The notes under the pieces were generated by a model that was given only the letters and a program-made list of their open reading frames with translations, was not told where the DNA came from and ran no database searches. Positions 1 through 64,000 of a stretch of DNA of 64,000 nt are shown here, in pieces. Every line of letters starts with the position of its first letter. The stretch's first letter is position 1. The DNA is from Alistipes sp. (lineage in GTDB: Bacteria; Bacteroidota; Bacteroidia; Bacteroidales; Rikenellaceae), in contig JAGBAX010000004.1 of assembly GCA_017938765.1 (NCBI GenBank), forward strand, positions 1 through 64,000, read 5' to 3'. The translations under genes were made by a program, and so were the position numbers.

Positions 1-1423
1 ACTCTGCTGACCGCTTCATACTGACAATCTTGCCGTGGCGACCATCAGCGCTGACCTCAAAGACAACGCCCTCTTTCACTCCATCGTTATAGTAGTCGCC
101 CACCTTGTAGATTTTACTAGAAGAAGAAGTTTGAGAGGTTTGAGAGGTTTGCTTTGTAAGCGTAGCGTTTACTGTCGCAGTCCTACCCTCTGCAATGGTA
201 ATGGTCGCACTGTAAGGCTGATAGCCAGACTTTGAGACAGTGATTTTATGCTCTCCGACAAGCAGGTTGTCTAACGACAGCGGCATCTGACCTACACCCA
301 CTCCATCAATAGCCACATCCGCCATAAGTGGCGAGCCATCAACAATCAGCGAGCCAAACAGAGGTTTTGGGGACTCAAGGGTATAGCTCTGCTGTGGATT
401 ATCCGATGTGATATGCTTTGAGGTGGTGGTTGTGCTGTGTCCCGCCTTTTTAGCCTCAAAGATATATGTACCAGAGTTAAGCGTTCCGCTCCAGCGACTA
501 TTTCCCACCTTCTCGCCATTGACCCAAATCTCGGCATTATCTGCCACTGTAAGGGTTACAGTTGCCGCATCGGCAGTAAGGGCAATCTGCTTTGTAACCT
601 TACTGCCCGCGACGGTAAAAGTACCGCTCTGGCTATGGTATCCCGCAGCCGAGACGGTATAGTTATATGTTCCGCTCTCAAGCACAAGGCGCATAGCTCC
701 GTCCGTAAGCGAGTAGTGCTTGCCATCAATAGTCACAACCGCGCTCTGTGGCTCTACGGCAAAGACCACAAACTGTGGGCGCGAGGCTGCGGTATCTACA
801 TTCTGACGGAAGAGAATACTACCACTATTGACCTCAATTGTCTGCTGACCACTAACTGTTCCATAGACAGCCTTCAGAGTATGCGCACCAATCATAACCT
901 CCTTGATAGTAAGGCTTTTAGAGCTATCGGTCTTACCCTTGAAAACATCGTCCAAATAGATATCTACATTCTCTGCATTACTGCTAACCACAATGCTAAA
1001 GGTCTGATTTAGGCTCGCAAGCATTTCGTACTCGCGGTTACCCTCAAGGTTGAGTGTTACCTCATTACTCTCGCCAAACTCTGGGCTGTAGAAGTAGAAG
1101 CGGGTATTCGGCTTGGCGGTCATTTCAAGGATAAGCACATTGTCGTAGTAGTCCGCAACTTTTTGTTTCGTAAGGTCGGTATTTGAGCGCATCTTGACCT
1201 CAAGGGCATCAATCTGCGCCTTATTCATACGGTCAAACTTAATTTTCACTCGTGCACACGCTTGGCGCGAGTGGTCAAGACCAATAGGGTCAATGTTCAC
1301 GCCAGTAAGTGCATCTTGTTGCACAGCGCGGAACGATTTTGCGTCTAAAACGATAGAGTTCTCCATCTGCGCAGTTGCAGTAAAGGCGATTAGGGTCAGT
1401 ATTGCAAATAAAAATCGTTTCAT
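1..1423 (-). CDS. PEGA-domain secreted protein, 3' end outside window
   Basis: The minus-strand reading frame opens with ATG at 1423 and stays open to base 1 (474 codons), so the stop lies beyond the window. The first 20 or so residues form a Sec signal peptide ending in ATAQ. Four consecutive PEGA-like beta modules follow (roughly residues 155-405), each with a short segment such as VTIDGK or IWVNGE followed by a GxYxxxVxxxGY-like end. A low-complexity TSQ repeat and a serine run then lead into a segment beginning KVGDYYNDGVKEGVVF, a motif I associate with Bacteroidales surface or secreted proteins. PEGA domains are usually extracytoplasmic and linked to envelope or surface-layer functions; the exact role is unknown. 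It has its own promoter just upstream and is probably not cotranscribed with the aldolase operon. Confidence 0.8.
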   Translation of the reverse strand, partial: MKRFLFAILTLIAFTATAQMENSIVLDAKSFRAVQQDALTGVNIDPIGLDHSRQACARVKIKFDRMNKAQIDALEVKMRSNTDLTKQKVADYYDNVLILEMTAKPNTRFYFYSPEFGESNEVTLNLEGNREYEMLASLNQTFSIVVSSNAENVDIYLDDVFKGKTDSSKSLTIKEVMIGAHTLKAVYGTVSGQQTIEVNSGSILFRQNVDTAASRPQFVVFAVEPQSAVVTIDGKHYSLTDGAMRLVLESGTYNYTVSAAGYHSQSGTFTVAGSKVTKQIALTADAATVTLTVADNAEIWVNGEKVGNSRWSGTLNSGTYIFEAKKAGHSTTTTSKHITSDNPQQSYTLESPKPLFGSLIVDGSPLMADVAIDGVGVGQMPLSLDNLLVGEHKITVSKSGYQPYSATITIAEGRTATVNATLTKQTSQTSQTSSSSKIYKVGDYYNDGVKEGVVFEVSADGRHGKIVSMKRSAE

Positions 1424-1424
1424 A

Positions 1425-1470
1425 AAAAAATGGATTGTTTATGCAAAAGTAGCATAAGCAATCCATTTTT
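1425..1470 (-). terminator. Rho-independent terminator of the aldolase operon
   Basis: A stem of about 19 bp with one mismatch (1425-1444 against 1452-1470) encloses a 7-base loop. On the minus strand it is followed by a run of T directly before the next start codon. It sits 20 bases after the aldolase stop. The loop contains the -7 box of the next gene. Confidence 0.75.
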
Positions 1471-1474
1471 CCAA
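1444..1474 (-). promoter_or_regulatory. Promoter for the PEGA protein gene
   Basis: TACTTTTG at 1451-1444 fits the Bacteroidetes -7 box TAnnTTTG. TTG at 1474-1472 lies 20 bases upstream as the -33 element. The start codon at 1423 is 20 bases downstream of the box. Confidence 0.65.
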
Positions 1475-1489
1475 GTCTTACCCTAAAAA

Positions 1490-2305
1490 TCAGGGTTTTA
1501 CAACGCGATATTTCTCCTTCAGAAGCTCTACAACCGCCTCTGTAGCCTTTGGAAAGACCTTACGAAGGTCAATTTCATCGGTCGTAGTAAGTATACTCTT
1601 CAGATTTCGCATAAAGGTATCCTTAATCTCTGTTGCGAGGTTTACCTTTACGATACCGTTCAAAATTGCCTGTTGCACCATATCGTGCGGAATGCCAGAG
1701 CTGCCGTGTAGCACAAGTGCCACATCCGTAGCAGCGTGAATCTGCTGTAGTCGCTCAATATCGAGCTTTGGCGCCTGCTTATAGAATCCGTGAGCCGAGC
1801 CAATAGATACGGCAAGGGCATCTACACCCGTCTGCTCAACAAAGAGTTTCGCCTCCTCGGCTGTAGTAAAACCGCCGCCCTGCTCTTGACCGAGCTTTGC
1901 CACATAGCCAAGCTCCGCCTCAACATTTACACCATACGGGGCTGCCAGTTCAACCACTCTACGGGTTGTCTCTACATTAACCTCAAAGCTCTGCTCGCTG
2001 GCATCAATCATCACAGAGTCAAAGCCCGCATCAAGGCAACGCTCAACAATCTCAACGCCACCACCATGATCAAGGTGTATCCAACCCTGAACGCCATAAT
2101 CCGCAATCGCCTGACGAGCCATAGCAACAGCCTGCTTAAGTCCCATATAGTCAATACTTGAGCGGGTAAGCTGCAGAAGAACTGGCGAAGAGGTCGCCTG
2201 TGCCGCGCGCATAACGGCTTGCAGAGTCTCAAGATTATAGAAGTTTGTAGCAAGCACCGCGCATCTACTCTGCTGGCACTGCTTAAGAAGCTGCTTTACA
2301 TTCAT
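1490..2305 (-). CDS. Class II fructose/tagatose-bisphosphate aldolase family protein
   Basis: The 271-residue protein has the class II zinc aldolase pattern: HLDHGG near residue 78, an EAELG segment near residue 130, SIGSAHG with the second zinc histidine near residue 173, and HGSSGIP near residue 200. Members cleave a ketose bisphosphate to dihydroxyacetone phosphate and an aldehyde. Its length and the HGSSG loop are closer to GatY/KbaY (tagatose-bisphosphate aldolase) than to long fructose-bisphosphate aldolases, but substrate cannot be assigned. Its start overlaps the permease stop by four bases (ATGA), indicating translational coupling as the last gene of a three-gene operon. A GatZ/KbaZ-like protein lies about 5 kb away at 7513. 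Confidence 0.85.
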   Translation of the reverse strand: MNVKQLLKQCQQSRCAVLATNFYNLETLQAVMRAAQATSSPVLLQLTRSSIDYMGLKQAVAMARQAIADYGVQGWIHLDHGGGVEIVERCLDAGFDSVMIDASEQSFEVNVETTRRVVELAAPYGVNVEAELGYVAKLGQEQGGGFTTAEEAKLFVEQTGVDALAVSIGSAHGFYKQAPKLDIERLQQIHAATDVALVLHGSSGIPHDMVQQAILNGIVKVNLATEIKDTFMRNLKSILTTTDEIDLRKVFPKATEAVVELLKEKYRVVKP

Positions 2306-3555
2306 TTGTCTCTCTCTTTTAAGAATAAGTGTTCAAGAAGTAGAATAATGATTATACCCATCACAAATCCATTACCTACGATAGGTCGGAGCAGTGACGG
2401 AATGGTAGATAGCGCATCGGCAGGTGCAAATGAGAGTATTACGGTAAACATAATAGGTATGCCGAGCACTAATCCATCTTTAAACGACACTACCGCGCTA
2501 CTGCTCTGCATAAGGTGTAGTCCTGCTGCCACCTGCGTAGCCATAAGGTAGAGCAGCACCACGCCCATAACAGGTTGCGGGATTGTCAGCAGCACCGACA
2601 CCGCATCTGGTATAAACGCCAACACAATCATAGCCACTGCCGCAGGGATAACCGTATATCGTGACGCGCAAGAGGTGGAGGCCACAACACCTGGCGAGAG
2701 CGAGTAGTCCACAGGACCTACAACGCCTAATGCGCCACTGACAATATTCATCACACCCTGCACAACCATACCCCTACTCTGTCGGCGCTCCATACCGTCC
2801 GCACCCGTAAACTCACCAAGTGACTGCACAGAGCCCACCTGATTGATAAACAGCGCGATATAGCAGAAGATAAAGGCAATAACCACGCCTGCATCTAACT
2901 CCACGCCACCCACAAAGAGTTGCGGAGCAACACTATCTGTAACAAAACTCTTTGGAAAGCCAGTAATGCAGTAGTAGAAGATAGAGCCGACAATCATCGC
3001 CACAATCACTACCATAGACTTCCACACGCCCTTTAGCAGGTTATTCGCCACCGCCATAGCCACCACAGTTACAACAGCAAAGGTCATTGCAAGCAGCTGG
3101 TGCTCCGTATCACTGAAAATCATACCCACAATAGGCTTTGCCATAGTAAATGATATCAGCACCACGATAGCCACGACAATTCTCGGAGTGAAAATCCTCT
3201 GCACCTTACGCATAAGGCCAAAGGCTGCCAGCAGAGCGATTATCGCGCCACCAATAGCCATTGATGGGTAGATAGCCTCGCTACCGCTACCCTGTCCCTT
3301 TGCAGCCAGCACGCCCATAAGCAGTACAGCCGCAGGGCCTGCAACAAGTGGCAGACGATGTCCCCACAGAGCATTTACAATCATCGTAATGCCCATCAGC
3401 GCAAAGAGCTTCTGGGTAAAGAAGAGCGTCTGACCCTCTGGAGCAACAAAGGTACTTGTAAGGACTACGGGGATGCAAATCATCAACCACTGCAGTCCGT
3501 ACAGAGACATCGCCCCAAGAGCGGGGCGATCGTCTATTTTATACTTAAAATCCAT
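2302..3555 (-). CDS. NCS2-type nucleobase permease
   Basis: The 417-residue protein consists almost wholly of hydrophobic helices (about 12 expected), typical of the nucleobase-cation symporter-2 (xanthine/uracil permease) family. Visible family-like segments are an N-terminal LYGLQWLMICIPVVL, a GPVDYSLSPGVVASTS region near residue 285, and IPQPVMGVVLLYL near residue 330. It should import a purine or pyrimidine base with protons or sodium across the inner membrane. It lies 12 bases after the glycerophosphodiesterase gene and overlaps the aldolase by four bases, so all three are probably one transcript. Why a base permease is paired with an aldolase is not evident. Confidence 0.8.
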   Translation of the reverse strand: MDFKYKIDDRPALGAMSLYGLQWLMICIPVVLTSTFVAPEGQTLFFTQKLFALMGITMIVNALWGHRLPLVAGPAAVLLMGVLAAKGQGSGSEAIYPSMAIGGAIIALLAAFGLMRKVQRIFTPRIVVAIVVLISFTMAKPIVGMIFSDTEHQLLAMTFAVVTVVAMAVANNLLKGVWKSMVVIVAMIVGSIFYYCITGFPKSFVTDSVAPQLFVGGVELDAGVVIAFIFCYIALFINQVGSVQSLGEFTGADGMERRQSRGMVVQGVMNIVSGALGVVGPVDYSLSPGVVASTSCASRYTVIPAAVAMIVLAFIPDAVSVLLTIPQPVMGVVLLYLMATQVAAGLHLMQSSSAVVSFKDGLVLGIPIMFTVILSFAPADALSTIPSLLRPIVGNGFVMGIIIILLLEHLFLKERDK

Positions 3556-3567
3556 TCTCTAAATAGA

Positions 3568-4371
3568 TTACTTACACATCTCCTTAATAAGCTTGGTAGC
3601 AAGAACGGGGTCGTCTGTTGTAATGTAATCAACACCCTGCTCAATAACCCAGCGGAGCTTATCCTCGTCGTTTACAGTCCACACATTTACAGTAAGGCCG
3701 CGCTTCTGGCAAGACTTAATCCACTTTGGCTTCTTCTTGAGCACATCGTACTTGTAGTCAATGCCAGAGATACCCATACCCTTAACATAAGTTGGGTCGT
3801 AGTCGCCATTAAGATATGCGATTGGAGTACCCTCTGGAGCAATTCTCTTCAACTCAAAGCACACCCAAGGACGAAAGGCGATATACTCAACCATATCATT
3901 GAGGCCATACTTCGCAACCATATCAACGGTCTTCTGTACAATCTCAGTCTCCTTTTCAGGGGTATAGTGGTTCTTAATCTCAATAATGAGCTTGGTCTTC
4001 TTGCTCTTCTTTAACTGCTCAAGGTACTGCTCAAGGGTAGGAATAGTCTCGCCATTCTCAAGCGGAATAGCGGTCAGCTCCTCGTAGGTACTCTTCTGAA
4101 TATTCAGACGAGGGATATCCTCTCCCTTACGATAAGCGCTCTTGTCTGGGTGCATACCACCGTGAGCCACAACAATAACACCATCCTTAGTAAGGTTAAT
4201 ATCGCATTCTGAGCCATAAAGGCCTAACTTCTGAGCCTGCTTGAGCGCCTCAATAGAGTTACGGCAAGAGCCCTTTGTTGCGTGATAACCACGATGAGCA
4301 ATAACCTGAGGCTGTGCAATTGCGGCAACAGATATGAGCGCTGCAGCAGCTACTGAAAGAATCTTTTTCAT
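3568..4371 (-). CDS. Glycerophosphodiester phosphodiesterase, secreted
   Basis: The 267-residue protein begins MKKILSVAAAALISVAAIAQ, a signal peptide. A GDPD TIM barrel follows: VIAHRGYH near residue 25, SECDINLTKDGVIVVAHG with the second catalytic histidine, IEIKNH near residue 145, and VNVWTVND near the end. The family hydrolyses glycerophosphodiesters to glycerol 3-phosphate and an alcohol, here in the periplasm. ATG at 4371 is preferred over an upstream TTG at 4380 because it begins the signal peptide. It is the first gene of the operon with the NCS2 permease and aldolase and has a good upstream promoter. Confidence 0.88.
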   Translation of the reverse strand: MKKILSVAAAALISVAAIAQPQVIAHRGYHATKGSCRNSIEALKQAQKLGLYGSECDINLTKDGVIVVAHGGMHPDKSAYRKGEDIPRLNIQKSTYEELTAIPLENGETIPTLEQYLEQLKKSKKTKLIIEIKNHYTPEKETEIVQKTVDMVAKYGLNDMVEYIAFRPWVCFELKRIAPEGTPIAYLNGDYDPTYVKGMGISGIDYKYDVLKKKPKWIKSCQKRGLTVNVWTVNDEDKLRWVIEQGVDYITTDDPVLATKLIKEMCK

Positions 4372-4403
4372 AATTAACAAGTTTTAAATCTGTTTAACTG
4401 TAA

Positions 4404-4434
4404 CAAAAGTAGAAATTTTCTTCAAAATTCGCAA
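4404..4434 (-). promoter_or_regulatory. Promoter for the glycerophosphodiesterase operon
   Basis: TACTTTTG at 4411-4404 is a perfect TAnnTTTG box. TTG at 4434-4432 lies 20 bases upstream. The leader to ATG 4371 is about 25 bases. Confidence 0.65.
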
Positions 4435-4453
4435 TTTATTCTCTAAAAAATAT

Positions 4454-4461
4454 TATCTTTG
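4454..4461 (+). promoter_or_regulatory. Promoter -7 box for rpe
   Basis: TATCTTTG matches TAnnTTTG and lies 30 bases before the rpe ATG. It is divergent from the glycerophosphodiesterase promoter. No convincing -33 element was seen. Confidence 0.55.
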
Positions 4462-4491
4462 TCACCAATAGAACATTAAACTTCAAAAAAT

Positions 4492-5160
4492 ATGGCTAAT
4501 AAAATTTCTGTATCAGTAATGTGCTCAGATTTGATGAATCTTGAGCGTGACATCAAAACCCTTGAGCGCAACGGCATTGACTGGTTGCACATTGATGTTA
4601 TGGACGGTCACTTTGTACCTAACATGACCTTTGGTCCAGACTTCCCTAATGCTATGCACAAGGTTACCGACATGCCTCTTGACATCCACCTTATGTGCGA
4701 GGAGCCAGAGTTTATCTGCTCAAAGATTGATGTTCATCAGGGCGACATCGTCTCAACCCACGTTGAGCTTGACAAGGACTTGAGCGAGTTTGCAGCCGAC
4801 ATCCACTCAAAAGGCGCGCTGTTTGGCGTTGTTGTAAACCCTGACACACCAGTTGAGGCTGTAGCTCCACATATGGCTTACACCGATATGGTAACCCTTA
4901 TGCTCGTTCACCCAGGTTTCTCTGGCGCAAAGCTCGTTGATGGCATCCTTGACAAGGTTGCTCAGATGCGTCAGTGGCTTGACAGCAACGGATATGAGAA
5001 GGTGCTTATCAGTGTTGACGGCTCTGTATCTTGCGAGCGCGCTGAGCTTATGGCAGGCATGGGCGCTAATGTATTTGTTGGCGGTACTGCTGGCGTATAC
5101 CGTAAGGGTATGACCCTTGACGAGTCTATTCCACAGCTTCGCGCAGCTATCTCAAAGTAG
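4492..5160 (+). CDS. rpe: Ribulose-phosphate 3-epimerase family protein
   Basis: The 222-residue TIM-barrel protein carries the epimerase signatures HIDVMDGHFVPN (about residues 33-44), DIHLM (near residue 64), VHPGFSG (near residue 139) and VDGSVS (near residue 176). Rpe interconverts D-ribulose 5-phosphate and D-xylulose 5-phosphate in the pentose phosphate pathway. The last motif has Ser where most Rpe have Gly (VDGG). Some relatives act on allulose 6-phosphate (AlsE), so the substrate is likely but not proven. The editing-domain gene starts one base after the stop, so the two are probably cotranscribed. Confidence 0.85.
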   Translation: MANKISVSVMCSDLMNLERDIKTLERNGIDWLHIDVMDGHFVPNMTFGPDFPNAMHKVTDMPLDIHLMCEEPEFICSKIDVHQGDIVSTHVELDKDLSEFAADIHSKGALFGVVVNPDTPVEAVAPHMAYTDMVTLMLVHPGFSGAKLVDGILDKVAQMRQWLDSNGYEKVLISVDGSVSCERAELMAGMGANVFVGGTAGVYRKGMTLDESIPQLRAAISK

Positions 5161-5161
5161 T

Positions 5162-5656
5162 ATGAGCAGTAGACAAGAGCAAGTATTCAGTTTCCTGCAA
5201 CAGCAGGGGATTGAATACTCTTTTTATACCCACCCAGAGGCTCCAACAATCGAGATTGCCCGACAGTATTGGCACAACGACGGCTCAAAGCACTGCAAGA
5301 ACCTCTTCTTCCGCAACCATAAGGGCAATCGGCACTACCTCGTTGTCTTTGATAGCGACCAGAGCCTTGCCATCCACGACCTTGAGCACCGCCTGCATCA
5401 GGGCAAACTCTCATTTGCATCTGAGCAGCGCATGGAGCGTTATCTCGGTCTTAAACCAGGCTCTGTATCCCCTTTTGGGCTGATTAACGACACCGAGAAC
5501 CACGTACACCTATTTTTAGATAAGAACCTGCTTAACTACCCATCGCTCAGCTTTCATCCTAACGACAATCGTGCCACAGTGGTAATCAGCCAGCAGATGT
5601 TTGAGAAGTATCTTACGGCAGTGGGAAATAGTTACGAGTACATAGAGTTATACTAA
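5162..5656 (+). CDS. YbaK/ProX-type aminoacyl-tRNA editing domain protein
   Basis: This 164-residue free-standing protein matches the prolyl-tRNA editing (ProXp/YbaK) fold: YTHPEAPTIEIA near the N-terminus, CKNLFFRNHKG around residue 40, LGLKPGSVSPFGL near residue 97 and a C-terminal FHPNDNRATVVIS strand. Such proteins hydrolyse mischarged tRNA, classically Ala-tRNA(Pro), in trans. ATG at 5162 is chosen because it directly precedes the conserved domain and lies one base after the rpe stop; an upstream in-frame start at 5117 would lie inside rpe. Pairing with rpe has no obvious functional reason. Confidence 0.82.
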   Translation: MSSRQEQVFSFLQQQGIEYSFYTHPEAPTIEIARQYWHNDGSKHCKNLFFRNHKGNRHYLVVFDSDQSLAIHDLEHRLHQGKLSFASEQRMERYLGLKPGSVSPFGLINDTENHVHLFLDKNLLNYPSLSFHPNDNRATVVISQQMFEKYLTAVGNSYEYIELY

Positions 5657-5684
5657 AAAAACGAGGCCTTAACCTCGTTTTTTA
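5655..5684. terminator. Bidirectional terminator
   Basis: An A-run, AACGAGG, a 6-base loop, CCTCGTT and a T-run form a symmetrical hairpin between the convergent editing-domain gene and the small membrane protein gene. It can serve both strands. Confidence 0.8.
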
Positions 5685-6122
5685 TATTGAAAGTTGAACC
5701 TGCTCCTTGATGACTGACGAGCTATCATCAAGCACCGAAGCCTCTGGCAACGCTGGCACATCGTGCGTAATAATACTATCAACGATATACTTTGTAAAAC
5801 CCCTCCAGGGCAGGGCACCAAAGTACTCCTTATAACGAAGTTCAACAACCTTACCACCCTCAAGCATAAGACGCTCTGCCAACTCTGCGTTCTCTATTGA
5901 GAAGTCAAACTCATATGACTGCACAGAGCCTGCTGACTTTGAGCGAATGCCCGACTGAATAAGTTTACCCTCGTAGGTCTTGAAAAATACGCCCTTCTTA
6001 ACCACATAGTTCAACTCTCCGCTCTTCACGCCCTCGCCAAAGACGAAGTAGAAACGGAAGTAGAAGGCTCCTACACCCACAGCGAGAATCAGCGCCAGAA
6101 TTATAAGCCACACCTTTTTCAT
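5682..6122 (-). CDS. Conserved membrane-anchored protein of unknown function
   Basis: The 146-residue protein has one N-terminal membrane helix or uncleaved signal (residues 3-23), then a soluble domain with GEGVKSGELNYVV, FKTYEGKLIQSG, YEFDFS and a YFGALPWRG segment. I recognise this pattern from a small Bacteroidales family, sometimes mislabelled as 6-phosphogluconate dehydrogenase. There is no dehydrogenase motif here, so I assign no function. It lies 22 bases after the acyltransferase gene on the same strand and is probably cotranscribed with it. The domain would face the periplasm. Confidence 0.7.
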   Translation of the reverse strand: MKKVWLIILALILAVGVGAFYFRFYFVFGEGVKSGELNYVVKKGVFFKTYEGKLIQSGIRSKSAGSVQSYEFDFSIENAELAERLMLEGGKVVELRYKEYFGALPWRGFTKYIVDSIITHDVPALPEASVLDDSSSVIKEQVQLSI

Positions 6123-6144
6123 TCTATCTATAGTTATGTTCTAC

Positions 6145-7314
6145 CTATAACTCTATACCCAAATTTAGCTTTGCCTCAACAGGATTTGCATAGATACCTA
6201 TCAGTATCTCACGCGCCACATCCTTATCTACGCCCATAACCTCAAACTGCGCATTTGAACGAACAAGGTAGATTGCAAACTGCTGCTCCCTTGCTGGCGT
6301 GTAGTACCTCTCAAAGCGGCGAGTACCGTGCTTGATGTCGTAAGCGATATAGTTTGTATCGTAGAGTTTGTACTCGCTAATAATTCGCTTATCAACAACC
6401 TCGGCAAGGGCCTTACACTGCTCTGCGCGAGGCAGTGCTGCCACAGCCTCAAGCTCCTCTGTAGTTATAGGCTTACAGAAGGTAAGGTTTGTATCTCCCT
6501 TGTAGGCCTTGATACCCGTAAGGATACTTAAGAAGTCCTCATTCTCAGCCTTCTGATAAGGCACTCCACTCTGACGGCGACACAGCTCAACGGCCTTGAA
6601 GATATCACATGGCTCATACTGGTAACTGATAGCCACAGGAGCAATATGTAACTGGCTGAAGTTCTCCACAAAGTCATTAGAGCCACTAAGACCAAACATC
6701 TTGATAATTCCTGGCTCGGTTATATCCACACCATCTTTAGTTCGGCCATTTCGCTGGGCAATCCACACCGAGCGACCCACCTCACTGATTCTGTGGCGAA
6801 TATACTCCGACAAGTGGCGAGAGTTCTCCAAAAACTCACGCATCGTCACATCATCCTTGCGGATAACCTTAATCATATAGTTAGCCTTACAAAGCTCAAA
6901 GACCAGCGGTGTGCGTAGCAGGTTATCGCCAAGCGAGATATCTGTCGTAGGCAGGTTATTACCAAACAGTGCGTACTGCATTAGCATCGCATCCAAGGTA
7001 ATATCACGGTGATTAGAGACAAAGAGCCAGCCATTTGTAGCAGGGACATTCTCACAGCCCGATGTAGTAAACTTACGCATCGTGCGGTGGATAATACCAC
7101 CAATAGCCGGATACATTATCTTACGCTGAATATCATCAGAAGTGCGGCAGGAGCTGATAAGGGTACGCACCTGCTCAATATCCAAATTTGGAAAGACAAA
7201 CTGTGCCGCAGGGATTAGCAGTGGATCAGAAGCAATCTTCTCCACAACTGCCGGAATCTCCTCATCGTGATAGGCACGAATGTCATCAAAAAATGATTGA
7301 GTATTTTCCATCAT
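6145..7314 (-). CDS. PlsC-like acyltransferase
   Basis: The 389-residue protein contains the glycerolipid acyltransferase block: FVSNHRDITLDAML near residue 100 (catalytic His region) and later GIIKMFGLSG and LHIAPVAISYQYEP strands. In canonical members the His and Asp are four residues apart (HX4D); here a second Asp is five residues beyond the His, a spacing I have seen in Bacteroidales relatives. It probably transfers an acyl chain to a lysophospholipid or other envelope lipid at the inner membrane. Starts at 7314 and 7311 (tandem ATG) are both possible; a TTG at 7317 is less likely. Confidence 0.75.
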   Translation of the reverse strand: MMENTQSFFDDIRAYHDEEIPAVVEKIASDPLLIPAAQFVFPNLDIEQVRTLISSCRTSDDIQRKIMYPAIGGIIHRTMRKFTTSGCENVPATNGWLFVSNHRDITLDAMLMQYALFGNNLPTTDISLGDNLLRTPLVFELCKANYMIKVIRKDDVTMREFLENSRHLSEYIRHRISEVGRSVWIAQRNGRTKDGVDITEPGIIKMFGLSGSNDFVENFSQLHIAPVAISYQYEPCDIFKAVELCRRQSGVPYQKAENEDFLSILTGIKAYKGDTNLTFCKPITTEELEAVAALPRAEQCKALAEVVDKRIISEYKLYDTNYIAYDIKHGTRRFERYYTPAREQQFAIYLVRSNAQFEVMGVDKDVAREILIGIYANPVEAKLNLGIEL

Positions 7315-7389
7315 CAAAATATTTTCATTGTGCTGAACTACAAGCTGTTTGACGGGACCTGCAGCTCACACTGTGTGCAATATACTTTG

Positions 7390-7422
7390 CAAAGATAACA
7401 ATTTTTTTGCAAAACGTGCAAA
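7390..7422 (-). promoter_or_regulatory. Promoter for the acyltransferase operon
   Basis: TATCTTTG at 7397-7390 with TTTG at 7422-7419 is separated by 21 bases. The leader to the start codon is about 70 bases. Confidence 0.6.
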
Positions 7423-7439
7423 TTTACACAATTATTTCG

Positions 7440-7447
7440 TACCTTTG
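7440..7447 (+). promoter_or_regulatory. Promoter -7 box for the GatZ-like gene
   Basis: TACCTTTG matches TAnnTTTG. It lies 65 bases before ATG 7513 and only two bases before a GTG at 7450, which argues against that upstream start. No clear -33 element is visible. Confidence 0.5.
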
Positions 7448-7512
7448 CAGTGAATAGGGACAGATTCAAATCGGCATTTAATATAGTTCAACCTAATATA
7501 ATTCTAGAAAAA

Positions 7513-8739
7513 ATGGCAAAAACAGAGAGACTCTTAAAGCGTATGGCAGAGCTTGAGGAGCAGACCGGTGTTAAGCGCACCATTTTTGCTGCCTGCCCTA
7601 ACTCTTCTGCTGTTATTCGTGCATCTATCCGCTCTGCAAAGCGCAACAATGCACCAATCTACTTTGCAGCTACACTCAACCAGATTGACACTGACGGTGG
7701 CTACACTGGTATGACACCAGCTGACTTTGTTAAGGTATGCCGCATGGAGTGTGAGGCTATCAACTTCACTGGCGACTGCATTATCGCCGTTGATCACGGT
7801 GGTCCTTGGCTCAAGGATAAGCAGAATACTGAGCGTTGGGAGACTGAGCGTGCTATGAACGCTGTAAAGGCATCTTTTGAGGCTGCTATCGCTGCTGGTT
7901 TTGACCTTATCCACGTAGACCCAACAGTTGACATTAACGTTCCAAAGGGCGAGGTTATTGATATTCACCTTGTTGTTCGTCGTACCGTTGAGCTTATCAA
8001 GCACTGCGAGGATTATCGTCGCGCAAACAACTATCCAGAGATTTCATACGAGGTTGGTACTGAGGAGGTTCACGGCGGTCTTGCTGATGATACTACATTT
8101 GACACATTCCTCGTTGAGCTTAAAGAGGGTCTTGCTGCAGTTGGTCTTTCTGATGTATGGCCTTGCTTTATCGTTGGTAAGGTTGGTACAGACCTTCACA
8201 CAACACTCTTTGACGGAGAGGTTGCAAAGAAGCTCACAGCAAAGGTTCGCCCACTTGGTAGCTACATCAAGGGCCACTACACTGACGGCGTAAGCAACCC
8301 ACAGGACTACCCTCTCTGCGGTATGGGTGGTGCAAACGTTGGTCCAGAGTTTACTATTAGCGAGTACGAGGCTCTTGAGGAGCTTGAGGCTAAGGAGGTT
8401 GAGTACTACAACGCTGGTCGCGTAGCTATGCTCTCTCACATCACTGAGGTGCTCACTCGCCTTGTTTACGAGTCAAACCGCTGGAAGAAGTGGTTGCTTG
8501 AGTCTGAGAAGGGCGTTGACTTCTACGAGATTGACCCAGAGCGTCGCGCTTGGCTTGTAAAGACCGGCTGCCGCTACATCTGGCAGAAGCCTGAGGCTCT
8601 TGTTGCTCGTAACTCACTCTACGAGAACCTTAAGCGTGTAGGTATGGACCCAGAGAATATCGTTCTTGACCGCATCGAGCACGATATGGATAAGTACTTC
8701 TACGCATTCAACATCGTAGACCTTAACAAGATGCTCTAA
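7513..8739 (+). CDS. GatZ/KbaZ-like (tagatose-bisphosphate aldolase non-catalytic subunit) family protein
   Basis: The 408-residue protein has the pattern of the GatZ/KbaZ family: ACPNSSAVIRAS near residue 29, AVDHGGPW near residue 96, LIHVDPTVD near residue 134, and EVGTEEVHGG near residue 180. In enterobacteria such proteins are non-catalytic partners that stabilise the GatY/KbaY class II aldolase. No gat or aga transport genes lie nearby. A GatY-like aldolase is encoded 5 kb away on the other strand and could be the partner, but that is inference. It is monocistronic, with its own promoter and a strong downstream terminator. Confidence 0.8.
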   Translation: MAKTERLLKRMAELEEQTGVKRTIFAACPNSSAVIRASIRSAKRNNAPIYFAATLNQIDTDGGYTGMTPADFVKVCRMECEAINFTGDCIIAVDHGGPWLKDKQNTERWETERAMNAVKASFEAAIAAGFDLIHVDPTVDINVPKGEVIDIHLVVRRTVELIKHCEDYRRANNYPEISYEVGTEEVHGGLADDTTFDTFLVELKEGLAAVGLSDVWPCFIVGKVGTDLHTTLFDGEVAKKLTAKVRPLGSYIKGHYTDGVSNPQDYPLCGMGGANVGPEFTISEYEALEELEAKEVEYYNAGRVAMLSHITEVLTRLVYESNRWKKWLLESEKGVDFYEIDPERRAWLVKTGCRYIWQKPEALVARNSLYENLKRVGMDPENIVLDRIEHDMDKYFYAFNIVDLNKML

Positions 8740-8753
8740 TAGCTTCACGATAC

Positions 8754-8787
8754 AAAAAAAGTGGTGCAGCTTTGCACCACTTTTTTT
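8754..8787. terminator. Bidirectional terminator
   Basis: An A7 run, GTGGTGCA, loop GCTT, TGCACCAC and a T7 run form a strong hairpin between the convergent GatZ-like and glycosyltransferase genes. Confidence 0.88.
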
Positions 8788-8789
8788 AT

Positions 8790-9806
8790 CTACTCTTTCA
8801 GCCGCACTACCCAGCACTTACGCCATAGCCAGAAGCGATACTGTGTGCAGTAGCCCACGACCTTGCCACTCTGCATCGCCAACTCGCGCTCATGTCGTGA
8901 CGGCAAACTATCTATGCGCGTAATTGTCACGGGCGTATTGTTCCATACAGCATCAAACTCTACAGCACCACCTACAATACGGGGCACTGCCTTTACAAAG
9001 TAGAACAGATGTCTAAACTTTTGCGAGGTAGAGGCTCTTCGTGGAAAGAAAAAGTTGCGAAGCGGGTTGATATACTTTGACATAGAGCGTTGAGAGTATA
9101 GCCTACCACCAATCTTACGCTCAAAGAAGTCTGGAAACTTACGATTAAGCACCTCTATCAGTTCGCCCCTATACTTTCGTCCCACAAAACGTGATGAGCC
9201 AGCTCTTACGCGATAGAAAAACTCTACTGTCGGCAGAGTAACAACCTTGCCACCATCTTTAAGAATAGAAATCCATAGTGCCCAATCCTCGCAGTAGTTG
9301 TGCATCGTAGTATCAAAGCCCCCAACACGCAGAAAATCCTCACGGCGCATAAGCGAGCTAATTGTAAAGACATTACGCTGCGCGAGCCTCTTCTGAGTAT
9401 AGGTTTTCAGCCTCCACGACCCCGTGCGACCATCAAAGAACTCTCCTCGGCAAGTAACGACCTTAACCTCACGGTCTCGCTCCATCTCTGCCACCGCCTT
9501 GGATATGTACTCACTGTTTATAAGGTCGTCTGAATCCACAAAGAGGATATACTCTCCACTGCTATGCTCTACGCCATAGTTTCGCGCAATACCTTGACCG
9601 CCATTTACCTTTGTCAGCGCCTTGACGCGACAATCTTTCGCCTCGTAGCTCTTTGCAATCTCAAATGTACTATCCTTTGAGCCATCATCAACAATTACCA
9701 ACTCTAAATTTGGATAGTCCGAACCAAGCACAGAGTCCACAGACTGCGCCAAATATTGCTCAACATTATACGCCGGCATTATTACCGACACCCTTCCAAG
9801 ACTCAT
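8790..9806 (-). CDS. Family 2 glycosyltransferase
   Basis: The 338-residue protein has a GT-A fold N-terminal half: VSVIMPAYNVEQYL at the start, VIVDDGSKDST near residue 38, NGGQGIARNYG near residue 68 and the metal-binding FVDSDD near residue 90. It should transfer a sugar from a nucleotide-sugar donor to an envelope polysaccharide or glycolipid. The acceptor is unknown. The C-terminal 100 residues are basic and lack a long membrane helix. It lies 33 bases downstream of the shortened tubulin-like gene on the same strand, so it may be the last gene of that operon or simply read through from it. No separate promoter was recognised in the 33-base gap. Confidence 0.85.
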   Translation of the reverse strand: MSLGRVSVIMPAYNVEQYLAQSVDSVLGSDYPNLELVIVDDGSKDSTFEIAKSYEAKDCRVKALTKVNGGQGIARNYGVEHSSGEYILFVDSDDLINSEYISKAVAEMERDREVKVVTCRGEFFDGRTGSWRLKTYTQKRLAQRNVFTISSLMRREDFLRVGGFDTTMHNYCEDWALWISILKDGGKVVTLPTVEFFYRVRAGSSRFVGRKYRGELIEVLNRKFPDFFERKIGGRLYSQRSMSKYINPLRNFFFPRRASTSQKFRHLFYFVKAVPRIVGGAVEFDAVWNNTPVTITRIDSLPSRHERELAMQSGKVVGYCTQYRFWLWRKCWVVRLKE

Positions 9807-9839
9807 TAATCAAAAACCCACCTATTTATTACTCATTAC

Positions 9840-12041
9840 TTAGCATTCTGGCTTCAACGAGAAGTTCTGCGCCTTCATCTGCTCATAGATACCCTTGTCA
9901 AAGTGCGGATTCCAAGCCCCCTCTTGAAGAGTTTTCTCATACTCCTCGACTACAGCCTCATCCAGCGCTTCAATGCAGTATGGTATAATAGCACCATCTA
10001 CACGCAAAATAGTTATTTGCTGACGTGACGACTCGGCATTAGTGAGCACAAACTCTTTGAAACACCTACCAAAATACCCTGCCTCATCACGTTCAAGGCG
10101 TGTCTGCTCGCGAACCTGCTCGTTTCCTTTAGGAGAATATATTGAGTAGAAAATTCCGCTGTACATCTTCCCACTTGGAGTTTGATCTGTCCGACTACAA
10201 ATCAGTCCATGATTATTAATTCTAAGCAAGAGGCTTGACTTGACATCAATATACTCTTTGACTCTATCATAATCCTCATTGCTAAGCGCTTCAATAACAT
10301 CTGTAATATTCTGCTCACGATACTTTACAGCCTGTGGCAGAGTTGCTACATACTGCTCAATTACAGAGCGCAACTGCTTCTCAATATCAAGGTCAAGCAG
10401 TGATACTGGAAGCGAATTGACCAGTTCTGCAATAGAAAAATCATACTTCAGAGTCATATTCATCCGCTCATCTACAGACAAGTCGTACTCAAACATTGAA
10501 TTTTCCGCATTCTGCAACCTCTCAATAGACTGGGTATAATCTGCACAAAGAGACTGGAGCTGCCAATCAAGTGCATCAATCTTACAAGAGAGCTCGCCAG
10601 CCTTCTTAATGAGGCAGATAAAGATATCACGAGCAATCTCACGACGCTTAATCTCGTAGTTAATCTGACGAACACTCCTGGCGCGGCGTGAAATTTCATC
10701 CAGATACTCCTGCTTCACAGTACGTGATTGGAACAATCTTGGCTTACTACAATACTCTTTATACTCCAAAATAACTCTCTCAAGAACAGAACTCCTATTT
10801 TCAAGAGCAATATTGAACTGACCTATCTCATCTACCTTCTCACAACGATACTTATCACACAGACGAATCAGAGAATCAAGGAAAATATGGCTATTACCAA
10901 CACCATTCTCTTGTGAAAGCAACTGCTTAACTCTGTCAACGAGCGACTCTTTTTTCTCCTCCATCATCTTCTTTATGCAAGCATCAGATGGCATATCGGA
11001 CATATCGCCAATATAGTTAGCAACATCACTCTTTATTTCATCAATAGTATTAGTAATACATAACTGAAGAATCCTCAGTCGCTCAATAGTCATAGGCTCA
11101 ACGATACTATCAATCAGCATACTGTACTGATCACCATCCTCACGAACACTAGCCTCTTCTGTCCACTTCTGTGCGAGTTGCTCAGCCTCAGCACCCTCCT
11201 GACGGATAGAACGGATAAGCTTCATAGCAGCCATGTAGCCATAGATAGTAGCCAGCTGCTCGCCCTTATATACAACCTTACAAGCACCAAGAGAGTGCAC
11301 CCAACCAATCTTATTATTGACATTGAATTCTCCATATTTCCAAGAGATGTTATCAAGCACTGTGCGTACCCTACCAGCCATCTCTCCGCCATTAGCGAAC
11401 AAACAGAGACCCAACACCTCACAAACCTCATTAATATTTGTAAGTATATGTCCTCTCTCCGTCTGATTATCAACAACAAAGAACTCATTGAACAAAGGAC
11501 AAGTAAGTTCTCGTTCTATGCCATTAATCTCAAACTTGACTGGATTATCATACGAAGCACTCATAGTGTAATCCAAGTCCAAAACCGCAGAATATGCGTT
11601 TGCAGCTACGCGTGGAGCATTATACTTCATTGCACGGAATACACCGTGCAAAACACCGTAACCCAGAATATTAGCGCGCACATTATATCCGTGCTTGATT
11701 ATATCCGCTACTGTGATAAGCGAACCTGCCCCATCTGCCAGTGATGAAACGATATGAAAATCTACAATATTATCCCCTAAGCCAATTATAGCAAGCACCT
11801 GCTGCCAACATCTATCAATGCGCTCCGCTATTGCTTGAGGCTCAAGTCCTTCCACAAAGTTATCCTCAACACTTGTAGCAAGAGTTTTATCCTCAAGAAT
11901 AGAAGAATCAGAATCTACTGCCAAAAATGCTATACAAGGCGGAACCATACCGACTCCGTAGACTTCTTCAAACTCTTTCTTTGTCTGGGCAATAGCACGG
12001 ATGCCTGTTGCTCCCAAGCCAATATAAATTGTAGGTCTCAT
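9840..12041 (-). CDS. Shortened tubulin-like paralogue, probable pseudo-GTPase
   Basis: The 733-residue protein is clearly paralogous to the 984-residue tubulin-like protein at 15634, sharing the start MRPTIYIGLG and long near-identical stretches such as IRSIRQEGAEA. Three differences stand out. The signature loop, GGTGCGS in the long copy, reads DGAGSL near residue 103. The block before it that holds the GASQVRTTGR segment of the long copy is missing. The protein also stops at SLKPEC, where the long copy continues for about 190 residues. GTP binding is therefore unlikely, yet the frame is intact, so it may be a regulatory or capping subunit. ATG 12041 is chosen by alignment with the paralogue; a GTG at 12074 is in frame. 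It follows the protease gene by 54 bases that contain a hairpin. Confidence 0.8.
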   Translation of the reverse strand: MRPTIYIGLGATGIRAIAQTKKEFEEVYGVGMVPPCIAFLAVDSDSSILEDKTLATSVEDNFVEGLEPQAIAERIDRCWQQVLAIIGLGDNIVDFHIVSSLADGAGSLITVADIIKHGYNVRANILGYGVLHGVFRAMKYNAPRVAANAYSAVLDLDYTMSASYDNPVKFEINGIERELTCPLFNEFFVVDNQTERGHILTNINEVCEVLGLCLFANGGEMAGRVRTVLDNISWKYGEFNVNNKIGWVHSLGACKVVYKGEQLATIYGYMAAMKLIRSIRQEGAEAEQLAQKWTEEASVREDGDQYSMLIDSIVEPMTIERLRILQLCITNTIDEIKSDVANYIGDMSDMPSDACIKKMMEEKKESLVDRVKQLLSQENGVGNSHIFLDSLIRLCDKYRCEKVDEIGQFNIALENRSSVLERVILEYKEYCSKPRLFQSRTVKQEYLDEISRRARSVRQINYEIKRREIARDIFICLIKKAGELSCKIDALDWQLQSLCADYTQSIERLQNAENSMFEYDLSVDERMNMTLKYDFSIAELVNSLPVSLLDLDIEKQLRSVIEQYVATLPQAVKYREQNITDVIEALSNEDYDRVKEYIDVKSSLLLRINNHGLICSRTDQTPSGKMYSGIFYSIYSPKGNEQVREQTRLERDEAGYFGRCFKEFVLTNAESSRQQITILRVDGAIIPYCIEALDEAVVEEYEKTLQEGAWNPHFDKGIYEQMKAQNFSLKPEC

Positions 12042-12056
12042 ATTCGCAAATGAACA

Positions 12057-12080
12057 AAGCGGGGTGGCAAGCACCCCGCA
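12057..12080 (-). terminator. Intra-operon hairpin, possible partial terminator
   Basis: A perfect 8-bp GC-rich stem, GCGGGGTG with CACCCCGC around a 5-base loop, lies between the protease stop and the short tubulin start. On the minus strand it is followed by TTTGTTC rather than a clean T-run. It could act as an attenuator or RNA stabiliser that sets different levels of the two proteins. Confidence 0.5.
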
Positions 12081-12095
12081 GTTAAAGATTATAAA

Positions 12096-15000
12096 TTAGC
12101 TTCTTAAAATCTCGCAATCATTACACTCAAGGGTTGCAATAGTTATATACGTCAGTATATACTTATCAACAGAGTCTAATGCTGTCAGTGCTCTACTAAA
12201 CTTGTCTGAAAATCCGGATCCATTCTCACAAGCACGAGGAGCAAGGATATACTCTGACCTCTGTAGTGAAGGTCTTGCCACTCTGCTTAGATGGATAAAG
12301 AAGTCTGCCAAGCGTGCGCACTCACTCGCAAGCATTCTATCCACTGGTTTAACCCATGAAGTTGTATTTCCGCCTATTGTGTGCTCTGTAATATCAAAGT
12401 TTGCAATTACTGGGTGAGTAAGCAAAATCTTTGCCACCTTATCAAACAAAGAGCGCTTGTATTTACCTATTGACTCCTCGGTGATTACATAGTTATCAAT
12501 ATCAGCACAGAAATCTATCTCGCACTCTGGATCGTTCTTAAGATACTTCTCAAAGAGCTCGTCAAGAAGAGCCGCATCCAACAACGAGGTATTTGGCAAA
12601 CTCTTCTCAAGTGTGAACTCATCTACTGAGAGTTTTGCCTCCTCATACCAAGTGCGCAGATTGTTAATCAGCGACAAATAGTTACCATACCACTTATGGA
12701 GTTTTGTCTGCACTCTATCCATCTCGCGCAACAGGTACCACGCAGCAAAAGTATTATATCTAAACTTAGCAACAATAGTATCTATCTGCTTAATGCGAGC
12801 TTTGTTTTTATTGATATCACTGAGCAATTGGTCATTAATCTCTCTACAATTTTGCCACTCTTCGTGAGTTTTCCATGCAAGCAGACACAACATCGGAACT
12901 AGAACTATAAGAGTCCAGAAGATAGTCAGATGCTGAATTTCTGCAACTGGAACATGCTTAGCTGTCTGCATTCCTACATATATCAAATCTGCAACTGCAT
13001 AGATACCAAATGTTGCGGCAGTAGTTGTTATATAAGCAGCATAAGAGACAATCTTGCGACGAGACAGACCGCCCAAAATCAAAACAGCTACAATAGCTAC
13101 AATAAGAGGCCAGATTGGCAGTAGGACCTTACAAGCCCAGAAGCCTCCAAATGCAGCAGCTACAATACCCGCAAAGGTATACATAACTCCGACATTGTAG
13201 TCATGCAGAGCCTCCTTGTTATCCTCAATCTTGCGCGCAAGACCCTTATTTGTAATCTGCAAATCACTCTTCTCCTTCTCCAGAACCACCTTAGCCTCCT
13301 GGATATAGGTATCGCGCTGATTTGGCATAGATGCGAAGGTCTTTGTCAAGCGCTCAAAGTACTCCAGTAGGCCTGTTCGCTTGAGCTTAAGTTGCTGAAG
13401 CTCAAACTTTGCAGCATCCAGAAGGGCACAACATACGCAGTACTTGATACGAAGATCCTGATCGTCAATGGTAATAGTTGGGATATTTACCATCTTAACG
13501 TCCTTCATAGACTCAATCTCTGTAATGATACAAGCATTGTTGCACAATCTCTTATCATCAACATATAGATATGGGATATAACAGTAACCATTATCTCCCC
13601 AATCCTCACCCCACGAGTTACGCACAACAAAGCAGTTAAGTTTGTCGCTGTAACCAACAATTACCATCGCATGTGTAGAGTGACGTGGCTTCTGTGAGTC
13701 ATCAAGTGAAAGAGTCTCTGTTATCTCGGTCTCTGTTGGCATTGCAACATATCCTCCGATAGATGCATCCGTGAATGTAGGACACAACACAAACGAAGCC
13801 TCAACAGGATATCCCTCAGCCAACGCATTCTTGATATCCACAGCAGTCCTATTTACATTCAGAGCCTTGATAAGTCGTCGGGTCTTAGCATCTGCATAGG
13901 CCTGATCGCTTGGCTGGCTGGTATAGTCCGCCTCATTGTATGGACACAACTCCTCAGTAGCAATACCATACTCCATCAACGATGCAATAGCAGGCTTTAC
14001 TCGTGAGCCTATATCTGTTGTAGTATCAACATCGCCTGTAGTATCCATCTTGCGGGCATTGTAGTACAAGAAGGCCTCACTAAGATCTACACTCTTTGCA
14101 GTATTGAGCTTTACGGCATACTCAAAAATAGAGGTCAGCGCATGAGCTAAGCAAGAGCCTTGACTACCCTGATTCTTAATATGGGTAAAGTTACTTCTCA
14201 AATCAATACTCTCTGGTAAAATGATGTTCTTTGGAGGCTCATATGTCTCCTCTAAAGGCTCCTCAACCAGAGTTGGCATCAGACGGAAATCGTGCTCACC
14301 AAAGTGGAACACTCCATCCTCAATATAGCACTTCTCAGCCTTGCGATTTTCAGTCAGCTGAACACTCACCTCTTCGGCCTGAGCAGTGAGTCGGCGAATC
14401 TCTGCCTCTACATTAATAACCTTAGCATTTAACTGCTTGAGCTCTGGAATAGGATTTACTGGAGACTGCTCACCCTCGCCAAAGTACTTACCATAGTCAT
14501 TTGTAATGAAGTAGTCAATACACTCTGAGAATAGGTCGTACACGCAGATAGCATCGGGGTCATAGACAGACTGAGAGAGCAGTGCGCAATCGGTCTTTGA
14601 GAGCATAACAGCCAAAATGGCTGTACGCACTGTAATATCCTTCTCCTTTTCAAATAACTCTGTGCAAGCAGTAATAATAGCGTCAGCCTGTTTAGCGAAT
14701 CGCTGCTGCATCTCCACTGTATCAAGCTCTTCTTTATTCTTAAAGAAATCGGAAAGTGCCTGATCCTTGTACTTCAAGATATCGTGACAAACGGCAATTG
14801 CCTTATTAACATCAACATCTGTATTATTTACAGACGCCGCATCCATATCGTGGAGTAACATACGCTGCATCAGATAGCTGACAAGCATAAACTTGTCTAC
14901 CTGCAGCGTTGAGATACCAAAGCCGACAACATCCTTATACTCCATCGTCGGTGTAAAGAGTGTTGTGTAGTTTGAGTGACAAGCCAGCGCAAACTGAGAG

Positions 15001-15626
15001 ATTATCTCTGGTAATGCATTAATATCTAATCTAAGAGTAGTACCAGTAGTGGTAGTATTCTGGAACATAATCAGATGGTCAGAAGTTGCAGCATTGTAAG
15101 ATGCTCTCAACTTTATGAAACTAGCCACCTGCTTCTTAGATGTAGACTCGGCTTTAAATCCTGGCTCAATAATACTTGCCATGTCATCACCATAACCAAC
15201 ACAGTTGATTCGTGCAGGCTTATTAGAGGCCTTAATACCACTATAAAGGACCTTCAACACATCAAACGCCTCTGGCTTATAGAGAGGGAAGTGGAGCATA
15301 ATTGTAAGCACCTGATCCTGTGTTCTGGCATCAATCATTGTGTCAAACACCTCACCCCACGCAGCAGCAAACTCGTCTGTTGATACAGACTTCAACACAT
15401 TTAACTGATGATCTATGTAGTGGTCAAACTGATCCAACAACTTATCGTCTGTTGTCGGCTTAACATCCAGACGAGAGAGTGTCAAATTATCGCTACCATA
15501 GTCAACGAGTATATAGTTTATATCAGATGCGGTCGTGCTACCGCAATATTTAAGTGTAGCACGACCAACGCCTGATATCACATCGGTAAACTCCTTACCG
15601 ATAAAGATATGCGCGAATTTTGACAT
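12096..15626 (-). CDS. Membrane-anchored papain-family (C1) protease in a tubulin-like operon
   Basis: The 1176-residue protein has no signal peptide. Residues 1-380 are an uncharacterised domain; 395-430 look like a short coiled coil. A papain-type domain (about 470-705) follows, with NQGSQGSCLAHA (Cys492 as nucleophile), SEAFLYYNAR, THAMVIVGY (His652) and RNSWGEDWGDNGY (Asn670), so the full triad is present. A second coiled region (about 735-805) leads to roughly four membrane helices (813-918), followed by a 250-residue helical tail. The protease domain would be cytoplasmic if the N-terminus is inside. The N-terminal segments AHIFIGKEFTD, INYILVDYG and INCVGYGDD align in order with strands of the neighbouring tubulin-like proteins, suggesting a degenerate tubulin fold. 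It starts 7 bases after the long tubulin-like gene. Substrate unknown. Confidence 0.8.
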   Translation of the reverse strand: MSKFAHIFIGKEFTDVISGVGRATLKYCGSTTASDINYILVDYGSDNLTLSRLDVKPTTDDKLLDQFDHYIDHQLNVLKSVSTDEFAAAWGEVFDTMIDARTQDQVLTIMLHFPLYKPEAFDVLKVLYSGIKASNKPARINCVGYGDDMASIIEPGFKAESTSKKQVASFIKLRASYNAATSDHLIMFQNTTTTGTTLRLDINALPEIISQFALACHSNYTTLFTPTMEYKDVVGFGISTLQVDKFMLVSYLMQRMLLHDMDAASVNNTDVDVNKAIAVCHDILKYKDQALSDFFKNKEELDTVEMQQRFAKQADAIITACTELFEKEKDITVRTAILAVMLSKTDCALLSQSVYDPDAICVYDLFSECIDYFITNDYGKYFGEGEQSPVNPIPELKQLNAKVINVEAEIRRLTAQAEEVSVQLTENRKAEKCYIEDGVFHFGEHDFRLMPTLVEEPLEETYEPPKNIILPESIDLRSNFTHIKNQGSQGSCLAHALTSIFEYAVKLNTAKSVDLSEAFLYYNARKMDTTGDVDTTTDIGSRVKPAIASLMEYGIATEELCPYNEADYTSQPSDQAYADAKTRRLIKALNVNRTAVDIKNALAEGYPVEASFVLCPTFTDASIGGYVAMPTETEITETLSLDDSQKPRHSTHAMVIVGYSDKLNCFVVRNSWGEDWGDNGYCYIPYLYVDDKRLCNNACIITEIESMKDVKMVNIPTITIDDQDLRIKYCVCCALLDAAKFELQQLKLKRTGLLEYFERLTKTFASMPNQRDTYIQEAKVVLEKEKSDLQITNKGLARKIEDNKEALHDYNVGVMYTFAGIVAAAFGGFWACKVLLPIWPLIVAIVAVLILGGLSRRKIVSYAAYITTTAATFGIYAVADLIYVGMQTAKHVPVAEIQHLTIFWTLIVLVPMLCLLAWKTHEEWQNCREINDQLLSDINKNKARIKQIDTIVAKFRYNTFAAWYLLREMDRVQTKLHKWYGNYLSLINNLRTWYEEAKLSVDEFTLEKSLPNTSLLDAALLDELFEKYLKNDPECEIDFCADIDNYVITEESIGKYKRSLFDKVAKILLTHPVIANFDITEHTIGGNTTSWVKPVDRMLASECARLADFFIHLSRVARPSLQRSEYILAPRACENGSGFSDKFSRALTALDSVDKYILTYITIATLECNDCEILRS

Positions 15627-15633
15627 AACAATA

Positions 15634-18588
15634 TTACTTCAAATTCTTCAATGTGTTAAGCAGATTCTTTTGAATATAGTTCCACTCATCGTTAATCTGG
15701 TCAAGCTCCTGCTTACGCTGAGACTTGTATGTACTACTGCTCTTGTCAGCACACATAACACGGTCAATATAGTCATCAAAACCGCCTGCGATAACTGTCT
15801 GAATAAGAGCCTCGTAGTAAGCCTCACCGCGACTCTGGATGTCAGATACAAGCTTGTCGTGGAGCAGTGTACGAATCTGAGGGAAGTCTACACCCTTGAA
15901 GTTGTTAAACGCTCTCTGGCGGTTATCAGTGCTGATACCACCGATTGGATACCATTTCTGACCATTCTCGCCATTTCTATCCTCTCGCCAAACTTGGTAA
16001 ACCTTCTTATCGCAACGGATATACTTAGGGTGTGTAACAACCTCCTTACCAGAGATCTTAGTGCTTGCCTTTGACAGATCATCCTTCTCCATAGCATAAG
16101 CCTTCTCTGTTACATCAACCCAACCGAAGAGGTGACCGCATACCCAGTAGAACATAGCCTCGTTGAGAATCTCTGGCTTCAACTTAAAGTCAGTCAGCTT
16201 CATATTATCGTAAATCTGCTGATCAAAATGAGGGTTAAATACGGTTGAACCAGCCTGACTTGCCTCAAGAATAAGTGGCTCGTACTCATCCTTAATAGTC
16301 CAAGGGTCAAATACGTCAATACAGTATGGAAGAACTGCACAGTCCGCACGGAAGATAATCATCTGCTGACGGAGCATTGCAAGGTCAGTAACCAAGAACT
16401 CCTTCTTCAGGTTGTCGCTCTTTGCAAACTCATCATCAAGCTCAAGGCGAGTCTTTGGACGAGACTCCTCATTGCCCTCACCAGCATTCTCTGGATCGTA
16501 TACAGAGAGGAAGTAGTTCTGAACCATCATCTCGCTTGGCATCTTCTTCTTAGTGCGCTCAATCAGACCTCGGTCGTCAATTCTAAGCAGACGGCTTGAC
16601 TTAACGTTAATCTGGAACTTGAGCTCCTCGTATTCCTCCTTGCTAAGCTCCTCAATAACATCGGTAATCTTACGCTCACGGTATGCAATAACCTGTGGCA
16701 GAGTTGATACATACTGCTCAATTGCAGGGCGCAACTGCTTCTCAATATCAAGGTCAAGCAGTGACGCTGGGAGTGAAATCAGCAGAGAAGCAAGGCTTAC
16801 ATCATCCTTCAGAGTCATATTCAGACGCTCATCCGCAGAGAGGTCGTGCTCAAATACGAGTGATGAAGCATTAGTATTCTGCAACTCTGTAAGGGCGAGA
16901 GAGTACTCTGTGTTAAGGGTCTTCAGAAGCTCATCAAGAGTATCAATCTTACGAGAGAGCTCTCCAGCCTCCTTTACGAGGTAGATAAAGATGTCACGTG
17001 CAATCTCACGACGCTTAATCTCGTAGTTAATCTTGCGAATATCCTTGGCAATCTTTGCCATCTTATCAAGATACTCTTGTCTTGTTGCTGCCGCCTGGAA
17101 CAATCTTGCCTTACCACAATACTCCTCGTACTCCTTTGTAGCCTTGGCAAGAAGAGTATTCTTACCCTCAAGAGTAGTATTGAACTGCTCAGCCTCATTA
17201 ATCATCTCAAGACGATACTTCTCACACAGACGAATCAGAGACTCAAGGAATGTGCGGCTATTACCAACACCATTTGGAGCAGAGAGGAGTGATTTAATCT
17301 TAGCAATCAGGGACTTCTTCTTCTCCGCCATCATCTCCTTTACGCGAGCATCAGCAGGAATGTCTGCCATATTATTCATATAGCTTGTAATCAAGCTCTT
17401 ATTCTCAGCCTCTGTACTCTTAGCATCTACCATAGCAGGCTTCAGACCCTCAATAGTCTTAGGCTCAACAATGCTATCAATCAGCATATTGTACTGATCG
17501 CCATCCTCACGAACTCTAGCCTCTTCTGTCCACTTCTGTGCGAGCTGCTGAGCCTCTGCGCCCTCCTGACGGATAGAACGGATAAGCTCCATAGCAGCCT
17601 TGTAGCCATAAATAGTAGCCAGCTGCTCACCCTTGTAGACAATCTTACAAGCACCAAGAGACTGTACCCAACCAACCTTTGGAGAGATATTAAACTCACC
17701 ATTAGTCCAAGACTTGTTGTTAAGCACTGAACGCACCTTGCTACCCATATCGTCACCGCTTGCGAATAGGCTAATACCCAATACCTCACAAACCTGCTTG
17801 ATATCAGTAAGCACATGACCGTGCTCTGTATTGTTGTCAATTACAAAGAACTCATCATAGATAGGAGAGATAAGCTGCTGCTCGTTACCGTTGATTGTAC
17901 AAGTGATAGGATTGTCAGTAGAGGCGCTCATAAGGTAATCCAAATCCATAACTGCTGAGTATGCATTTGCAACTACGCGTGGAGTCTTATTTCTACTTGG
18001 GTCCATAGTACAGAATACACCGTGCAGAACGCCATAACCGATAATATGAGCCTGAGTTGGCCATGTGTTGCGAATCATCTCAGCAACATTGATAAATGAA
18101 CCACAACCAGTACCACCAGCCAGTGACATTACAATGTGGATATCTACTGCAGCGGTCTTATCAACCTTCTGGGTAACCTTTGCAACAGAGTTAACCTGCT
18201 GCCAAGCATACTTAATACGCTGACGAATCTTATCAAGTACCATCTCAGTATAGAAACGACCTGTTGTACGCACCTGAGAAGCGCCCTCAGCAATCTGCTT
18301 ACCAATGAATCGGCCATTGCCCTTAAATACCCACTTATAATCACTCTGCTTTACTCCCTCAACATAGAACTGCTGTGGGTTAGCAAGGATATTAAGGCTC
18401 AAGAAGTCTGGTGCAATATTAGTTGCAAGGCTCCTATCTGATGGAGCTGCAAGATCAAAGTCTACGGCAATAAAGGCTACCTGTGGTGGAATCTTACCAA
18501 CACCGTATGCATCTTCATACATCTTCTTTGTCTGAGCAATTGCTCGGATACCAGTTCCGCCCAATCCAATGTAAATCGTAGGTCTCAT
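15634..18588 (-). CDS. Large tubulin/FtsZ-like protein (Tubulin_2 type)
   Basis: The 984-residue protein starts with IYIGLGGTGIRAI (T1-like nucleotide-binding loop, residues 5-17). It has a strand VAFIAVDFD (37-45), a GASQVRTTGR segment (102-111), and the tubulin/FtsZ signature as SLAGGTGCGSF (155-165). Tubulin/FtsZ-superfamily proteins bind GTP and polymerise. At this length most of the protein (about 350-984) is a family-specific, largely helical extension. It has no signal peptide or clear membrane span and should be cytoplasmic. It lies 50 bases after the lipoprotein gene and 7 bases before the protease gene. The VWA neighbour matches the context reported for FtsZ-like families proposed to act in membrane remodelling. 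The cellular role here is unknown. Confidence 0.85.
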   Translation of the reverse strand: MRPTIYIGLGGTGIRAIAQTKKMYEDAYGVGKIPPQVAFIAVDFDLAAPSDRSLATNIAPDFLSLNILANPQQFYVEGVKQSDYKWVFKGNGRFIGKQIAEGASQVRTTGRFYTEMVLDKIRQRIKYAWQQVNSVAKVTQKVDKTAAVDIHIVMSLAGGTGCGSFINVAEMIRNTWPTQAHIIGYGVLHGVFCTMDPSRNKTPRVVANAYSAVMDLDYLMSASTDNPITCTINGNEQQLISPIYDEFFVIDNNTEHGHVLTDIKQVCEVLGISLFASGDDMGSKVRSVLNNKSWTNGEFNISPKVGWVQSLGACKIVYKGEQLATIYGYKAAMELIRSIRQEGAEAQQLAQKWTEEARVREDGDQYNMLIDSIVEPKTIEGLKPAMVDAKSTEAENKSLITSYMNNMADIPADARVKEMMAEKKKSLIAKIKSLLSAPNGVGNSRTFLESLIRLCEKYRLEMINEAEQFNTTLEGKNTLLAKATKEYEEYCGKARLFQAAATRQEYLDKMAKIAKDIRKINYEIKRREIARDIFIYLVKEAGELSRKIDTLDELLKTLNTEYSLALTELQNTNASSLVFEHDLSADERLNMTLKDDVSLASLLISLPASLLDLDIEKQLRPAIEQYVSTLPQVIAYRERKITDVIEELSKEEYEELKFQINVKSSRLLRIDDRGLIERTKKKMPSEMMVQNYFLSVYDPENAGEGNEESRPKTRLELDDEFAKSDNLKKEFLVTDLAMLRQQMIIFRADCAVLPYCIDVFDPWTIKDEYEPLILEASQAGSTVFNPHFDQQIYDNMKLTDFKLKPEILNEAMFYWVCGHLFGWVDVTEKAYAMEKDDLSKASTKISGKEVVTHPKYIRCDKKVYQVWREDRNGENGQKWYPIGGISTDNRQRAFNNFKGVDFPQIRTLLHDKLVSDIQSRGEAYYEALIQTVIAGGFDDYIDRVMCADKSSSTYKSQRKQELDQINDEWNYIQKNLLNTLKNLK

Positions 18589-18638
18589 AATGTTTTAAGT
18601 TTTTAATTTTATGTTAGTATTTAATCGTTACCTATATA

Positions 18639-19526
18639 TTAATTAGTCTCTACTTTTACACGAGCCCCCTCATCGGTAATAAGTGTAAACGGCTCGCGTC
18701 TCATAGGCTCATCTGGTGTGTATCCCACACTACCAGATATGCGATGATATCCACCCTTCTTGCTCTTAATAGTTACTGTAGAGGTCCACACTTCGTTTAC
18801 AATAACAAGGTGCTTTGTCATAAACAGCGCACTGAAGAATCCCTGCCTATACTTCTTTGCATTCTCAGGATTTGTCAGAATAACAGCAGTTTTGCCAGAA
18901 GTTCTTATCATGTACTCCTCACCATCTGGATAGGTAATCTCCATTCTGCTAAACTTCACATAAGGACGACAGATTGGTCTTAGGAAGCATAGCCAGAAGA
19001 TATAAAGCCCTCCAAGAACAATAGCAAACCACATCATTCCCTTATCGGCAGGATTCATAACCTCGTTTTTATCTACATAGAAATTACCGAGTTTATTATC
19101 AACGCGATCAAGGCTATTCATATCAACAGCTCTCATAATAAGAGTATGCTCTCCCTCTTTTGCACCATCAAGGAACTGTATACCCACTTTTACTACGCTA
19201 TCTTCAACCGTAATAGCGAGTCTATTATTTGGGCAAGCCTCTCCATTTTTGTATACTGCAATATGCTCGGCAGGAGCTACATGACCATACTCATCCTCCT
19301 CATACATCTCAAAAGTAAATGTTTGAGACTTAAGCACAGGGTCACTCATAGCATCCTCATTAAACTCAAACTCAAGCACGCGCTCCATTATCACTGGCTC
19401 ATAGTGCCAATACCAAGAGTCTGAATAGACCTTAGCCTCTCCCCAGAAATTGCGACCATCACCTTCAGCACAAGAGACTGCGAGAAGTGCAAATAGTACT
19501 ACAACAACATTAAATATCTTTTTCAT
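18639..19526 (-). CDS. Lipoprotein with single membrane span, tubulin-like operon
   Basis: The 295-residue protein has an N-terminal signal ending in the lipobox LAVSC (Cys19). A beta-rich region of about 140 residues resembles an Ig-like or Omp-associated module (LEFEFNEDAM, EGEHTLIMRAVD). A clear membrane helix (about 163-182, GMMWFAIVLGGLYIFWLC) is followed by a basic segment and about 105 residues that would be on the opposite side of the membrane. If both signals are used, the protein links the periplasm to the cytoplasm. Its ATG overlaps the VWA gene stop by one base (TAATG), so the two are translationally coupled. I do not recognise the family. By position it is a candidate adaptor between the VWA protein outside and the tubulin-like protein inside. 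Confidence 0.7.
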   Translation of the reverse strand: MKKIFNVVVVLFALLAVSCAEGDGRNFWGEAKVYSDSWYWHYEPVIMERVLEFEFNEDAMSDPVLKSQTFTFEMYEEDEYGHVAPAEHIAVYKNGEACPNNRLAITVEDSVVKVGIQFLDGAKEGEHTLIMRAVDMNSLDRVDNKLGNFYVDKNEVMNPADKGMMWFAIVLGGLYIFWLCFLRPICRPYVKFSRMEITYPDGEEYMIRTSGKTAVILTNPENAKKYRQGFFSALFMTKHLVIVNEVWTSTVTIKSKKGGYHRISGSVGYTPDEPMRREPFTLITDEGARVKVETN

Positions 19527-20506
19527 TATTCACGCATTTTAATAGTTAATACTCGCTCTCTCACATTCTTCACAGTCACATTAACCTCTGATGGAAGAAG
19601 TACCACTTTTATGTGGTGCAATGCCTCTATCTCTTTACCATTGAGCACCTCAAGCTGCAACTTTACTGGTGTACTCTCTGGAAGGCTATTCTTCAACTCC
19701 TCAAGATTAAACTGAGGGGTTACCTCAATCATTTTATTAACTATTTCAACCTCCTCATCAACAGAAATAGGAGAGTCTCCAACAGTTCTTACCGCGACCT
19801 TAACGCCCTCTGGCAGATTTGACGAGCCATTAAATGAGATGATAAGACTCTTATCATTTCTGATGTTAAAAATACCCTTCACAGGAACCTGATCAGATAC
19901 TGTATATGGCTCTCCTGGCTTGATTACTACAACATTATTTAGATCTGTTGGCAAATCAATATCAGCGGCTTCTGTTATCTGGACATAGACAAGATATGAG
20001 TTTACCGACTCTTCGTCCCACTCTTTTACAGCTTTTTTCAGTTCTTGCGCTCCACCTCTATTAGGCATATTGTGCTCGCCATCGGTTAGCAAGGTGATAA
20101 AATTGCGACGATCGCTCTTCTGGAAATTCTCCTTCGCATACTTCAACGGATCAACAATGTTGGTGTAGGTCATATCAGTATACTTACTCTTTCCCTGCTT
20201 AATCCACTCAATAATCTTAGTCTTATTTTCGGGAGATGAATTTTCAATCTTAAAATACTCCAACACCTTATCTTGGAATGGAATTACCACCACCTCAGTA
20301 GAGGTACGACTAATACTATTAATATCATTGATAAGATGCTTCTCAACTTCATCATACACATCTGGAGTCGGCTTTGAGCCCTTACCCTGCATAGAGAGAG
20401 TTACATCCCAGATATAAATCTTACGCTCCAAAGACTCTGTCCCCTGCGCCATAACATTAGTGACTGCAAACAGCACCATCACTAAAAACAACAATTTTTT
20501 CTTCAT
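19526..20506 (-). CDS. Secreted von Willebrand factor A domain protein
   Basis: The 326-residue protein has a signal peptide ending MAQ at residues 19-21. A VWA domain follows directly with a metal-ion-dependent adhesion site: DVTLS (Asp34, Thr36, Ser38; Thr replaces the usual first Ser), TDMTYTNI near residues 110-117 for the conserved Thr, and LLTDGEHN (Asp142). The C-terminal 120 residues are beta-rich. VWA domains bind protein partners through a chelated divalent metal. It should lie in the periplasm or outer leaflet. It is the first gene of the tubulin-like operon, behind a well-formed promoter, and is coupled to the lipoprotein gene. Confidence 0.82.
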   Translation of the reverse strand: MKKKLLFLVMVLFAVTNVMAQGTESLERKIYIWDVTLSMQGKGSKPTPDVYDEVEKHLINDINSISRTSTEVVVIPFQDKVLEYFKIENSSPENKTKIIEWIKQGKSKYTDMTYTNIVDPLKYAKENFQKSDRRNFITLLTDGEHNMPNRGGAQELKKAVKEWDEESVNSYLVYVQITEAADIDLPTDLNNVVVIKPGEPYTVSDQVPVKGIFNIRNDKSLIISFNGSSNLPEGVKVAVRTVGDSPISVDEEVEIVNKMIEVTPQFNLEELKNSLPESTPVKLQLEVLNGKEIEALHHIKVVLLPSEVNVTVKNVRERVLTIKMRE

Positions 20507-20546
20507 TTTGTAACTATTAAGTAGACTAAATTGAATATATAATGTA

Positions 20547-20578
20547 CAAATTTATAAACTTTTTTCGTAAAAATCAAA
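20547..20578 (-). promoter_or_regulatory. Promoter of the VWA/tubulin-like/protease operon
   Basis: TAAATTTG at 20554-20547 and TTTG at 20578-20575 are separated by exactly 20 bases, a near-ideal Bacteroidetes promoter. The leader to ATG 20506 is about 35 bases. Confidence 0.72.
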
Positions 20579-20656
20579 ATTTAAAAGGACTAAATATACA
20601 TATTTTTCGCTCCTCCTTGAGTGTTAGTATAGAATAGAGGCATAGTACATTGTTAT

Positions 20657-20687
20657 TTTGTGGTTTGACAAATTATTACTACCTTTG
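20657..20687 (+). promoter_or_regulatory. Promoter for the 20709 gene and DPP4
   Basis: TTTG at 20657-20660 and TACCTTTG at 20680-20687 are 19 bases apart. The start codon at 20709 is 21 bases further on. Confidence 0.68.
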
Positions 20688-20708
20688 TAGAGACGAAAAA
20701 GTAAGATT

Positions 20709-21395
20709 ATGGCAACACAACCACTAAGAGAGAAGATTCTGGACACTATCATTGAGAAGTCTATGCTCAAGCAGAGGGTGTTTGACAATACCTTTGCTGT
20801 GTTCAACCTTTTGAAAGACACACTCTTTGAGATGGCATCTGAGATGGAGGATGCACTGGAGGGTAAGGTAGACCGCCGCGTAAGGCTTGAGTACCGCGAC
20901 CGAGGCAAGCACGAGGCACAGTTGCAGATTGCATCAGATTTGCTGATTTTCAAGATGCACACCGACATCTTCCAGTTTGACTCTAACCATATCATCTGGC
21001 AGAACAGCTATGTGCAGCAGGACAAGGCAAACAGCTACTGCGGTATGATTGACATCTACGACTTTCTCTCTGACTCATTCAAGGACAAGCGTTCTGCTGA
21101 CGAGGGTTACCTTATCGGGCGAATATTTATCAACCGCGAGCGTATGTTCTTTGTAGAGGGTAAGCGTCAGAGCAGTATGCGCGCTATGAACTTCGGCAAG
21201 GACGAGATTGACCGCGAGAGGCTCATTGCCATCCTTGAGTCGGCAATACATTACGCCGTAAACTTTGACCTGCTCACTCCACCTTATGAGCAGTGCAAGA
21301 GGGTTGTGGTTGAGCAATTTAACAACAAGTTTGACAGTTCAACCTTTGTCACAGGAAAGCGACTAAATTACGAATTTAATGTTGATGATATTTAG
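20709..21395 (+). CDS. Conserved hypothetical protein
   Basis: This is a 228-residue soluble protein without signal peptide or membrane span. It begins PLREKILDTIIEKSMLKQRV, with a helical first 50 residues, then a mixed alpha/beta part including FKMHTDIFQFDSNH, YCGMIDIYDFLSDSF and GYLIGRIFINRERMFFVEGKR. I do not recognise a catalytic motif; the protein resembles conserved Bacteroidetes hypotheticals of similar length. The DPP4 start lies 17 bases inside its 3' end, so the two are probably cotranscribed and translationally coupled. Confidence 0.65.
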   Translation: MATQPLREKILDTIIEKSMLKQRVFDNTFAVFNLLKDTLFEMASEMEDALEGKVDRRVRLEYRDRGKHEAQLQIASDLLIFKMHTDIFQFDSNHIIWQNSYVQQDKANSYCGMIDIYDFLSDSFKDKRSADEGYLIGRIFINRERMFFVEGKRQSSMRAMNFGKDEIDRERLIAILESAIHYAVNFDLLTPPYEQCKRVVVEQFNNKFDSSTFVTGKRLNYEFNVDDI

Positions 21396-23496
21396 AAGAT
21401 TTGCAGCGGTGGTTATAGTAGCCATCGCTGCTACACTTACTGCTAAGGGTAGTTACAACGATATTCTAAAGGTTCGCAGTGCCAATCGTGGCATTGCCGC
21501 ACTGCGCAGCATGAACGACGGCGAGCATTACACTGTACTGAGCAAAAATGCCATTATCCGCCGCTCATATAGCGACAAGAAGTGTTGTGACACGCTTTTT
21601 ACCTCTCCAGTTGCCATTGCAGACTACACACTCTCGCCAGATGAGAATATGCTCCTCGTTCCGCAGGCCTCTACCATAACACCTATCTACCGCCACTCAT
21701 ATACAGCAGACTACCTGCTCCTCGGTAGCGGTAAGAGGTTGGAGTGCTTCCAAGCGGTGCGCGACATAACCTTCTCGGCCGACAACAAGCATATTGCATA
21801 TAGCAAGGGAAATAATCTCTACCTCTACAATATTGCAAGCAAGACCACCACAGCCATTACTGACGACGGCTGCTGGAACAAGATTATCAACGGCACATCG
21901 GATTGGGTTTATGAGGAGGAGTATGGCTTTACTCGCGCCTATGCCTTCTCGGCTGACGGCAGTAAAATCGCCTACCTGCGCTTTGACGAGAGCGCTGTGC
22001 CAACCTTTGAGATGATGCGCTTTGACAACACCCTCTACAACCACGCCTACTCGTTCAAATACCCAAAGGCGGGCGACAAGAACTCTGATGTTGAGCTGTA
22101 TCTATATGATATTCAGAGAAATAGCCGCACAAAGATAGATGTGGGTAGCAATACAGACCAGTATATCTTCAATGTGGCTTTCACACCTGCAAACAAGCTC
22201 TACTTCTACCGCGTAAACCGTCTGCAGAACTGCTTTGAGGTTGTTATGTGCAACGACACTGGAGAGCAGAAGGTTATCTACACAGAGACCTCACCACGCT
22301 ATGTTGAGCGACCAAATAGCTCAACTATAACCTTTATTGACGGCGAGCGGTTTATCGTCAAGGAGGAGACCACAACGGGCTGGATGCACCTCTACCTGCA
22401 CTCCACAGCAAAGGGTCGCCTAAATGCCATTACATCGGGTCGTTGGGAGGTTGTATCGCTTGTGGGTCACAATGGCAAGAACATCTACTACACCTCAACA
22501 GAGCGCTCGCCACTTAACCGAGACCTATACGCAGCACGCCTCAATGGCAAGTCACGCCAACTTCTCACACCAGAGGGTGGATACAACACTATTGCCCCTT
22601 CTGCGGGTATGAAGTACTACATCCGCACATTTAGCAACTCTCAAACGCCAAATATCATCACTGTAAACCGTGCTGACGGCACAACGATAGACACTCTTGC
22701 TGACCGTCGTAAGGCTGTAGCGGCTGCAGGAAGGCTTGCCAAAAAGGAGTTCCGCCAGTTTATTACCGAGCGCGGCGATACGCTGAACTACTACCTTCAG
22801 CTACCAAACAACTACGACCCAGCGAAGGTCTACCCGGTGCTTCTGACACAGTACTCTGGCCCAGGCTCGCAGTCTGTGGCTAATCGTTGGGGTGCAGACT
22901 GGGAGGATGCCCTCTCACGTCACGGATATATCGTTGCTTGCTGTGATGGTCGCGGAACGGGCTATCGCGGCGAGGAGTTTAAGAAGTGTACCTATGCCGA
23001 TTTGGGTCGTCGTGAGTATGAGGACCAGATATCCTTTGCCCGCTACCTTGCTACACTGCCTTATATTGACCGCTCGCGCATAGGAATATACGGCTGGTCG
23101 TACGGCGGATTTATGGCATTGAACTGCGCTCTGCACGGCGAGGGTCTCTTTAAGATGGCTATTGCCGTTGCTCCAGTGACTTCGTGGAGATACTACGATA
23201 CTATCTATACAGAGATTTACAACGGCCTGCCACAGGATAACCCTGCGGGATATGACGACAACTCCCCGCTTAGCCATGCCCACAAGCTCTCTTCACGCAC
23301 CCGACTGCTTATTATTCATGGTACGGCAGATGACAATGTCCACTTCCAAAATAGCATGGAGATGTGCCACCGCCTCAATGCCGCTGGCAAGCAGTACGAT
23401 ATGATGGTCTACCCCGACCAGAACCACTCTATGCGTCCAAGTGCCACTTCGCTCGTGCGCCAGAAGATGGTTGACTACACGCTGGATAATCTGTAG
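21379..23496 (+). CDS. Dipeptidyl peptidase IV (family S9B)
   Basis: The 705-residue protein has an N-terminal signal peptide ending near TAKG, an eight-bladed propeller region (about 40-440, with EEYGFTRAYAFS and FDESAVPTFEM), and a C-terminal alpha/beta hydrolase. The triad is visible as GWSYGGF (Ser574), HGTADDNVHF (Asp651) and QNHSM (His683). It removes X-Pro or X-Ala dipeptides from peptide N-termini in the periplasm, a common peptide-scavenging enzyme of Bacteroidales. Start 21379 overlaps the upstream gene by 17 bases; an in-frame ATG at 21385 is equally possible. No simple terminator follows; instead there is a complex hairpin element at 23588. Confidence 0.9.
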   Translation: MLMIFRRFAAVVIVAIAATLTAKGSYNDILKVRSANRGIAALRSMNDGEHYTVLSKNAIIRRSYSDKKCCDTLFTSPVAIADYTLSPDENMLLVPQASTITPIYRHSYTADYLLLGSGKRLECFQAVRDITFSADNKHIAYSKGNNLYLYNIASKTTTAITDDGCWNKIINGTSDWVYEEEYGFTRAYAFSADGSKIAYLRFDESAVPTFEMMRFDNTLYNHAYSFKYPKAGDKNSDVELYLYDIQRNSRTKIDVGSNTDQYIFNVAFTPANKLYFYRVNRLQNCFEVVMCNDTGEQKVIYTETSPRYVERPNSSTITFIDGERFIVKEETTTGWMHLYLHSTAKGRLNAITSGRWEVVSLVGHNGKNIYYTSTERSPLNRDLYAARLNGKSRQLLTPEGGYNTIAPSAGMKYYIRTFSNSQTPNIITVNRADGTTIDTLADRRKAVAAAGRLAKKEFRQFITERGDTLNYYLQLPNNYDPAKVYPVLLTQYSGPGSQSVANRWGADWEDALSRHGYIVACCDGRGTGYRGEEFKKCTYADLGRREYEDQISFARYLATLPYIDRSRIGIYGWSYGGFMALNCALHGEGLFKMAIAVAPVTSWRYYDTIYTEIYNGLPQDNPAGYDDNSPLSHAHKLSSRTRLLIIHGTADDNVHFQNSMEMCHRLNAAGKQYDMMVYPDQNHSMRPSATSLVRQKMVDYTLDNL

Positions 23497-23587
23497 TATA
23501 AAAGAAGAGCCTTGCATAGGATTGGCTACTGCGCAAGCAAGACTTGCTCCGTAACGCCCATCCCTACCGCTCGCCGCGGTGGCACTT

Positions 23588-23703
23588 CCAAAGTTTGAAA
23601 GTGTCACAGACACTACTTTTTTATTTGTATAGCCGTTTGCAAACAAGTTTGCATGGCTACACAAATAAAAAAAGTCTTGCTTTGCAAGACTTTCAAACTT
23701 TGG
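23588..23703. repeat. Multi-hairpin element between DPP4 and tRNA-His
   Basis: A perfect 15-bp outer stem (23588-23602 with 23689-23703) encloses three hairpins: GTGTC/GACAC (23601-23613), a long AT-rich imperfect stem (about 23614-23674) and AAGTCTTGC/GCAAGACTT (23672-23692). The right arm touches the 3' end of tRNA-His. It may terminate DPP4 and tRNA transcripts. The stretch 23497-23587 before it holds no recognisable gene. Confidence 0.6.
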
Positions 23704-23777
23704 GTGGAAGATGGGATTCGAACCCACGACCTTCGGAACCACAATCCGTCACTCTAACCAGCTGAGCTACATCCACC
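23702..23777 (-). tRNA. tRNA-His (GTG)
   Basis: On the minus strand the cloverleaf has an acceptor starting GGTGGATG with the extra 5' G typical of tRNA-His, a TAGCTCAG D arm, anticodon GTG in ATTGTGGTT, and TTCGAATC in the T arm. The acceptor contains one T-T mismatch. CCA is not encoded. Confidence 0.93.
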
Positions 23778-23886
23778 ATATGATTTGTTTCCAAATCGGG
23801 GGCAAAAATAGTACAGATTTTTGTCACTTCCAAATTTCTGTGGCTATTTTTCGCAAAACATCGTAAAAAAGTGGGTAATGCACCCA

Positions 23887-24681
23887 CTATTTCTTGTTAT
23901 CGTGGCACAAATATTTGAAAAATTCTACCATTTCTGGCAGCATATCTCTCTGTATATCATGACCAAATGGGTGAATAGCATCAACCACATCTGCTCCGTT
24001 CTCTCCATAGTAGATTGTTGTAGAGTCCGTAAACTTAATCGGTGAGCCAGCGCAGCCATTTATTCGCTTTGCCTCCGCTACATCACGCCTTACCCTATCA
24101 ATCCGTACAATCTCATCCTGCACGCCTGCCATAATAAAGACTGGCTTAGGAGTTCTCTTTTTTGCATTCTCGCCTAACCTACGCGAACTCGATGCCGACG
24201 GCGCAAAACCCTTGAATTTATCACCGCGAAATGCCCAAAGTGCGTACGTAAATCCTCCACCATTAGAGTGGCCCGTGGCGAAAATATTGTCACTATCTAC
24301 ATTATAATTCTTCTCAAGATACTCTAACAAGACATCAAAGAATCGGATATCTCGTCCCTCGTCATCCGTATCACTAATCACCCAGCCAAAGCCGTCACGA
24401 TAGCCGCCCTCGCACCACATACCCTGCGGATAGACGACAATAGCCTCGCTCCAAAAGTTGTGAATATCCAATTTTTTAGAGATTCCAGTCATACTTCCAC
24501 CCCTGCCATGAAAGACAAAGACCAGTGGTGCAGCAGATTTTTGACTTGGCGGAGCATAGACAAGTGCGCGGCGAGTTGTTCCCTCGCTTTTAACAGAGAC
24601 AATCTTCCCCTCGCGGTTATTTGCCACGCAGCAGAGTGTAGACAAAGCCACAGAGCAAAGTAATAGAAGCAATCTTAGCAT
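23887..24681 (-). CDS. Secreted polyhydroxybutyrate-depolymerase/feruloyl-esterase-like hydrolase
   Basis: The 264-residue protein starts with a signal peptide (MLRLLLLLCSVALSTLCC, possibly a lipoprotein). It has an alpha/beta hydrolase of the LpqC/CE1 type: PLVFVFHGRGGS near residue 53, the nucleophile elbow ATGHSNGGG near residue 138, MAGVQDEIVR for the acid and IHPFGHD for the histidine. It probably cleaves ester bonds in plant-derived or other substrates in the periplasm. ATG 24681 is preferred to GTG 24702, because that GTG lies within the promoter -7 box. Confidence 0.78.
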   Translation of the reverse strand: MLRLLLLLCSVALSTLCCVANNREGKIVSVKSEGTTRRALVYAPPSQKSAAPLVFVFHGRGGSMTGISKKLDIHNFWSEAIVVYPQGMWCEGGYRDGFGWVISDTDDEGRDIRFFDVLLEYLEKNYNVDSDNIFATGHSNGGGFTYALWAFRGDKFKGFAPSASSSRRLGENAKKRTPKPVFIMAGVQDEIVRIDRVRRDVAEAKRINGCAGSPIKFTDSTTIYYGENGADVVDAIHPFGHDIQRDMLPEMVEFFKYLCHDNKK

Positions 24682-24701
24682 ATTATTTGTGTTAGTTTTC
24701 A

Positions 24702-24709
24702 CAAATGTA
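24702..24709 (-). promoter_or_regulatory. Promoter -7 box for the esterase gene
   Basis: TACATTTG on the minus strand fits TAnnTTTG and lies 20 bases before ATG 24681. The -33 element is weak. Confidence 0.5.
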
Positions 24710-24721
24710 CAAAAAAATATC

Positions 24722-24729
24722 TATATTTG
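24722..24729 (+). promoter_or_regulatory. Promoter -7 box for sdaA, implying a leaderless mRNA
   Basis: TATATTTG fits TAnnTTTG and is followed by only four bases before the sdaA ATG, so the transcript would begin at or near the start codon. The -33 element is not clear. Confidence 0.55.
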
Positions 24730-24733
24730 CGCT

Positions 24734-25933
24734 ATGGAATCACTAAAAGAACTATATAAAGTTGGTTGTGGCCCATCAAGTAGCCACACCATGGGGCCTA
24801 AGCGAGCTGCCGAACAGTTTGCTGCTCGCACTCAGGATGCTGAGGCATACCGTGTAACGCTATATGGCTCTCTTGCTGCAACAGGTAAGGGTCACCTTAC
24901 ACACAGCGCGATACTCTCTGTACTTGAGCCACTTGCCCCTACAGAGATTGTTTGGAAGGCGGATGTTGTGCTGGACTTCCACCCTAATGGAATGCTCTTT
25001 GAGGCACTTAAGGGTGGCGAGGTTGTTGATAGTTGGACTATCTTTAGTGTTGGTGGCGGCTCGCTTGCCAATGAGAATACCGTTGCTGCAGCTCCTGAGA
25101 GCATATACCCTCTGACGACCATTCAGCAGATTAAGCAGTGGTGCTACGACGAGGGAAAGACCTACTGGGAGTATGTAGAGCAGTGCGAGGGTAAGGAGAT
25201 TTGGGATTTTCTTGACCATATCTGGACAGTTATGTGCCAGACTGTGCAAAACGGACTCAACAACGACGGCGTACTACCTGGTGGACTGAAGGTTGCTCGC
25301 AAGGCCAGCACATACTTTGTCAAGAGCAAGAGCTATACTGACTCATTAAGTTCCCGCGCACGAATATACGCCTACGCCCTTGCCGTTGCCGAGGAGAACG
25401 CCTCTGGTGGCACGGTAGTAACAGCCCCTACATGCGGCTCTTGCGGAGTTCTTCCGGGCGTGCTATATCATATGACCACATCGCGCGAGTTTTTGCGCAT
25501 CAGAGTTTTACGCGCCCTTGCAACTGCAGGTCTATTTGGCAATGTAGTAAAGTGCAACGCATCCATCTCTGGTGCAGAGGTTGGTTGCCAAGGAGAGATT
25601 GGTGTTGCCTGCGCAATGGCAGCAGCGGCTGCGTGTCAGCTCTTTGGTGGCACACCAGCGCAGATTGAGTATGCTGCAGAGATGGGTCTTGAGCACCATC
25701 TCGGACTCACTTGTGACCCAGTTTGCGGACTTGTACAGGTGCCTTGCATTGAGCGAAATGCTGTTGCAGCAGCACGCGCACTGGATGCTAATGCCTTTGC
25801 GACACTTTCTGACGGCTCGCACCTTGTATCCTTTGATAAGGTTGTGGAGGTGATGAAGGAGACAGGACTTAATCTGCCGAGTCTCTACCGCGAGACCTCC
25901 GAAGGTGGACTCGCAGTCCACATCAAACGATAA
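24734..25933 (+). CDS. sdaA: L-serine ammonia-lyase, iron-sulfur type
   Basis: The 399-residue single-chain enzyme has the beta-domain motif GPSSSHTMGP near residue 12. The alpha-domain has TAPTCGSCGVLPGVL near residue 233, CNASISGAEVGCQGEIG near residue 277, and CDPVCGLVQVPCIERN near residue 333; the cysteines there include the [4Fe-4S] ligands. It deaminates L-serine to pyruvate and ammonia in the cytoplasm. ATG 24734 is chosen because it lies just before the conserved region and after the promoter. An upstream in-frame start at 24689 would precede the promoter. A strong terminator follows. Confidence 0.93.
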   Translation: MESLKELYKVGCGPSSSHTMGPKRAAEQFAARTQDAEAYRVTLYGSLAATGKGHLTHSAILSVLEPLAPTEIVWKADVVLDFHPNGMLFEALKGGEVVDSWTIFSVGGGSLANENTVAAAPESIYPLTTIQQIKQWCYDEGKTYWEYVEQCEGKEIWDFLDHIWTVMCQTVQNGLNNDGVLPGGLKVARKASTYFVKSKSYTDSLSSRARIYAYALAVAEENASGGTVVTAPTCGSCGVLPGVLYHMTTSREFLRIRVLRALATAGLFGNVVKCNASISGAEVGCQGEIGVACAMAAAAACQLFGGTPAQIEYAAEMGLEHHLGLTCDPVCGLVQVPCIERNAVAAARALDANAFATLSDGSHLVSFDKVVEVMKETGLNLPSLYRETSEGGLAVHIKR

Positions 25934-25937
25934 CGAC

Positions 25938-25975
25938 AAAAAAAGACCTTTCAGCTCTTCTGAAAGGTCTTTTTT
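25938..25975. terminator. Terminator after sdaA, bidirectional
   Basis: An A-run, GACCTTTCAG, a 5-base loop, CTGAAAGGTC and a T6 run. It lies between the convergent sdaA and outer-membrane protein genes. Confidence 0.9.
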
Positions 25976-25987
25976 GTATCGCCCTCA

Positions 25988-28867
25988 TTAAAACTTCAGA
26001 TTGGCAAGGCTGCGCTCTACCTTGTCAAAGAAGTTGATTGGCACACCAGAGGCCTTTTGTATCTTGAGTCGCTTTGTTCCAGATGTAAAGGCGCGGATGT
26101 TATAGGTAAACTTAACAAGGAAGTATCTTCCCATAGTGCTATTATACCTCACTTGTGAGTATCCCGCCCAGACACTACGCGAGAAGGATGTGTTCTGGTT
26201 GAGTATATCATTTACGCAAAACTCTACCTCGCCAAGGTTACGCAGCACCTTCTTACCCACAGCCGCATTCCAGAGTGTAAAGGATTCATTGTAGTCATTT
26301 GTGATACCGACATACTGCGTAAAGACACCCGAAGTTGTAATGGTAAATCCCAACGGTAGGACAAACTTCATATTTGCCGTAGCGCGGTGGGTAAAGAACT
26401 CGTTATTGAGCACCTCCTCGCCCGCCTGATTATCGCTATAAGAGCCTCGCCAGCGCAGGGTAAAGTCAACATTCTCAGAGATATTACTACCAAGGGTCCA
26501 ATCAGTATATGCTGAAACATTTGTCATCAACTGGTCCACCTTATTAAGTCGTATAGGCACATTTGAGTATGTCGCACCGACGGCGATATTAAGATTTGAG
26601 CTGATAAACGAGATAGGAAAGCCGATGCTTGTACGCGCCTCAAAGGAGCGATAACCGTCAAGGTTTACAGGCTGCGAGAGTTGTACGGGGTTATACTTCT
26701 TGCCATCCACCTCAATAGTTTCGGGCGAATACTCAATGCTCGTACCAATATAGTTCGGCATAAGGGTCGCCTTTGCCATAAGCATAAAGGTTGTTCCGCG
26801 ACGGGTAGAGAGGTTTGTATAGCGGGCAAAGTAGTTGTGCTCCGTATAAGGTCTAAGGTCGGGGTTTCCCAGTGTCAGATACTGCGAGTTGCTCACATCG
26901 TAGACATCAAGCATCTGCCACAGTGACGGAGCTTTAATCTCAGAGTTAGCACTTACGCGCAGTGTATTTTTAGTATCAAACGCCCACTGCAGCGTAGCGT
27001 TATAGACTGGATTGTTGTATGTACGCAGCATCTTCTCGCCCGTCCACAGATTGTGGTTACTCAAGCGCGAGTGCTGAAATACTGCATTGACAGAGAACCA
27101 GTTACGATTTTTGCCATAGCGATAACCGATGCTCGCCTGATGATATACAAACATACCCTCAAAGGAGGACGAGGCGCGGCGATTCATCCTCGCTGTATCT
27201 ATAACATAATCCGCATCTGTATTATATGAGAACAGGTCTCGCGTACGCAGTTGCGCCTGCAGTCGGTATGATACATTGAGCGTAGAGTGGCGACCAAGCC
27301 TCTCTCGGAAGGTCGGCTGAAGGCGATAGGTTGTAGTATTTGACTCTGTAGTCTTGCGGGTGTAGGTATAGGCGATAGTTGCCTTCTCTGGGTCCTTCTT
27401 ATTTGTCTTTCCCGCGCCATTTGAGTAGTAGTCGCGGTCACTATCGGAGTTATTGTTACTAACACTGGCGACAAGCAGCAGCGAGCGACCCTGACGCATA
27501 AACTTGTATGAGTACTGGGCATAGAGTCCCTGTGAGAAGCTCTTGCTCCAGCCCTCATTACCGCTCGGCATCCAACGATAGCCAGACTCTCCCCAACGAA
27601 GCGATGTTGTATCGGTGCGATTTATTGAGCTATTTGGATAGTAATTCAGAGTCGGAATAAGGACTAATCGCTGACGCTTTGCAACTTTCCACTCCAACCT
27701 GCCACGAAACTTAAATGTGCGGTTATTAGGATTTGCAAACTGGTCGTAATGTATAGTATCCTTCTTACTTACCGCAGGATCGTACCATCTATCAACCGTA
27801 AAACTATTCTTAGCATTGAGGTGGTTATAGAAGAGGCTACCCTCAAACTTCGCCCTGCGACGACGACCCCACGTATCGCTATAGTTAAGGGCAAAAATCT
27901 CGGCTGCAGCCACTCCACTCTGGTTATTTACTGAGAACTGGCGATTACCCGTATTACGATTTGAGCTACTCTTGATACTCATCTCCTCGTCCGAGAGATT
28001 CTGCTTATTGAGGTTATTCACAAGCCCCATAATAGTCAGTCGCGCATCGTCGTTAAAGATATTCACACTACCACCCGCCGTATACTTATGATTTGCCGTC
28101 ACTGCCCTATTGGCATCTGGCTCATATCCATAGCCCGCATGTACCTTTCCAAAGCGGCTACGCTTAATGCTTCGGCGAGTGATAATATTGATAACCTTAC
28201 CACCCTCGCCATCGTCTACACCCGTAATCTGCGAAGCCTCACTGAGGCGATTGTAGACCTCAATATGCTCTACTGCCTGTGCAGGGATACTTTGCAGTAC
28301 CTGCTGAATGTTACTACCAAAGAACTCGTTGCCATCAACATATATCTGCTTTACAACCTCGCCATGAGCCTCCACAACTCCATCCGAAATGGTAATGCCT
28401 GGCATCTTACGCAGCAGAGCCTCCACCTCTGCATCTACAGCCACCTTAAACGAGTCGGCATTATATCGCAGAGTGTCTCCCATAATCATTGTTCGTGTTG
28501 AAACCGCAGTCTTTACTACCGTTTCAATACCTATCGCGCTTACTGTGATAGTTATGTCGCCAATACTCTTTGGCAGACCTTCAGAACGGAACGAGAAACG
28601 CTTATCCGCATAGCCTATAAAGGTTACAACAGCGTCATAGTCGCCCTGCGCAACATTCGGAATACGGAAATATCCACCATACTCCGTAGTATAGTATCTC
28701 TTTTGGCTGGGCGTCTTTACAGAGTTTACCTCAATAACTGCACCTGCCACACCCTCAAGCGTATCGCCATCTACTACCCTTCCAGATATGTGCGCACCGC
28801 CCTGTGCCGCGACAGTAAAGCACGTCACAACAGCGAGTAGCAACATAAGTATACGGTTTAGCTTCAT
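25988..28867 (-). CDS. Outer-membrane beta-barrel protein, TonB-receptor type (OMP_b-brl_3)
   Basis: The 959-residue protein begins with a signal peptide ending VAAQ, then a carboxypeptidase-like regulatory domain (ISGRVVDGDTLEGVAGA, residues 28-110). A plug-like region follows, with LLRKMPGITISDG, KQIYVDGNEFFG and VEHIEVYNRLSEAS (about 150-215), then a long beta barrel rich in alternating aromatic strands. The final segment VERSLANLKF ends in Phe, as expected for outer-membrane insertion. These Bacteroidetes proteins resemble SusC-type receptors but lack a SusD partner. None is seen here, and the ligand is unknown. It is a single-gene unit, with a possible TATTTTTG box at 28902-28895 upstream. 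Confidence 0.85.
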   Translation of the reverse strand: MKLNRILMLLLAVVTCFTVAAQGGAHISGRVVDGDTLEGVAGAVIEVNSVKTPSQKRYYTTEYGGYFRIPNVAQGDYDAVVTFIGYADKRFSFRSEGLPKSIGDITITVSAIGIETVVKTAVSTRTMIMGDTLRYNADSFKVAVDAEVEALLRKMPGITISDGVVEAHGEVVKQIYVDGNEFFGSNIQQVLQSIPAQAVEHIEVYNRLSEASQITGVDDGEGGKVINIITRRSIKRSRFGKVHAGYGYEPDANRAVTANHKYTAGGSVNIFNDDARLTIMGLVNNLNKQNLSDEEMSIKSSSNRNTGNRQFSVNNQSGVAAAEIFALNYSDTWGRRRRAKFEGSLFYNHLNAKNSFTVDRWYDPAVSKKDTIHYDQFANPNNRTFKFRGRLEWKVAKRQRLVLIPTLNYYPNSSINRTDTTSLRWGESGYRWMPSGNEGWSKSFSQGLYAQYSYKFMRQGRSLLLVASVSNNNSDSDRDYYSNGAGKTNKKDPEKATIAYTYTRKTTESNTTTYRLQPTFRERLGRHSTLNVSYRLQAQLRTRDLFSYNTDADYVIDTARMNRRASSSFEGMFVYHQASIGYRYGKNRNWFSVNAVFQHSRLSNHNLWTGEKMLRTYNNPVYNATLQWAFDTKNTLRVSANSEIKAPSLWQMLDVYDVSNSQYLTLGNPDLRPYTEHNYFARYTNLSTRRGTTFMLMAKATLMPNYIGTSIEYSPETIEVDGKKYNPVQLSQPVNLDGYRSFEARTSIGFPISFISSNLNIAVGATYSNVPIRLNKVDQLMTNVSAYTDWTLGSNISENVDFTLRWRGSYSDNQAGEEVLNNEFFTHRATANMKFVLPLGFTITTSGVFTQYVGITNDYNESFTLWNAAVGKKVLRNLGEVEFCVNDILNQNTSFSRSVWAGYSQVRYNSTMGRYFLVKFTYNIRAFTSGTKRLKIQKASGVPINFFDKVERSLANLKF

Positions 28868-28929
28868 AACTTTAGGTTATAGGCAACAGCGCCCCAAAAA
28901 TAGATACCTATTTATATAAAAGGTTAAAA

Positions 28930-28966
28930 GGGTTGCCGTAAATATTAACAATACTTACAGCAACCC
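28930..28966 (-). terminator. Terminator of sdhCAB
   Basis: GGGTTGCxGTAA pairs with TTACxGCAACCC. On the minus strand it is followed by a T-rich tract. It is placed 20 bases after the sdhB stop. Confidence 0.7.
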
Positions 28967-28986
28967 TCCGAATTATTTAAATAGAA

Positions 28987-29730
28987 TTAGTCCTTCAACT
29001 TAGCGCACAAGAACTCACGGTTAAGACGAGCGATATGTGCGATAGAGATACCCTTTGGACACTCAGCCTGGCAAGCACCTGTGTTAGTACAGTTACCAAA
29101 GCCCAGCTCGTCCATCTTAGCAACCATAGCCTTTGCACGACGAGCACCCTCTACGCGACCCTGAGGCAGCTTTGCAAGAGAAGATACGCGAGCGGCAACG
29201 AAGAGCATTGCAGAGCCATTCTTACAAGTTGCAGCACAAGCACCACAACCTACGCAAGCAGCAGCATCCATACTCTCCTCAGCATCTGCCTGTGGAATTG
29301 GAATAGCATTACCATCAGGAACTGAGTTTGTGCGAACAGATACATAACCACCAGCCTGAAGAATCTGGTCGTATGCGTTACGGTTTACAACAAGGTCACG
29401 GATTACTGGGAATGCAGCAGAACGCCAAGGCTCAATAGTAATTGTTGCACCATCCTTAAACTGACGCATATAGATCTGGCAAGTAGTAACAGCCTGTGAT
29501 GGGCCGTGTGCGTGACCGTCAATGTGCAGTGAACACATACCGCAGATACCCTCGCGGCAGTCGTGGTCAAATGCTACTGGCTCCTCTCCCTTGTGTACAA
29601 GGTCATTGTTGAGGATATCAAGCATCTCAAGGAACGAAGTATCGGACGAGATATCAGTTACTTTATACTCCTTAAATTCGCCCTTGGAGTGAGCGTCTCT
29701 CTGACGCCATATTTTTAATGTGAAATTCAT
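28987..29730 (-). CDS. sdhB: Fumarate reductase/succinate dehydrogenase iron-sulfur subunit
   Basis: The 247-residue protein has the [2Fe-2S] plant-type motif [15 protein letters not shown] (about 58-72), then [15 protein letters not shown] (about 155-169) and [15 protein letters not shown] (about 212-226) for the [4Fe-4S] and [3Fe-4S] clusters. It passes electrons between the flavin subunit and the quinone site in the cytochrome b subunit. It is the third gene of sdhCAB, 34 bases after sdhA. In fermentative Bacteroidales the complex mainly works as a quinol:fumarate reductase that produces succinate. Confidence 0.95.
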
Positions 29731-29764
29731 AATTTCCTGTTTATTAAAAGTTTAACGTCAAAAA

Positions 29765-31717
29765 TTAGTCCTTATAGTTACGCTGTGCACGGTGTGTGAA
29801 CTCGTATGTCAGATCCTCCTTTGTAAGCTCTGGAGCCTCGTCCATACCCTTATACTCCCAAACAGCAGCATAAGCAAACTCCACGTCGTGACGAAGTGCC
29901 TCGCCCTCAGCAGTCTGGTGCTCTGAACGGAAGTGACCACCGCAAGACTCCTCACGGTTGAGTGCGTCACGAGCCATAAGCTCACCAAGCTCAAGGAAGT
30001 CAGCAAGACGGAGTGCCTTCTCAAGCTCAACATTGAATGAATCGGCTGTACCAACAACCTTTACATCCTTCCAGAACTCCTTGCGAAGAGCTGCAATCTC
30101 AACGATAGCCTTCTCAAGAGACTCCTTTGTACGAGCCATACCTACATTGTCCCACATAATAAGACCGAGCTGACGGTGGATATCGTCTACAGAGCGAGAA
30201 CCGTTGATAGAGAGCAGCTTTGCAATCTTCTCCTTAACAGCCTTCTCTGCAGCATCAAATGCAGGAGTGTCAGTTGCAACCTTTGGAGCCTGAATCTTCT
30301 TTGACAGATAGTCGCCAATAGTATATGGAAGTACGAAGTAACCATCAGCAAGACCCTGCATAAGAGCAGAAGCACCAAGACGGTTAGCACCGTGATCTGA
30401 GAAGTTAGCCTCGCCAATAGCGTACAGACCTGGAATTGTTGTCATCAGGTTGTAGTCTACCCAGATACCACCCATTGTGTAGTGAACAGCTGGGAAGATC
30501 TGCATTGGCTCGTCGTATGGGTTTACGTCAGTAATCTCCTTGTACATATCGAACAAGTTACCATAACGCTTCTCAATAACCTCCTTACCGTGAACAGCAA
30601 TAGCTGTCTTAAAGTCAAGGAATACAGCAAGACCAGTCTCATTTACACCATAACCTGCATCGCAACGCTCCTTAGCAGCACGAGAAGCAACATCGCGTGG
30701 CACGAGGTTACCGAATGCTGGATAACGACGCTCAAGATAGTAGTCACGATCCTCCTCTGCAATCTCAGATGGCTTCAGAGTACCCTTACGCAGTGCCTCA
30801 ACATCCTCAAGCTTCTTTGGTACCCAGATACGACCATCGTTACGCAGTGACTCTGACATAAGGGTCAGCTTAGACTGTTGTGTACCGTGTACTGGGATAC
30901 ATGTTGGGTGAATCTGAGTAAAGCAAGGGTTTGCAAAACCTGCACCCTTACGGTAGCACTGGAATGCAGCAGAGCCGTTAGATGCCATAGCGTTGGTAGA
31001 GAGGAAGAATACATTTCCGTAACCACCAGTAGCGATAACTACTGCGTGAGCACCGTGACGCTCAATCTCGCCAGTAACAAGGTTACGAGCGATAATACCA
31101 CATGCCTCGCCAGTCTTGTCGTCAAGAACGATGTCGAGCATCTCGTGACGAGTGTATGATGTTACGTGACCTGTAGCAATCTCCTTATTAAGAGCTGCAT
31201 AAGCACCGAGGAGCAACTGCTGACCGGTCTGGCCACGAGCGTAGAATGTACGAGATACCTGCGCACCACCGAAAGAACGGTTTGCAAGAAGACCGCCATA
31301 CTCACGAGCAAAAGGAACACCCTGAGCTACGCACTGGTCAATAATAAGGTTTGAAACCTCTGCAAGACGGTATACGTTAGCCTCACGAGCACGATAGTCA
31401 CCACCCTTGATAGTATCGTAGTAGAGACGATATACAGAGTCGTTATCGTTCTGATAGTTCTTTGCTGCATTGATACCACCCTGTGCTGCGATAGAGTGAG
31501 CACGACGTGGAGAGTCCTGAATGCAGAAAATCTTTACATTGTAGCCAAGCTCCGAGAGTGAAGCAGCTGCAGATGCACCACCAAGACCGGTACCTACAAC
31601 GATAATATCAAGCTTACGCTTATTTGCTGGGCTAACAACCTTGATAGCTGCCTTGTGGTTGCTCCACTTTTGAGCCAACTCACCAGCAGGAATTTTGGAA
31701 TCTAATTTGAATGCCAT
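29765..31717 (-). CDS. sdhA: Fumarate reductase/succinate dehydrogenase flavoprotein subunit
   Basis: The 650-residue protein has the FAD dinucleotide fold [14 protein letters not shown] (about 39-52), the flavin-attachment region [14 protein letters not shown] (about 95-108) in which the His would bind FAD covalently, QIHPTCIPV near residue 265, and the capping-domain [10 protein letters not shown] near residue 410. It interconverts fumarate and succinate on the cytoplasmic side of the inner membrane. The length agrees with the Bacteroidetes/Wolinella-type enzyme. It lies 33 bases after sdhC and before sdhB. Confidence 0.95.
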
Positions 31718-31750
31718 ATCTATTTATGTTTTATATTCTACAAATTGCAA

Positions 31751-32443
31751 TTAGCAGCAGCAACAGTTGCTCTTAATGAAGAACACAACTACAACAGCAG
31801 CAAAGCCGAGGAAGATAACGCCTGAAACGAGCTTTGCGATGCACTTAATGCGTGGAAGCCAAGTGTCATTTGCCCAACCTACAGTCTGGAGCATTGACCA
31901 AACACCGTGATTGAGGTGGAGCCAAAGAGCAGCAAACCATACAAGGTAGAGAACTACATTGTACCACTGTGAGAAGGTGTACTGGATAAGAGCTGCACCA
32001 TCAGTTGGAGAGTAACCCAAGCCGTTTGTGTGCTCACCCATAAGCTCTACGAGCATCATCTTTGACCAGAAGTGGGTCATGTGAAGCGCAAGACCGAGGA
32101 TAACGATTACGCCCAGAACAAGCATGTTCTTTGAAGCCCAATCAACGCCCTTCTCAGTCACAGTAACAGCATAACGCACATTACCGCGAGCCTTACGATT
32201 CTGATAAGTAAGGATAAATGCGTACACAAAGTGTACAAGCACACCCAATGCGAGCACTGCAGTACCTACAAGAGCGTACCAGTTAGCACCCAAAAATCCG
32301 CAAATCATATTGTAAGCCTCACCGCTGATGAGTGCCACAACATTCATTGCCATGTGGAAGAGCAGGAAGAGCACAAGGAAACAACCTGAGATACTCATAA
32401 CCAGCTTTCTTCCCAAAGAAGAATTAGTTAAAAAACAACCCAT
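31751..32443 (-). CDS. sdhC: Succinate dehydrogenase/fumarate reductase cytochrome b subunit
   Basis: The 230-residue protein has five membrane helices, typical of the diheme cytochrome b of type B enzymes. Candidate heme histidines are in LLFHMAMN (near residue 30), VHFVYAF, ALHMTHFWSK and LHLNHGVWS. It anchors SdhAB and exchanges electrons with menaquinone. The protein ends in four consecutive cysteines (KSNCCCC), which I have not met in this family. It is the first gene of sdhCAB with a strong promoter upstream. Confidence 0.9.
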   Translation of the reverse strand: MGCFLTNSSLGRKLVMSISGCFLVLFLLFHMAMNVVALISGEAYNMICGFLGANWYALVGTAVLALGVLVHFVYAFILTYQNRKARGNVRYAVTVTEKGVDWASKNMLVLGVIVILGLALHMTHFWSKMMLVELMGEHTNGLGYSPTDGAALIQYTFSQWYNVVLYLVWFAALWLHLNHGVWSMLQTVGWANDTWLPRIKCIAKLVSGVIFLGFAAVVVVFFIKSNCCCC

Positions 32444-32513
32444 AATGTTTTGAAATAAAAATTAGTTATGTTTATTTTGTGAAAAATTTGTTGCGTTGAC
32501 ACATAATATCGTA

Positions 32514-32544
32514 CAAATATAGTTATTGTTTGTCAAATAACAAA
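32514..32544 (-). promoter_or_regulatory. Promoter of sdhCAB
   Basis: TATATTTG at 32521-32514 and TTTG at 32544-32541 are 19 bases apart. The leader to ATG 32443 is about 65 bases. Confidence 0.7.
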
Positions 32545-32566
32545 ACATTTTTACCACTTTTTGAGT

Positions 32567-33112
32567 ATGTTACCATATTATAAAGATAAATTAGAGCTTC
32601 GCAGAGCGGCAAAATCGGCTGTTCGCGCACTAAGCGATGAACAGAGGCGTTTTCGTTCCTCATTGATTTTCAAAAACATCCTCACTTTAGAGCCCATAAA
32701 GAGTGCCAAAACTGTTGCTCTTTACGCCTCGCTACCCGACGAGGTCTACTCTATGGAGGCAATAGAGGCGCTCAATACCCAAAAAGTGGTAGTGCTACCT
32801 CGCGTGGCGGGCAATGAGATGGATTTCTATCGCTATAATCCCGAACAGATGAGCGTTGGTGCTTTTGGCATCTCCGAGCCTCAAGACAAGTTGCCTATTG
32901 ACCCTGCGGAGATAGATGTAATTATCGTACCAGGTGTAGCCTTCACCAGTAGTGGCAAGCGATGTGGCAGGGGCAAGGGGTACTACGACAAGTATCTCTC
33001 TGCGGAGGGATTTCGCGCAACGAAGATTGGAGTATGCTTTACTGAGCAGATTGCAGAGGATATTGCAACCGAGCCTCACGATATTATTATGGATTGCGTA
33101 ATTTTCGGCTAA
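32567..33112 (+). CDS. 5-formyltetrahydrofolate cyclo-ligase
   Basis: The 181-residue protein has an N-terminal KDKLELRRAAKSAVRAL helix, VALYASLPDEVYS near residue 50, PGVAFTSSGKRCGRGKGYYDKYL (ATP-binding GRGKGYYD motif, near residue 135) and GVCFTEQ. It converts 5-formyl-THF to 5,10-methenyl-THF using ATP. ATG 32567 is chosen over a TTG two codons earlier. The rmuC promoter overlaps just after its stop. Confidence 0.88.
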   Translation: MLPYYKDKLELRRAAKSAVRALSDEQRRFRSSLIFKNILTLEPIKSAKTVALYASLPDEVYSMEAIEALNTQKVVVLPRVAGNEMDFYRYNPEQMSVGAFGISEPQDKLPIDPAEIDVIIVPGVAFTSSGKRCGRGKGYYDKYLSAEGFRATKIGVCFTEQIAEDIATEPHDIIMDCVIFG

Positions 33113-33119
33113 TTTTTAC

Positions 33120-33127
33120 TATCTTTG
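33120..33127 (+). promoter_or_regulatory. Promoter -7 box for rmuC, implying a leaderless mRNA
   Basis: TATCTTTG lies five bases before ATG 33133 and eight bases after the upstream stop codon. Confidence 0.5.
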
Positions 33128-33132
33128 CAGAT

Positions 33133-34494
33133 ATGGAGACAATAATTTTAGCAGCAGCACTTGCCCTTATAGCGGGCATAGTTGCCGGATACCTATTTGG
33201 CAAGCGAGGCGTAACGCAGGCAGAGCAGCGCGTGGCGGCTCTTCAGGAGCAAATTTTAGCACTCTCACAGCTCAAGGCAGCCCTTGACAGAGAGGTCGCA
33301 ATTCTCAAGGAGCAACTTGAGGAGCAATCTCTCCGCGCCGCAGCCGAGATAGCCCAGCTAAAAGAGGAGCATCAATCTCGCCTTGCAGAGCAGGAGCAGC
33401 GATTTAAGGATGCCGAGGCCACTCGTCGTGCCGAGTACAAGCAGCAGACCGAGCAACAACTTGAGACTATCAAGGCTCAACTCAAGCAGCAGACCGAGCA
33501 GACCAACCGCGAGAGCATTACCGAGATTCTCAAGCCTTATCGCGAGCAGTTAGAGCAGATTCGCCAGCAGGGCATTGAGGATAGAGCCACACTACAGAGT
33601 GAGATTAAGCGATTTGTAGAGACTGGTGGTCGCCTAACGCGTGAAGCAGATAGGTTAGTCACTGCGCTCAGTGGCAGCGTGACTATACAGGGCAACCTTG
33701 GCGAGAAGCTACTTGCCGACCTACTGGCAGGCTCTGGGCTTATTGAGGGTGTGCAGTATACGCTACAGAAGACCGTGCGCAACGACGATGGCACAACAGC
33801 GAAGAATGCCAGTGGTAAGAAGATGCGCCCCGATGCTGCGCTGATATACCCAGAGACAAACAGCATTCTATACATAGACTCCAAGTTCCAGCTCCCATCA
33901 GAGCTTGACTTTGACAACCTTGAGGCCGAGAACCAGCGCGCAGTGATGAAAATCTTTGCCGAGAAGATTACTGACCAAGCGCGCAAACTCTCTGACCGCA
34001 ACTACGACAGAAGCAACAACGAGGGGTATATTCCACTGCCATACGTTATTATGTTTGTGCCGAGTGAGGCGGCACTTACTGCCGTAACATCATTTGACAA
34101 GACCCTCTGGCAGCGAATATTCACCGAGTGTGGCGTCTGCCTTGCCAGCGAGCGTAACCTACTGGTGCTCATAGAGATGGTGCGCTATATGTGGCAACGT
34201 CAGGTGACAATAAGCAACTACGAGGATATCATCGCCAAGGCAGAGACTGTCCTTGACCGCGTGACAGACTTTATGTCTCACTTCAGCGCTGTTGAGAAGT
34301 CACTACAGGCAGCAACTGAGGCCACCGAGAAGATGCGCAAACTCTCTGCCGAGCGAGGTTCATCTATCGCCGTAGCGGTGCACAACCTCGCCTCACTGGG
34401 CGTTAAACCCCATAAGGTCTCAAACAACGACCGCCCAAAACGCCTCAAGGAGCACCTAAAAAATATCACTACTGACGATACGGCAGAGGAGTAA
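33133..34494 (+). CDS. rmuC: RmuC family DNA recombination protein
   Basis: The 453-residue protein has one N-terminal membrane helix (about 3-22), a long coiled coil rich in Glu, Gln and Lys (about 30-180), then the RmuC domain with GNLGEKLLADLLAGSGL (near 195), RPDAALIYPET, YIDSKFQLP and a conserved IPLPYVIMFVPSEAAL segment. The family restrains inversions at short inverted repeats and has a restriction-like nuclease fold. ATG 33133 is chosen because the upstream in-frame start at 33094 lies inside the previous gene and before the promoter. A strong terminator follows. Confidence 0.9.
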   Translation: METIILAAALALIAGIVAGYLFGKRGVTQAEQRVAALQEQILALSQLKAALDREVAILKEQLEEQSLRAAAEIAQLKEEHQSRLAEQEQRFKDAEATRRAEYKQQTEQQLETIKAQLKQQTEQTNRESITEILKPYREQLEQIRQQGIEDRATLQSEIKRFVETGGRLTREADRLVTALSGSVTIQGNLGEKLLADLLAGSGLIEGVQYTLQKTVRNDDGTTAKNASGKKMRPDAALIYPETNSILYIDSKFQLPSELDFDNLEAENQRAVMKIFAEKITDQARKLSDRNYDRSNNEGYIPLPYVIMFVPSEAALTAVTSFDKTLWQRIFTECGVCLASERNLLVLIEMVRYMWQRQVTISNYEDIIAKAETVLDRVTDFMSHFSAVEKSLQAATEATEKMRKLSAERGSSIAVAVHNLASLGVKPHKVSNNDRPKRLKEHLKNITTDDTAEE

Positions 34495-34530
34495 AAAAAC
34501 AAGAGATTGCAGTTGCAATCTCTTGTTTTA
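34495..34530 (+). terminator. Terminator of rmuC
   Basis: ACAAGAGATTGCA, a 2-base apex and TGCAATCTCTTGT followed by TTTT form a perfect stem directly after the stop codon. Confidence 0.88.
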
Positions 34531-34562
34531 GCTATTAGCCGTTGGCCATTGGCTATTGGCTA
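34528..34562 (+). repeat. Heptamer tandem array (TTRGCYA), 5 units
   Basis: Five perfectly phased 7-base units: TTAGCTA, TTAGCCG, TTGGCCA, TTGGCTA, TTGGCTA. The same unit recurs at 46764, 46862 and 59706. Confidence 0.8.
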
Positions 34563-34615
34563 ATTTTGTTATCAGAGCTGCGTGCCGTAGGTGGCACACT
34601 ATCACGACAAAATTA
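34561..34615. repeat. Miniature inverted-repeat element, ends TAATTTTGT/ACGACAAAATTA
   Basis: A 55-base element with inverted ends. The right end supplies the TAA stop codon of the zinc-ribbon gene. Both ends match those of the 62109-62468 element. Confidence 0.65.
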
Positions 34616-35362
34616 GTCCTGATTTGGAACTAAAATACGTCCACAATACTCACACACAATCAGTTTCTTACCAAGGCTCACCTCTACCTGGCGCTGTGGT
34701 GGGATGCGGTTGAAGCAACCGCTACAAGCATCACGCTGAACGGTAACAACAGCAAGGCCGTTACGCACCTTGCTACGGATACGGTTGTATGCTGCAAGCA
34801 GGCGGTCGTCAATCTTCTTCTTTGCAACCTCTGCCTGTGCTGCGAGCTCAGCAACCTGATCTGCAGTCTCCTCCTCAATATTTGCAAGCTCTGCGCGCTT
34901 AGCCTCAAGGTCAACATTGCGCTCAGCAATCTGAGCCTCTGTCTGCTCTACCTTAGCCTTCTTAGCCTTGATAGCTGAAGCGTACTCTCTGAGGTGCTTC
35001 TCCGCAAGGCGAATCTCAAGCTCCTGATACTCAATCTCCTTAGCGATAGCGTCAAACTCACGATTGTTACGCACATTTGCCTGCTGCTCGTTGTACTTTG
35101 CAATAAGCATATTTGCCTCGTCAATCTGACGGCGACGCTGGCGAGTAAGTGCACCAAGCTCCTCAATCTCGGCATTGATACCCTCTACACGAGTTCTAAG
35201 ACCTGCTATCTCATCGTCCAAATCCTGAACCTCATCTGGAAGCTCACCCTTTACCTTATTGATCTCGTCAATCTGAGAGTCAATCTTCTGCAACTCGTAA
35301 AGAGCCATAATCTTCTCGTACATCGAGTAATCTACCTCTGTGGTTTTCTTTGTTGTAGCCAT
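34613..35362 (-). CDS. C4-type zinc-ribbon, coiled-coil protein
   Basis: The 249-residue protein has a long antiparallel coiled coil (about 15-185). A C-terminal zinc ribbon follows with two CxxC pairs, CSGC near residue 213 and CEYC near residue 240. This is the zf-RING_7/DUF164-type family, sometimes linked to ribosome or nucleic-acid contacts in other phyla; the role in Bacteroidetes is uncertain. It lies 54 bases after the Nif3 gene and is probably the last gene of that operon. Its stop codon belongs to a dispersed inverted repeat. Confidence 0.85.
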   Translation of the reverse strand: MATTKKTTEVDYSMYEKIMALYELQKIDSQIDEINKVKGELPDEVQDLDDEIAGLRTRVEGINAEIEELGALTRQRRRQIDEANMLIAKYNEQQANVRNNREFDAIAKEIEYQELEIRLAEKHLREYASAIKAKKAKVEQTEAQIAERNVDLEAKRAELANIEEETADQVAELAAQAEVAKKKIDDRLLAAYNRIRSKVRNGLAVVTVQRDACSGCFNRIPPQRQVEVSLGKKLIVCEYCGRILVPNQD

Positions 35363-35416
35363 ATATTACTATTAATTAATATTCATCAACACAATAACAC
35401 ACTGACAGCCAAAGCA

Positions 35417-36208
35417 TTACAACGAGTAATACATTGGGTTTTCTGTCTTCGCGCTCTTATGGAGCGCAAAGTTAGTAATTTTTTTTGACATTTCCGCCAA
35501 AATATCAAATAATAAATCAATTGCGCAATATTCGCTCTCATAATGACCCACATCGCACAGCACAAAACGGCCATCGGGCAGGTAGTATTGGTTATATTTG
35601 ACATCGGCAGTAACATAGACATCACAGCCACTCGCAGCAGCCTTATCAATCATTGAGCCACCTGCGCCCGTACATATTGCAATGCGCTGAACGTCAGCCT
35701 TTACCACCTTACTATGGCGAATGGCCTTACAGCCAAGCGTCGTGCGCAGAAGGGCAAAAAAGGCTTCTATATTCATAGGCTCTGCCAACTGACCTACAAC
35801 ACCAAAGCCCGTACCGTCAGCCGCCGCCTCAAGAGTTTGCATATCCTCTACACCGAGCATCTTGCCCAGTCGCCAGCTCATACCACCAACAGTCGCATCA
35901 AGGTTTGTATGGCAAGCATAGAGGGCAATATCGTGCTTTATAGCGCGCTCAACACAACGCTCCACAACCGATGCGGAGTTAAAGCGCTTCATACCACCAA
36001 AGAGTATCGGGTGGTGGGTCACAATCATCTGGCAACCCAACTCAAGTGCCTCATCAATAACCTCATCAGTAACATCTACCGCAAGTAGCACACCACCAGT
36101 AAGTTCATCGTCGTACCTACCAACAATAAGCCCTGCATTATCATAACTCTCTTGCAGTGACAGAGGAGCAAATGCCTCTATACACTCTGTAATATCTCTA
36201 ACCTTCAT
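35417..36208 (-). CDS. Nif3-like dinuclear metal centre protein
   Basis: The 263-residue protein has the metal-ligand motifs of the Nif3/DUF34 family: IVTHHPILFGGMKR near residue 60, YACHTNLDATVGGM near residue 97 and the C-terminal DVGHYESE near residue 225. This family is often annotated as GTP cyclohydrolase I type 2, but its activity is not settled. It is shorter than the roughly 360-residue versions that carry a PII-like insert. It starts 3 bases after the MerR gene and is coupled with it. Confidence 0.88.
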   Translation of the reverse strand: MKVRDITECIEAFAPLSLQESYDNAGLIVGRYDDELTGGVLLAVDVTDEVIDEALELGCQMIVTHHPILFGGMKRFNSASVVERCVERAIKHDIALYACHTNLDATVGGMSWRLGKMLGVEDMQTLEAAADGTGFGVVGQLAEPMNIEAFFALLRTTLGCKAIRHSKVVKADVQRIAICTGAGGSMIDKAAASGCDVYVTADVKYNQYYLPDGRFVLCDVGHYESEYCAIDLLFDILAEMSKKITNFALHKSAKTENPMYYSL

Positions 36209-36211
36209 TGT

Positions 36212-36649
36212 CTACCAATCAAAAAGTGTCTGCTCACGATATGAAGGCTTTGGCGCCTCAACTGCTGGCTGTGCTACCTCAGCGGAAGCTACTGGTTCAA
36301 CAGCTGCTACCTCCGTCTGCTCATCAAGCGAATCACGAATAGCCACAAGCATTGAGCGGAGCGATTGCAAACGCTCTAATAGCTCCACATTTGCATTTAC
36401 CTCTGGCTTCTGTGAGCGGTCACCACGCAGGGCTCGCTTTGCACCCTCAAGGGTCATACCGCGCTCTTTAACATAGTGATAGATAAGCTTCAACGTCTCA
36501 ATATCCGACTTTGAGAATAGACGGTTGCCCTTTTTATTTCTCTGCGGCTTGAGGCATGGGAACTGAGTACCCCAATAACGAATCAGAGAAGCATTGACAT
36601 CAAACATCTCTGCCACCTCTCCCATAGTGTAAAAAATCTTATCGTCCAT
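36212..36649 (-). CDS. MerR family transcriptional regulator
   Basis: The 145-residue protein has an N-terminal MerR winged helix-turn-helix: YTMGEVAEMFDVNASLIRYW (7-26), then NRLFSKSDIETLKLI and ERGMTLEGAKRAL. The C-terminal 60 residues are variable, with an alanine and valine stretch, and have no metal-binding cysteines, so a metal-sensing role is not indicated. Small MerR proteins of this type are widespread in Bacteroidetes next to Nif3 genes. It lies 2 bases after the methyltransferase gene. Confidence 0.85.
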   Translation of the reverse strand: MDDKIFYTMGEVAEMFDVNASLIRYWGTQFPCLKPQRNKKGNRLFSKSDIETLKLIYHYVKERGMTLEGAKRALRGDRSQKPEVNANVELLERLQSLRSMLVAIRDSLDEQTEVAAVEPVASAEVAQPAVEAPKPSYREQTLFDW

Positions 36650-36651
36650 AT

Positions 36652-38013
36652 CTATAAATTATTTATTTTCAACGAATTAGGATAGTTATTATTCACTCTG
36701 CAACCTATTCTCTTAATAAATCCCAAGGCATAACCCTCACTGCACACAAGGTTTATCCCCTCGCTAAAAAGCTGTGCCGGAATATCCTTTTTTCTCATAT
36801 AGTCAAGCGCCACCTCGCTTTCAACCTCAACCGTCGGCACAACATCTCTGTTATACCACACCGACTGCGAGAGTGCCCACTCAGGCTTGAGCTTACCCTT
36901 GAATATCTGACCCATCTCCACACCAGAGTATATTACCGTAAGGCTATTTGCAAGCGAGCGTATAGTCTCAAAATACTCCGCAGGATAGGCGTAGTAACTA
37001 TCAGCAACAACCGCAAAACGCAGTAGTTCAGGGTTTACCACCCATTTTGACAACTCCTTAACTGCATCCTTTGGGGCATCAGTCATAATCTTTTTACGAG
37101 GCTTTGGAACAACGCTTCTACCGCCCACATCTCTCCTCTTACGAGCCACCGCAACAAAAAAGCCCTCACTCTTTGTCCTATGCGGAAAGAATCTAAACCC
37201 TTGAAAATCACCAACCTTCACACACTCAACACCCCACTGCTCTGGAACAGTAATCTCTGTGCTCGGCTCAATCTCCTCTCCCCACTCGGCTGTCATCTGC
37301 TCAAGCACACCCTCATCCTCTGTTGTATTGAATGTACAGGTGCTATATATCAGCACTCCACCCGCCTTGAGGCTCTTCCACGCTTGACGAAGGATATCCA
37401 TCTGTCGGGCTGCGCACATAACTACGCTCTGCGCTGTCCACTCCGCGCGGGCTGTCTCGTCCTTGCGGAACATACCTTCGCCCGAACAAGGGGCATCTAC
37501 AGCCACAACGTCTGCCCACTGCTCAAAGGCGGCAATATGTTGTGGGTCACAATTTGTCACAACAACATTTCCCAAGCCCCACTTGCGAACATTGTCGGCA
37601 AGGATATTGGCGCGGTTTCTGACATACTCATTTGCAAGTACCAGACCCCTATTCCCCACAAGGGCCGAGTATAGTGTTGTCTTACCACCAGGTGCGGCGC
37701 ACATATCTAAAATCTTTCCGCCCTCAACACCCTCTCTCTTAAGGATATGGGCTATAAACTGTGAACCCGCCTCCTGAACATAGTATCCACCTGCCGAAAA
37801 TGGTATATCAAGCGTAAACTGAGGTCTTACATCTAAATATCTACCCCACTCGCACCAAGGCACAGGAGTTCCAAAATCCGCTCCGTGCCACTTTTGTGGA
37901 TTTACACGCACAGAGACTGGCGACTCGGTATTCAGAGCCTCAATAAGCAGCTCCGTCTGCTCACCAAGCTGATTGCGCATACTATCAACAAACGATTGTG
38001 GCAGTGGCAACAT
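36652..38013 (-). CDS. RsmF/NOL1-NOP2-sun type RNA (cytosine-5) methyltransferase
   Basis: The 453-residue protein has SAM-binding DMCAAPGGKT near residue 103, the catalytic VDAPCSGEGMFRKDE near residue 172 and the motif STCTFNTTEDEGVLE near residue 222 with the second conserved Cys. The C-terminal 150 residues resemble the RsmF-specific RNA-binding domains. It methylates C5 of cytosine in rRNA or tRNA. ATG 38013 is the first codon of the conserved N-terminal helix. It is 23 bases after the nucleoside kinase gene. Confidence 0.87.
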   Translation of the reverse strand: MLPLPQSFVDSMRNQLGEQTELLIEALNTESPVSVRVNPQKWHGADFGTPVPWCEWGRYLDVRPQFTLDIPFSAGGYYVQEAGSQFIAHILKREGVEGGKILDMCAAPGGKTTLYSALVGNRGLVLANEYVRNRANILADNVRKWGLGNVVVTNCDPQHIAAFEQWADVVAVDAPCSGEGMFRKDETARAEWTAQSVVMCAARQMDILRQAWKSLKAGGVLIYSTCTFNTTEDEGVLEQMTAEWGEEIEPSTEITVPEQWGVECVKVGDFQGFRFFPHRTKSEGFFVAVARKRRDVGGRSVVPKPRKKIMTDAPKDAVKELSKWVVNPELLRFAVVADSYYAYPAEYFETIRSLANSLTVIYSGVEMGQIFKGKLKPEWALSQSVWYNRDVVPTVEVESEVALDYMRKKDIPAQLFSEGINLVCSEGYALGFIKRIGCRVNNNYPNSLKINNL

Positions 38014-38036
38014 GGTTACACTCTTTAAATCACTCT

Positions 38037-38672
38037 TTAAAACAGACTTGCCTGACGCACAGCTGGATGCTCGGCGTGAATCTCGTCAAGACGCGCATAG
38101 AGCGAGTCAAGCACCTTGATATTCTCCACAAAGTCGCTATTGTCCTTATCAATAATAAAGACCTCGCCCTCATAGTTGTTTACCCACTCATCATAGCGGT
38201 CATTAAGGCGCTTGAGGTAGTCAATATCTATATTCTGCTCATACTCCCTGCCTCGCTTACGAATCTGTCGCACAAGGGTATCAATGCTAGACTTGAGGTA
38301 AATCAGCAAGTCTGGCTTTGGAATAAGGTCTGTAGAGATGTCAAAAATCTTCATATAGGTACCAAAGTCACGTCCCGACATAAGGCCCATCTGATGAAGG
38401 TTACCCGCAAAGATGTGGGCATCCTCATAGATAGTTCTATCCTGAAAGACATTCTGCGAGCCATCCGAGAGCATATCTATCGTCTGGCGAATACGGCTTG
38501 CGAGGAAGTGCACCTGGAACTGGAACGCCCAGCGATTCATATCCTCGTAGAAGTCCGAAATATAGGGATTATCTACATCCTCATAGTACGCCTTTGCACC
38601 GTAGTGCTTTGTAAGTATCTCGGTCAGGGTTGTCTTGCCGCTACCGATATTTCCTGCAATTGCTATATACAT
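38037..38672 (-). CDS. Deoxynucleoside kinase
   Basis: The 211-residue protein has the P-loop GNIGSGKTT (8-16), a YYEDVDNPY segment, the DRTIYEDAHIF lid and substrate motif near residue 78, and RKRGREYE. This matches bacterial deoxyadenosine/deoxyguanosine kinases that salvage purine deoxynucleosides with ATP. Base preference cannot be read from the sequence. It is between trkA (18 bases upstream) and the methyltransferase gene. Confidence 0.88.
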   Translation of the reverse strand: MYIAIAGNIGSGKTTLTEILTKHYGAKAYYEDVDNPYISDFYEDMNRWAFQFQVHFLASRIRQTIDMLSDGSQNVFQDRTIYEDAHIFAGNLHQMGLMSGRDFGTYMKIFDISTDLIPKPDLLIYLKSSIDTLVRQIRKRGREYEQNIDIDYLKRLNDRYDEWVNNYEGEVFIIDKDNSDFVENIKVLDSLYARLDEIHAEHPAVRQASLF

Positions 38673-38690
38673 AATTTTGGGGCTTAAATT

Positions 38691-40025
38691 CTAATTAAAA
38701 TAGTAACCAATCTCGCTAATTGCCGATGGCATTGCAAAGACTACGACTCTATCGTAGGCGTTTATCTGCATATTGCTCGTGGCAATAAAGACCTTATCTC
38801 CACGCACCACACCACCGATAATAACATCCTCCGGAAGTTCCATATGGTCAATAGTACTCTTGGTGGCAGGCGAATTTGGCTTGACAATAAACTCCAACAC
38901 CTCCGCATCACTACCCGTAAGGCACTTTATGGCAAGCACATCAGTAGACATTGTAAAGCGGAAGATGTTTGACGCAGTGACAATCTTTTTGTTCACTATC
39001 GTATCTACGCCCACCGAGTTGGCGATGTTGATATAGTTCATATTCTCCACCTCGGCAATCACACGCTTAACTCCCATTCGCTTTGCAAGCATAGCGGTAA
39101 GAATGTTGGTCTCACTGCGACCCGTAACAGCCACAAAGGCATCCATATTTGCCAGACCCTCCTCCAACATTGCATCCGTATCACGGCCATCCTGATGGAT
39201 AATAAGCGTACGCTCAAGCATCTCAGCAAGACGATATGCCTTCTCAGCATTGTAGTCTATAAGTTTTATATTAACCTCATCTTGAAGTTCCTTGGCAATC
39301 TGAATACCGATGCGAGAACCTCCGAGAATCATCATATTGTTGATATTAACACTACTCTTACCCGACAGCGCCATAACCTCCGACACTGCACCCTGACGAG
39401 ATATCACATAGACCATATCCCCAACCATGTAGGTATCGGACGACTTAGGAATAATAGTATTACCATCGCGCATAATAGCCACTGTGCGATAGTTAAGCGA
39501 CTCCTCGTCAAAACCAGCTATAGATGCGCCTACAAGTGATGAGTTTGGCTCAAGGCGAAAGACAACAAGCGAGAGCTTACCGCCAGAAAAGTCTACAAAC
39601 TCCGTTGTTGAAGAGTGTCCCAACAAGTTGATAACCTCCTCTGCAGCAATACGTTCTGGATAGAGAAGATAGTCAATACCCATATCAATAAACATCTCCT
39701 TATTGTTCGGCTCAAGATACTCGTTATTATCAATACGAGCAATGCTCTTCTTGGCACCCAGCTGCTTTGCCATAATTGCCGAAAGGACATTATCATTCTC
39801 AATAGAGTCTACGGCTATAAATAGGTCACACCTACGCACTGAAGCCTTGCGCAACACTGCAAAGGTAGTAGCATCTCCCTCAATAGTAATCACATCAGCC
39901 AGCGTACCAAGCTCATCCAGCAACTTTGGGTCCTGGTCTATAACCGTTATATCATGTCCATTACCACTGAGCATTCTGGCAAGATGACTACCCATCTCCT
40001 CAACGCCCGAAATTACGATTCTCAT
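38691..40025 (-). CDS. trkA: Trk potassium uptake regulator TrkA
   Basis: The 444-residue protein has two RCK modules, each a Rossmann NAD-binding domain (MRIVISGVEEMGSHLA at 1-16; MMILGGSRIGIQIAKEL near residue 232) followed by a TrkA-C domain. It gates the TrkH/TrkG potassium channel on the cytoplasmic side. No trkH gene is visible beside it. ATG 40025 is used because it begins the Rossmann strand; the longer frame starts in the promoter. It heads a minus-strand series with the nucleoside kinase and methyltransferase genes. Confidence 0.92.
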   Translation of the reverse strand: MRIVISGVEEMGSHLARMLSGNGHDITVIDQDPKLLDELGTLADVITIEGDATTFAVLRKASVRRCDLFIAVDSIENDNVLSAIMAKQLGAKKSIARIDNNEYLEPNNKEMFIDMGIDYLLYPERIAAEEVINLLGHSSTTEFVDFSGGKLSLVVFRLEPNSSLVGASIAGFDEESLNYRTVAIMRDGNTIIPKSSDTYMVGDMVYVISRQGAVSEVMALSGKSSVNINNMMILGGSRIGIQIAKELQDEVNIKLIDYNAEKAYRLAEMLERTLIIHQDGRDTDAMLEEGLANMDAFVAVTGRSETNILTAMLAKRMGVKRVIAEVENMNYINIANSVGVDTIVNKKIVTASNIFRFTMSTDVLAIKCLTGSDAEVLEFIVKPNSPATKSTIDHMELPEDVIIGGVVRGDKVFIATSNMQINAYDRVVVFAMPSAISEIGYYFN

Positions 40026-40028
40026 AGA

Positions 40029-40075
40029 TTTGCAAAATTTCACACAAATTTATAAATTTGTAGCGAGAAAACAAA
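40029..40075. promoter_or_regulatory. Back-to-back divergent promoters of trkA and the 40129 gene
   Basis: A TAAATTTG box on the plus strand (40053-40060, TTTG at 40029-40032, gap 20) directly abuts a TAAATTTG box on the minus strand (40052-40045, TTTG at 40075-40072, gap 19). The two boxes form a perfect palindrome. Confidence 0.68.
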
Positions 40076-40128
40076 GGTTTAGAAAACTTTAATTTAAAAT
40101 AAATTTAAGTAAATTTTATAACTTGCTT

Positions 40129-40386
40129 ATGCCCAACTATTTAGTAGTTATACTTTTCGCTATCGGAGCAGTCGCTTTTTTCGCCATTGCACTCTCTATA
40201 ACCCTCATGGTCAAGGGTCACCATATTGAGTCAGAAATCTCCACAAATCCCAACATGAAAAAGCTCGGCATTAAGTGCGCCGTGCAGGAGACTCGTGAGG
40301 ATATAGCCGCCGAGAGCTGTGAGAGCGATAGCGTCTGCACAGGCAACTGCGCAGGCTGCGACATTGACCACAACACCGCAAAATAA
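40129..40386 (+). CDS. Small membrane protein with cysteine-rich tail
   Basis: The 85-residue protein has one N-terminal membrane helix (about 5-27), then a polar stretch with PNMKKLGIKCAVQETRED and a tail with further cysteines (ESCESDSVCTGNCAGC). Similar small membrane proteins with a KxxGIxCA motif occur in Bacteroidetes, in my recollection near respiratory genes. Function is unknown; the cysteines might bind metal or a cluster. ATG 40129 is preferred to TTG 40123. It lies 15 bases before the next gene and has its own promoter. Confidence 0.65.
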   Translation: MPNYLVVILFAIGAVAFFAIALSITLMVKGHHIESEISTNPNMKKLGIKCAVQETREDIAAESCESDSVCTGNCAGCDIDHNTAK

Positions 40387-40401
40387 TTACACTAAATACC
40401 T

Positions 40402-41544
40402 ATGAGACACCTTATTACACTTGTAGTAGCACTTATTTTAGGCGTTGCTACCCTATCGGCACAGAGTGCAAAAGATTTACCACGCACAATCTACTCTCAG
40501 GAGTGGAAGGCGGGACATATACAGGGCATTGCCGTAGATACCAAGAAGGGGTACATCTACTACTCCTTTACCACAATGCTCATCAAGGCAGACCTGCAGG
40601 GAAATATCGTCGGCACAGTAAAGGGTCTGCTTGGTCACCTCGGCTGCATTGAGTTTAACGAAGAGGATGGTCGTATATACGGCTCATTGGAGTATAAAAA
40701 CGACTCTATAGGTCGTGGCATTCTCAAGCAGGAGAACACTACAAAACACTGGGACTCGGCCTTTTATGTTGCCATTTTTGATGTAGACAAGATTACCCGC
40801 GAGGGTATGAGCGCCGAGAAGGACGGCATAATGACATCGGTATACCTTCCGACTGTTCTTGAGGATTTTGAAGCCAAAGTTGTTAGCAACGGCAAGACTC
40901 TTGAGCACCGCTACGGATGCAGTGGCTTTGACGGCATAACCTTCGGCCCTAAGTTCGGCAAGAGCGATGGCAAGCGATATCTTACTATCGCCTATGGCAT
41001 CTACGGCGACAGCACCCGCACAGACAACGACTATCAAGTTCTACTCCAGTATGACACCAAGAACTGGAAGAAGTACGAACACCCCCTCTCGCAGGAGAGT
41101 ATGCACACCTCTGGCCCTGCAAAGCCCGTAGGAAGATATTTCGTCTACACCGGCAACCACAACTGGGGAGTACAGAATATGGAGTACGATGCAACGCGCA
41201 ACTTGTGGTTCTTAGCCACTTATGAGACAAAGAAGAGCGACTTTGCAGGCTTTACACTCCACGCAATAGATGGCAACATAGCTTCCCAAAAGCAGACCCT
41301 AAAGGGTGTAGAGTACGCCAAGAAGCAGAATGTGCTTACACTCTGCGGTCGCGGCATGACAGACGCAAACCATACCGATGTGCGCGGCTGGCACTTTGAC
41401 AAAGCCGCTACAGGTATGCACGCCCTGGGCGATAACTACTTCTATATCTCTCACCGCAAACGCAATAAACCTTATCAAAGTTGTACCGCGACCCTCTACC
41501 GCTTCGTCGGTCGCGAAACAACACCGTTTGTTCTGGTTGAGTAG
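40402..41544 (+). CDS. Secreted protein of unknown function, probable beta propeller
   Basis: The 380-residue protein begins with a signal peptide (MRHLITLVVALILGVATLSAQ in two parts, cleaved after SAQ). The mature part has repeated short strands with YIYYSFTT, GRIYGSLEY, RYLTIAYGIYGD and LWFLATYE, suggesting a propeller. I see no catalytic motif, and the family is not one I can name. It probably acts in the periplasm or at the surface. It is likely cotranscribed with the small membrane protein. Confidence 0.65.
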   Translation: MRHLITLVVALILGVATLSAQSAKDLPRTIYSQEWKAGHIQGIAVDTKKGYIYYSFTTMLIKADLQGNIVGTVKGLLGHLGCIEFNEEDGRIYGSLEYKNDSIGRGILKQENTTKHWDSAFYVAIFDVDKITREGMSAEKDGIMTSVYLPTVLEDFEAKVVSNGKTLEHRYGCSGFDGITFGPKFGKSDGKRYLTIAYGIYGDSTRTDNDYQVLLQYDTKNWKKYEHPLSQESMHTSGPAKPVGRYFVYTGNHNWGVQNMEYDATRNLWFLATYETKKSDFAGFTLHAIDGNIASQKQTLKGVEYAKKQNVLTLCGRGMTDANHTDVRGWHFDKAATGMHALGDNYFYISHRKRNKPYQSCTATLYRFVGRETTPFVLVE

Positions 41545-41570
41545 CTACGAGTACTGCCCGCTTTTTTGAT

Positions 41571-41827
41571 TATATGAGTTCTGGGAGCTCGCTTACACGC
41601 TCCCCAAAAGAAACTCGGATTCGAATGTCACGTGGCGGCTTTCGCTGCCACGTGTCATCACCGACGAGGTAGCGCAGTCAAGCATTGCTTGGTGCGCGAA
41701 TAACCGAGGAGGTAACCGCCCCAAAAGTTTGAATCCGTCAACTCCTAACAGAAAGCAAGCGAATGCTTGCTTTTTTGTTTATATGAGTTCTGGGAGCTTG
41801 CTCACATAGAACTCATATAAACAAAAA
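41571..41827. repeat. Complex repeat region next to tRNA-Val
   Basis: Two 27-base direct repeats (41571-41597, 41780-41806) flank an element with outer arms CGGATTCGAA (41616) and TTTGAATCCG (41728) enclosing hairpins at 41629-41654 and about 41672-41697. The 41727-41746 stretch matches 18 of 20 bases of the tRNA-Val 3' end, in inverted orientation. A perfect 20-bp inverted repeat (41772-41791, 41808-41827) closes the region. There is no coding region between 41545 and 41858. Confidence 0.6.
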
Positions 41828-41828
41828 A

Positions 41829-41852
41829 AACACGCTACTACTGTAGCGTGTC
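41829..41852 (-). terminator. Terminator of the tRNA-Asn/tRNA-Val unit
   Basis: ACACGCTAC and GTAGCGTGT around a 4-base loop, followed on the minus strand by a T8 run, just after the tRNA-Val CCA end. Confidence 0.85.
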
Positions 41853-41858
41853 TTCTGT

Positions 41859-41936
41859 TGGTGGGAGTTGACGGATTCGAACCGCCGACCCTCTGCTTGT
41901 AAGGCAGATGCTCTGAACCAGCTGAGCTAAACTCCC
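41859..41936 (-). tRNA. tRNA-Val (TAC)
   Basis: The minus-strand cloverleaf has acceptor GGGAGTT/AACTCCC, D arm TAGCTCAG, anticodon TAC in CCTTACAAG, T arm GGTTCGAATCC and an encoded CCA end. Confidence 0.95.
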
Positions 41937-42029
41937 AAAAATATGGCTTGGGACAACAAGACTTTTTGCGTTCAACCGAAGTGCTATCCACACTACCTCG
42001 GCATCGCTCTTGCAACCCTCGCGCAAATG

Positions 42030-42103
42030 CGCCTGAACAAGGACTTGAACCTAGGACCCCATGATTAACAGTCATGTGCTCTAACCGACTGAGCTATTCA
42101 GGC
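42030..42103 (-). tRNA. tRNA-Asn (GTT)
   Basis: The minus-strand cloverleaf has acceptor GCCTGAA/TTCAGGC, D arm TAGCTCAG, anticodon GTT in ACTGTTAAT and T arm GGTTCAAGTCC. CCA is not encoded. It lies 93 bases upstream of tRNA-Val on the same strand. That gap has no recognisable gene. Confidence 0.94.
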
Positions 42104-42207
42104 ATTTTTTAGAACCATCGCAGAGTGTTCTGCGTTTTTCGTGGTGCAAATATAGGGGCTTTTTTTTTAACCACCAAACATTTTGTGAAAAAAATTAAAA
42201 AAAAGTG

Positions 42208-42215
42208 TAACTTTG
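42208..42215 (+). promoter_or_regulatory. Promoter -7 box for the DUF1573 gene, implying a leaderless GTG start
   Basis: TAACTTTG is followed by four bases and then the GTG start at 42220. No upstream in-frame ATG gives the same signal peptide. Confidence 0.55.
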
Positions 42216-42219
42216 TAGC

Positions 42220-43305
42220 GTGAAAAGAGTATTACCTATATTAATAATTCTATTCTCCGCGCTTTGTTCGGGCTCTACTATGGCTCAAGAGCGCGCATTG
42301 CACTTCGTTTCTGCACGTCACGGTTTCGGAACTATTGCCGAGGATGGCGGAGAGGTTTGTCATAATTTTGTCTTTACTAACACCTCTGACAAGCCCATAG
42401 TCGTGTTAGACGTTACGGGGGGATGTAGTTGTACGAAGGCCGTTTTCCCTCGTCAGCCTATTCTTCCAGGCAAGGGCGACAAGATAGAGATATGCTTTGA
42501 TCCAATGAATCAGCCTGAGGGCGAGTTTTTCCGCAAGATTGTTGTTACAACATCACAGGGCAGGCAGACCATTGCTATAACGGGCAACATTATACCGCGA
42601 AAGAAGAGCACCGCAGAGCAGTATCCGCTTGAGCTTGGGCAAGGGGTACGCATAGAGGTAAACTACCACTCTTTTGGGTATGTGGAGCACGGCAAGGCTA
42701 TCCGCAGCAGCTTTGGAGTGATAAATACTACAGACCGCACTCTATCGCTACACCTTATTCCGAGCGATGAGAGTGGGCTTTTAGATATCAACTACCCCAC
42801 CAAGCTCTCTGCCCATCAGAGTGCAGTGATAGACTTCGGCTACTCCCTTACTGCAGGTTGTAATAGATATGGAACACTACAAGAGGTGCTTTATGTTGAT
42901 ATAGATGGCATTCGCTCGCCTTATCCGCTAATAATCAACGGCATAGCCATTGACAGTCGCAATAATAGTACAGATAAAGAGTGGCAAAAGGTACAATTAA
43001 GCGAAAATTTTATTAAATTTGGCACATTAAAACACTCCAAAACGGCAGTTACTCGCACTATTACTGTTCACAACATAGGCTTAGAACCACTGATTATCAG
43101 ACATATAGAGTGTAACAACAAGGCCTTTGATGTAAAACTTAAGGGTAGCGCAGTAGTAAAAAGCGACTGTAGCAGCCTGATAGAGGTTAGTATTAACCCA
43201 TCAATGGCAGATTTTGGAGCTACAGTAGGAGAGATAATGATTATAACTAACGACCCGCAGCAACCCTCAAAGCGATTGAAGGTTACGGCGATAGTAGAAA
43301 AATAG
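42220..43305 (+). CDS. Secreted DUF1573 protein
   Basis: The 361-residue protein has a signal peptide (start MKRVLPILIILFSAL) ending TMAQ. A DUF1573 Ig-like module follows: HGFGTIAEDGGEVCHNFVFTNT, then the hallmark VTGGCSCTKAVFP near residue 70 and PGKGDKIEICFDP. A second, more divergent beta module (about 265-360) has FGTLKHSKTAVTRTITVHN and ends with ITNDPQQPSKRLKVTAIV. Function is unknown; DUF1573 is an envelope family common in Bacteroidetes. The start codon is GTG. The NfnA-like gene follows after 5 bases on the same strand. Confidence 0.85.
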   Translation: MKRVLPILIILFSALCSGSTMAQERALHFVSARHGFGTIAEDGGEVCHNFVFTNTSDKPIVVLDVTGGCSCTKAVFPRQPILPGKGDKIEICFDPMNQPEGEFFRKIVVTTSQGRQTIAITGNIIPRKKSTAEQYPLELGQGVRIEVNYHSFGYVEHGKAIRSSFGVINTTDRTLSLHLIPSDESGLLDINYPTKLSAHQSAVIDFGYSLTAGCNRYGTLQEVLYVDIDGIRSPYPLIINGIAIDSRNNSTDKEWQKVQLSENFIKFGTLKHSKTAVTRTITVHNIGLEPLIIRHIECNNKAFDVKLKGSAVVKSDCSSLIEVSINPSMADFGATVGEIMIITNDPQQPSKRLKVTAIVEK

Positions 43306-43310
43306 ATAGT

Positions 43311-44195
43311 ATGGTTGAGATATTAAGCAGAGAGTTGCTTGCCGAGAACATCTGGCAGACGAAGGTCTACGCACCACGCATTGCTAAGTCGGCAAAGCCT
43401 GGACAGTTTATCATTGTCCGCTCAGAGGAGCGTGGCGAGCGTATTCCCCTAACCATTGCGGACTACAATGCAGAGGAGGGCTCTATTACTATGGTTACTC
43501 AGGCGCTGGGTGCATCTACACGCAAGATTGTTGCTAAAGGTGCTGGCGAGAGTTTTTCTGATGTAGCAGGACCGCTTGGTCGCCCATCCGACTTTGTAGC
43601 GGAGGATATAAATGAGTTACGCAAAAAACGCTTTGTCTTTGTCGCTGGTGGCGTGGGTACTGCGCCAGTATATCCGCAGGTAAAGTGGCTTCATGAGCAC
43701 GGCGTAGAGGTTGATGTAATTATCGGCGCCAAGACAAAGGATATGCTTATCTACACTGACAAGATGCGCGCAGTGGCTACAAACCTATATATTGCCACTG
43801 ACGATGGCAGCGAGGGATTTCACGGTCTTGTAACGACCCTGCTTGAGACACTTATTACCGAGAAGGGCAAGAGCTACGACTGCTGCGTAGCTATCGGTCC
43901 GATGATTATGATGAAGTTCGTAACCCTTACTGCAAAGAAGTTTGACCTTCCTTGCGTAGTCTCTCTCAACGCACTGATGGTTGACGGCACGGGAATGTGC
44001 GGTGCTTGCCGAGTAACTATCGCTGGCAAGACAAAATTCACCTGCGTAGATGGCCCAGAGTTTAATGCCTACGATGTAGACTTTGACGAGGCTATGCGCC
44101 GTCAGGGTATGTATCGTACGCAGGAGCAGCGCGCAGCGGCTATTGCTGCCGAGCGAGCTGCAGGTCACAAGTGTAATATCGGTTTGGATAAATAG
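43311..44195 (+). CDS. Ferredoxin-NADP reductase alpha subunit (NfnA/SudB type)
   Basis: The 294-residue protein has an FAD-binding beta barrel (KPGQFIIVR, RIPLTIADYN), DVAGPLGRPS, an NAD-binding domain (FVAGGVGTAPVYPQ near residue 113) and a C-terminal [2Fe-2S] segment with DGTGMCGACRVT and FTCVDGPEF. With the next gene it forms an NfnAB-type pair. Such enzymes couple ferredoxin and NAD(P)H oxidation-reduction, in some species by electron bifurcation. Older annotations call it sulfide dehydrogenase subunit B. The partner gene starts 17 bases later. Confidence 0.9.
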   Translation: MVEILSRELLAENIWQTKVYAPRIAKSAKPGQFIIVRSEERGERIPLTIADYNAEEGSITMVTQALGASTRKIVAKGAGESFSDVAGPLGRPSDFVAEDINELRKKRFVFVAGGVGTAPVYPQVKWLHEHGVEVDVIIGAKTKDMLIYTDKMRAVATNLYIATDDGSEGFHGLVTTLLETLITEKGKSYDCCVAIGPMIMMKFVTLTAKKFDLPCVVSLNALMVDGTGMCGACRVTIAGKTKFTCVDGPEFNAYDVDFDEAMRRQGMYRTQEQRAAAIAAERAAGHKCNIGLDK

Positions 44196-44212
44196 TTGAA
44201 TAATAATCCGTT

Positions 44213-45592
44213 ATGGCAAATAAGATACCGCGTGTGCCGGTGCGCGAACAAGATCCGGCTCTTCGTGCCACAAACTTTGACGAGGTTTGTCTTGGCTACT
44301 CACTTGAGGAGGCAACTCTTGAGGCCTCTCGTTGTCTGAATTGTAAAAATCCACGTTGCGTTACTGCTTGCCCTGTAGGCATTCAGATTCCGCACTTCAT
44401 TGAGGCACTTAAGGGTGGCGATGTTAAGAGTGCGGCAGATATTATTGCACAAGACTCATCACTACCAAGCATCTGTGGTCGCGTATGTCCACAGGAGAGC
44501 CAGTGTGAGGGCAGCTGCATTCTGGGCATCAAGGGCGAGAGTGTTGCTATTGGCAAACTTGAGCGCTTTGTGGGCGACTGGAGGCTAAACAATCCACAGC
44601 AGGTAGCTCTACCACAGAGCAATGGCAAGCGTGTGGCAATCGTAGGTAGTGGTCCTGCGGGTCTTGCCTGCGCGAGCGACCTTGCCAAGTTAGGCTATCA
44701 GGTGACCGTCTTTGAGGCTCTGCACGAGGTTGGCGGAGTGCTTGTCTACGGTATTCCAGAGTTCCGACTACCAAAGAAGGGCGTTGTGGCAAAGGAGGTT
44801 GAGAGCGTTAAGCGACTGGGGGTGAAGTTTGAGACAGATGTTATCGTCGGTAGAACAGTTACTATTGACTCGCTTATGGACGAAGAGGGTTTTGATGCTG
44901 TCTTTGTCGGCTCTGGTGCAGGTCTGCCTCGCTTTATGGGTATTGAGGGCGAGAACCTTAACGGAGTGCTATCGGCAAACGAGTTCCTCACACGTGCCAA
45001 CCTTATGCGCGCATATGATGATGAGTACGACACACCTATATATGTAGGTCAGCGAGTTGTCGTTGTCGGCGGAGGAAATGTGGCTATGGATGCTGTGCGC
45101 ACTGCCAAGCGATTAGGCGCTGAGGCTACTATCGTCTACCGCCGTTCCGAGGCTGAGCTTCCTGCCCGCGTGGAGGAGGTACACCACGCCAAGGAGGAGG
45201 GCATTGAGTTCCGTATGCTTACCAACCCTACCCGCGTTATTGGCGATGAGAAGGGATGGGTAACTGGCCTTAACTGCGTCAGAATGGAGCTGGGCGAGCC
45301 AGATGCAAGCGGTCGTCGCTCCCCTATTGAGGTCGCCGGGTCAGACTTTGAAATTGCGTGCGATGTGGTTATTATGGCTCTTGGAACATCTCCAAACCCT
45401 CTTATCGCATCAACAACCGCTAACCTTGAGACATCGCGTCGCGGATGTATCGTAGCCGATGAGTTTGGCCGCACATCACGCAAGGGTGTCTTTGCAGGTG
45501 GCGACACTGTCACTGGCGCTGCTACAGTAATCCTCGCTATGGGCGCAGGTCGCAAGGCCGCCGCAGCTATAGACAAGTACCTACAGCAGTAG
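44213..45592 (+). CDS. NfnB / glutamate synthase small-subunit-like oxidoreductase
   Basis: The 459-residue protein has N-terminal cysteine motifs for two [4Fe-4S] clusters (CLNCKNPRCVTACPVGI near 43-59; CGRVCPQESQCEGSC near 89-103). An FAD fold follows (VAIVGSGPAGLACASDL near 142), then an NADP fold (VVVVGGGNVAMDAVRTAKR near 284) and GVFAGGDTVTGAATVILAMG near the C-terminus. It belongs to the GltD/NfnB family. As it directly follows the NfnA-like gene, an NADPH:ferredoxin oxidoreductase role is more likely than glutamate synthesis. Confidence 0.9.
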   Translation: MANKIPRVPVREQDPALRATNFDEVCLGYSLEEATLEASRCLNCKNPRCVTACPVGIQIPHFIEALKGGDVKSAADIIAQDSSLPSICGRVCPQESQCEGSCILGIKGESVAIGKLERFVGDWRLNNPQQVALPQSNGKRVAIVGSGPAGLACASDLAKLGYQVTVFEALHEVGGVLVYGIPEFRLPKKGVVAKEVESVKRLGVKFETDVIVGRTVTIDSLMDEEGFDAVFVGSGAGLPRFMGIEGENLNGVLSANEFLTRANLMRAYDDEYDTPIYVGQRVVVVGGGNVAMDAVRTAKRLGAEATIVYRRSEAELPARVEEVHHAKEEGIEFRMLTNPTRVIGDEKGWVTGLNCVRMELGEPDASGRRSPIEVAGSDFEIACDVVIMALGTSPNPLIASTTANLETSRRGCIVADEFGRTSRKGVFAGGDTVTGAATVILAMGAGRKAAAAIDKYLQQ

Positions 45593-45622
45593 AGTGGAGA
45601 AGATTTCCAAACCTTAACCTAC

Positions 45623-46759
45623 ATGAAAAAACTCTTAACTATTTTAGTTGCGCTGTTGTTTGCAGTATCCGCAAATGAGGCAACTGCCCAGAATTTGCTC
45701 AAAAAGATTGGCAAGGCTGTTACCAATGAGGTTATAAACGAGTTGAAGAATAAGTCCAACAAGGAGCAAAAGAGTCAGAGTCAGAGTCAGCCTCAGGCCG
45801 CTCCGACAAAGGCTGTAAGTCAATCTTCTTCACAGCAGGCAGCCAAAGTCTCTATTAGCGAGGTTTGCACCAACCCGCAGATTGTCAGCCAGAATGGCAG
45901 GGGTGCCAATGTTATCATTGACGGCATTGAGTATGTCATCCACACCGATAAAAAGGAGGCCTGCCTTATGCGCGTATCACAACCTATGCGCGGCAAGACC
46001 ACGAATGTAACAGTCTGGGGCGGTATTAAGTATAACGGTGTAGTCTATCCAGTAACAACGATTATGGCGCACGCCTTTGAGGGCGAGTCACTTACCGCCG
46101 TAACCCTCTCTCACAACCTGCAAGAGATTAGAGAGGAGGCCTTCTGCTACAGTAAACTCAAGCGCGTAGTGGTTCATGGGGCAACAAAGCGCATCGGAGC
46201 ATCCGCCTTCGCGGGTACAAACCTTGAGTCTGTAGTCCTTGAGAACGGCATTGAGCGAATAGAGTCTGGAGCCTTTGCAGGTTGTAAAATGCTCACCTCA
46301 ATTCAGATTCCACAGAGCGTTACACGTTTAGAGCAGAGACTGTTTGAGGATTGCACAAAACTTACCGAGGTTATTCTGCCTCGCACCATTGAGCGCATTG
46401 AGCCATATATGTTTAGTGGCTGCACAAGCCTTACATCATATAGCATACCGTCGTCTGTCGTATCAATCGGCCAAAACGCCTTTGAGCGCAGTGGCCTTAA
46501 GGCTGTAAATATCCCTCTAAATGTCAAAACTATTGAGGATGGTGCATTTATAGAGTGCCAACAGTTAGAGCGAGTAACTATTCCATCAACCGTAGAGAAC
46601 ATTGGTTTTTCAGTCTTCGCATTCTGCAATAAGATTAACACGGTCTATATCAATGTGAAGTTCAAAAATCACCAAGATGTTGCAAACATCTTCTCTGGCA
46701 CAAGCATTATCACAAACAACGACCTTGACAAATGCCCAGTCCTCAAGTGGACAGAGTAG
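45623..46759 (+). CDS. BspA-like leucine-rich repeat (LRR_5) surface protein
   Basis: The 378-residue protein has a signal peptide (ends ATAQ), a short Lys/Gln/Ser-rich linker (about 40-75) and an unassigned beta region with NVIIDGIEYVIHTDKK. At least seven BspA-type leucine-rich repeats follow (about 140-365) of the form LTxVxIPxSVxxIxxxAFxxC, for example TSIQIPQSVTRLEQRLFEDC. Such repeats form adhesive solenoids in Bacteroidales and other mucosal microbes. There is no anchoring signal at the C-terminus, so it may be released or periplasmic. Confidence 0.85.
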   Translation: MKKLLTILVALLFAVSANEATAQNLLKKIGKAVTNEVINELKNKSNKEQKSQSQSQPQAAPTKAVSQSSSQQAAKVSISEVCTNPQIVSQNGRGANVIIDGIEYVIHTDKKEACLMRVSQPMRGKTTNVTVWGGIKYNGVVYPVTTIMAHAFEGESLTAVTLSHNLQEIREEAFCYSKLKRVVVHGATKRIGASAFAGTNLESVVLENGIERIESGAFAGCKMLTSIQIPQSVTRLEQRLFEDCTKLTEVILPRTIERIEPYMFSGCTSLTSYSIPSSVVSIGQNAFERSGLKAVNIPLNVKTIEDGAFIECQQLERVTIPSTVENIGFSVFAFCNKINTVYINVKFKNHQDVANIFSGTSIITNNDLDKCPVLKWTE

Positions 46760-46763
46760 GCTG

Positions 46764-46805
46764 TTGGTTATTAGCTATTAGCTATTAGCCATTAGCCATT
46801 GGCAA
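46764..46805 (+). repeat. Heptamer tandem array (TTRGCYA), 6 units
   Basis: Phased units TTGGTTA, TTAGCTA, TTAGCTA, TTAGCCA, TTAGCCA, TTGGCAA start 4 bases after the BspA-like stop codon. Confidence 0.8.
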
Positions 46806-46843
46806 ATAACAGAGGCTGACCCGCAAGTCAGCCTCTGTTATTT
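46804..46843. terminator. Bidirectional terminator
   Basis: A perfect 17-bp stem (AAATAACAGAGGCTGAC with its complement) encloses a 6-base loop. It separates the convergent BspA-like and EEP-family genes and lies between two heptamer arrays. Confidence 0.85.
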
Positions 46844-46861
46844 AGGAAAACTCAAAAGCGA

Positions 46862-46896
46862 AAGCCAATAGCTAATAGCCAATGGTCAATGGCCTA
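46862..46896 (-). repeat. Heptamer tandem array, 5 units, reaching a stop codon
   Basis: On the minus strand the units are TAGGCCA, TTGACCA, TTGGCTA, TTAGCTA, TTGGCTT. The first unit contains the TAG stop codon of the EEP-family gene. Confidence 0.75.
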
Positions 46897-47802
46897 CTTC
46901 AAATTCACAAATACCTGCACTGGGTAGTGGTCAGAGTGCATATGCACACCGCGATGCTCGGCAGTAAGGCCCGTAGGGGCGTCGTTGAGCTTTGTATCTG
47001 CGCCATTATTGTCGCTCCAGTAGTGGTATGTAAGGATTCCATAGCGGGCAACATCGCAGCCGGCAACAAAGATATGGTCAATGCGCTTTGGTGAGTGTGT
47101 GCCGACCTTAAAGTTATTAAACGTGCCTGCAGGGGCGTGCTTGATAGGTGCAAGTGTATAGGCATCCTGAAGCAATCCACTCTGTGCAAAGGTGTTATAA
47201 GCAGGGCTATCTTGAGCCACATTAAAGTCGCCCGTAAGGATAACATTTGCCTTATCGCCGCACATCTGCTTGATTTTTGAGATTACAAGCTTTGCACCCT
47301 CCACGCGAGCAGCCTTGCCCTTATGGTCCATATGGGTATTGAAGAACCAGAACTTCTTCTTGGTCTGCTTATCCTTGAAATATCCCCAGCTGCACACTCT
47401 TCGGCAAGCGGCATCCCAACCATATGAGACCTTCTCAGGTGTCTCGGAGAGCCAGAAAGTACCGCTATCAAGCAACACAAAGCGGTCGCGGCGGTAGAAC
47501 ACGGGGCTATACTCTCCCTTAGTCTTGCCATCATCGCGCGCAACACCGATATAGTCGTACTCTGGCAGTCGCTCAAGCATATACTGCAACTGGTCGTGAC
47601 ACACCTCCTGCGCACCGAAGATATCAAAGGCAGTGAATGCCACAAGGTCGCACATAATCTCGCGGCGCTCCGTCCAACCATCGCCCCTCTTATAGTCTAC
47701 CTTTGAGTGCATACGAATATTATACGAGCCACAATTTAGGCTCTGCGCCATAGCTGAAACAGCAATAAAGGCAGCAAGTGTTAAGGTAAAAAGTCGTTTC
47801 AT
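46894..47802 (-). CDS. Endonuclease/exonuclease/phosphatase family protein, secreted
   Basis: The 302-residue protein has a signal peptide (ends AMAQ) and the EEP fold motifs: CGSYNIRMHS near residue 24, IFGAQEVCHDQ with the metal Glu near residue 62, ILTGDFNVAQ near residue 190, RIDHIFVAG near residue 239 and the terminal HSDHYPV. It probably hydrolyses phosphodiesters or phosphomonoesters in the periplasm; sphingomyelinase-like or nuclease activity are both possible. Its ATG overlaps the ispE stop by four bases (ATGA), which couples it to ispE. Confidence 0.85.
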   Translation of the reverse strand: MKRLFTLTLAAFIAVSAMAQSLNCGSYNIRMHSKVDYKRGDGWTERREIMCDLVAFTAFDIFGAQEVCHDQLQYMLERLPEYDYIGVARDDGKTKGEYSPVFYRRDRFVLLDSGTFWLSETPEKVSYGWDAACRRVCSWGYFKDKQTKKKFWFFNTHMDHKGKAARVEGAKLVISKIKQMCGDKANVILTGDFNVAQDSPAYNTFAQSGLLQDAYTLAPIKHAPAGTFNNFKVGTHSPKRIDHIFVAGCDVARYGILTYHYWSDNNGADTKLNDAPTGLTAEHRGVHMHSDHYPVQVFVNLK

Positions 47803-48605
47803 AACTGCTCTATATGTGTAAAAATTGTTCTACCAAAATTGAGTTCAGGTCGCTCACTAAAAATACCAAACAGCGCCGAGCCAGAGCCAGACATAGAGGC
47901 ATAAACAGCTCCTGCATCAAGCAGCTGCTGCTTTAAGAGCCCAAGCAGCGGGTGCGCCTCAAAGATATGAGCCTCAAAATCGTTCTTCACACGCCCTTGC
48001 CACTGTTCAATCGGTTGTGCGAGCAATTTGTCAAGCGAAACCTCTGGTACACAAGGCTTTACACCACCATAAGCCTCTGCCGTTGAGACCCCCTCATCAG
48101 GCTTTACAACAACCAACCACACTCCCGACAGAGGTAGCGAAATAGGCGACATAACCTCTCCCCTGCCAGTGCAGAGTTGCGCAGTGTTACGAACAAAGAA
48201 GGCGGTATCGCTACCAATCTCTGCCGCGCGGGCGATAAGTTCATCCTCCGCAAGATTAAGGCTAAAAATCTCATTCATAGCCACAATTACCGCCGTAGCA
48301 TCGCTGCTTCCGCCACCCAAGCCTGCTCCGAAAGGCACACGCTTATCCAGTGTAATAGCCACATTGCCAACGCCATAGCACTTTTGCATCAGTCGTGCAG
48401 CGCGTACGCAGAGATTCTTCTCCACAGGGCAGTCCACAGCAATTCCCGTCTGCGTAAAAGTAAGATTTTCACTCTGCTCTACCGTCACAGTATCATACAG
48501 CTCACGCACAGGGAACATCACAGTGCTCAGTTCATGGAAGCCATCCTCACGACGGCGAAGGACATCAAGTCCGATATTTATTTTACAATTTGCTCTTAAA
48601 ATCAT
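47799..48605 (-). CDS. ispE: 4-diphosphocytidyl-2-C-methyl-D-erythritol kinase
   Basis: The 268-residue GHMP kinase starts MILRANCKINIGLDVL. It has the GHMP ATP-binding loop PFGAGLGGGSSDAT near residue 94 and the C-terminal SMSGSGSALFGIF. It phosphorylates CDP-methylerythritol in the MEP isoprenoid pathway. ATG 48605 is chosen because the domain begins there. The promoter -7 box ends four bases upstream, so the mRNA is predicted leaderless. It is cotranscribed with the EEP-family gene. Confidence 0.92.
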   Translation of the reverse strand: MILRANCKINIGLDVLRRREDGFHELSTVMFPVRELYDTVTVEQSENLTFTQTGIAVDCPVEKNLCVRAARLMQKCYGVGNVAITLDKRVPFGAGLGGGSSDATAVIVAMNEIFSLNLAEDELIARAAEIGSDTAFFVRNTAQLCTGRGEVMSPISLPLSGVWLVVVKPDEGVSTAEAYGGVKPCVPEVSLDKLLAQPIEQWQGRVKNDFEAHIFEAHPLLGLLKQQLLDAGAVYASMSGSGSALFGIFSERPELNFGRTIFTHIEQL

Positions 48606-48609
48606 ACTA

Positions 48610-48640
48610 CAAATATAGCCAAAATGAGTTGTTTTCGCAA
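48610..48640 (-). promoter_or_regulatory. Promoter of ispE, implying a leaderless mRNA
   Basis: TATATTTG at 48617-48610 with TTG at 48640-48638, gap 20. Only four bases separate the box from ATG 48605. Confidence 0.62.
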
Positions 48641-48658
48641 GAAAAAACACTATATTTG
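48629..48658 (+). promoter_or_regulatory. Promoter of the 48685 gene
   Basis: TTG at 48629-48631 and TATATTTG at 48651-48658, gap 19. It is divergent from and interleaved with the ispE promoter. Confidence 0.6.
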
Positions 48659-48684
48659 TTGGCAAAACATAAACAGAAAAGAGA

Positions 48685-49023
48685 ATGAGTTTCAAAAACC
48701 TACTAATGACCTACAACGATTGCCCTACTTGGGTGACAATTGACGCAGAGATAGATATCCGCAAAAGGTTAATCATCACCTACAACCTTGAGAGCGAAGA
48801 GTCCCCTTCACGCGACTTTACAAGGCGCGCAACAGTAGATAGTGAGGATACCCTGCTTATGGCAAAGCACTACCGCGTTACTATAGATGAGCTACCAGAG
48901 GTAATCAACAGCGGTTGTGGCTATGGAGAGAGCGCCTCGCCATCTGACGCTGACGGAGTATTCAAGGGCGCACTTGATATGATTCTTGATGCAGGAGTGC
49001 ACTATAAGTTAGAAGAATTTTAA
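48685..49023 (+). CDS. Small hypothetical protein
   Basis: This is a 112-residue soluble protein, acidic, without signal or membrane segment. It includes YNDCPTWVTIDAEID, a strand RLIITYNLES, and a C-terminal helix VFKGALDMILDAG. I do not recognise a family. It has a good promoter and its own stop, and codon use matches its neighbours (GAG-rich), so it is probably expressed. Confidence 0.6.
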   Translation: MSFKNLLMTYNDCPTWVTIDAEIDIRKRLIITYNLESEESPSRDFTRRATVDSEDTLLMAKHYRVTIDELPEVINSGCGYGESASPSDADGVFKGALDMILDAGVHYKLEEF

Positions 49024-49062
49024 CTTTTTTGAGCTCAAGCGATGTATTAACCGAAAAATTAC

Positions 49063-49070
49063 TATCTTTG
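49063..49070 (+). promoter_or_regulatory. Promoter -7 box for the OmpH-like gene and cdaA
   Basis: TATCTTTG lies 41 bases before ATG 49112. No -33 element is clear. Confidence 0.5.
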
Positions 49071-49111
49071 TAGTTTGAATGCAAATTTTAACTAAAAACA
49101 GATAATATCTT

Positions 49112-49699
49112 ATGAAAAAAGTACTTTTCGCAGCGCTGGCTCTTGTTTTTGCCGTAAGCTGCAACAACGCACCAAAGACAACTACCACAGAGGCTACTGA
49201 GGCTAAGACCGAGGTAGGCGCATCAGATCTGGCTTATGTAAGAACTGACGCTGTATTTGCAGAGTCTGAGATTTTTAAGAGTGAGGGTGTAGCTCTTCAG
49301 GCTAAGAACGAGAAGACTCAGAAGAACCTTGCAGAGAAGGAGCAGAAGCTCCAGAACGAGATGGTACAGCTTCAGGAGAAGTATCAGAAGGGTCTTATTA
49401 CAACTATCGAGGCTCAGCGCAAGGAGCAGGATTTGCAGAAGCGCATCGCTGCATATCAGGAGAGCGCACAGAAGCAGCTCCGCTCACTTGAGGAGGAGAA
49501 TATGGTCTTCCAGAATCGTATGGGCGATTTGATGCAGCGCGCAATTGACGAGATTAACGCTGATGGCGCATACAAGATGATTGTAAACGCTACTGCTCTT
49601 CTTGACGCATCTGAGGAGCTTGATATTACCTCTATCGTTCTTGATAAGGTAAACGCACTCTACGCTGCTGACAAGGCTGCTGCAAAGAGCGAGAAATAA
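49112..49699 (+). CDS. OmpH/Skp family periplasmic chaperone-like lipoprotein
   Basis: The 195-residue protein has a lipoprotein signal (LVFAVSC, Cys17), a Thr-rich linker, then the OmpH pattern: a YVRTDAVFAESEIFKSEG strand-helix, a long charged coiled coil (about 60-140) rich in Lys, Gln and Glu, and a C-terminal strand-helix (GAYKMIVNATALLDASEELDIT in two parts). Skp-type proteins hold unfolded outer-membrane proteins. The lipid anchor is unusual for a free chaperone but is found in Bacteroidetes homologues. cdaA starts 17 bases later. Confidence 0.85.
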   Translation: MKKVLFAALALVFAVSCNNAPKTTTTEATEAKTEVGASDLAYVRTDAVFAESEIFKSEGVALQAKNEKTQKNLAEKEQKLQNEMVQLQEKYQKGLITTIEAQRKEQDLQKRIAAYQESAQKQLRSLEEENMVFQNRMGDLMQRAIDEINADGAYKMIVNATALLDASEELDITSIVLDKVNALYAADKAAAKSEK

Positions 49700-49716
49700 T
49701 CTAAACAGCTGTCAAA

Positions 49717-50478
49717 ATGGGCTTTATACCATTTACACTGATTGATTTTATTGACATATTCCTTGTGGCGAGTTTGATGTTCGGCATCTATCGCGCCACA
49801 AGGGGTACTAATGCACCATATATATTCTTCGGAATTATTATCGTCATCATTGCGTGGGTAATGGTCCGAGCACTCAACATGGAGCTGCTCTCTTCTATCC
49901 TCGGTCAAGTCATCAGCGTGGGTGTTATTGCCCTGATTATAATCTTCCAGCCAGAGATTCGCCGATTTCTACAACTTATCGGCATGCGACAGAAGGAGTT
50001 TGACTTCATCTCACGAATGTTCTCCTCTCGCAAAAAGGAGGATATAAACACCTCTCCAATAATCTCTGCCTGCCTTGATATGAGCAACACCAAGACCGGA
50101 GCACTTATAGTCATCCGCCAGAAGGACGACCTTATGTTTGTCATCGAGAACGGCATTACCCTTGACGCAAACACCTCCGTATCGCTGCTCAAAAACATCT
50201 TCTTTAAGAATGCACCCCTCCACGATGGCGCTGTAATTATAGAGGGTAACCACATCGTGGCAGCAAAGTGCATCCTGCCCGTAACACAGTCTGACGTTCC
50301 AAAAGATTACGGCACACGCCACCGCTCAGCTATCGGCATGAGCGAGCTTACAGATGCTGTAGTGATAGTAGTATCCGAGGAGACTGGTAGCATCTCTATT
50401 GCAAAAAACGGACAGCTCAAACACAACATAGACCCACAAAAGTTTGCCGGCACACTTAAGAAGGCTCTGGGACAGTAA
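49717..50478 (+). CDS. cdaA: Diadenylate cyclase CdaA
   Basis: The 253-residue protein has three N-terminal membrane helices (about 5-25, 32-52, 62-80). A DAC domain follows with the catalytic PLHDGAVII near residue 168 and GTRHRSAIG near residue 204. It makes cyclic di-AMP from two ATP. In other bacteria cyclic di-AMP controls potassium and osmolyte transport and wall homeostasis. It probably forms an operon with the OmpH-like gene. Confidence 0.93.
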   Translation: MGFIPFTLIDFIDIFLVASLMFGIYRATRGTNAPYIFFGIIIVIIAWVMVRALNMELLSSILGQVISVGVIALIIIFQPEIRRFLQLIGMRQKEFDFISRMFSSRKKEDINTSPIISACLDMSNTKTGALIVIRQKDDLMFVIENGITLDANTSVSLLKNIFFKNAPLHDGAVIIEGNHIVAAKCILPVTQSDVPKDYGTRHRSAIGMSELTDAVVIVVSEETGSISIAKNGQLKHNIDPQKFAGTLKKALGQ

Positions 50479-50573
50479 CTGAACGCTACGCAGAAAGCGA
50501 GTACCGTCCCTTTTCTGAAGAAAAGTGACCCAAAAGACTTTCTGCGAAACTTTGTTTCGCTTCCGTGCTGATG

Positions 50574-50690
50574 CGGATTTAGGATAGCCTTGCGGCTATT
50601 ACGACAAAAAATAGAGCCATTCACTTTCAAGCAAGCTTGAGTGAGGCTCTATTTTTCATCGTACTCTCTGCGAGAGTTTTCCTAAATCCG
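50574..50690. repeat. Three-hairpin element with outer stem, includes the cdaA terminator
   Basis: The outer stem CGGATTTAGGA (50574-50584) pairs with TCCTAAATCCG (50680-50690). Inside are ATAGCC/GGCTAT (50584-50599), a strong terminator stem AAAAATAGAGCC/GGCTCTATTTTT (50607-50656) and ACTCTC/GAGAGT (50663-50677). An inverted pair CGCAGAAAG/CTTTCTGCG (50489-50546) lies just before it. The 50479-50836 interval holds no gene. Confidence 0.6.
50607..50656. terminator. Terminator after cdaA
   Basis: A 12-bp stem with A-run and T-run on both sides can act in both directions. It lies within the larger hairpin element. Confidence 0.75.
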
Positions 50691-50710
50691 AACATCAATC
50701 ATCGCACCGC

Positions 50711-50837
50711 ATTTTGTCGTGAAAAGGTAGTAGTTGCAAGGCACACAAGAAGCCGAGCGCGCAGCATACTAAAGCGTATGTGAGCAGCTCGGCTATCGTA
50801 GTGTAACGCAGCAAATGCTACCTTTTCACGACAAAAT
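50711..50837. repeat. Inverted-repeat element ending at the glgB stop codon
   Basis: Perfect 20-bp terminal inverted repeats (ATTTTGTCGTGAAAAGGTAG at 50711-50730 and its complement at 50818-50837) enclose an internal palindrome GCCGAGC/GCTCGGC (about 50752-50793). The right end runs into the TGA stop of glgB. GCACCG flanks the repeat in inverted orientation on both sides. Confidence 0.7.
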
Positions 50838-52867
50838 CATCGGTGCCATTTCAGAACAACGGCAGTTCTGGAAGTATTGTAGATTTTGATATAGTGGTGC
50901 AAGTTGCCGTTCTCGTCCTTGGCGGAGTATGAGAAGTGCTCGGCACCGACACTATTACGACCCTGACCACCAAAGCGTGGGTCGTCTGTAGTAAGCTCTA
51001 TGGTGTACTTTCCCGCGCGCGGCACCTCGGTAATATAGTCTGGTATAGAGGCCTCTGGGTGCCAGTTGAATACAAAGAGCAGGTTGCGGTGTGAGAAGAC
51101 CAGAGTCTTATTGTCATAGTCTGTGTTCCACTTCCAAGGGTAACCATTCTGCAACACGCGGTTTCTCTTTACAAGGCGTATCATCGCGCGGTCAAACTCG
51201 CCAAGCTGCGAGTAGCGCAAAAAGCCGTTTGATGCAAGCGACCACTGCCTGCGGGCGTGGGCGTAGCTCCAGTTGTTACCCTCACGAGGGAAGTCTATCC
51301 ACTCTGGATGGCCAAACTCGTTGCCCATAAAGTTTAGGTAGGCATCGCCACCCGTAGAGATAGTCATCAGTCGTATCATCTTATGCAGAGCCATACCGCG
51401 CTCAATAACAAGGTTTTCAGATGCACGATTCATAGCAAAGTACATCTCCTTATCCATCAGGCGGAAGGCAATGGTCTTATCTCCTACAAGGGCTTGGTCG
51501 TGCGACTCAGCATATGCCACAGTCTTTACACCAGGCAGACGCGAGGTCATTATGCCCCACATCTCATCAAGGTTCCAATCCTCGTCAGGAATATCCTTAA
51601 GAAGTTTAATCCAGAAATCTGGTATAGCCATACCCAGACGGTAGTCAAAGCCTACGCCTCCGTCGTCTATCGGATTACACATACCCGGCATACCGCTCAC
51701 ATCCTCGGCAATGGTTATGGCTGCTGGATTAAGGCTGTGTATCAGCTTGTTAGCAAGTGTAAGGTAGACTATCGCATCGCGGTTTACCCCCTCGTCAAAG
51801 AACTTCTCGCGGCAGTCAAAGTCTGTATATCCGTGATGGTGGTATAGCATTGATGTTACGCCGTCAAAGCGGTAGCCGTCAAAGTGGAAAACATCCATCC
51901 AGTACTTGACATTAGAGAGCAAAAAGTGCTCTACCTCGCGCTTACCGTAGTCAAAGGTCTTTGAGTCCCAATACTGCTGATAGCCCGCGCCACCCTCCTT
52001 GGAGTAGTGGTGCTGTGAGCCATCAAGCTCATTTATGCCCTCATTGAGGTTCTTGACATAGTGGGCGTGGACAATATCCATAATTACAGCAATGCCCATA
52101 GAGTGCGCCTTACGAATAAGTGACTTTAGCTCCTCAGGCGTACCAAAGCGAGAGGATGGTGCGAAGAAGTTTGCCACGTGATAGCCAAACGAGCCGTAGT
52201 ATGGATGCTCTGCAATAGCCATAACCTGAATAGCGTTATAGCCTGCGCGACGGACTTTTGGAAGAATCTTGGTCTCAAACTCGCGGTAAGTACCTACACC
52301 CTCCCTCTCCTGCGCCATACCCACATGGGTCTCATAGATAAGCAGTGGGGTGCACTTTGAGGCGGAGAAGTTATCCTCCGACCAGTCAAAAGGCTCGTCA
52401 ATCCAGAACTGGGCGGTATAGTTCTTCGTCTCGTCATCCTGCACCACGCGCTTTGCATAGGCAGGTATACGGTCATGCCAGCCGTTAGCTCCGTGAATAT
52501 GGAGCTTATAGAGCGAGCCATGCGTTAGACGGTATCCATACATAGCCTCTGGAAGAAAGATGCTCCACACTCCATTTTTGTCCTTATTGAGGCGTAGCTG
52601 TGTACGCTGCCAGCCGTTAAAGTCGCCAAAGATGTAGACATCATACGCCTCTGGAAGCCACTCGCGGAACCACCAGCCCGACAGAGTATCATCATACTGC
52701 CAGCCGAAGTAGCGATAGCCATTGGCATAGTCTACAATAGAGCCACTACTGCGCTCTATATCCTCAAGACGCTGTAGATAGAGGTTATGGCGCAAGTTTA
52801 TCTGCTCCTCAACAGGTTTTAACCACTCATCCGCCTCAACAATAGGCAAAGTCCTCTTTTCTGACAT
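50837..52867 (-). CDS. glgB: 1,4-alpha-glucan branching enzyme (GH13)
   Basis: The 676-residue protein has an N-terminal CBM48-like domain (WLPEAYDVYIFGDFNGW near residue 69) and the GH13 catalytic regions: MDIVHAHYVKN, FDGYRFDGVTSM (Asp nucleophile), ITIAEDVSGMPG (Glu acid) and AYAESHDQALVGD (transition-state Asp). It makes alpha-1,6 branches in glycogen. The length matches Bacteroidetes and eukaryote-like GH13_8 enzymes. No other glycogen genes are adjacent. The stop codon belongs to a dispersed inverted repeat. Confidence 0.92.
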   Translation of the reverse strand: MSEKRTLPIVEADEWLKPVEEQINLRHNLYLQRLEDIERSSGSIVDYANGYRYFGWQYDDTLSGWWFREWLPEAYDVYIFGDFNGWQRTQLRLNKDKNGVWSIFLPEAMYGYRLTHGSLYKLHIHGANGWHDRIPAYAKRVVQDDETKNYTAQFWIDEPFDWSEDNFSASKCTPLLIYETHVGMAQEREGVGTYREFETKILPKVRRAGYNAIQVMAIAEHPYYGSFGYHVANFFAPSSRFGTPEELKSLIRKAHSMGIAVIMDIVHAHYVKNLNEGINELDGSQHHYSKEGGAGYQQYWDSKTFDYGKREVEHFLLSNVKYWMDVFHFDGYRFDGVTSMLYHHHGYTDFDCREKFFDEGVNRDAIVYLTLANKLIHSLNPAAITIAEDVSGMPGMCNPIDDGGVGFDYRLGMAIPDFWIKLLKDIPDEDWNLDEMWGIMTSRLPGVKTVAYAESHDQALVGDKTIAFRLMDKEMYFAMNRASENLVIERGMALHKMIRLMTISTGGDAYLNFMGNEFGHPEWIDFPREGNNWSYAHARRQWSLASNGFLRYSQLGEFDRAMIRLVKRNRVLQNGYPWKWNTDYDNKTLVFSHRNLLFVFNWHPEASIPDYITEVPRAGKYTIELTTDDPRFGGQGRNSVGAEHFSYSAKDENGNLHHYIKIYNTSRTAVVLKWHR

Positions 52868-52932
52868 AACTATCTATTTTACTACTTTTTACTCCTCAAA
52901 TTAGCCACTCGTCCCCAAATCTTCGCACCCCG

Positions 52933-53057
52933 AAATTGCATTTTAAGGCGGGGTTTACAACGCTCGCCGATATTTACAGCGATGGGCTGTACTTAGGTGT
53001 ACTGCCCATTGCTGTAAATGAGGTAGCGGCAGTAAACACCCCTTATAAATGCAATTT
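52933..53057. repeat. Long imperfect palindrome ending at a stop codon
   Basis: About 55-base arms, starting AAATTGCATTT on both sides, fold through a short centre near 52995. The right arm ends at the TAA stop of the 53056 gene. It is similar in position to, but different in sequence from, the ACGACAAAA family. Confidence 0.65.
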
Positions 53058-54201
53058 ACTCGTACTTGACTACTACTGTACGGAACCCCTTACTATTCTT
53101 GACAGAGAACATTACATATATCTTGCTGTCAATAACCTTGATACCAGCGATATCGGCATAACCTGCAGGGGTAATCTGGAGTGACTCAAGCAGGTACTGG
53201 TCAAAGATGCACTGGATACGACGCTTTGGCAGAACAATACGACCAGCGTGGTCATAGACAGTAATAAATGCCTTGCTCTCGCCATTCTTCATACTACCCT
53301 TATTGTGCTGACCCTCAACGAAATATACATAGTCCTTATCCACATCCCAAGCGCGGAAAGTGTAGTAGTTTACCTCCTTTGCAGGGTCGGCACTCTCCTT
53401 ATCAGGCTTTGGAATAGTAAATGAGCTGATAGCCTCCATTGTAGTCATATCCTTAGCCTTGATAGTACGAACAACGGTCTGCTCTGGCTCGCCGACAACC
53501 TCACCCTTATACTGGGTCTTAATCTTAATCTCACTATCGTCCATTGCGCGAGCATCACTAAGGTTGTAGAGGTTTACAGTCACAGCACCAGCCTTCTGGG
53601 TTACAATACCGAGGATATCTGCTGCTACATTTACTGCAGGGTAGCAGTATCTCTCACCACCCATATAGTAGTTCTCGCCTGCATAGCCATCGTTAATCTC
53701 GCCATTAACCTCAAATGGGAAGCGAGAGACAGTGCGTGTACGGCCATAAGCACCCTTATATTTTGTACCGTTACTACCAATCCAGATATAGTCCTTACCA
53801 TCCTCGGCGTGCTCTACAGCAAGGGCATTTGCATTACCGAAGTAGCGCAGGGTCATAGTCTCGCGCTTACCATCCTGACGGCGGACGATATAGTTCTCGT
53901 GCACCTTTGTAAGGCCTGGCTGGTTCTTTCCGATGCTACCTGGCTGCGAGAACCACATTGTTGCCTCGTCAGCAGAGATAGAGAATCCCTGTGTTGCGCG
54001 GTGCGCGGTCTTCAGAGCAACACCCTTTGTAAGGAACTGCGACTCCTTAGTCATCTTGGTCATCTTCATAACAGTGAGCAGGCGAGGGTCGGTAACCTTC
54101 TCCTTCTTTGCCTTCTGCGCGTACACTGGCTCAGATACGCCCACAGTTAACAGTGCTAATAGAGCCACAACAGCAAGGCTCTTAAAAATGTTCAGTTTCA
54201 T
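53056..54201 (-). CDS. Secreted protein, possible propeller (helveticin-J-like)
   Basis: The 381-residue protein has a signal peptide ending PVYAQ near residue 29. The mature part has short repeated beta motifs such as ATQGFSISADEATMWFSQ, YIWIGSNGTKYKGAYGR, YTFRAWDVDKDYVYFVEGQ and SKIYVMFSVKNSKGF. This pattern recalls proteins annotated as helveticin J family, but I see nothing that proves a bacteriocin role. It is monocistronic with its own promoter. Function unknown. Confidence 0.6.
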   Translation of the reverse strand: MKLNIFKSLAVVALLALLTVGVSEPVYAQKAKKEKVTDPRLLTVMKMTKMTKESQFLTKGVALKTAHRATQGFSISADEATMWFSQPGSIGKNQPGLTKVHENYIVRRQDGKRETMTLRYFGNANALAVEHAEDGKDYIWIGSNGTKYKGAYGRTRTVSRFPFEVNGEINDGYAGENYYMGGERYCYPAVNVAADILGIVTQKAGAVTVNLYNLSDARAMDDSEIKIKTQYKGEVVGEPEQTVVRTIKAKDMTTMEAISSFTIPKPDKESADPAKEVNYYTFRAWDVDKDYVYFVEGQHNKGSMKNGESKAFITVYDHAGRIVLPKRRIQCIFDQYLLESLQITPAGYADIAGIKVIDSKIYVMFSVKNSKGFRTVVVKYE

Positions 54202-54233
54202 AATTTTATAGTTAGGTTTGTTTATACTTATTA

Positions 54234-54264
54234 CAAATATACTTACTATTCCTTCAATTTACAA
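54234..54264 (-). promoter_or_regulatory. Promoter of the 53056 secreted protein gene
   Basis: TATATTTG at 54241-54234 with TTG at 54264-54262, gap 20. It overlaps the 3' end of uvrA. Confidence 0.55.
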
Positions 54265-57081
54265 CTTTTCCTTCAAAAACTTGCCCGTCACGCTATTAGG
54301 ATTGGCAGCTATCTCCATCACAGTACCCTCTGCAACCACCCTTCCACCAGCCTCGCCTCCATCTGGGCCGATATCAATAATATGGTCGGCAACCTTCACT
54401 ACATCAAGATTATGCTCAATAACAATCACTGTATTCCCCTTGTCAGCCAGCTTTCCAAGCACCGAGAGTAGTTGGCGTATGTCCTCAAAGTGAAGACCCG
54501 TTGTCGGCTCATCAAGCACATAGAGCGTACGACCAGTATCCCTCTTTGATAGCTCCGAGGAGAGTTTTATGCGCTGACTCTCGCCACCAGAGAGCGTTGT
54601 ACAAGGCTGACCGAGAGTAAGATAGCCCAGACCCACATCCTGAATAGCCTTGAGCTTGGTATATATGTTCGGTATGGCAGCAAAGAACTCTACAGCCACA
54701 TTAACCGTCATATTGAGCACATCGTTAATGCTCTTACCCTTGTATCTGACCTCAAGGGTCTGCTGGTTGTATCTATTTCCGCCACACGCCTTGCACTTTA
54801 CATATACATCTGGCAGAAAGTTCATCTCTATTGTCTGCACACCCGCGCCCTTACACTCCTCACAGCGACCGCCACGAACATTAAACGAGAATCGTCCCGC
54901 CTTAAATCCACGCGCCTGCGCATCGGGCGTAAGCTCAAAGAGTCGGCGGATATCGCTAAAGACATTTGAGTATGTTGCAGGATTACTCCTTGGTGAGCGA
55001 CCAATAGGCGACTGGTCTACAACAACAAGTTTATCTATATTTTCCAGCCCCTCAATGCTATCATACTCAAGTGGGCGCGTCATAGAGCGGTATAGGTGCT
55101 GCGAAAGTATCGGCACAAGGGTCTGATTGATAAGAGTACTCTTTCCTGAGCCACTCACTCCCGTAATGCAGATAAATTTTCCTAACGGGAAGGTAACATC
55201 CACGCTCTTAAGGTTATTTCCACGCGCACCACGAATGGTTATCGCATTGCCACTACCCTCTCTTATTGTCTGCGGTATCTCAATTTGCTTACGACCCGTA
55301 AGATACTGAGCAGTAATACTATCCGAGCGTAGAATATCCTCAAAAGTTCCCGCTGCCACGATATGTCCGCCACGACGACCCGCCTTTGGACCTACATCGA
55401 CAACAAAGTCTGCCGCGCGCATCATATCCTCGTCGTGCTCAACGACAATAACCGAGTTGCCAGCATCACGCAACTCCTTTAGTGTTGCTATAAGTCGCTG
55501 ATTATCCCTCTGATGCAGTCCGATACTCGGCTCATCAAGGATATAGAGCACATTGACAAGCTTTGAGCCAATTTGCGTAGCAAGGCGGATACGTTGGCTC
55601 TCGCCTCCCGACAAACTCTTAGATGCACGCGAGAGTGAGAGGTATCCCAATCCCACATCTACCAAAAATCGGAGTCGCTCACGTATCTCCTTGACTATCT
55701 CGGCGGCAATCTTACGCTGTTTAGAGTCCAAATAGCCATCAATACCCTGCATCCACTCTGAGAGTGCAAGCACCGACATATCAGAGAGTTGAGCAATATT
55801 CTTATCCCCAATTCTAAACTGAAGAGCCTCGCTCTTCAGACGACTACCGCCACAAACAGAGCACTTGCGATAGACAACAAACTGCAGTCGCCACTTCTCG
55901 CCATGTCGCGACTCCTCATCCTCCGAAAAGAGAGTATTGATATACTCGGCAATGCCCTCCCAGGTGCGCATCTGCACACCACGCTGGTATGTAAAGTCTG
56001 CAAGGTCTACCATCACTGGCTCTACATCGCCATAGAGAATAGCATGCAATCCCTCACTTGATATCTCACATATAGGGGTATCTGTCGTAAATCCATATCT
56101 ATGACCAAGCGCCATGATAGTTGCAAAGAAGATATTATCCCTCTGCTTACCCAGCGGAGCAATACCGCCCTCACGGATAGTCATACGGTCGTCAGGCACA
56201 ACACGCGCCATATCAAAGACCGCCTCCTCGCCTAATCCATTACAGTGCGGGCAAGCTCCCTTTGGAGAGTTAAAAGAGAATGTATAAGGCTCTGGGTCCT
56301 CAAAAGCCACACCCGTAGTTGGACACATCAGATGGCGTGAGTAGTAGCGCATACTATCGTCCGAGTAGTCGTGCAGAGCCATTGTTCCCTTGCCCTGATT
56401 CATCGCATCGCCAATAGAGCGCATAAGACGCTCGCGCATATCCTCGCTCACCACAATGCGGTCTATAACAAGCTCTATAGAGTGAGTTTTATACCTATCT
56501 AACCTCTCGCCAGCAGTAAACTCACGCACCACGCCGTCAATTCGTGCATAGATATATCCGCGCTTAGAGAGGGAGTCAAACAGCTCGCGGTAGTGACCCT
56601 TGCGCTCCTTGACAACGGGCGAAAGCAGAGCTACTCTCTTACCGCTATACTGCTCAATAATAAGGTCACAAATCTGCTCGTCGGTAAAGTGGACCATCTT
56701 CTCGCCCGTAGTTGGCGAGTAGGCCGTAGAGGCTCTGGCATAGAGCAGACGCAGAAAGTCGCCAATCTCGGTCACTGTGCCAACTGTAGAGCGGGGATTT
56801 TTGTTTGTCGTCTTCTGCTCTATAGCCACCACAGGACTAAGTCCCGTAATCTTATCTACATCTGGTCGCTCCATAGAGCCGATAAACTGGCGAGCATAGG
56901 TAGAGAAGGTCTCCATATAGCGACGCTGACCCTCGGCATATATAGTATCAAAGGCGAGCGAGCTCTTGCCGCTGCCACTGAGGCCCGTCACTACAACAAG
57001 CGCATTACGAGGTATCTCAAGGTCTATATTTTTGAGGTTATGCACCCTTGCACCCTCAATTTTTATAACATCTCTACCCAT
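54259..57081 (-). CDS. uvrA: Excinuclease ABC subunit A
   Basis: The 940-residue protein has two ABC ATPase modules: Walker [10 protein letters not shown] near residue 34 and GVSGSGKST near residue 645, with [14 protein letters not shown] and [15 protein letters not shown] signatures. Zinc-finger CxxC pairs are CPHCNGLG near residue 275 and [17 protein letters not shown] near residue 745. It is the damage-recognition ATPase of nucleotide excision repair. It follows the TSUP permease gene by 5 bases and is probably cotranscribed with it. Confidence 0.97.
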
Positions 57082-57086
57082 TGGTG

Positions 57087-57881
57087 CTATTCACATACAG
57101 TTGTCATCATCCCAGCAAAGATATCATGCAGCGAGATAAGACCAACCAAGTCTGCAAAACATATTAGAACAATAATCAGCGTAAAGGCCTTGATAAAGCC
57201 CTTACCCAGATGTGCTGCATAGTGGGATGCAAGGAATGAGCCGATAATATTTCCCACGCCGTGCGGAATACCAAACAGATAGTCAATCTGTCCGTTAATG
57301 ATAAAGACCGCTAACGAAAATGGCGTTGCCACAAAAATTACGAAGTTCTTGATGGCATTGGCCGTCATAATATCCATACGCATAGCCCACAGAGTGATTG
57401 CAAGAATAAGGTATCCAATGCCGATGTAGATATATCCGCCATAGAATCCTATACCCAAAAAGAGCAGGTAGTGCCAAGGCTTAATATCAAGGTTATGTCC
57501 CTCCTTAATCTTTATTCGGCTGTCAAAAATCAGATACAGAAGTATTATGACAAGAATAACGCCAAAGCAAATCTTAAACACGCTATCGTTTATGTGCGTT
57601 GCCACAAGCGAGCCCGCTATATTTCCAACAATCACTGGCACAGAGAGCAGTAGTCCATGCTTAAGGTTGAAGGCTCCCTTTCTTAAGAATGTGATTGTAG
57701 CGGTAAAGTTCTGCAAAAAGACCGCTATACGGTTAGTTCCGTTGGCTATGGTTATTGGCAGGCCCAACGCTGTAAACATCGTAACAGTCACTACCGAGCC
57801 ACCGCCGGCAAGTGTATTTATCGCCCCGACAATAATGCCTGAGATGACCAAAATCAGCGTAATACTCAAATCCAACTCCAT
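57087..57881 (-). CDS. TSUP family (TauE/SafE-type) membrane permease
   Basis: The 264-residue protein is a membrane protein of about eight helices with the TSUP N-terminal motif [19 protein letters not shown] near residue 15 and the repeat-like [17 protein letters not shown] near residue 220. Members move sulfite, sulfoacetate or other sulfur and organic anions; the substrate is unknown here. ATG 57881 is chosen because the hydrophobic N-terminus begins there and a promoter lies 21 bases upstream. It precedes uvrA in one transcription unit. Confidence 0.82.
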
Positions 57882-57902
57882 AACTTTCCCTATTTCGCAA
57901 CT

Positions 57903-57933
57903 CAAAAGTAGCAAAATTTTCGTAAATTTACAA
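57903..57933 (-). promoter_or_regulatory. Promoter of the TSUP permease/uvrA unit
   Basis: TACTTTTG at 57910-57903 with TTG at 57933-57931, gap 20. It is divergent from the S1-protein promoter. Confidence 0.62.
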
Positions 57934-57942
57934 TGTTTTACC

Positions 57943-57950
57943 TATTTTTG
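57943..57950 (+). promoter_or_regulatory. Promoter -7 box for the S1-domain protein
   Basis: TATTTTTG lies 27 bases before ATG 57978. The -33 element is weak. Confidence 0.45.
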
Positions 57951-57977
57951 CACCAAATTAACGACAATATAGCGAAA

Positions 57978-58817
57978 ATGAAAGTTGGTCAAATACAGAC
58001 ACTGACCGTAAGCCGCCTGTCGGACTACGGACTCTACCTAAAGGATGAGGAGGGCAATGAGGCTCTGCTTCCAAATAGATATGTCTCTTTGTCACAGAAG
58101 ATTGGCGACAGCATAGACGTGTTTATCTATCACGATTCTGAGGATAGAATCACAGCAACGACAGACACCCCGACAATCACTGCGGGTAAAGTTGCGTGGC
58201 TCAAGGTGGTGGATAAAAATATTCACGGCGCATTCCTTGATTGGGGCATTGCCGGCAAGGACCTCTTTCTGCCAAATAGAAATCAGCAGGGTGGCATAGT
58301 TATTGGCAACCACTACCCTGTCTATATGTATGTAGACGATGTTACAGGTCGCTGCGTGGCGACAAACAAGCTGCGCACATATGTAAACAACGACGATATT
58401 GTGACCGTTGCAAAGGGTCAGCAAGTTGAGATTCTTGTTGTTTCAAAGAGCGACATCGGCTACCGCGTGATTGTTGAGAATCGCCACTGGGGAATGCTCT
58501 ACAGCAACCAGATTTTCCGTCCGCTATCACTCGGCGAGCGCACAACAGCCTATGTCGTTAAGGTTACGGACGAGCGCCGTATAGACCTCTCGCTCCAGCG
58601 TCGCGGATATACGCAGGTTAAGGATAGTGCCGAGCAGCTCTACGAGGCTATCGCCAATGCAGGAGGTTTCCTTGAGCTTACAGACAACAGCTCGCCAGAG
58701 GATATTCAGCAGCGACTACAGATGAGCAAGAAGCTCTTTAAGCGCTCCCTTGGAGTACTGATGAGCCACAACCGCGTTGTAGTTCTTGAAAATGGTATTA
58801 AAATAGTAAAGCAATAA
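57978..58817 (+). CDS. S1 RNA-binding domain protein, CvfB-like
   Basis: The 279-residue protein appears to be a tandem of S1-like OB folds: residues 1-60 (GQIQTLTVSRLSDYGLYL, LLPNRYV), 65-135 (AWLKVVDKNIHGAFLDWGI) and 140-215 (VEILVVSKSDIGYRVIVENRH). A C-terminal winged helix follows (DSAEQLYEAIANAGGFLEL to LFKRSLGVLM). This architecture matches CvfB-type RNA-binding regulators. The methyltransferase ATG overlaps its stop by one base (TAATG). Confidence 0.85.
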   Translation: MKVGQIQTLTVSRLSDYGLYLKDEEGNEALLPNRYVSLSQKIGDSIDVFIYHDSEDRITATTDTPTITAGKVAWLKVVDKNIHGAFLDWGIAGKDLFLPNRNQQGGIVIGNHYPVYMYVDDVTGRCVATNKLRTYVNNDDIVTVAKGQQVEILVVSKSDIGYRVIVENRHWGMLYSNQIFRPLSLGERTTAYVVKVTDERRIDLSLQRRGYTQVKDSAEQLYEAIANAGGFLELTDNSSPEDIQQRLQMSKKLFKRSLGVLMSHNRVVVLENGIKIVKQ

Positions 58818-59578
58818 TGGCAAAGGTTACAACTGCCGAGCGCGTATCTCGTGAGGCTTCGGACAACTATGTCTTCCAACGCTCACTGCTCGCCTACCAC
58901 TACGCCGCAGAGATTATCAGCGGCGAAGTGCTGGAGATTGGCACAGGTACGGGCTATGGAGTAGAGATTCTTGCGCCTCGCTGTGACCGATTCACTACGG
59001 TAGATAAGTTCCTTGACCCCTCTGTGCCAGAGGTTGAAAACTGCGAGCGACTACAGATGAGTGTGCCACCTATCGGCTTTGCCAGTGGGAGTTTTGACTA
59101 TGTTGTCTGCTTTCAAGTCATTGAGCATATTAAGGATGATACAGAGTTTGTGCGCGAGGCTGCCCGAGTGCTTCGCCCTGGTGGCAAATTTATCGTCAGC
59201 ACACCCAACGCACCGATGTCCCTCACTCGCAACCCTTGGCACGTCCGCGAGTACAACAGCGATGAGCTTCAAAACCTGCTGAGCATAGCCTTTAGCACTA
59301 TTGAGCGCAAGGGCGTTACTGGCAATAGCAAGATTATGGAGTACTACGAGAAGAACCGCGAGGGTGTTAGACGCATTACCCGCTTTGATATCCTTGACCT
59401 GCAGCACCGCCTGCCTCGCTGGATGCTCCAAATCCCCTACGACATCCTCAACCGCATCAACCGCCGCCGCCTGCTTCGTCAGAACAACGACCTGACAACA
59501 TCAATCACAATGGCGGACTACAGCGTCGTTGCAGATACGGAGAAAAGCTTTGATTTACTCTTCATTGCCAAGAAGTAA
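58817..59578 (+). CDS. Class I SAM-dependent methyltransferase
   Basis: The 253-residue protein has motif I VLEIGTGTGYGVEIL near residue 38, FDYVVCFQVIEHIKDD near residue 93 (motif II with a UbiE/COQ5-like ending) and ARVLRPGGKFIVSTPNAP near residue 115 (motif III). The N-terminus has NYVFQRSLLAYHYAAE. The substrate is unknown; a small molecule or lipid is usual for this group. It is translationally coupled with the S1-domain gene. No simple terminator follows, only a nonamer array. Confidence 0.85.
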   Translation: MAKVTTAERVSREASDNYVFQRSLLAYHYAAEIISGEVLEIGTGTGYGVEILAPRCDRFTTVDKFLDPSVPEVENCERLQMSVPPIGFASGSFDYVVCFQVIEHIKDDTEFVREAARVLRPGGKFIVSTPNAPMSLTRNPWHVREYNSDELQNLLSIAFSTIERKGVTGNSKIMEYYEKNREGVRRITRFDILDLQHRLPRWMLQIPYDILNRINRRRLLRQNNDLTTSITMADYSVVADTEKSFDLLFIAKK

Positions 59579-59590
59579 CAAGCTACGAAA

Positions 59591-59680
59591 TATAGAGAAT
59601 TTAAGGAGATTAGGGAATATAGCGAAATCACTAACCTCACTAAAATCCCTAATCTCGTTAAACTCTTTAATTTCACTACT
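59591..59680. repeat. Nonamer tandem array, 10 units with internal inversion
   Basis: Ten consecutive 9-base units of the type NTTAGNGAN: the first four read on the plus strand (TATAGAGAA, TTTAAGGAG, ATTAGGGAA, TATAGCGAA). From 59627 the next six continue in phase as reverse complements (for example ATCACTAAC, CTCACTAAA). The two halves can pair as a hairpin and may terminate transcription. Confidence 0.7.
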
Positions 59681-59705
59681 TGTCGGCAAAGCCGACACCG
59701 CTAAA

Positions 59706-59740
59706 AGGCCAATGGCCAATAGCCAATAGCCAATGGTCTA
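59706..59740 (-). repeat. Heptamer tandem array, 5 units, reaching the glnN stop codon
   Basis: On the minus strand the units are TAGACCA, TTGGCTA, TTGGCTA, TTGGCCA, TTGGCCT. The first contains the TAG stop of glnN. Confidence 0.75.
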
Positions 59741-61912
59741 CTTAATAAACAGTATCTCGCGGTATTTAGGCAGGGTCCAGATTTGGTCGTCAACGACCTC
59801 CTCAAGGCGGTCTATCTCCTCGCGGATAGTGTCAAAGAATACGGCGACAGTGTCGTGGTAGGCGATAGCCTTCTCGCGCATATCCTCAATGCGGTTTGCC
59901 CTTTTACGGCACTCTATCATCTCTGTCACAAGGGTTTGTATCTTAGCCGTGCGGCTCTGGATATTCTCTATCAGGCTCTTATCTGTCGCCCAACTCATAC
60001 CTAACTGTTGCAGTTTCCACGCCTTTTCAAGCAACACGCCCTCATATTTAGATGCTATAGGCACGATATGGTTCATAGCGATATCGCCCAGCACGCGAGC
60101 CTCAATCTGAATCTTCTTGACATACATCTCGCGCTTAATCTCGGCGCGCGCCTCAAGCTCTACCCTATTATAGACGCCCATAGAGCTGAACATCGCCACC
60201 GTCTGCTCGTCCAGGAAGCGGTCAAAGTTTAGCGGTGCTGACACCTCGCAGTCAAGGCCACGACGCGCCGCCTCCTCCTTCCACTCGTCAGAGTATCCGT
60301 TACCGTCAAAGCGAATAGGCTTGCACTGCTTGATAATCTCGCGTATGGTCTCATAGATTGCCCTCTCCTTCTTCTCGCCGCGCTCAAGTTTACGATCTAT
60401 AGTACGCTTAAACTCTGTAAGTTGCTCTGCCACAGCAGTATTGATAACGATAATAGCCTCAGCGCAGTTATCCGAAGCACCGACAGCACGGAACTCAAAG
60501 CGGTTACCAGTAAAGGCAAAAGGCGAAGTACGGTTTCTATCTGTGTTATCGCGCAGCAGAGTAGGTATCTGCGTAAGGCCGCTCATACGGAAGAGATTTT
60601 TAGAGTCAAAGCGGATATCCTCATCGCTCTTGGAGTTCTCAATCCTATCCAGCACCGACGAAATCTGCGAGCCGAGGAAGGTAGAGATAATGGCTGGTGG
60701 AGCCTCGCCTGCACCCAAACGGTGCTCGTTTGTTGCCGACATAACAGAGGCCTTGAGCAGTCCATTGTGCTTATATACAGCTGCAATAACATTGACAAGG
60801 AATGTGATAAACTGTAGATTCTCAAAGGCGGTCTTGCCTGGACGGAGCAGATTTACACCCGCATCTGTGCCGAGCGACCAGTTGTTATGCTTGCCAGAGC
60901 CGTTGATACCCTTAAATGGCTTCTCGTGCAGTAGCACACGGAAGTGGTGTCGCTTTGCCACCTGATTCATAATGGTCATCAGCAACTGGTTGTGGTCGTT
61001 AGCAAGGTTTGCCTCCTCATATACCGGCGCAAGCTCAAACTGATTTGGAGCAACCTCATTATGGCGTGTCTTGAGCGGAATACCGAGCTTAAGCGACTCA
61101 TACTCAAGGTCCTTCATAAAGGCAATAACGCGCGAAGGTATAGCACCAAAGTAGTGGTCGTCAAGCTGCTGATTCTTTGCCGCCTCATGGCCCATCAGCG
61201 TGCGACCCGTCTGCACAAGGTCTGGGCGAGCCGACCACAGCGCATCGTCAATAAGAAAATACTCCTGCTCCCAACCAAGATAGGAGAATACACGCTCCAC
61301 ACTCTTGTCAAAATATCGGCAGACATCTGTGGCCGCCTTGTTCACCGCCTGTATAGAGCGAAGCAGCGGAGTCTTATAGTCAAGTGCCTCGCCATTATAT
61401 GCGATGAAAAGCGTTGGTATACAGAGCGTTGTATCTACAATAAAGGCTGGCGAAGTAGGGTCCCAAGCAGAGTATCCTCGCGCCTCAAAGGTGTTTCTAA
61501 TACCGCCACTTGGAAAACTTGACGCATCTGGCTCCTGCTGAATGAGTACCTTACCCGAAAACTCCTCCAGTAGACCGCCCTGACCATCAGGCTCGGCAAA
61601 AGAGTCGTGCTTTTCTGCCGTACCACCCGTAAGTGGCTGGAACCAGTGACAGTAGTGGTCTGCACCATGACTGAGTGCCCACTGCCTCATACCCGCAGCA
61701 ACAGCATCAGCAACCTCCTGTGTCAGCGGAGTGTTGTTCTCAATAGTGGCAACTAACGCCTCAAAGGTCTGCTTGTTGAGATACTTACGCATCTGCTTGC
61801 GACCAAAAACTTTCTCGCCAAAATAGTCCGACGGATTACTACTCGGCGGAGTAACCTCCACCGCCTTCTGCTCAAGCGCTCGCTCAAGCATATTAAAACG
61901 AAGTAATGACAT
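59738..61912 (-). CDS. glnN: Glutamine synthetase type III
   Basis: The 724-residue protein has the GSIII features: an N-terminal YFGEKVFGRKQMRKYL region, EPDASSFPSGGIRNTFEARGY in two parts, KTRHNEVAPNQFELAP near residue 300 (metal-binding Glu), NGSGKHNNWSLGTDAG and ATNEHRLGAGEAPPA near residue 404. It condenses glutamate and ammonia with ATP. The length (about 725) is typical of GSIII, the common enzyme of Bacteroidales. ATG 61912 is chosen because a promoter box lies 18 bases upstream; the longer frame would begin before it. A 51-base double-dyad site lies further upstream. Confidence 0.95.
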   Translation of the reverse strand: MSLLRFNMLERALEQKAVEVTPPSSNPSDYFGEKVFGRKQMRKYLNKQTFEALVATIENNTPLTQEVADAVAAGMRQWALSHGADHYCHWFQPLTGGTAEKHDSFAEPDGQGGLLEEFSGKVLIQQEPDASSFPSGGIRNTFEARGYSAWDPTSPAFIVDTTLCIPTLFIAYNGEALDYKTPLLRSIQAVNKAATDVCRYFDKSVERVFSYLGWEQEYFLIDDALWSARPDLVQTGRTLMGHEAAKNQQLDDHYFGAIPSRVIAFMKDLEYESLKLGIPLKTRHNEVAPNQFELAPVYEEANLANDHNQLLMTIMNQVAKRHHFRVLLHEKPFKGINGSGKHNNWSLGTDAGVNLLRPGKTAFENLQFITFLVNVIAAVYKHNGLLKASVMSATNEHRLGAGEAPPAIISTFLGSQISSVLDRIENSKSDEDIRFDSKNLFRMSGLTQIPTLLRDNTDRNRTSPFAFTGNRFEFRAVGASDNCAEAIIVINTAVAEQLTEFKRTIDRKLERGEKKERAIYETIREIIKQCKPIRFDGNGYSDEWKEEAARRGLDCEVSAPLNFDRFLDEQTVAMFSSMGVYNRVELEARAEIKREMYVKKIQIEARVLGDIAMNHIVPIASKYEGVLLEKAWKLQQLGMSWATDKSLIENIQSRTAKIQTLVTEMIECRKRANRIEDMREKAIAYHDTVAVFFDTIREEIDRLEEVVDDQIWTLPKYREILFIK

Positions 61913-61930
61913 ATGCTCGTGATTTTTGCG

Positions 61931-61938
61931 CAAAGATA
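61931..61938 (-). promoter_or_regulatory. Promoter -7 box of glnN
   Basis: TATCTTTG on the minus strand lies 18 bases before ATG 61912. A TTTG lies about 22 bases upstream. Confidence 0.58.
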
Positions 61939-61986
61939 ATGACTTTTTCCAAAAATCGCACAAAAACCAAACAAAAATAGATAGAA

Positions 61987-62037
61987 TTTAACGATTATCA
62001 TTAAACCAATTTTTTCTGTTTAATGATAATCGTTAAA
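61987..62037. promoter_or_regulatory. Predicted double operator upstream of glnN
   Basis: Two copies of a 19-base near-dyad (TTTAACGATTATCATTAAA) lie in inverted orientation at 61987-62005 and 62019-62037, centres 32 bases apart, about three helical turns. Together they make a perfect 20-bp inverted repeat with an 11-base spacer. The site is just upstream of the glnN -33 region, a typical activator position. Confidence 0.6.
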
Positions 62038-62049
62038 TGCGATAAGAAA

Positions 62050-62085
62050 ATTAAGGAGATTAGTGAAGTTAGGGATTATAGTTAG
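62050..62085 (+). repeat. Nonamer tandem array, 4 units
   Basis: Units ATTAAGGAG, ATTAGTGAA, GTTAGGGAT, TATAGTTAG match the array at 59591. Confidence 0.68.
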
Positions 62086-62108
62086 GCGTAGCATACATCA
62101 AGTGCCGC

Positions 62109-62468
62109 TAATTTTGTCGTCAGAGTGGTGCATTTACAACGCCGCGATTAAGCCGAGAGCAGTAGCAGTCGCACACCGAAGGTGCAAAAGGCGAAAATTG
62201 AAATTGGGAACTTGTTCACGAATTTTTCAATTTCGCATTTTGAAGTGCTTGCACTGCGACTGCTACTGCCGAGGCGCAGCGGGGAAGGGTCGCCAAAGGC
62301 GAGCCAGCGCTCGGTAAAGTTCAATTAGAACAACCCTATTTTGTCGTCAGAGTGGTGCATTTACAACGCTCAATAAAAAAATGCCTGCGCAGGATAGTAC
62401 CAAATAGTACAGCCCAGCAGGCATTTTTTATTAGCGGCAGGAAATGTGCCACTATCACGACAAAATTA
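62109..62468. repeat. Composite inverted-repeat element next to the C1 peptidase
   Basis: A 32-base unit starting ATTTTGTCGTCAGAGTGG occurs at 62111-62142 and again at 62338-62369. A related inverted end, ACTATCACGACAAAATTA, closes the element at 62451-62468 and supplies the TAA stop of the peptidase gene. Between the direct copies is a large hairpin with a perfect 15-bp stem (62159-62173, 62255-62269). No coding region lies between 61913 and 62465. Confidence 0.65.
62375..62429 (-). terminator. Terminator of topA/C1 peptidase transcript
   Basis: TGCCTGC (62382-62388) pairs with GCAGGCA (62417-62423), with A-run and T-run flanks. It contains an inner GTAC pair of repeats. Confidence 0.75.
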
Positions 62469-63644
62469 GAAGAGCTTTTTGCAAATATCCTCTGGGATAG
62501 CGCTCTTATTTACCATAATTGACATAGTCTTATACTCCACGAATGGGCGAGAGAAGTAGTAGTAGCCCTTATATGGAGAGTCGGTACCCCAAGAGTTCTT
62601 AACCTTGAAGTATGGATTGCCGCGCTGGTCGGTAGCAGTACCAACGATAACCATACCATGATCATCGGTAGTCTGGTAGTTATCGTAAGCCTCCTGTCGC
62701 ATCTGCTGTGTGATAGTCTTCTCCTTACCAGGCTTATCAAGAGCATAGAGGGCCTTATTACGCTCGCGCTCGCTCATAGCACCCCAACGCTCAGCGTCAG
62801 TGCCGCTCATATTGTCAATATTATCCTCTGGAACAACAGCAAATGCCTTTGTACGGCTAAAGCCCTTCTCTGATACATCAGAAGCCCAACCGATAGAGTA
62901 GTCGTTATTAAGGGCGTTGTCAATAATTGCCATCATCTCCTCAAGTGGCACATTGTATACACTTGCCCACATCCAGTTATCAGGCACCTCAATAACAAAG
63001 GTAGTATAGAATGGGTGGTGAGTGAAAGATGAGAGGCATACATAGTCCTCCATCTTGATTGGCAGTGAAGCTGCGAATGACTGCGGAGTGTATGTCTGAC
63101 CCTTATACTCAAAAGTCTCTGGCATCTTGCCGAAGTAAGCATCCAGAATACCATTCAGACCAGCCTGCCATGCAGTTGTAAGGGTACGATTTGGATTCTT
63201 GATAATAGCGTCTACATAAGCCTTCAGCACTGCATCAATCTCGTTAAAGTGAGGCAGCTTTGTACCATAGTTAAGACCTTCGTAGACCTCCTGTGGAACG
63301 ATACCATACTTCTTAATTCCCTCAGTAACATCATGAAAAGCACCACCAACAGCAAAGTTCAGCGCACCGTGCAGGCGAACATACTTTACAGCCTTCTCAA
63401 AGTATACATTGCGAACAATCCACATCTCAGAAAGGTCCATCTCCTCGCCACCTGCGCGCAAAATCTCGTTCTCAAGGTATGAGAGAGCCGAGAAGCACCA
63501 GCAAGTACCACTGCGGAACTGATTCTTTACGGATGTTGTTCTAACTGTCTTGCAGTCAGTAAACTTATAGCCACTTTTAGGCTCTTTTGCCACTACAGGG
63601 AGAGCAAGCAGCAGTGCAAGCAGGGTTACAAATAGTCTGTTCAT
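62466..63644 (-). CDS. C1 papain-family aminopeptidase (PepC/bleomycin hydrolase-like), secreted
   Basis: The 392-residue protein has a signal peptide (ends PVVAK) and then the C1B pattern: NQFRSGTCWCFSAL (nucleophile Cys48), MDLSEMWIVRN, a long insertion, DDHGMVIVG (His329) and VKNSWGTDSPYKGYYY (Asn350). Such enzymes release N-terminal amino acids from peptides. The signal peptide places it in the periplasm, as for many Bacteroidetes relatives. A good Shine-Dalgarno (AGGAG) lies six bases before ATG. It follows topA by 13 bases. Confidence 0.9.
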   Translation of the reverse strand: MNRLFVTLLALLLALPVVAKEPKSGYKFTDCKTVRTTSVKNQFRSGTCWCFSALSYLENEILRAGGEEMDLSEMWIVRNVYFEKAVKYVRLHGALNFAVGGAFHDVTEGIKKYGIVPQEVYEGLNYGTKLPHFNEIDAVLKAYVDAIIKNPNRTLTTAWQAGLNGILDAYFGKMPETFEYKGQTYTPQSFAASLPIKMEDYVCLSSFTHHPFYTTFVIEVPDNWMWASVYNVPLEEMMAIIDNALNNDYSIGWASDVSEKGFSRTKAFAVVPEDNIDNMSGTDAERWGAMSERERNKALYALDKPGKEKTITQQMRQEAYDNYQTTDDHGMVIVGTATDQRGNPYFKVKNSWGTDSPYKGYYYFSRPFVEYKTMSIMVNKSAIPEDICKKLF

Positions 63645-63657
63645 AGTTTCTCCTTTC

Positions 63658-64000
63658 TTATTTTTTTGATGAATTTACAATCTTTATACAATCCTCATAG
63701 CTAAGAGTCTCTGGCTTTGCACCGCGAGGCAGGCGATAGTTCTTGCCCTTATAAGCGATATAGGCGCCATAGCGACCATTCTTTACAACCAGAGCCTTAT
63801 CCTCGGCAAAGGTCTTGAGCGGAATATTTGCCGCTGCAGCCTGCTCCTGCTGCTGGTGGATAAGCTCAACAGCGCGCTCATAGCTTACAGTATATGGGTC
63901 GTCGGTCTTGGTCAGCGAAGCGAAGTTCTTTCCATAGCGAACATAGCCTCCAAACTTACCTATGCCGACAACAACATCCTCGCCCTCGTATACACCCACT
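63658..64000 (-). CDS. topA: DNA topoisomerase I, C-terminal fragment
   Basis: The frame is open to the window edge, so the 5' part is missing. The visible 114 codons encode topoisomerase I C-terminal repeats: GKFGGYVRYGKNFASL, an SYERAVELI helix, then KNGRYGAYIAYKGKNYRLP and YEDCIKIV. These repeats bind DNA beside the core enzyme, which relaxes negative supercoils. The Gly-Arg-Tyr-Gly repeat and its length fit the Bacteroidetes TopA tail. Confidence 0.85.
   Translation of the reverse strand, partial: VGVYEGEDVVVGIGKFGGYVRYGKNFASLTKTDDPYTVSYERAVELIHQQQEQAAAANIPLKTFAEDKALVVKNGRYGAYIAYKGKNYRLPRGAKPETLSYEDCIKIVNSSKK

Follow-up and report, generated by a model that had tools for sequence, protein, structure and literature searches.

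Do five closely packed genes that join a tubulin-like GTPase to a papain-type protease form one system, and what would such a system do? The genes lie within a 64,000-nucleotide stretch of Alistipes sp. DNA (the window). Five open reading frames on the minus strand (9840-20506) encode a secreted VWA protein, a membrane lipoprotein, a Tubulin_2/FtsZl1 GTPase-like protein, a papain protein (PAP) and a shorter Tubulin_2 protein (TUB2). FtsZl1 (Tubulin_2, PF13809) operons with vWA genes are already known (Makarova and Koonin 2010, PMC2875224), and the block is therefore treated here as a variant of them.

Organization of the block

All five genes are found where an initial annotation had placed them, with exactly the spacing it gave (an overlap of 1 nucleotide, then gaps of 50, 7 and 54), and Pfam profiles return the VWA, Tubulin_2, Peptidase_C1 and second Tubulin_2 families that it had named. 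The features are as follows.

20547-20578, minus strand: promoter-like element TTTG-N20-TAAATTTG (sequence)
19526-20506, minus strand: VWA protein, 326 aa, hydrophobic N-terminus (ORF; PF00092, 3.1e-9)
18639-19526, minus strand: lipoprotein, 295 aa (ORF; hydropathy; homologues in other loci)
15634-18588, minus strand: Tubulin_2/FtsZl1 GTPase-like protein, 984 aa (PF13809, 2.2e-55; alignment A3)
18097-18117, minus strand: T4 GTP-binding loop GGTGCGS of the tubulin (alignment A3)
12096-15626, minus strand: PAP, 1176 aa (PF00112, 1.1e-20)
14592-15626, minus strand: PAP N-domain, residues 1-345, candidate pseudo-tubulin (profile match; modelled secondary structure)
13512-14219, minus strand: papain domain, PAP residues 470-705 (alignment; PDB match)
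12861-13154, minus strand: PAP hydrophobic segments, residues ~825-922 (hydropathy; model)
12129-12593, minus strand: PAP C-terminal domain, residues 1012-1166, with remote similarity to tubulin 650-753 (profile comparison)
12059-12079, minus strand: terminator-like hairpin between the PAP and TUB2 genes (sequence)
9840-12041, minus strand: TUB2, shortened second tubulin, 733 aa from ATG (PF13809, 1.2e-27)
11721-11735, minus strand: T4 loop remnant DGAGS in TUB2 (sequence)
9793-20670, no strand: cassette extent, absent in close relatives between the same flanks (comparison with relatives)

The element at 20578-20547 is, we presume, a fit to the Bacteroides promoter consensus. The claim that one promoter drives all five genes is doubtful for the fifth because of the hairpin at 12079-12059, upstream of TUB2. 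The hairpin has 8 pairs, 7 of them G-C, followed by a T-rich tail, and is the highest in G-C among 11 terminator-like sites in 8700-20800 (shuffle mean, 6.9 sites). It is a hint, and only a hint, of a terminator between the PAP and TUB2 genes.

Conservation and cassette behaviour

The PAP gene directly follows the tubulin gene in 25 loci, comprising the window and 24 other loci of Bacteroidota. A VWA gene lies upstream in 22 of the 25 (21 of 24 without the window). The exceptions are a locus ended by its contig (L026) and two loci without a match (L025 and L033); two calls are weaker, one made by tblastn only with no Pfam match (L042) and one under the Pfam cut-off (L044). The initial annotation described a five-gene system. 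All five genes do adjoin here, but a second tubulin is present in 6 of the 25 loci as a recurrent duplication, and the conserved core therefore consists of four genes.

Of 150 genomes in the GTDB family, 3 have the tubulin, and these same 3 have PAP. Their distances correlate (r = 0.92; 0 of 2000 permutations), as expected of any linked pair. In two close relatives (G412 and G149), the whole block is missing between the same flanks, which are 83-90% identical; another genome, G398 (L065), aligned at one flank only, is uninformative on the empty site. The genome comparison demonstrates that the block of VWA, lipoprotein, tubulin and PAP was acquired or lost as one piece in the lineage to which the window belongs. 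Recurrence, shared presence and joint absence all speak for the single block that a neighbourhood comparison had been proposed to reveal. Between the cassette ends, of which about 150 and 220 bases were compared, no exact direct or inverted repeats of at least 9 bases were found. Nor does any of the five genes match an integrase or transposase in Pfam. Searched with the tubulin protein, IMG/VR gives no relative, and other collections give one weak phage record and five plasmid records.

The tubulin

The 984-residue protein matches PF13809 with 188.8 bits (cut-off, 27) and PF00091 at 2.2e-4, below the Pfam cut-off. Its approximate limits are residues 1-340 for the GTPase domain, 380-600 for a helical or coiled region and 640-984 for the C-terminal domain. 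The signature GGTGCGS had been described as intact; the T4 loop reads GGTG[CAS]G in 30/30 rows of alignment A3, which does not include five distant loci that have a tubulin-like gene, and GGTG of the T1 loop is kept in all 30 rows as well. Among 41 matches of the tubulin profile to solved structures, the best stretches fall within profile positions 365-643 and none in the GTPase domain.

The papain protein

PF00112 is matched by all 25 PAP members. The catalytic residues Q486, C492, H652 and N670 are invariant (25/25 rows), and the best PDB match of the papain profile is 3ois (5.6e-46). The papain domain of PAP resembles the Peptidase C1 family in having a complete active site, and differs from it in its setting, with an N-domain of tubulin-like order on one side and, on the other, coiled coils and membrane segments. 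The AlphaFold2 model of PAP has a mean pLDDT of 84.4 and a pTM of 0.62. The number of spans in residues ~825-922 is uncertain, with pLDDT below 50 across most of 836-899. The papain profile finds 274 viral contigs, with matches confined to residues 429-734 in the best 80 of the 274, and PAP is matched in 27 plasmid records, where among the 8 listed the matches fall within residues 394-709.

Is PAP related to tubulin?

From profile comparison and the structural model, PAP may be a tubulin-related partner with an inserted papain domain, rather than an independent add-on. Two stretches of PAP are distantly collinear with tubulin. One of three N-domain blocks, that against tubulin residues 240-325, and the C-domain block against residues 650-753 each give a score unmatched by 100 column shuffles, and five off-register controls are not significant. 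In the model, the N-domain has strands alternating with helices in a tubulin-like order, at mostly high pLDDT and without GTP loops. Given the collinear ends and this strand-helix order, PAP is possibly a pseudo-tubulin partner that has taken up a protease domain.

Alternatively, PAP is a membrane protease that only shares the operon, its N-domain being unrelated to tubulin. Consistent with this, the two N-domain blocks corresponding to the nucleotide loops are at chance level against tubulin (27/100 and 8/100 shuffles reach the score), the full-profile comparison is weak (16% probability, E 0.0016), and identity in the matched stretches is 18% and 5%. The two collinear stretches that exceed every shuffle, the non-significant controls and the strand-helix order all argue the other way, and we hold an unrelated PAP to be doubtful. 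Against a relationship, too, one off-register pair, the C-part of tubulin with the N-part of PAP, reached 20.3 (shuffle maximum, 20.4) and, when reversed, 23.2. Among the best 25 of 54 families, Tubulin_2 has no match for the 25 PAP members.

The third protein of locus L016 matches the PAP N-domain and has no papain match; it matches neither tubulin itself (5/50 shuffles reach the score) nor the PAP C-domain (26/50). The third protein of the Thermaceae loci was considered as a PAP homologue and is unsupported in the comparisons. Its C-terminal match to PAP is unreached by 50 shuffles, but we discount it because it covers no more than 18 columns and one control in the wrong register comes near (reached by 1/50 shuffles).

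The second tubulin

TUB2 (744 aa if started at the first in-frame GTG) matches PF13809 with 97.5 bits despite a degenerate T4 loop, in which a deletion leaves DGAGS. Compared with the first tubulin, it is without residues ~64-119 and the T4 loop, and stops at about residue 808 of 984. It is the sister of the window's own tubulin (support 100/100). TUB2 could be a decaying pseudogene with no part in the system, as the lost motifs, the missing C-terminus and the terminator-like hairpin upstream would suggest. However, it retains 733 open codons, its dN/dS against the window's own tubulin is 0.36, and comparable genes recur in the six loci noted above, with the GTP loop altered in 5 of the 6. Decay is thus an unlikely account of TUB2.

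The VWA protein and the lipoprotein

We infer that the hydrophobic N-terminus of the VWA protein is a secretion signal. The protein carries DVTLS, a metal-site-like motif, and WDVTxS is found in 12/12 separate VWA rows and in the fused L032, other fused VWA rows having no match to the pattern. The lipoprotein has a lipobox-like site (AVSC, residues 16-19), a single membrane span by hydropathy (residues 163-186) and no Pfam match; its C-terminal domain is presumably cytoplasmic. In some other loci, the VWA protein and the lipoprotein are fused into one protein. The link across the membrane proposed earlier, from a periplasmic VWA domain to a cytoplasmic domain, would follow from hydropathy, and these fusions favour it.

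Comparison with known systems

The initial annotation tied the block to the operons of Makarova and Koonin, and the tie stands: the window has a Tubulin_2 match with a vWA neighbour, and a Bacteroides caccae sequence is named in the Figure 1 legend of that paper. Shared features are a Tubulin_2-type protein with a long C-terminal extension, an adjoining vWA gene and membrane proteins. The words "protease" and "papain" are absent from the main text of PMC2875224, although its unnamed associated families (A1-A2, B1-B9) might cover some window proteins. The operons as described there have kinase, P-loop GTPase and OmpA genes, which the window's five genes do not include.

The GAP1-N2 GTPase-centric conflict systems of Kaur et al. 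2020 (PMC7159879) likewise have a tubulin with a coiled coil and an extracellular-vWA membrane protein, and their Firmicutes versions carry two tubulin genes. They differ in that their core consists of TRAFAC GTPases and GAP1, neither of which has a Pfam match among the window's five genes, and the paper describes their tubulin type from Firmicutes and Actinobacteria. The Thermaceae cassettes (L017 and L018) also have a vWA gene adjoining Tubulin_2, with a third protein at the corresponding position; their order is vWA, tubulin-like, hypothetical, brxL, with no papain annotated.

In the open-licence literature, we found no paper that places a papain protease in an FtsZl1/vWA setting and none testing a role for FtsZl1 tubulins. 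New here, as read from sequence, are the invariant papain active site, PAP ends distantly collinear with tubulin and recurrent second tubulins, most of them with an altered GTP loop.

Possible functions

Our leading interpretation, held at somewhat less than even confidence, is a Bacteroidota variant of FtsZl1-vWA systems in which an envelope signal would cross the membrane and tubulin assembly would gate a cytoplasmic protease. This route from periplasmic signal to tubulin-gated protease is the likeliest mechanism, and an unproven one. The secreted VWA domain and the lipoprotein would form one transmembrane sensor, whose cytoplasmic end would touch a GTP-dependent assembly of tubulin and PAP. 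The N-domain and C-tail of PAP would be a degenerate tubulin, and PAP would tether the assembly to the inner membrane. An envelope signal would alter the assembly, so that papain domains are gathered or released and cytoplasmic proteins are cut. Where a second tubulin has an altered GTP loop, it would tune the assembly by capping or poisoning it. The outcome would be either self-killing upon attack or envelope repair. A more specific version is bolder and more doubtful: an active FtsZl1 tubulin would form an alpha/beta-like pair with a degenerate tubulin partner carrying a spliced papain domain and membrane anchor, a VWA receptor in the periplasm would control the pair across the membrane, and GTP-dead tubulin copies, evolved repeatedly, would tune it.

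A rival reading is membrane remodelling or envelope maintenance. The FtsZl1 polymer would act on the inner membrane in the way proposed by Makarova and Koonin, by bending or bracing it, and the papain domain would only mature or turn over a partner. The FtsZl1 context in the 2010 paper (PMC2875224), the hydrophobic segments and lipoprotein-like sequences of the system, and flanks without shown defence enrichment are compatible with such a role. A rare cassette, present in few genomes of the family and leaving empty sites, is unlike housekeeping, and the papain active site is kept throughout. We therefore consider remodelling rather improbable.

The flanks of the loci were also compared with defence models. 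PADLOC at 1e-10 matched 47 families in the flanks and 7 in controls that are unmatched, coming from the window's genus only whereas the flanks come from several genera. The flank sample comprised 124 of 164 proteins (the nearest three on each side, leaving out those of at least 1050 aa and one missed lipoprotein), and the control sample 124 of 132 proteins from 19 stretches picked arbitrarily in the same genus, with some long proteins omitted. Among the best 25 of the 47 flank families, each is hit by one member, and 17 are Cas3 models. As the number of distinct matching proteins is not given, we claim no defence enrichment. None of the five window proteins matches PADLOC-DB at E up to 1. Thermaceae relatives of the system adjoin brxL, and a Meiothermus relative has Swt1-HEPN and DUF1156 genes nearby. 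In locus L015, a CRISPR-like repeat array, seen by eye, follows the system.

A system for anti-phage or inter-bacterial conflict, in which envelope attack leads to protease-mediated dormancy or death as in the GTPase-tubulin-vWA proposals of Kaur et al., would suit the patchy, cassette-like distribution, these neighbours and array, and the vWA and tubulin of conflict systems proposed in PMC7159879. The missing PADLOC match, the single-member hits and largely Cas3 character of the best 25 flank families and papain as the sole recognised effector speak against it, and we consider it rather improbable as well.

That tubulin duplicates arise repeatedly with an altered GTP loop suggests that assembly is regulated. 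Should the protease indeed be housed in a tubulin subunit, proteolysis would be under the control of a cytoskeletal polymer, and we know of no other such machine. With a partner that recurs and has a protease active site, the FtsZl1 tubulins gain a testable output.

Recurrence of the tubulin-papain block across Bacteroidota

An ORF check returned all five ORFs of the block exactly where the initial annotation had placed them. The genome scan for homologous loci used a seven-sequence tubulin alignment and one degenerate peptide pattern, which limits its recall. It yielded 34 loci, 26 of them in Bacteroidota, and a large papain protein is encoded directly 3' of the tubulin gene in 24 of the 26; the exceptions are L039, which stops at a contig edge, and L041, whose third protein carries no papain domain. 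The window and the 24 scan loci form the set of 25 papain-protein loci.

VWA is confirmed in 22 of the 25: 13 loci, among them the window and L042, have a stand-alone gene, and in nine the VWA and lipoprotein parts are fused; the L042 call comes from tblastn alone, with none by Pfam, and that in L044 is under the Pfam cut-off. VWA is absent from L025, Pfam finds none in L033, and L026 is cut by the contig. No match to the lipoprotein is obtained with phmmer in L029, L042, and L043, which have, respectively, a single ORF of 590 aa that includes a membrane span, a lipoprotein found by tblastn, and a 312-aa ORF in the lipoprotein's place.

In the GTDB family, three of 150 genomes, one of them the window's own, encode the tubulin, and these three also encode the papain protein; in three further genomes the match is restricted to the papain domain. 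At the order level (247 genomes), one tubulin was found beyond that of the window, without papain. At the phylum level (395 genomes), six more Tubulin_2 genes lie in different gene settings, and the stretches fetched around them, two of which are short or contig-cut, contain no papain-protein match. The recurring block is real, and is a variant of the FtsZl1-vWA systems.

Gain or loss as a unit

The window belongs to contig C3 in a genome of 2.1 Mb and 87% completeness. The G+C content of the block is 0.427 versus 0.468 for the window, and the closest tubulin in the tree, the second copy aside, is that of an Alistipes MAG (L025; Rikenellaceae). In two relatives, the flanks, which are 83-90% identical where they align at length, join with the five genes missing: the distance between window positions 9792 and 20671 is 88 bp in G412, and that between 9794 and 20663 is 93 bp in G149. 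Therefore, the block was gained or lost as a unit. In a further genome, G395, the neighbouring glycosyltransferase gene is also missing from the stretch.

The papain protein

The papain residues Q486, C492, H652, and N670 are invariant in all 25 papain proteins, and the top solved-structure match is 3ois (5.6e-46). Conservation is highest in the papain domain (mean pairwise identity 0.425) and in the GTPase domain of the tubulin (0.42), against 0.19-0.25 in the remaining parts of the papain protein. The window's protein has no hydrophobic segment near its N-terminus, and its region 814-920 has room for two to four spans. Because the number of spans differs among homologues and the AlphaFold2 model is poor across this region, we can only infer that the papain domain is cytoplasmic. 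Separately, C1 papain domains related to the window's occur in 274 viral contigs of IMG/VR (L100-L179), with at most 38% identity among the 80 kept and matches to the papain region only.

One reading derives the ends of the papain protein from a degenerate tubulin. When the full profiles are compared, a single weak match emerges, in the C-terminal part (16% probability, E 0.0016). Sub-profiles yield two matches in collinear order: tubulin 240-325 pairs with 178-250 of the papain protein, and tubulin 650-753 pairs with 1094-1168. Each scores above 40/40 shuffles; of two off-register pairs, one is null and the other is at the shuffle maximum (20.3 versus 20.4; reversed, 23.2). In block tests, 0/100 shuffles reach either collinear match, and neither the nucleotide-loop blocks (27/100 and 8/100) nor five off-register controls (13 to 95 of 100) are significant.

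The AlphaFold2 model (25 sequences; mean pLDDT 84.4, pTM 0.62) gives the N-domain the strands (E) and helices (H) E3-9, H11-34, E36-43, E107-114, H118-133, E138-145, H163-176, E185-188, H204-223, E233-242, and H245-263, with two extra strands and one helix at 47-97. This predicted order agrees with tubulin topology. In locus L016, the third protein, itself without papain, is also matched by the N-domain (score 38.9; shuffle maximum 20.4); that protein matches neither tubulin itself (5/50 shuffles reach the score) nor the papain protein C-domain (26/50). Papain probably joined an older partner protein later.

Second tubulins

Second tubulins are present in 6/25 loci (the window, L020, L027, L030, L042, and L043). 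In the window, the gene is separated from the papain gene by the following feature:

12059-12079, terminator-like hairpin

The tubulin tree requires four label changes (gains or losses), and its starred branches also force four; we interpret them as four duplications. The second copies of the window and L020 are each sister to their own first tubulin (100/100); the L042 pairing (82/92) involves a very long branch and depends on it. The T4 loop is altered in five of the six second tubulins (intact in L043) and in none of 30 aligned first tubulins. Relative to the parent, dN/dS is 0.36 for the window's copy and 0.22 for that of L020.

Accessory genes and neighbourhoods

A membrane protein family (c4) without annotated function occurs in seven loci; small lipoprotein-like genes, in two weakly linked groups, occur in seven. 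No Pfam family scores above cut-off in the two c4 members scanned.

Positions of c4 genes (325-408 aa) downstream of the system
L020, 16527
L023, 18982
L024, 21588
L027, 20151
L028, 17057
L030, 20299
L043, 11255

Plasmids of Meiothermus (L017, 1-14383) and Thermus (L018, 6404-14363) carry cassettes of vWA, tubulin-like, hypothetical, and brxL genes, preceded in Meiothermus by genes for DUF1156 and Swt1-HEPN proteins; these cassettes may link Tubulin_2 to BREX-type genes. In L015 (genome G095), a CRISPR-like repeat array lies directly downstream of the system (15822-17706), with ORFs that by eye consist of one repeated motif. On an Azospirillum plasmid (L019, 9950-13594 and neighbours), a tubulin-like gene adjoins several caspase-family and OmpA-family genes.

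Relation to known systems

A search of the open-licence literature, including passages of Makarova and Koonin 2010, Kaur et al. 2020, PMC9871819, and PMC12839542, revealed no description of a papain-tubulin system. Its mechanism is at present hypothetical. The block is a new variant of FtsZl1-vWA systems, within the scope of that literature.
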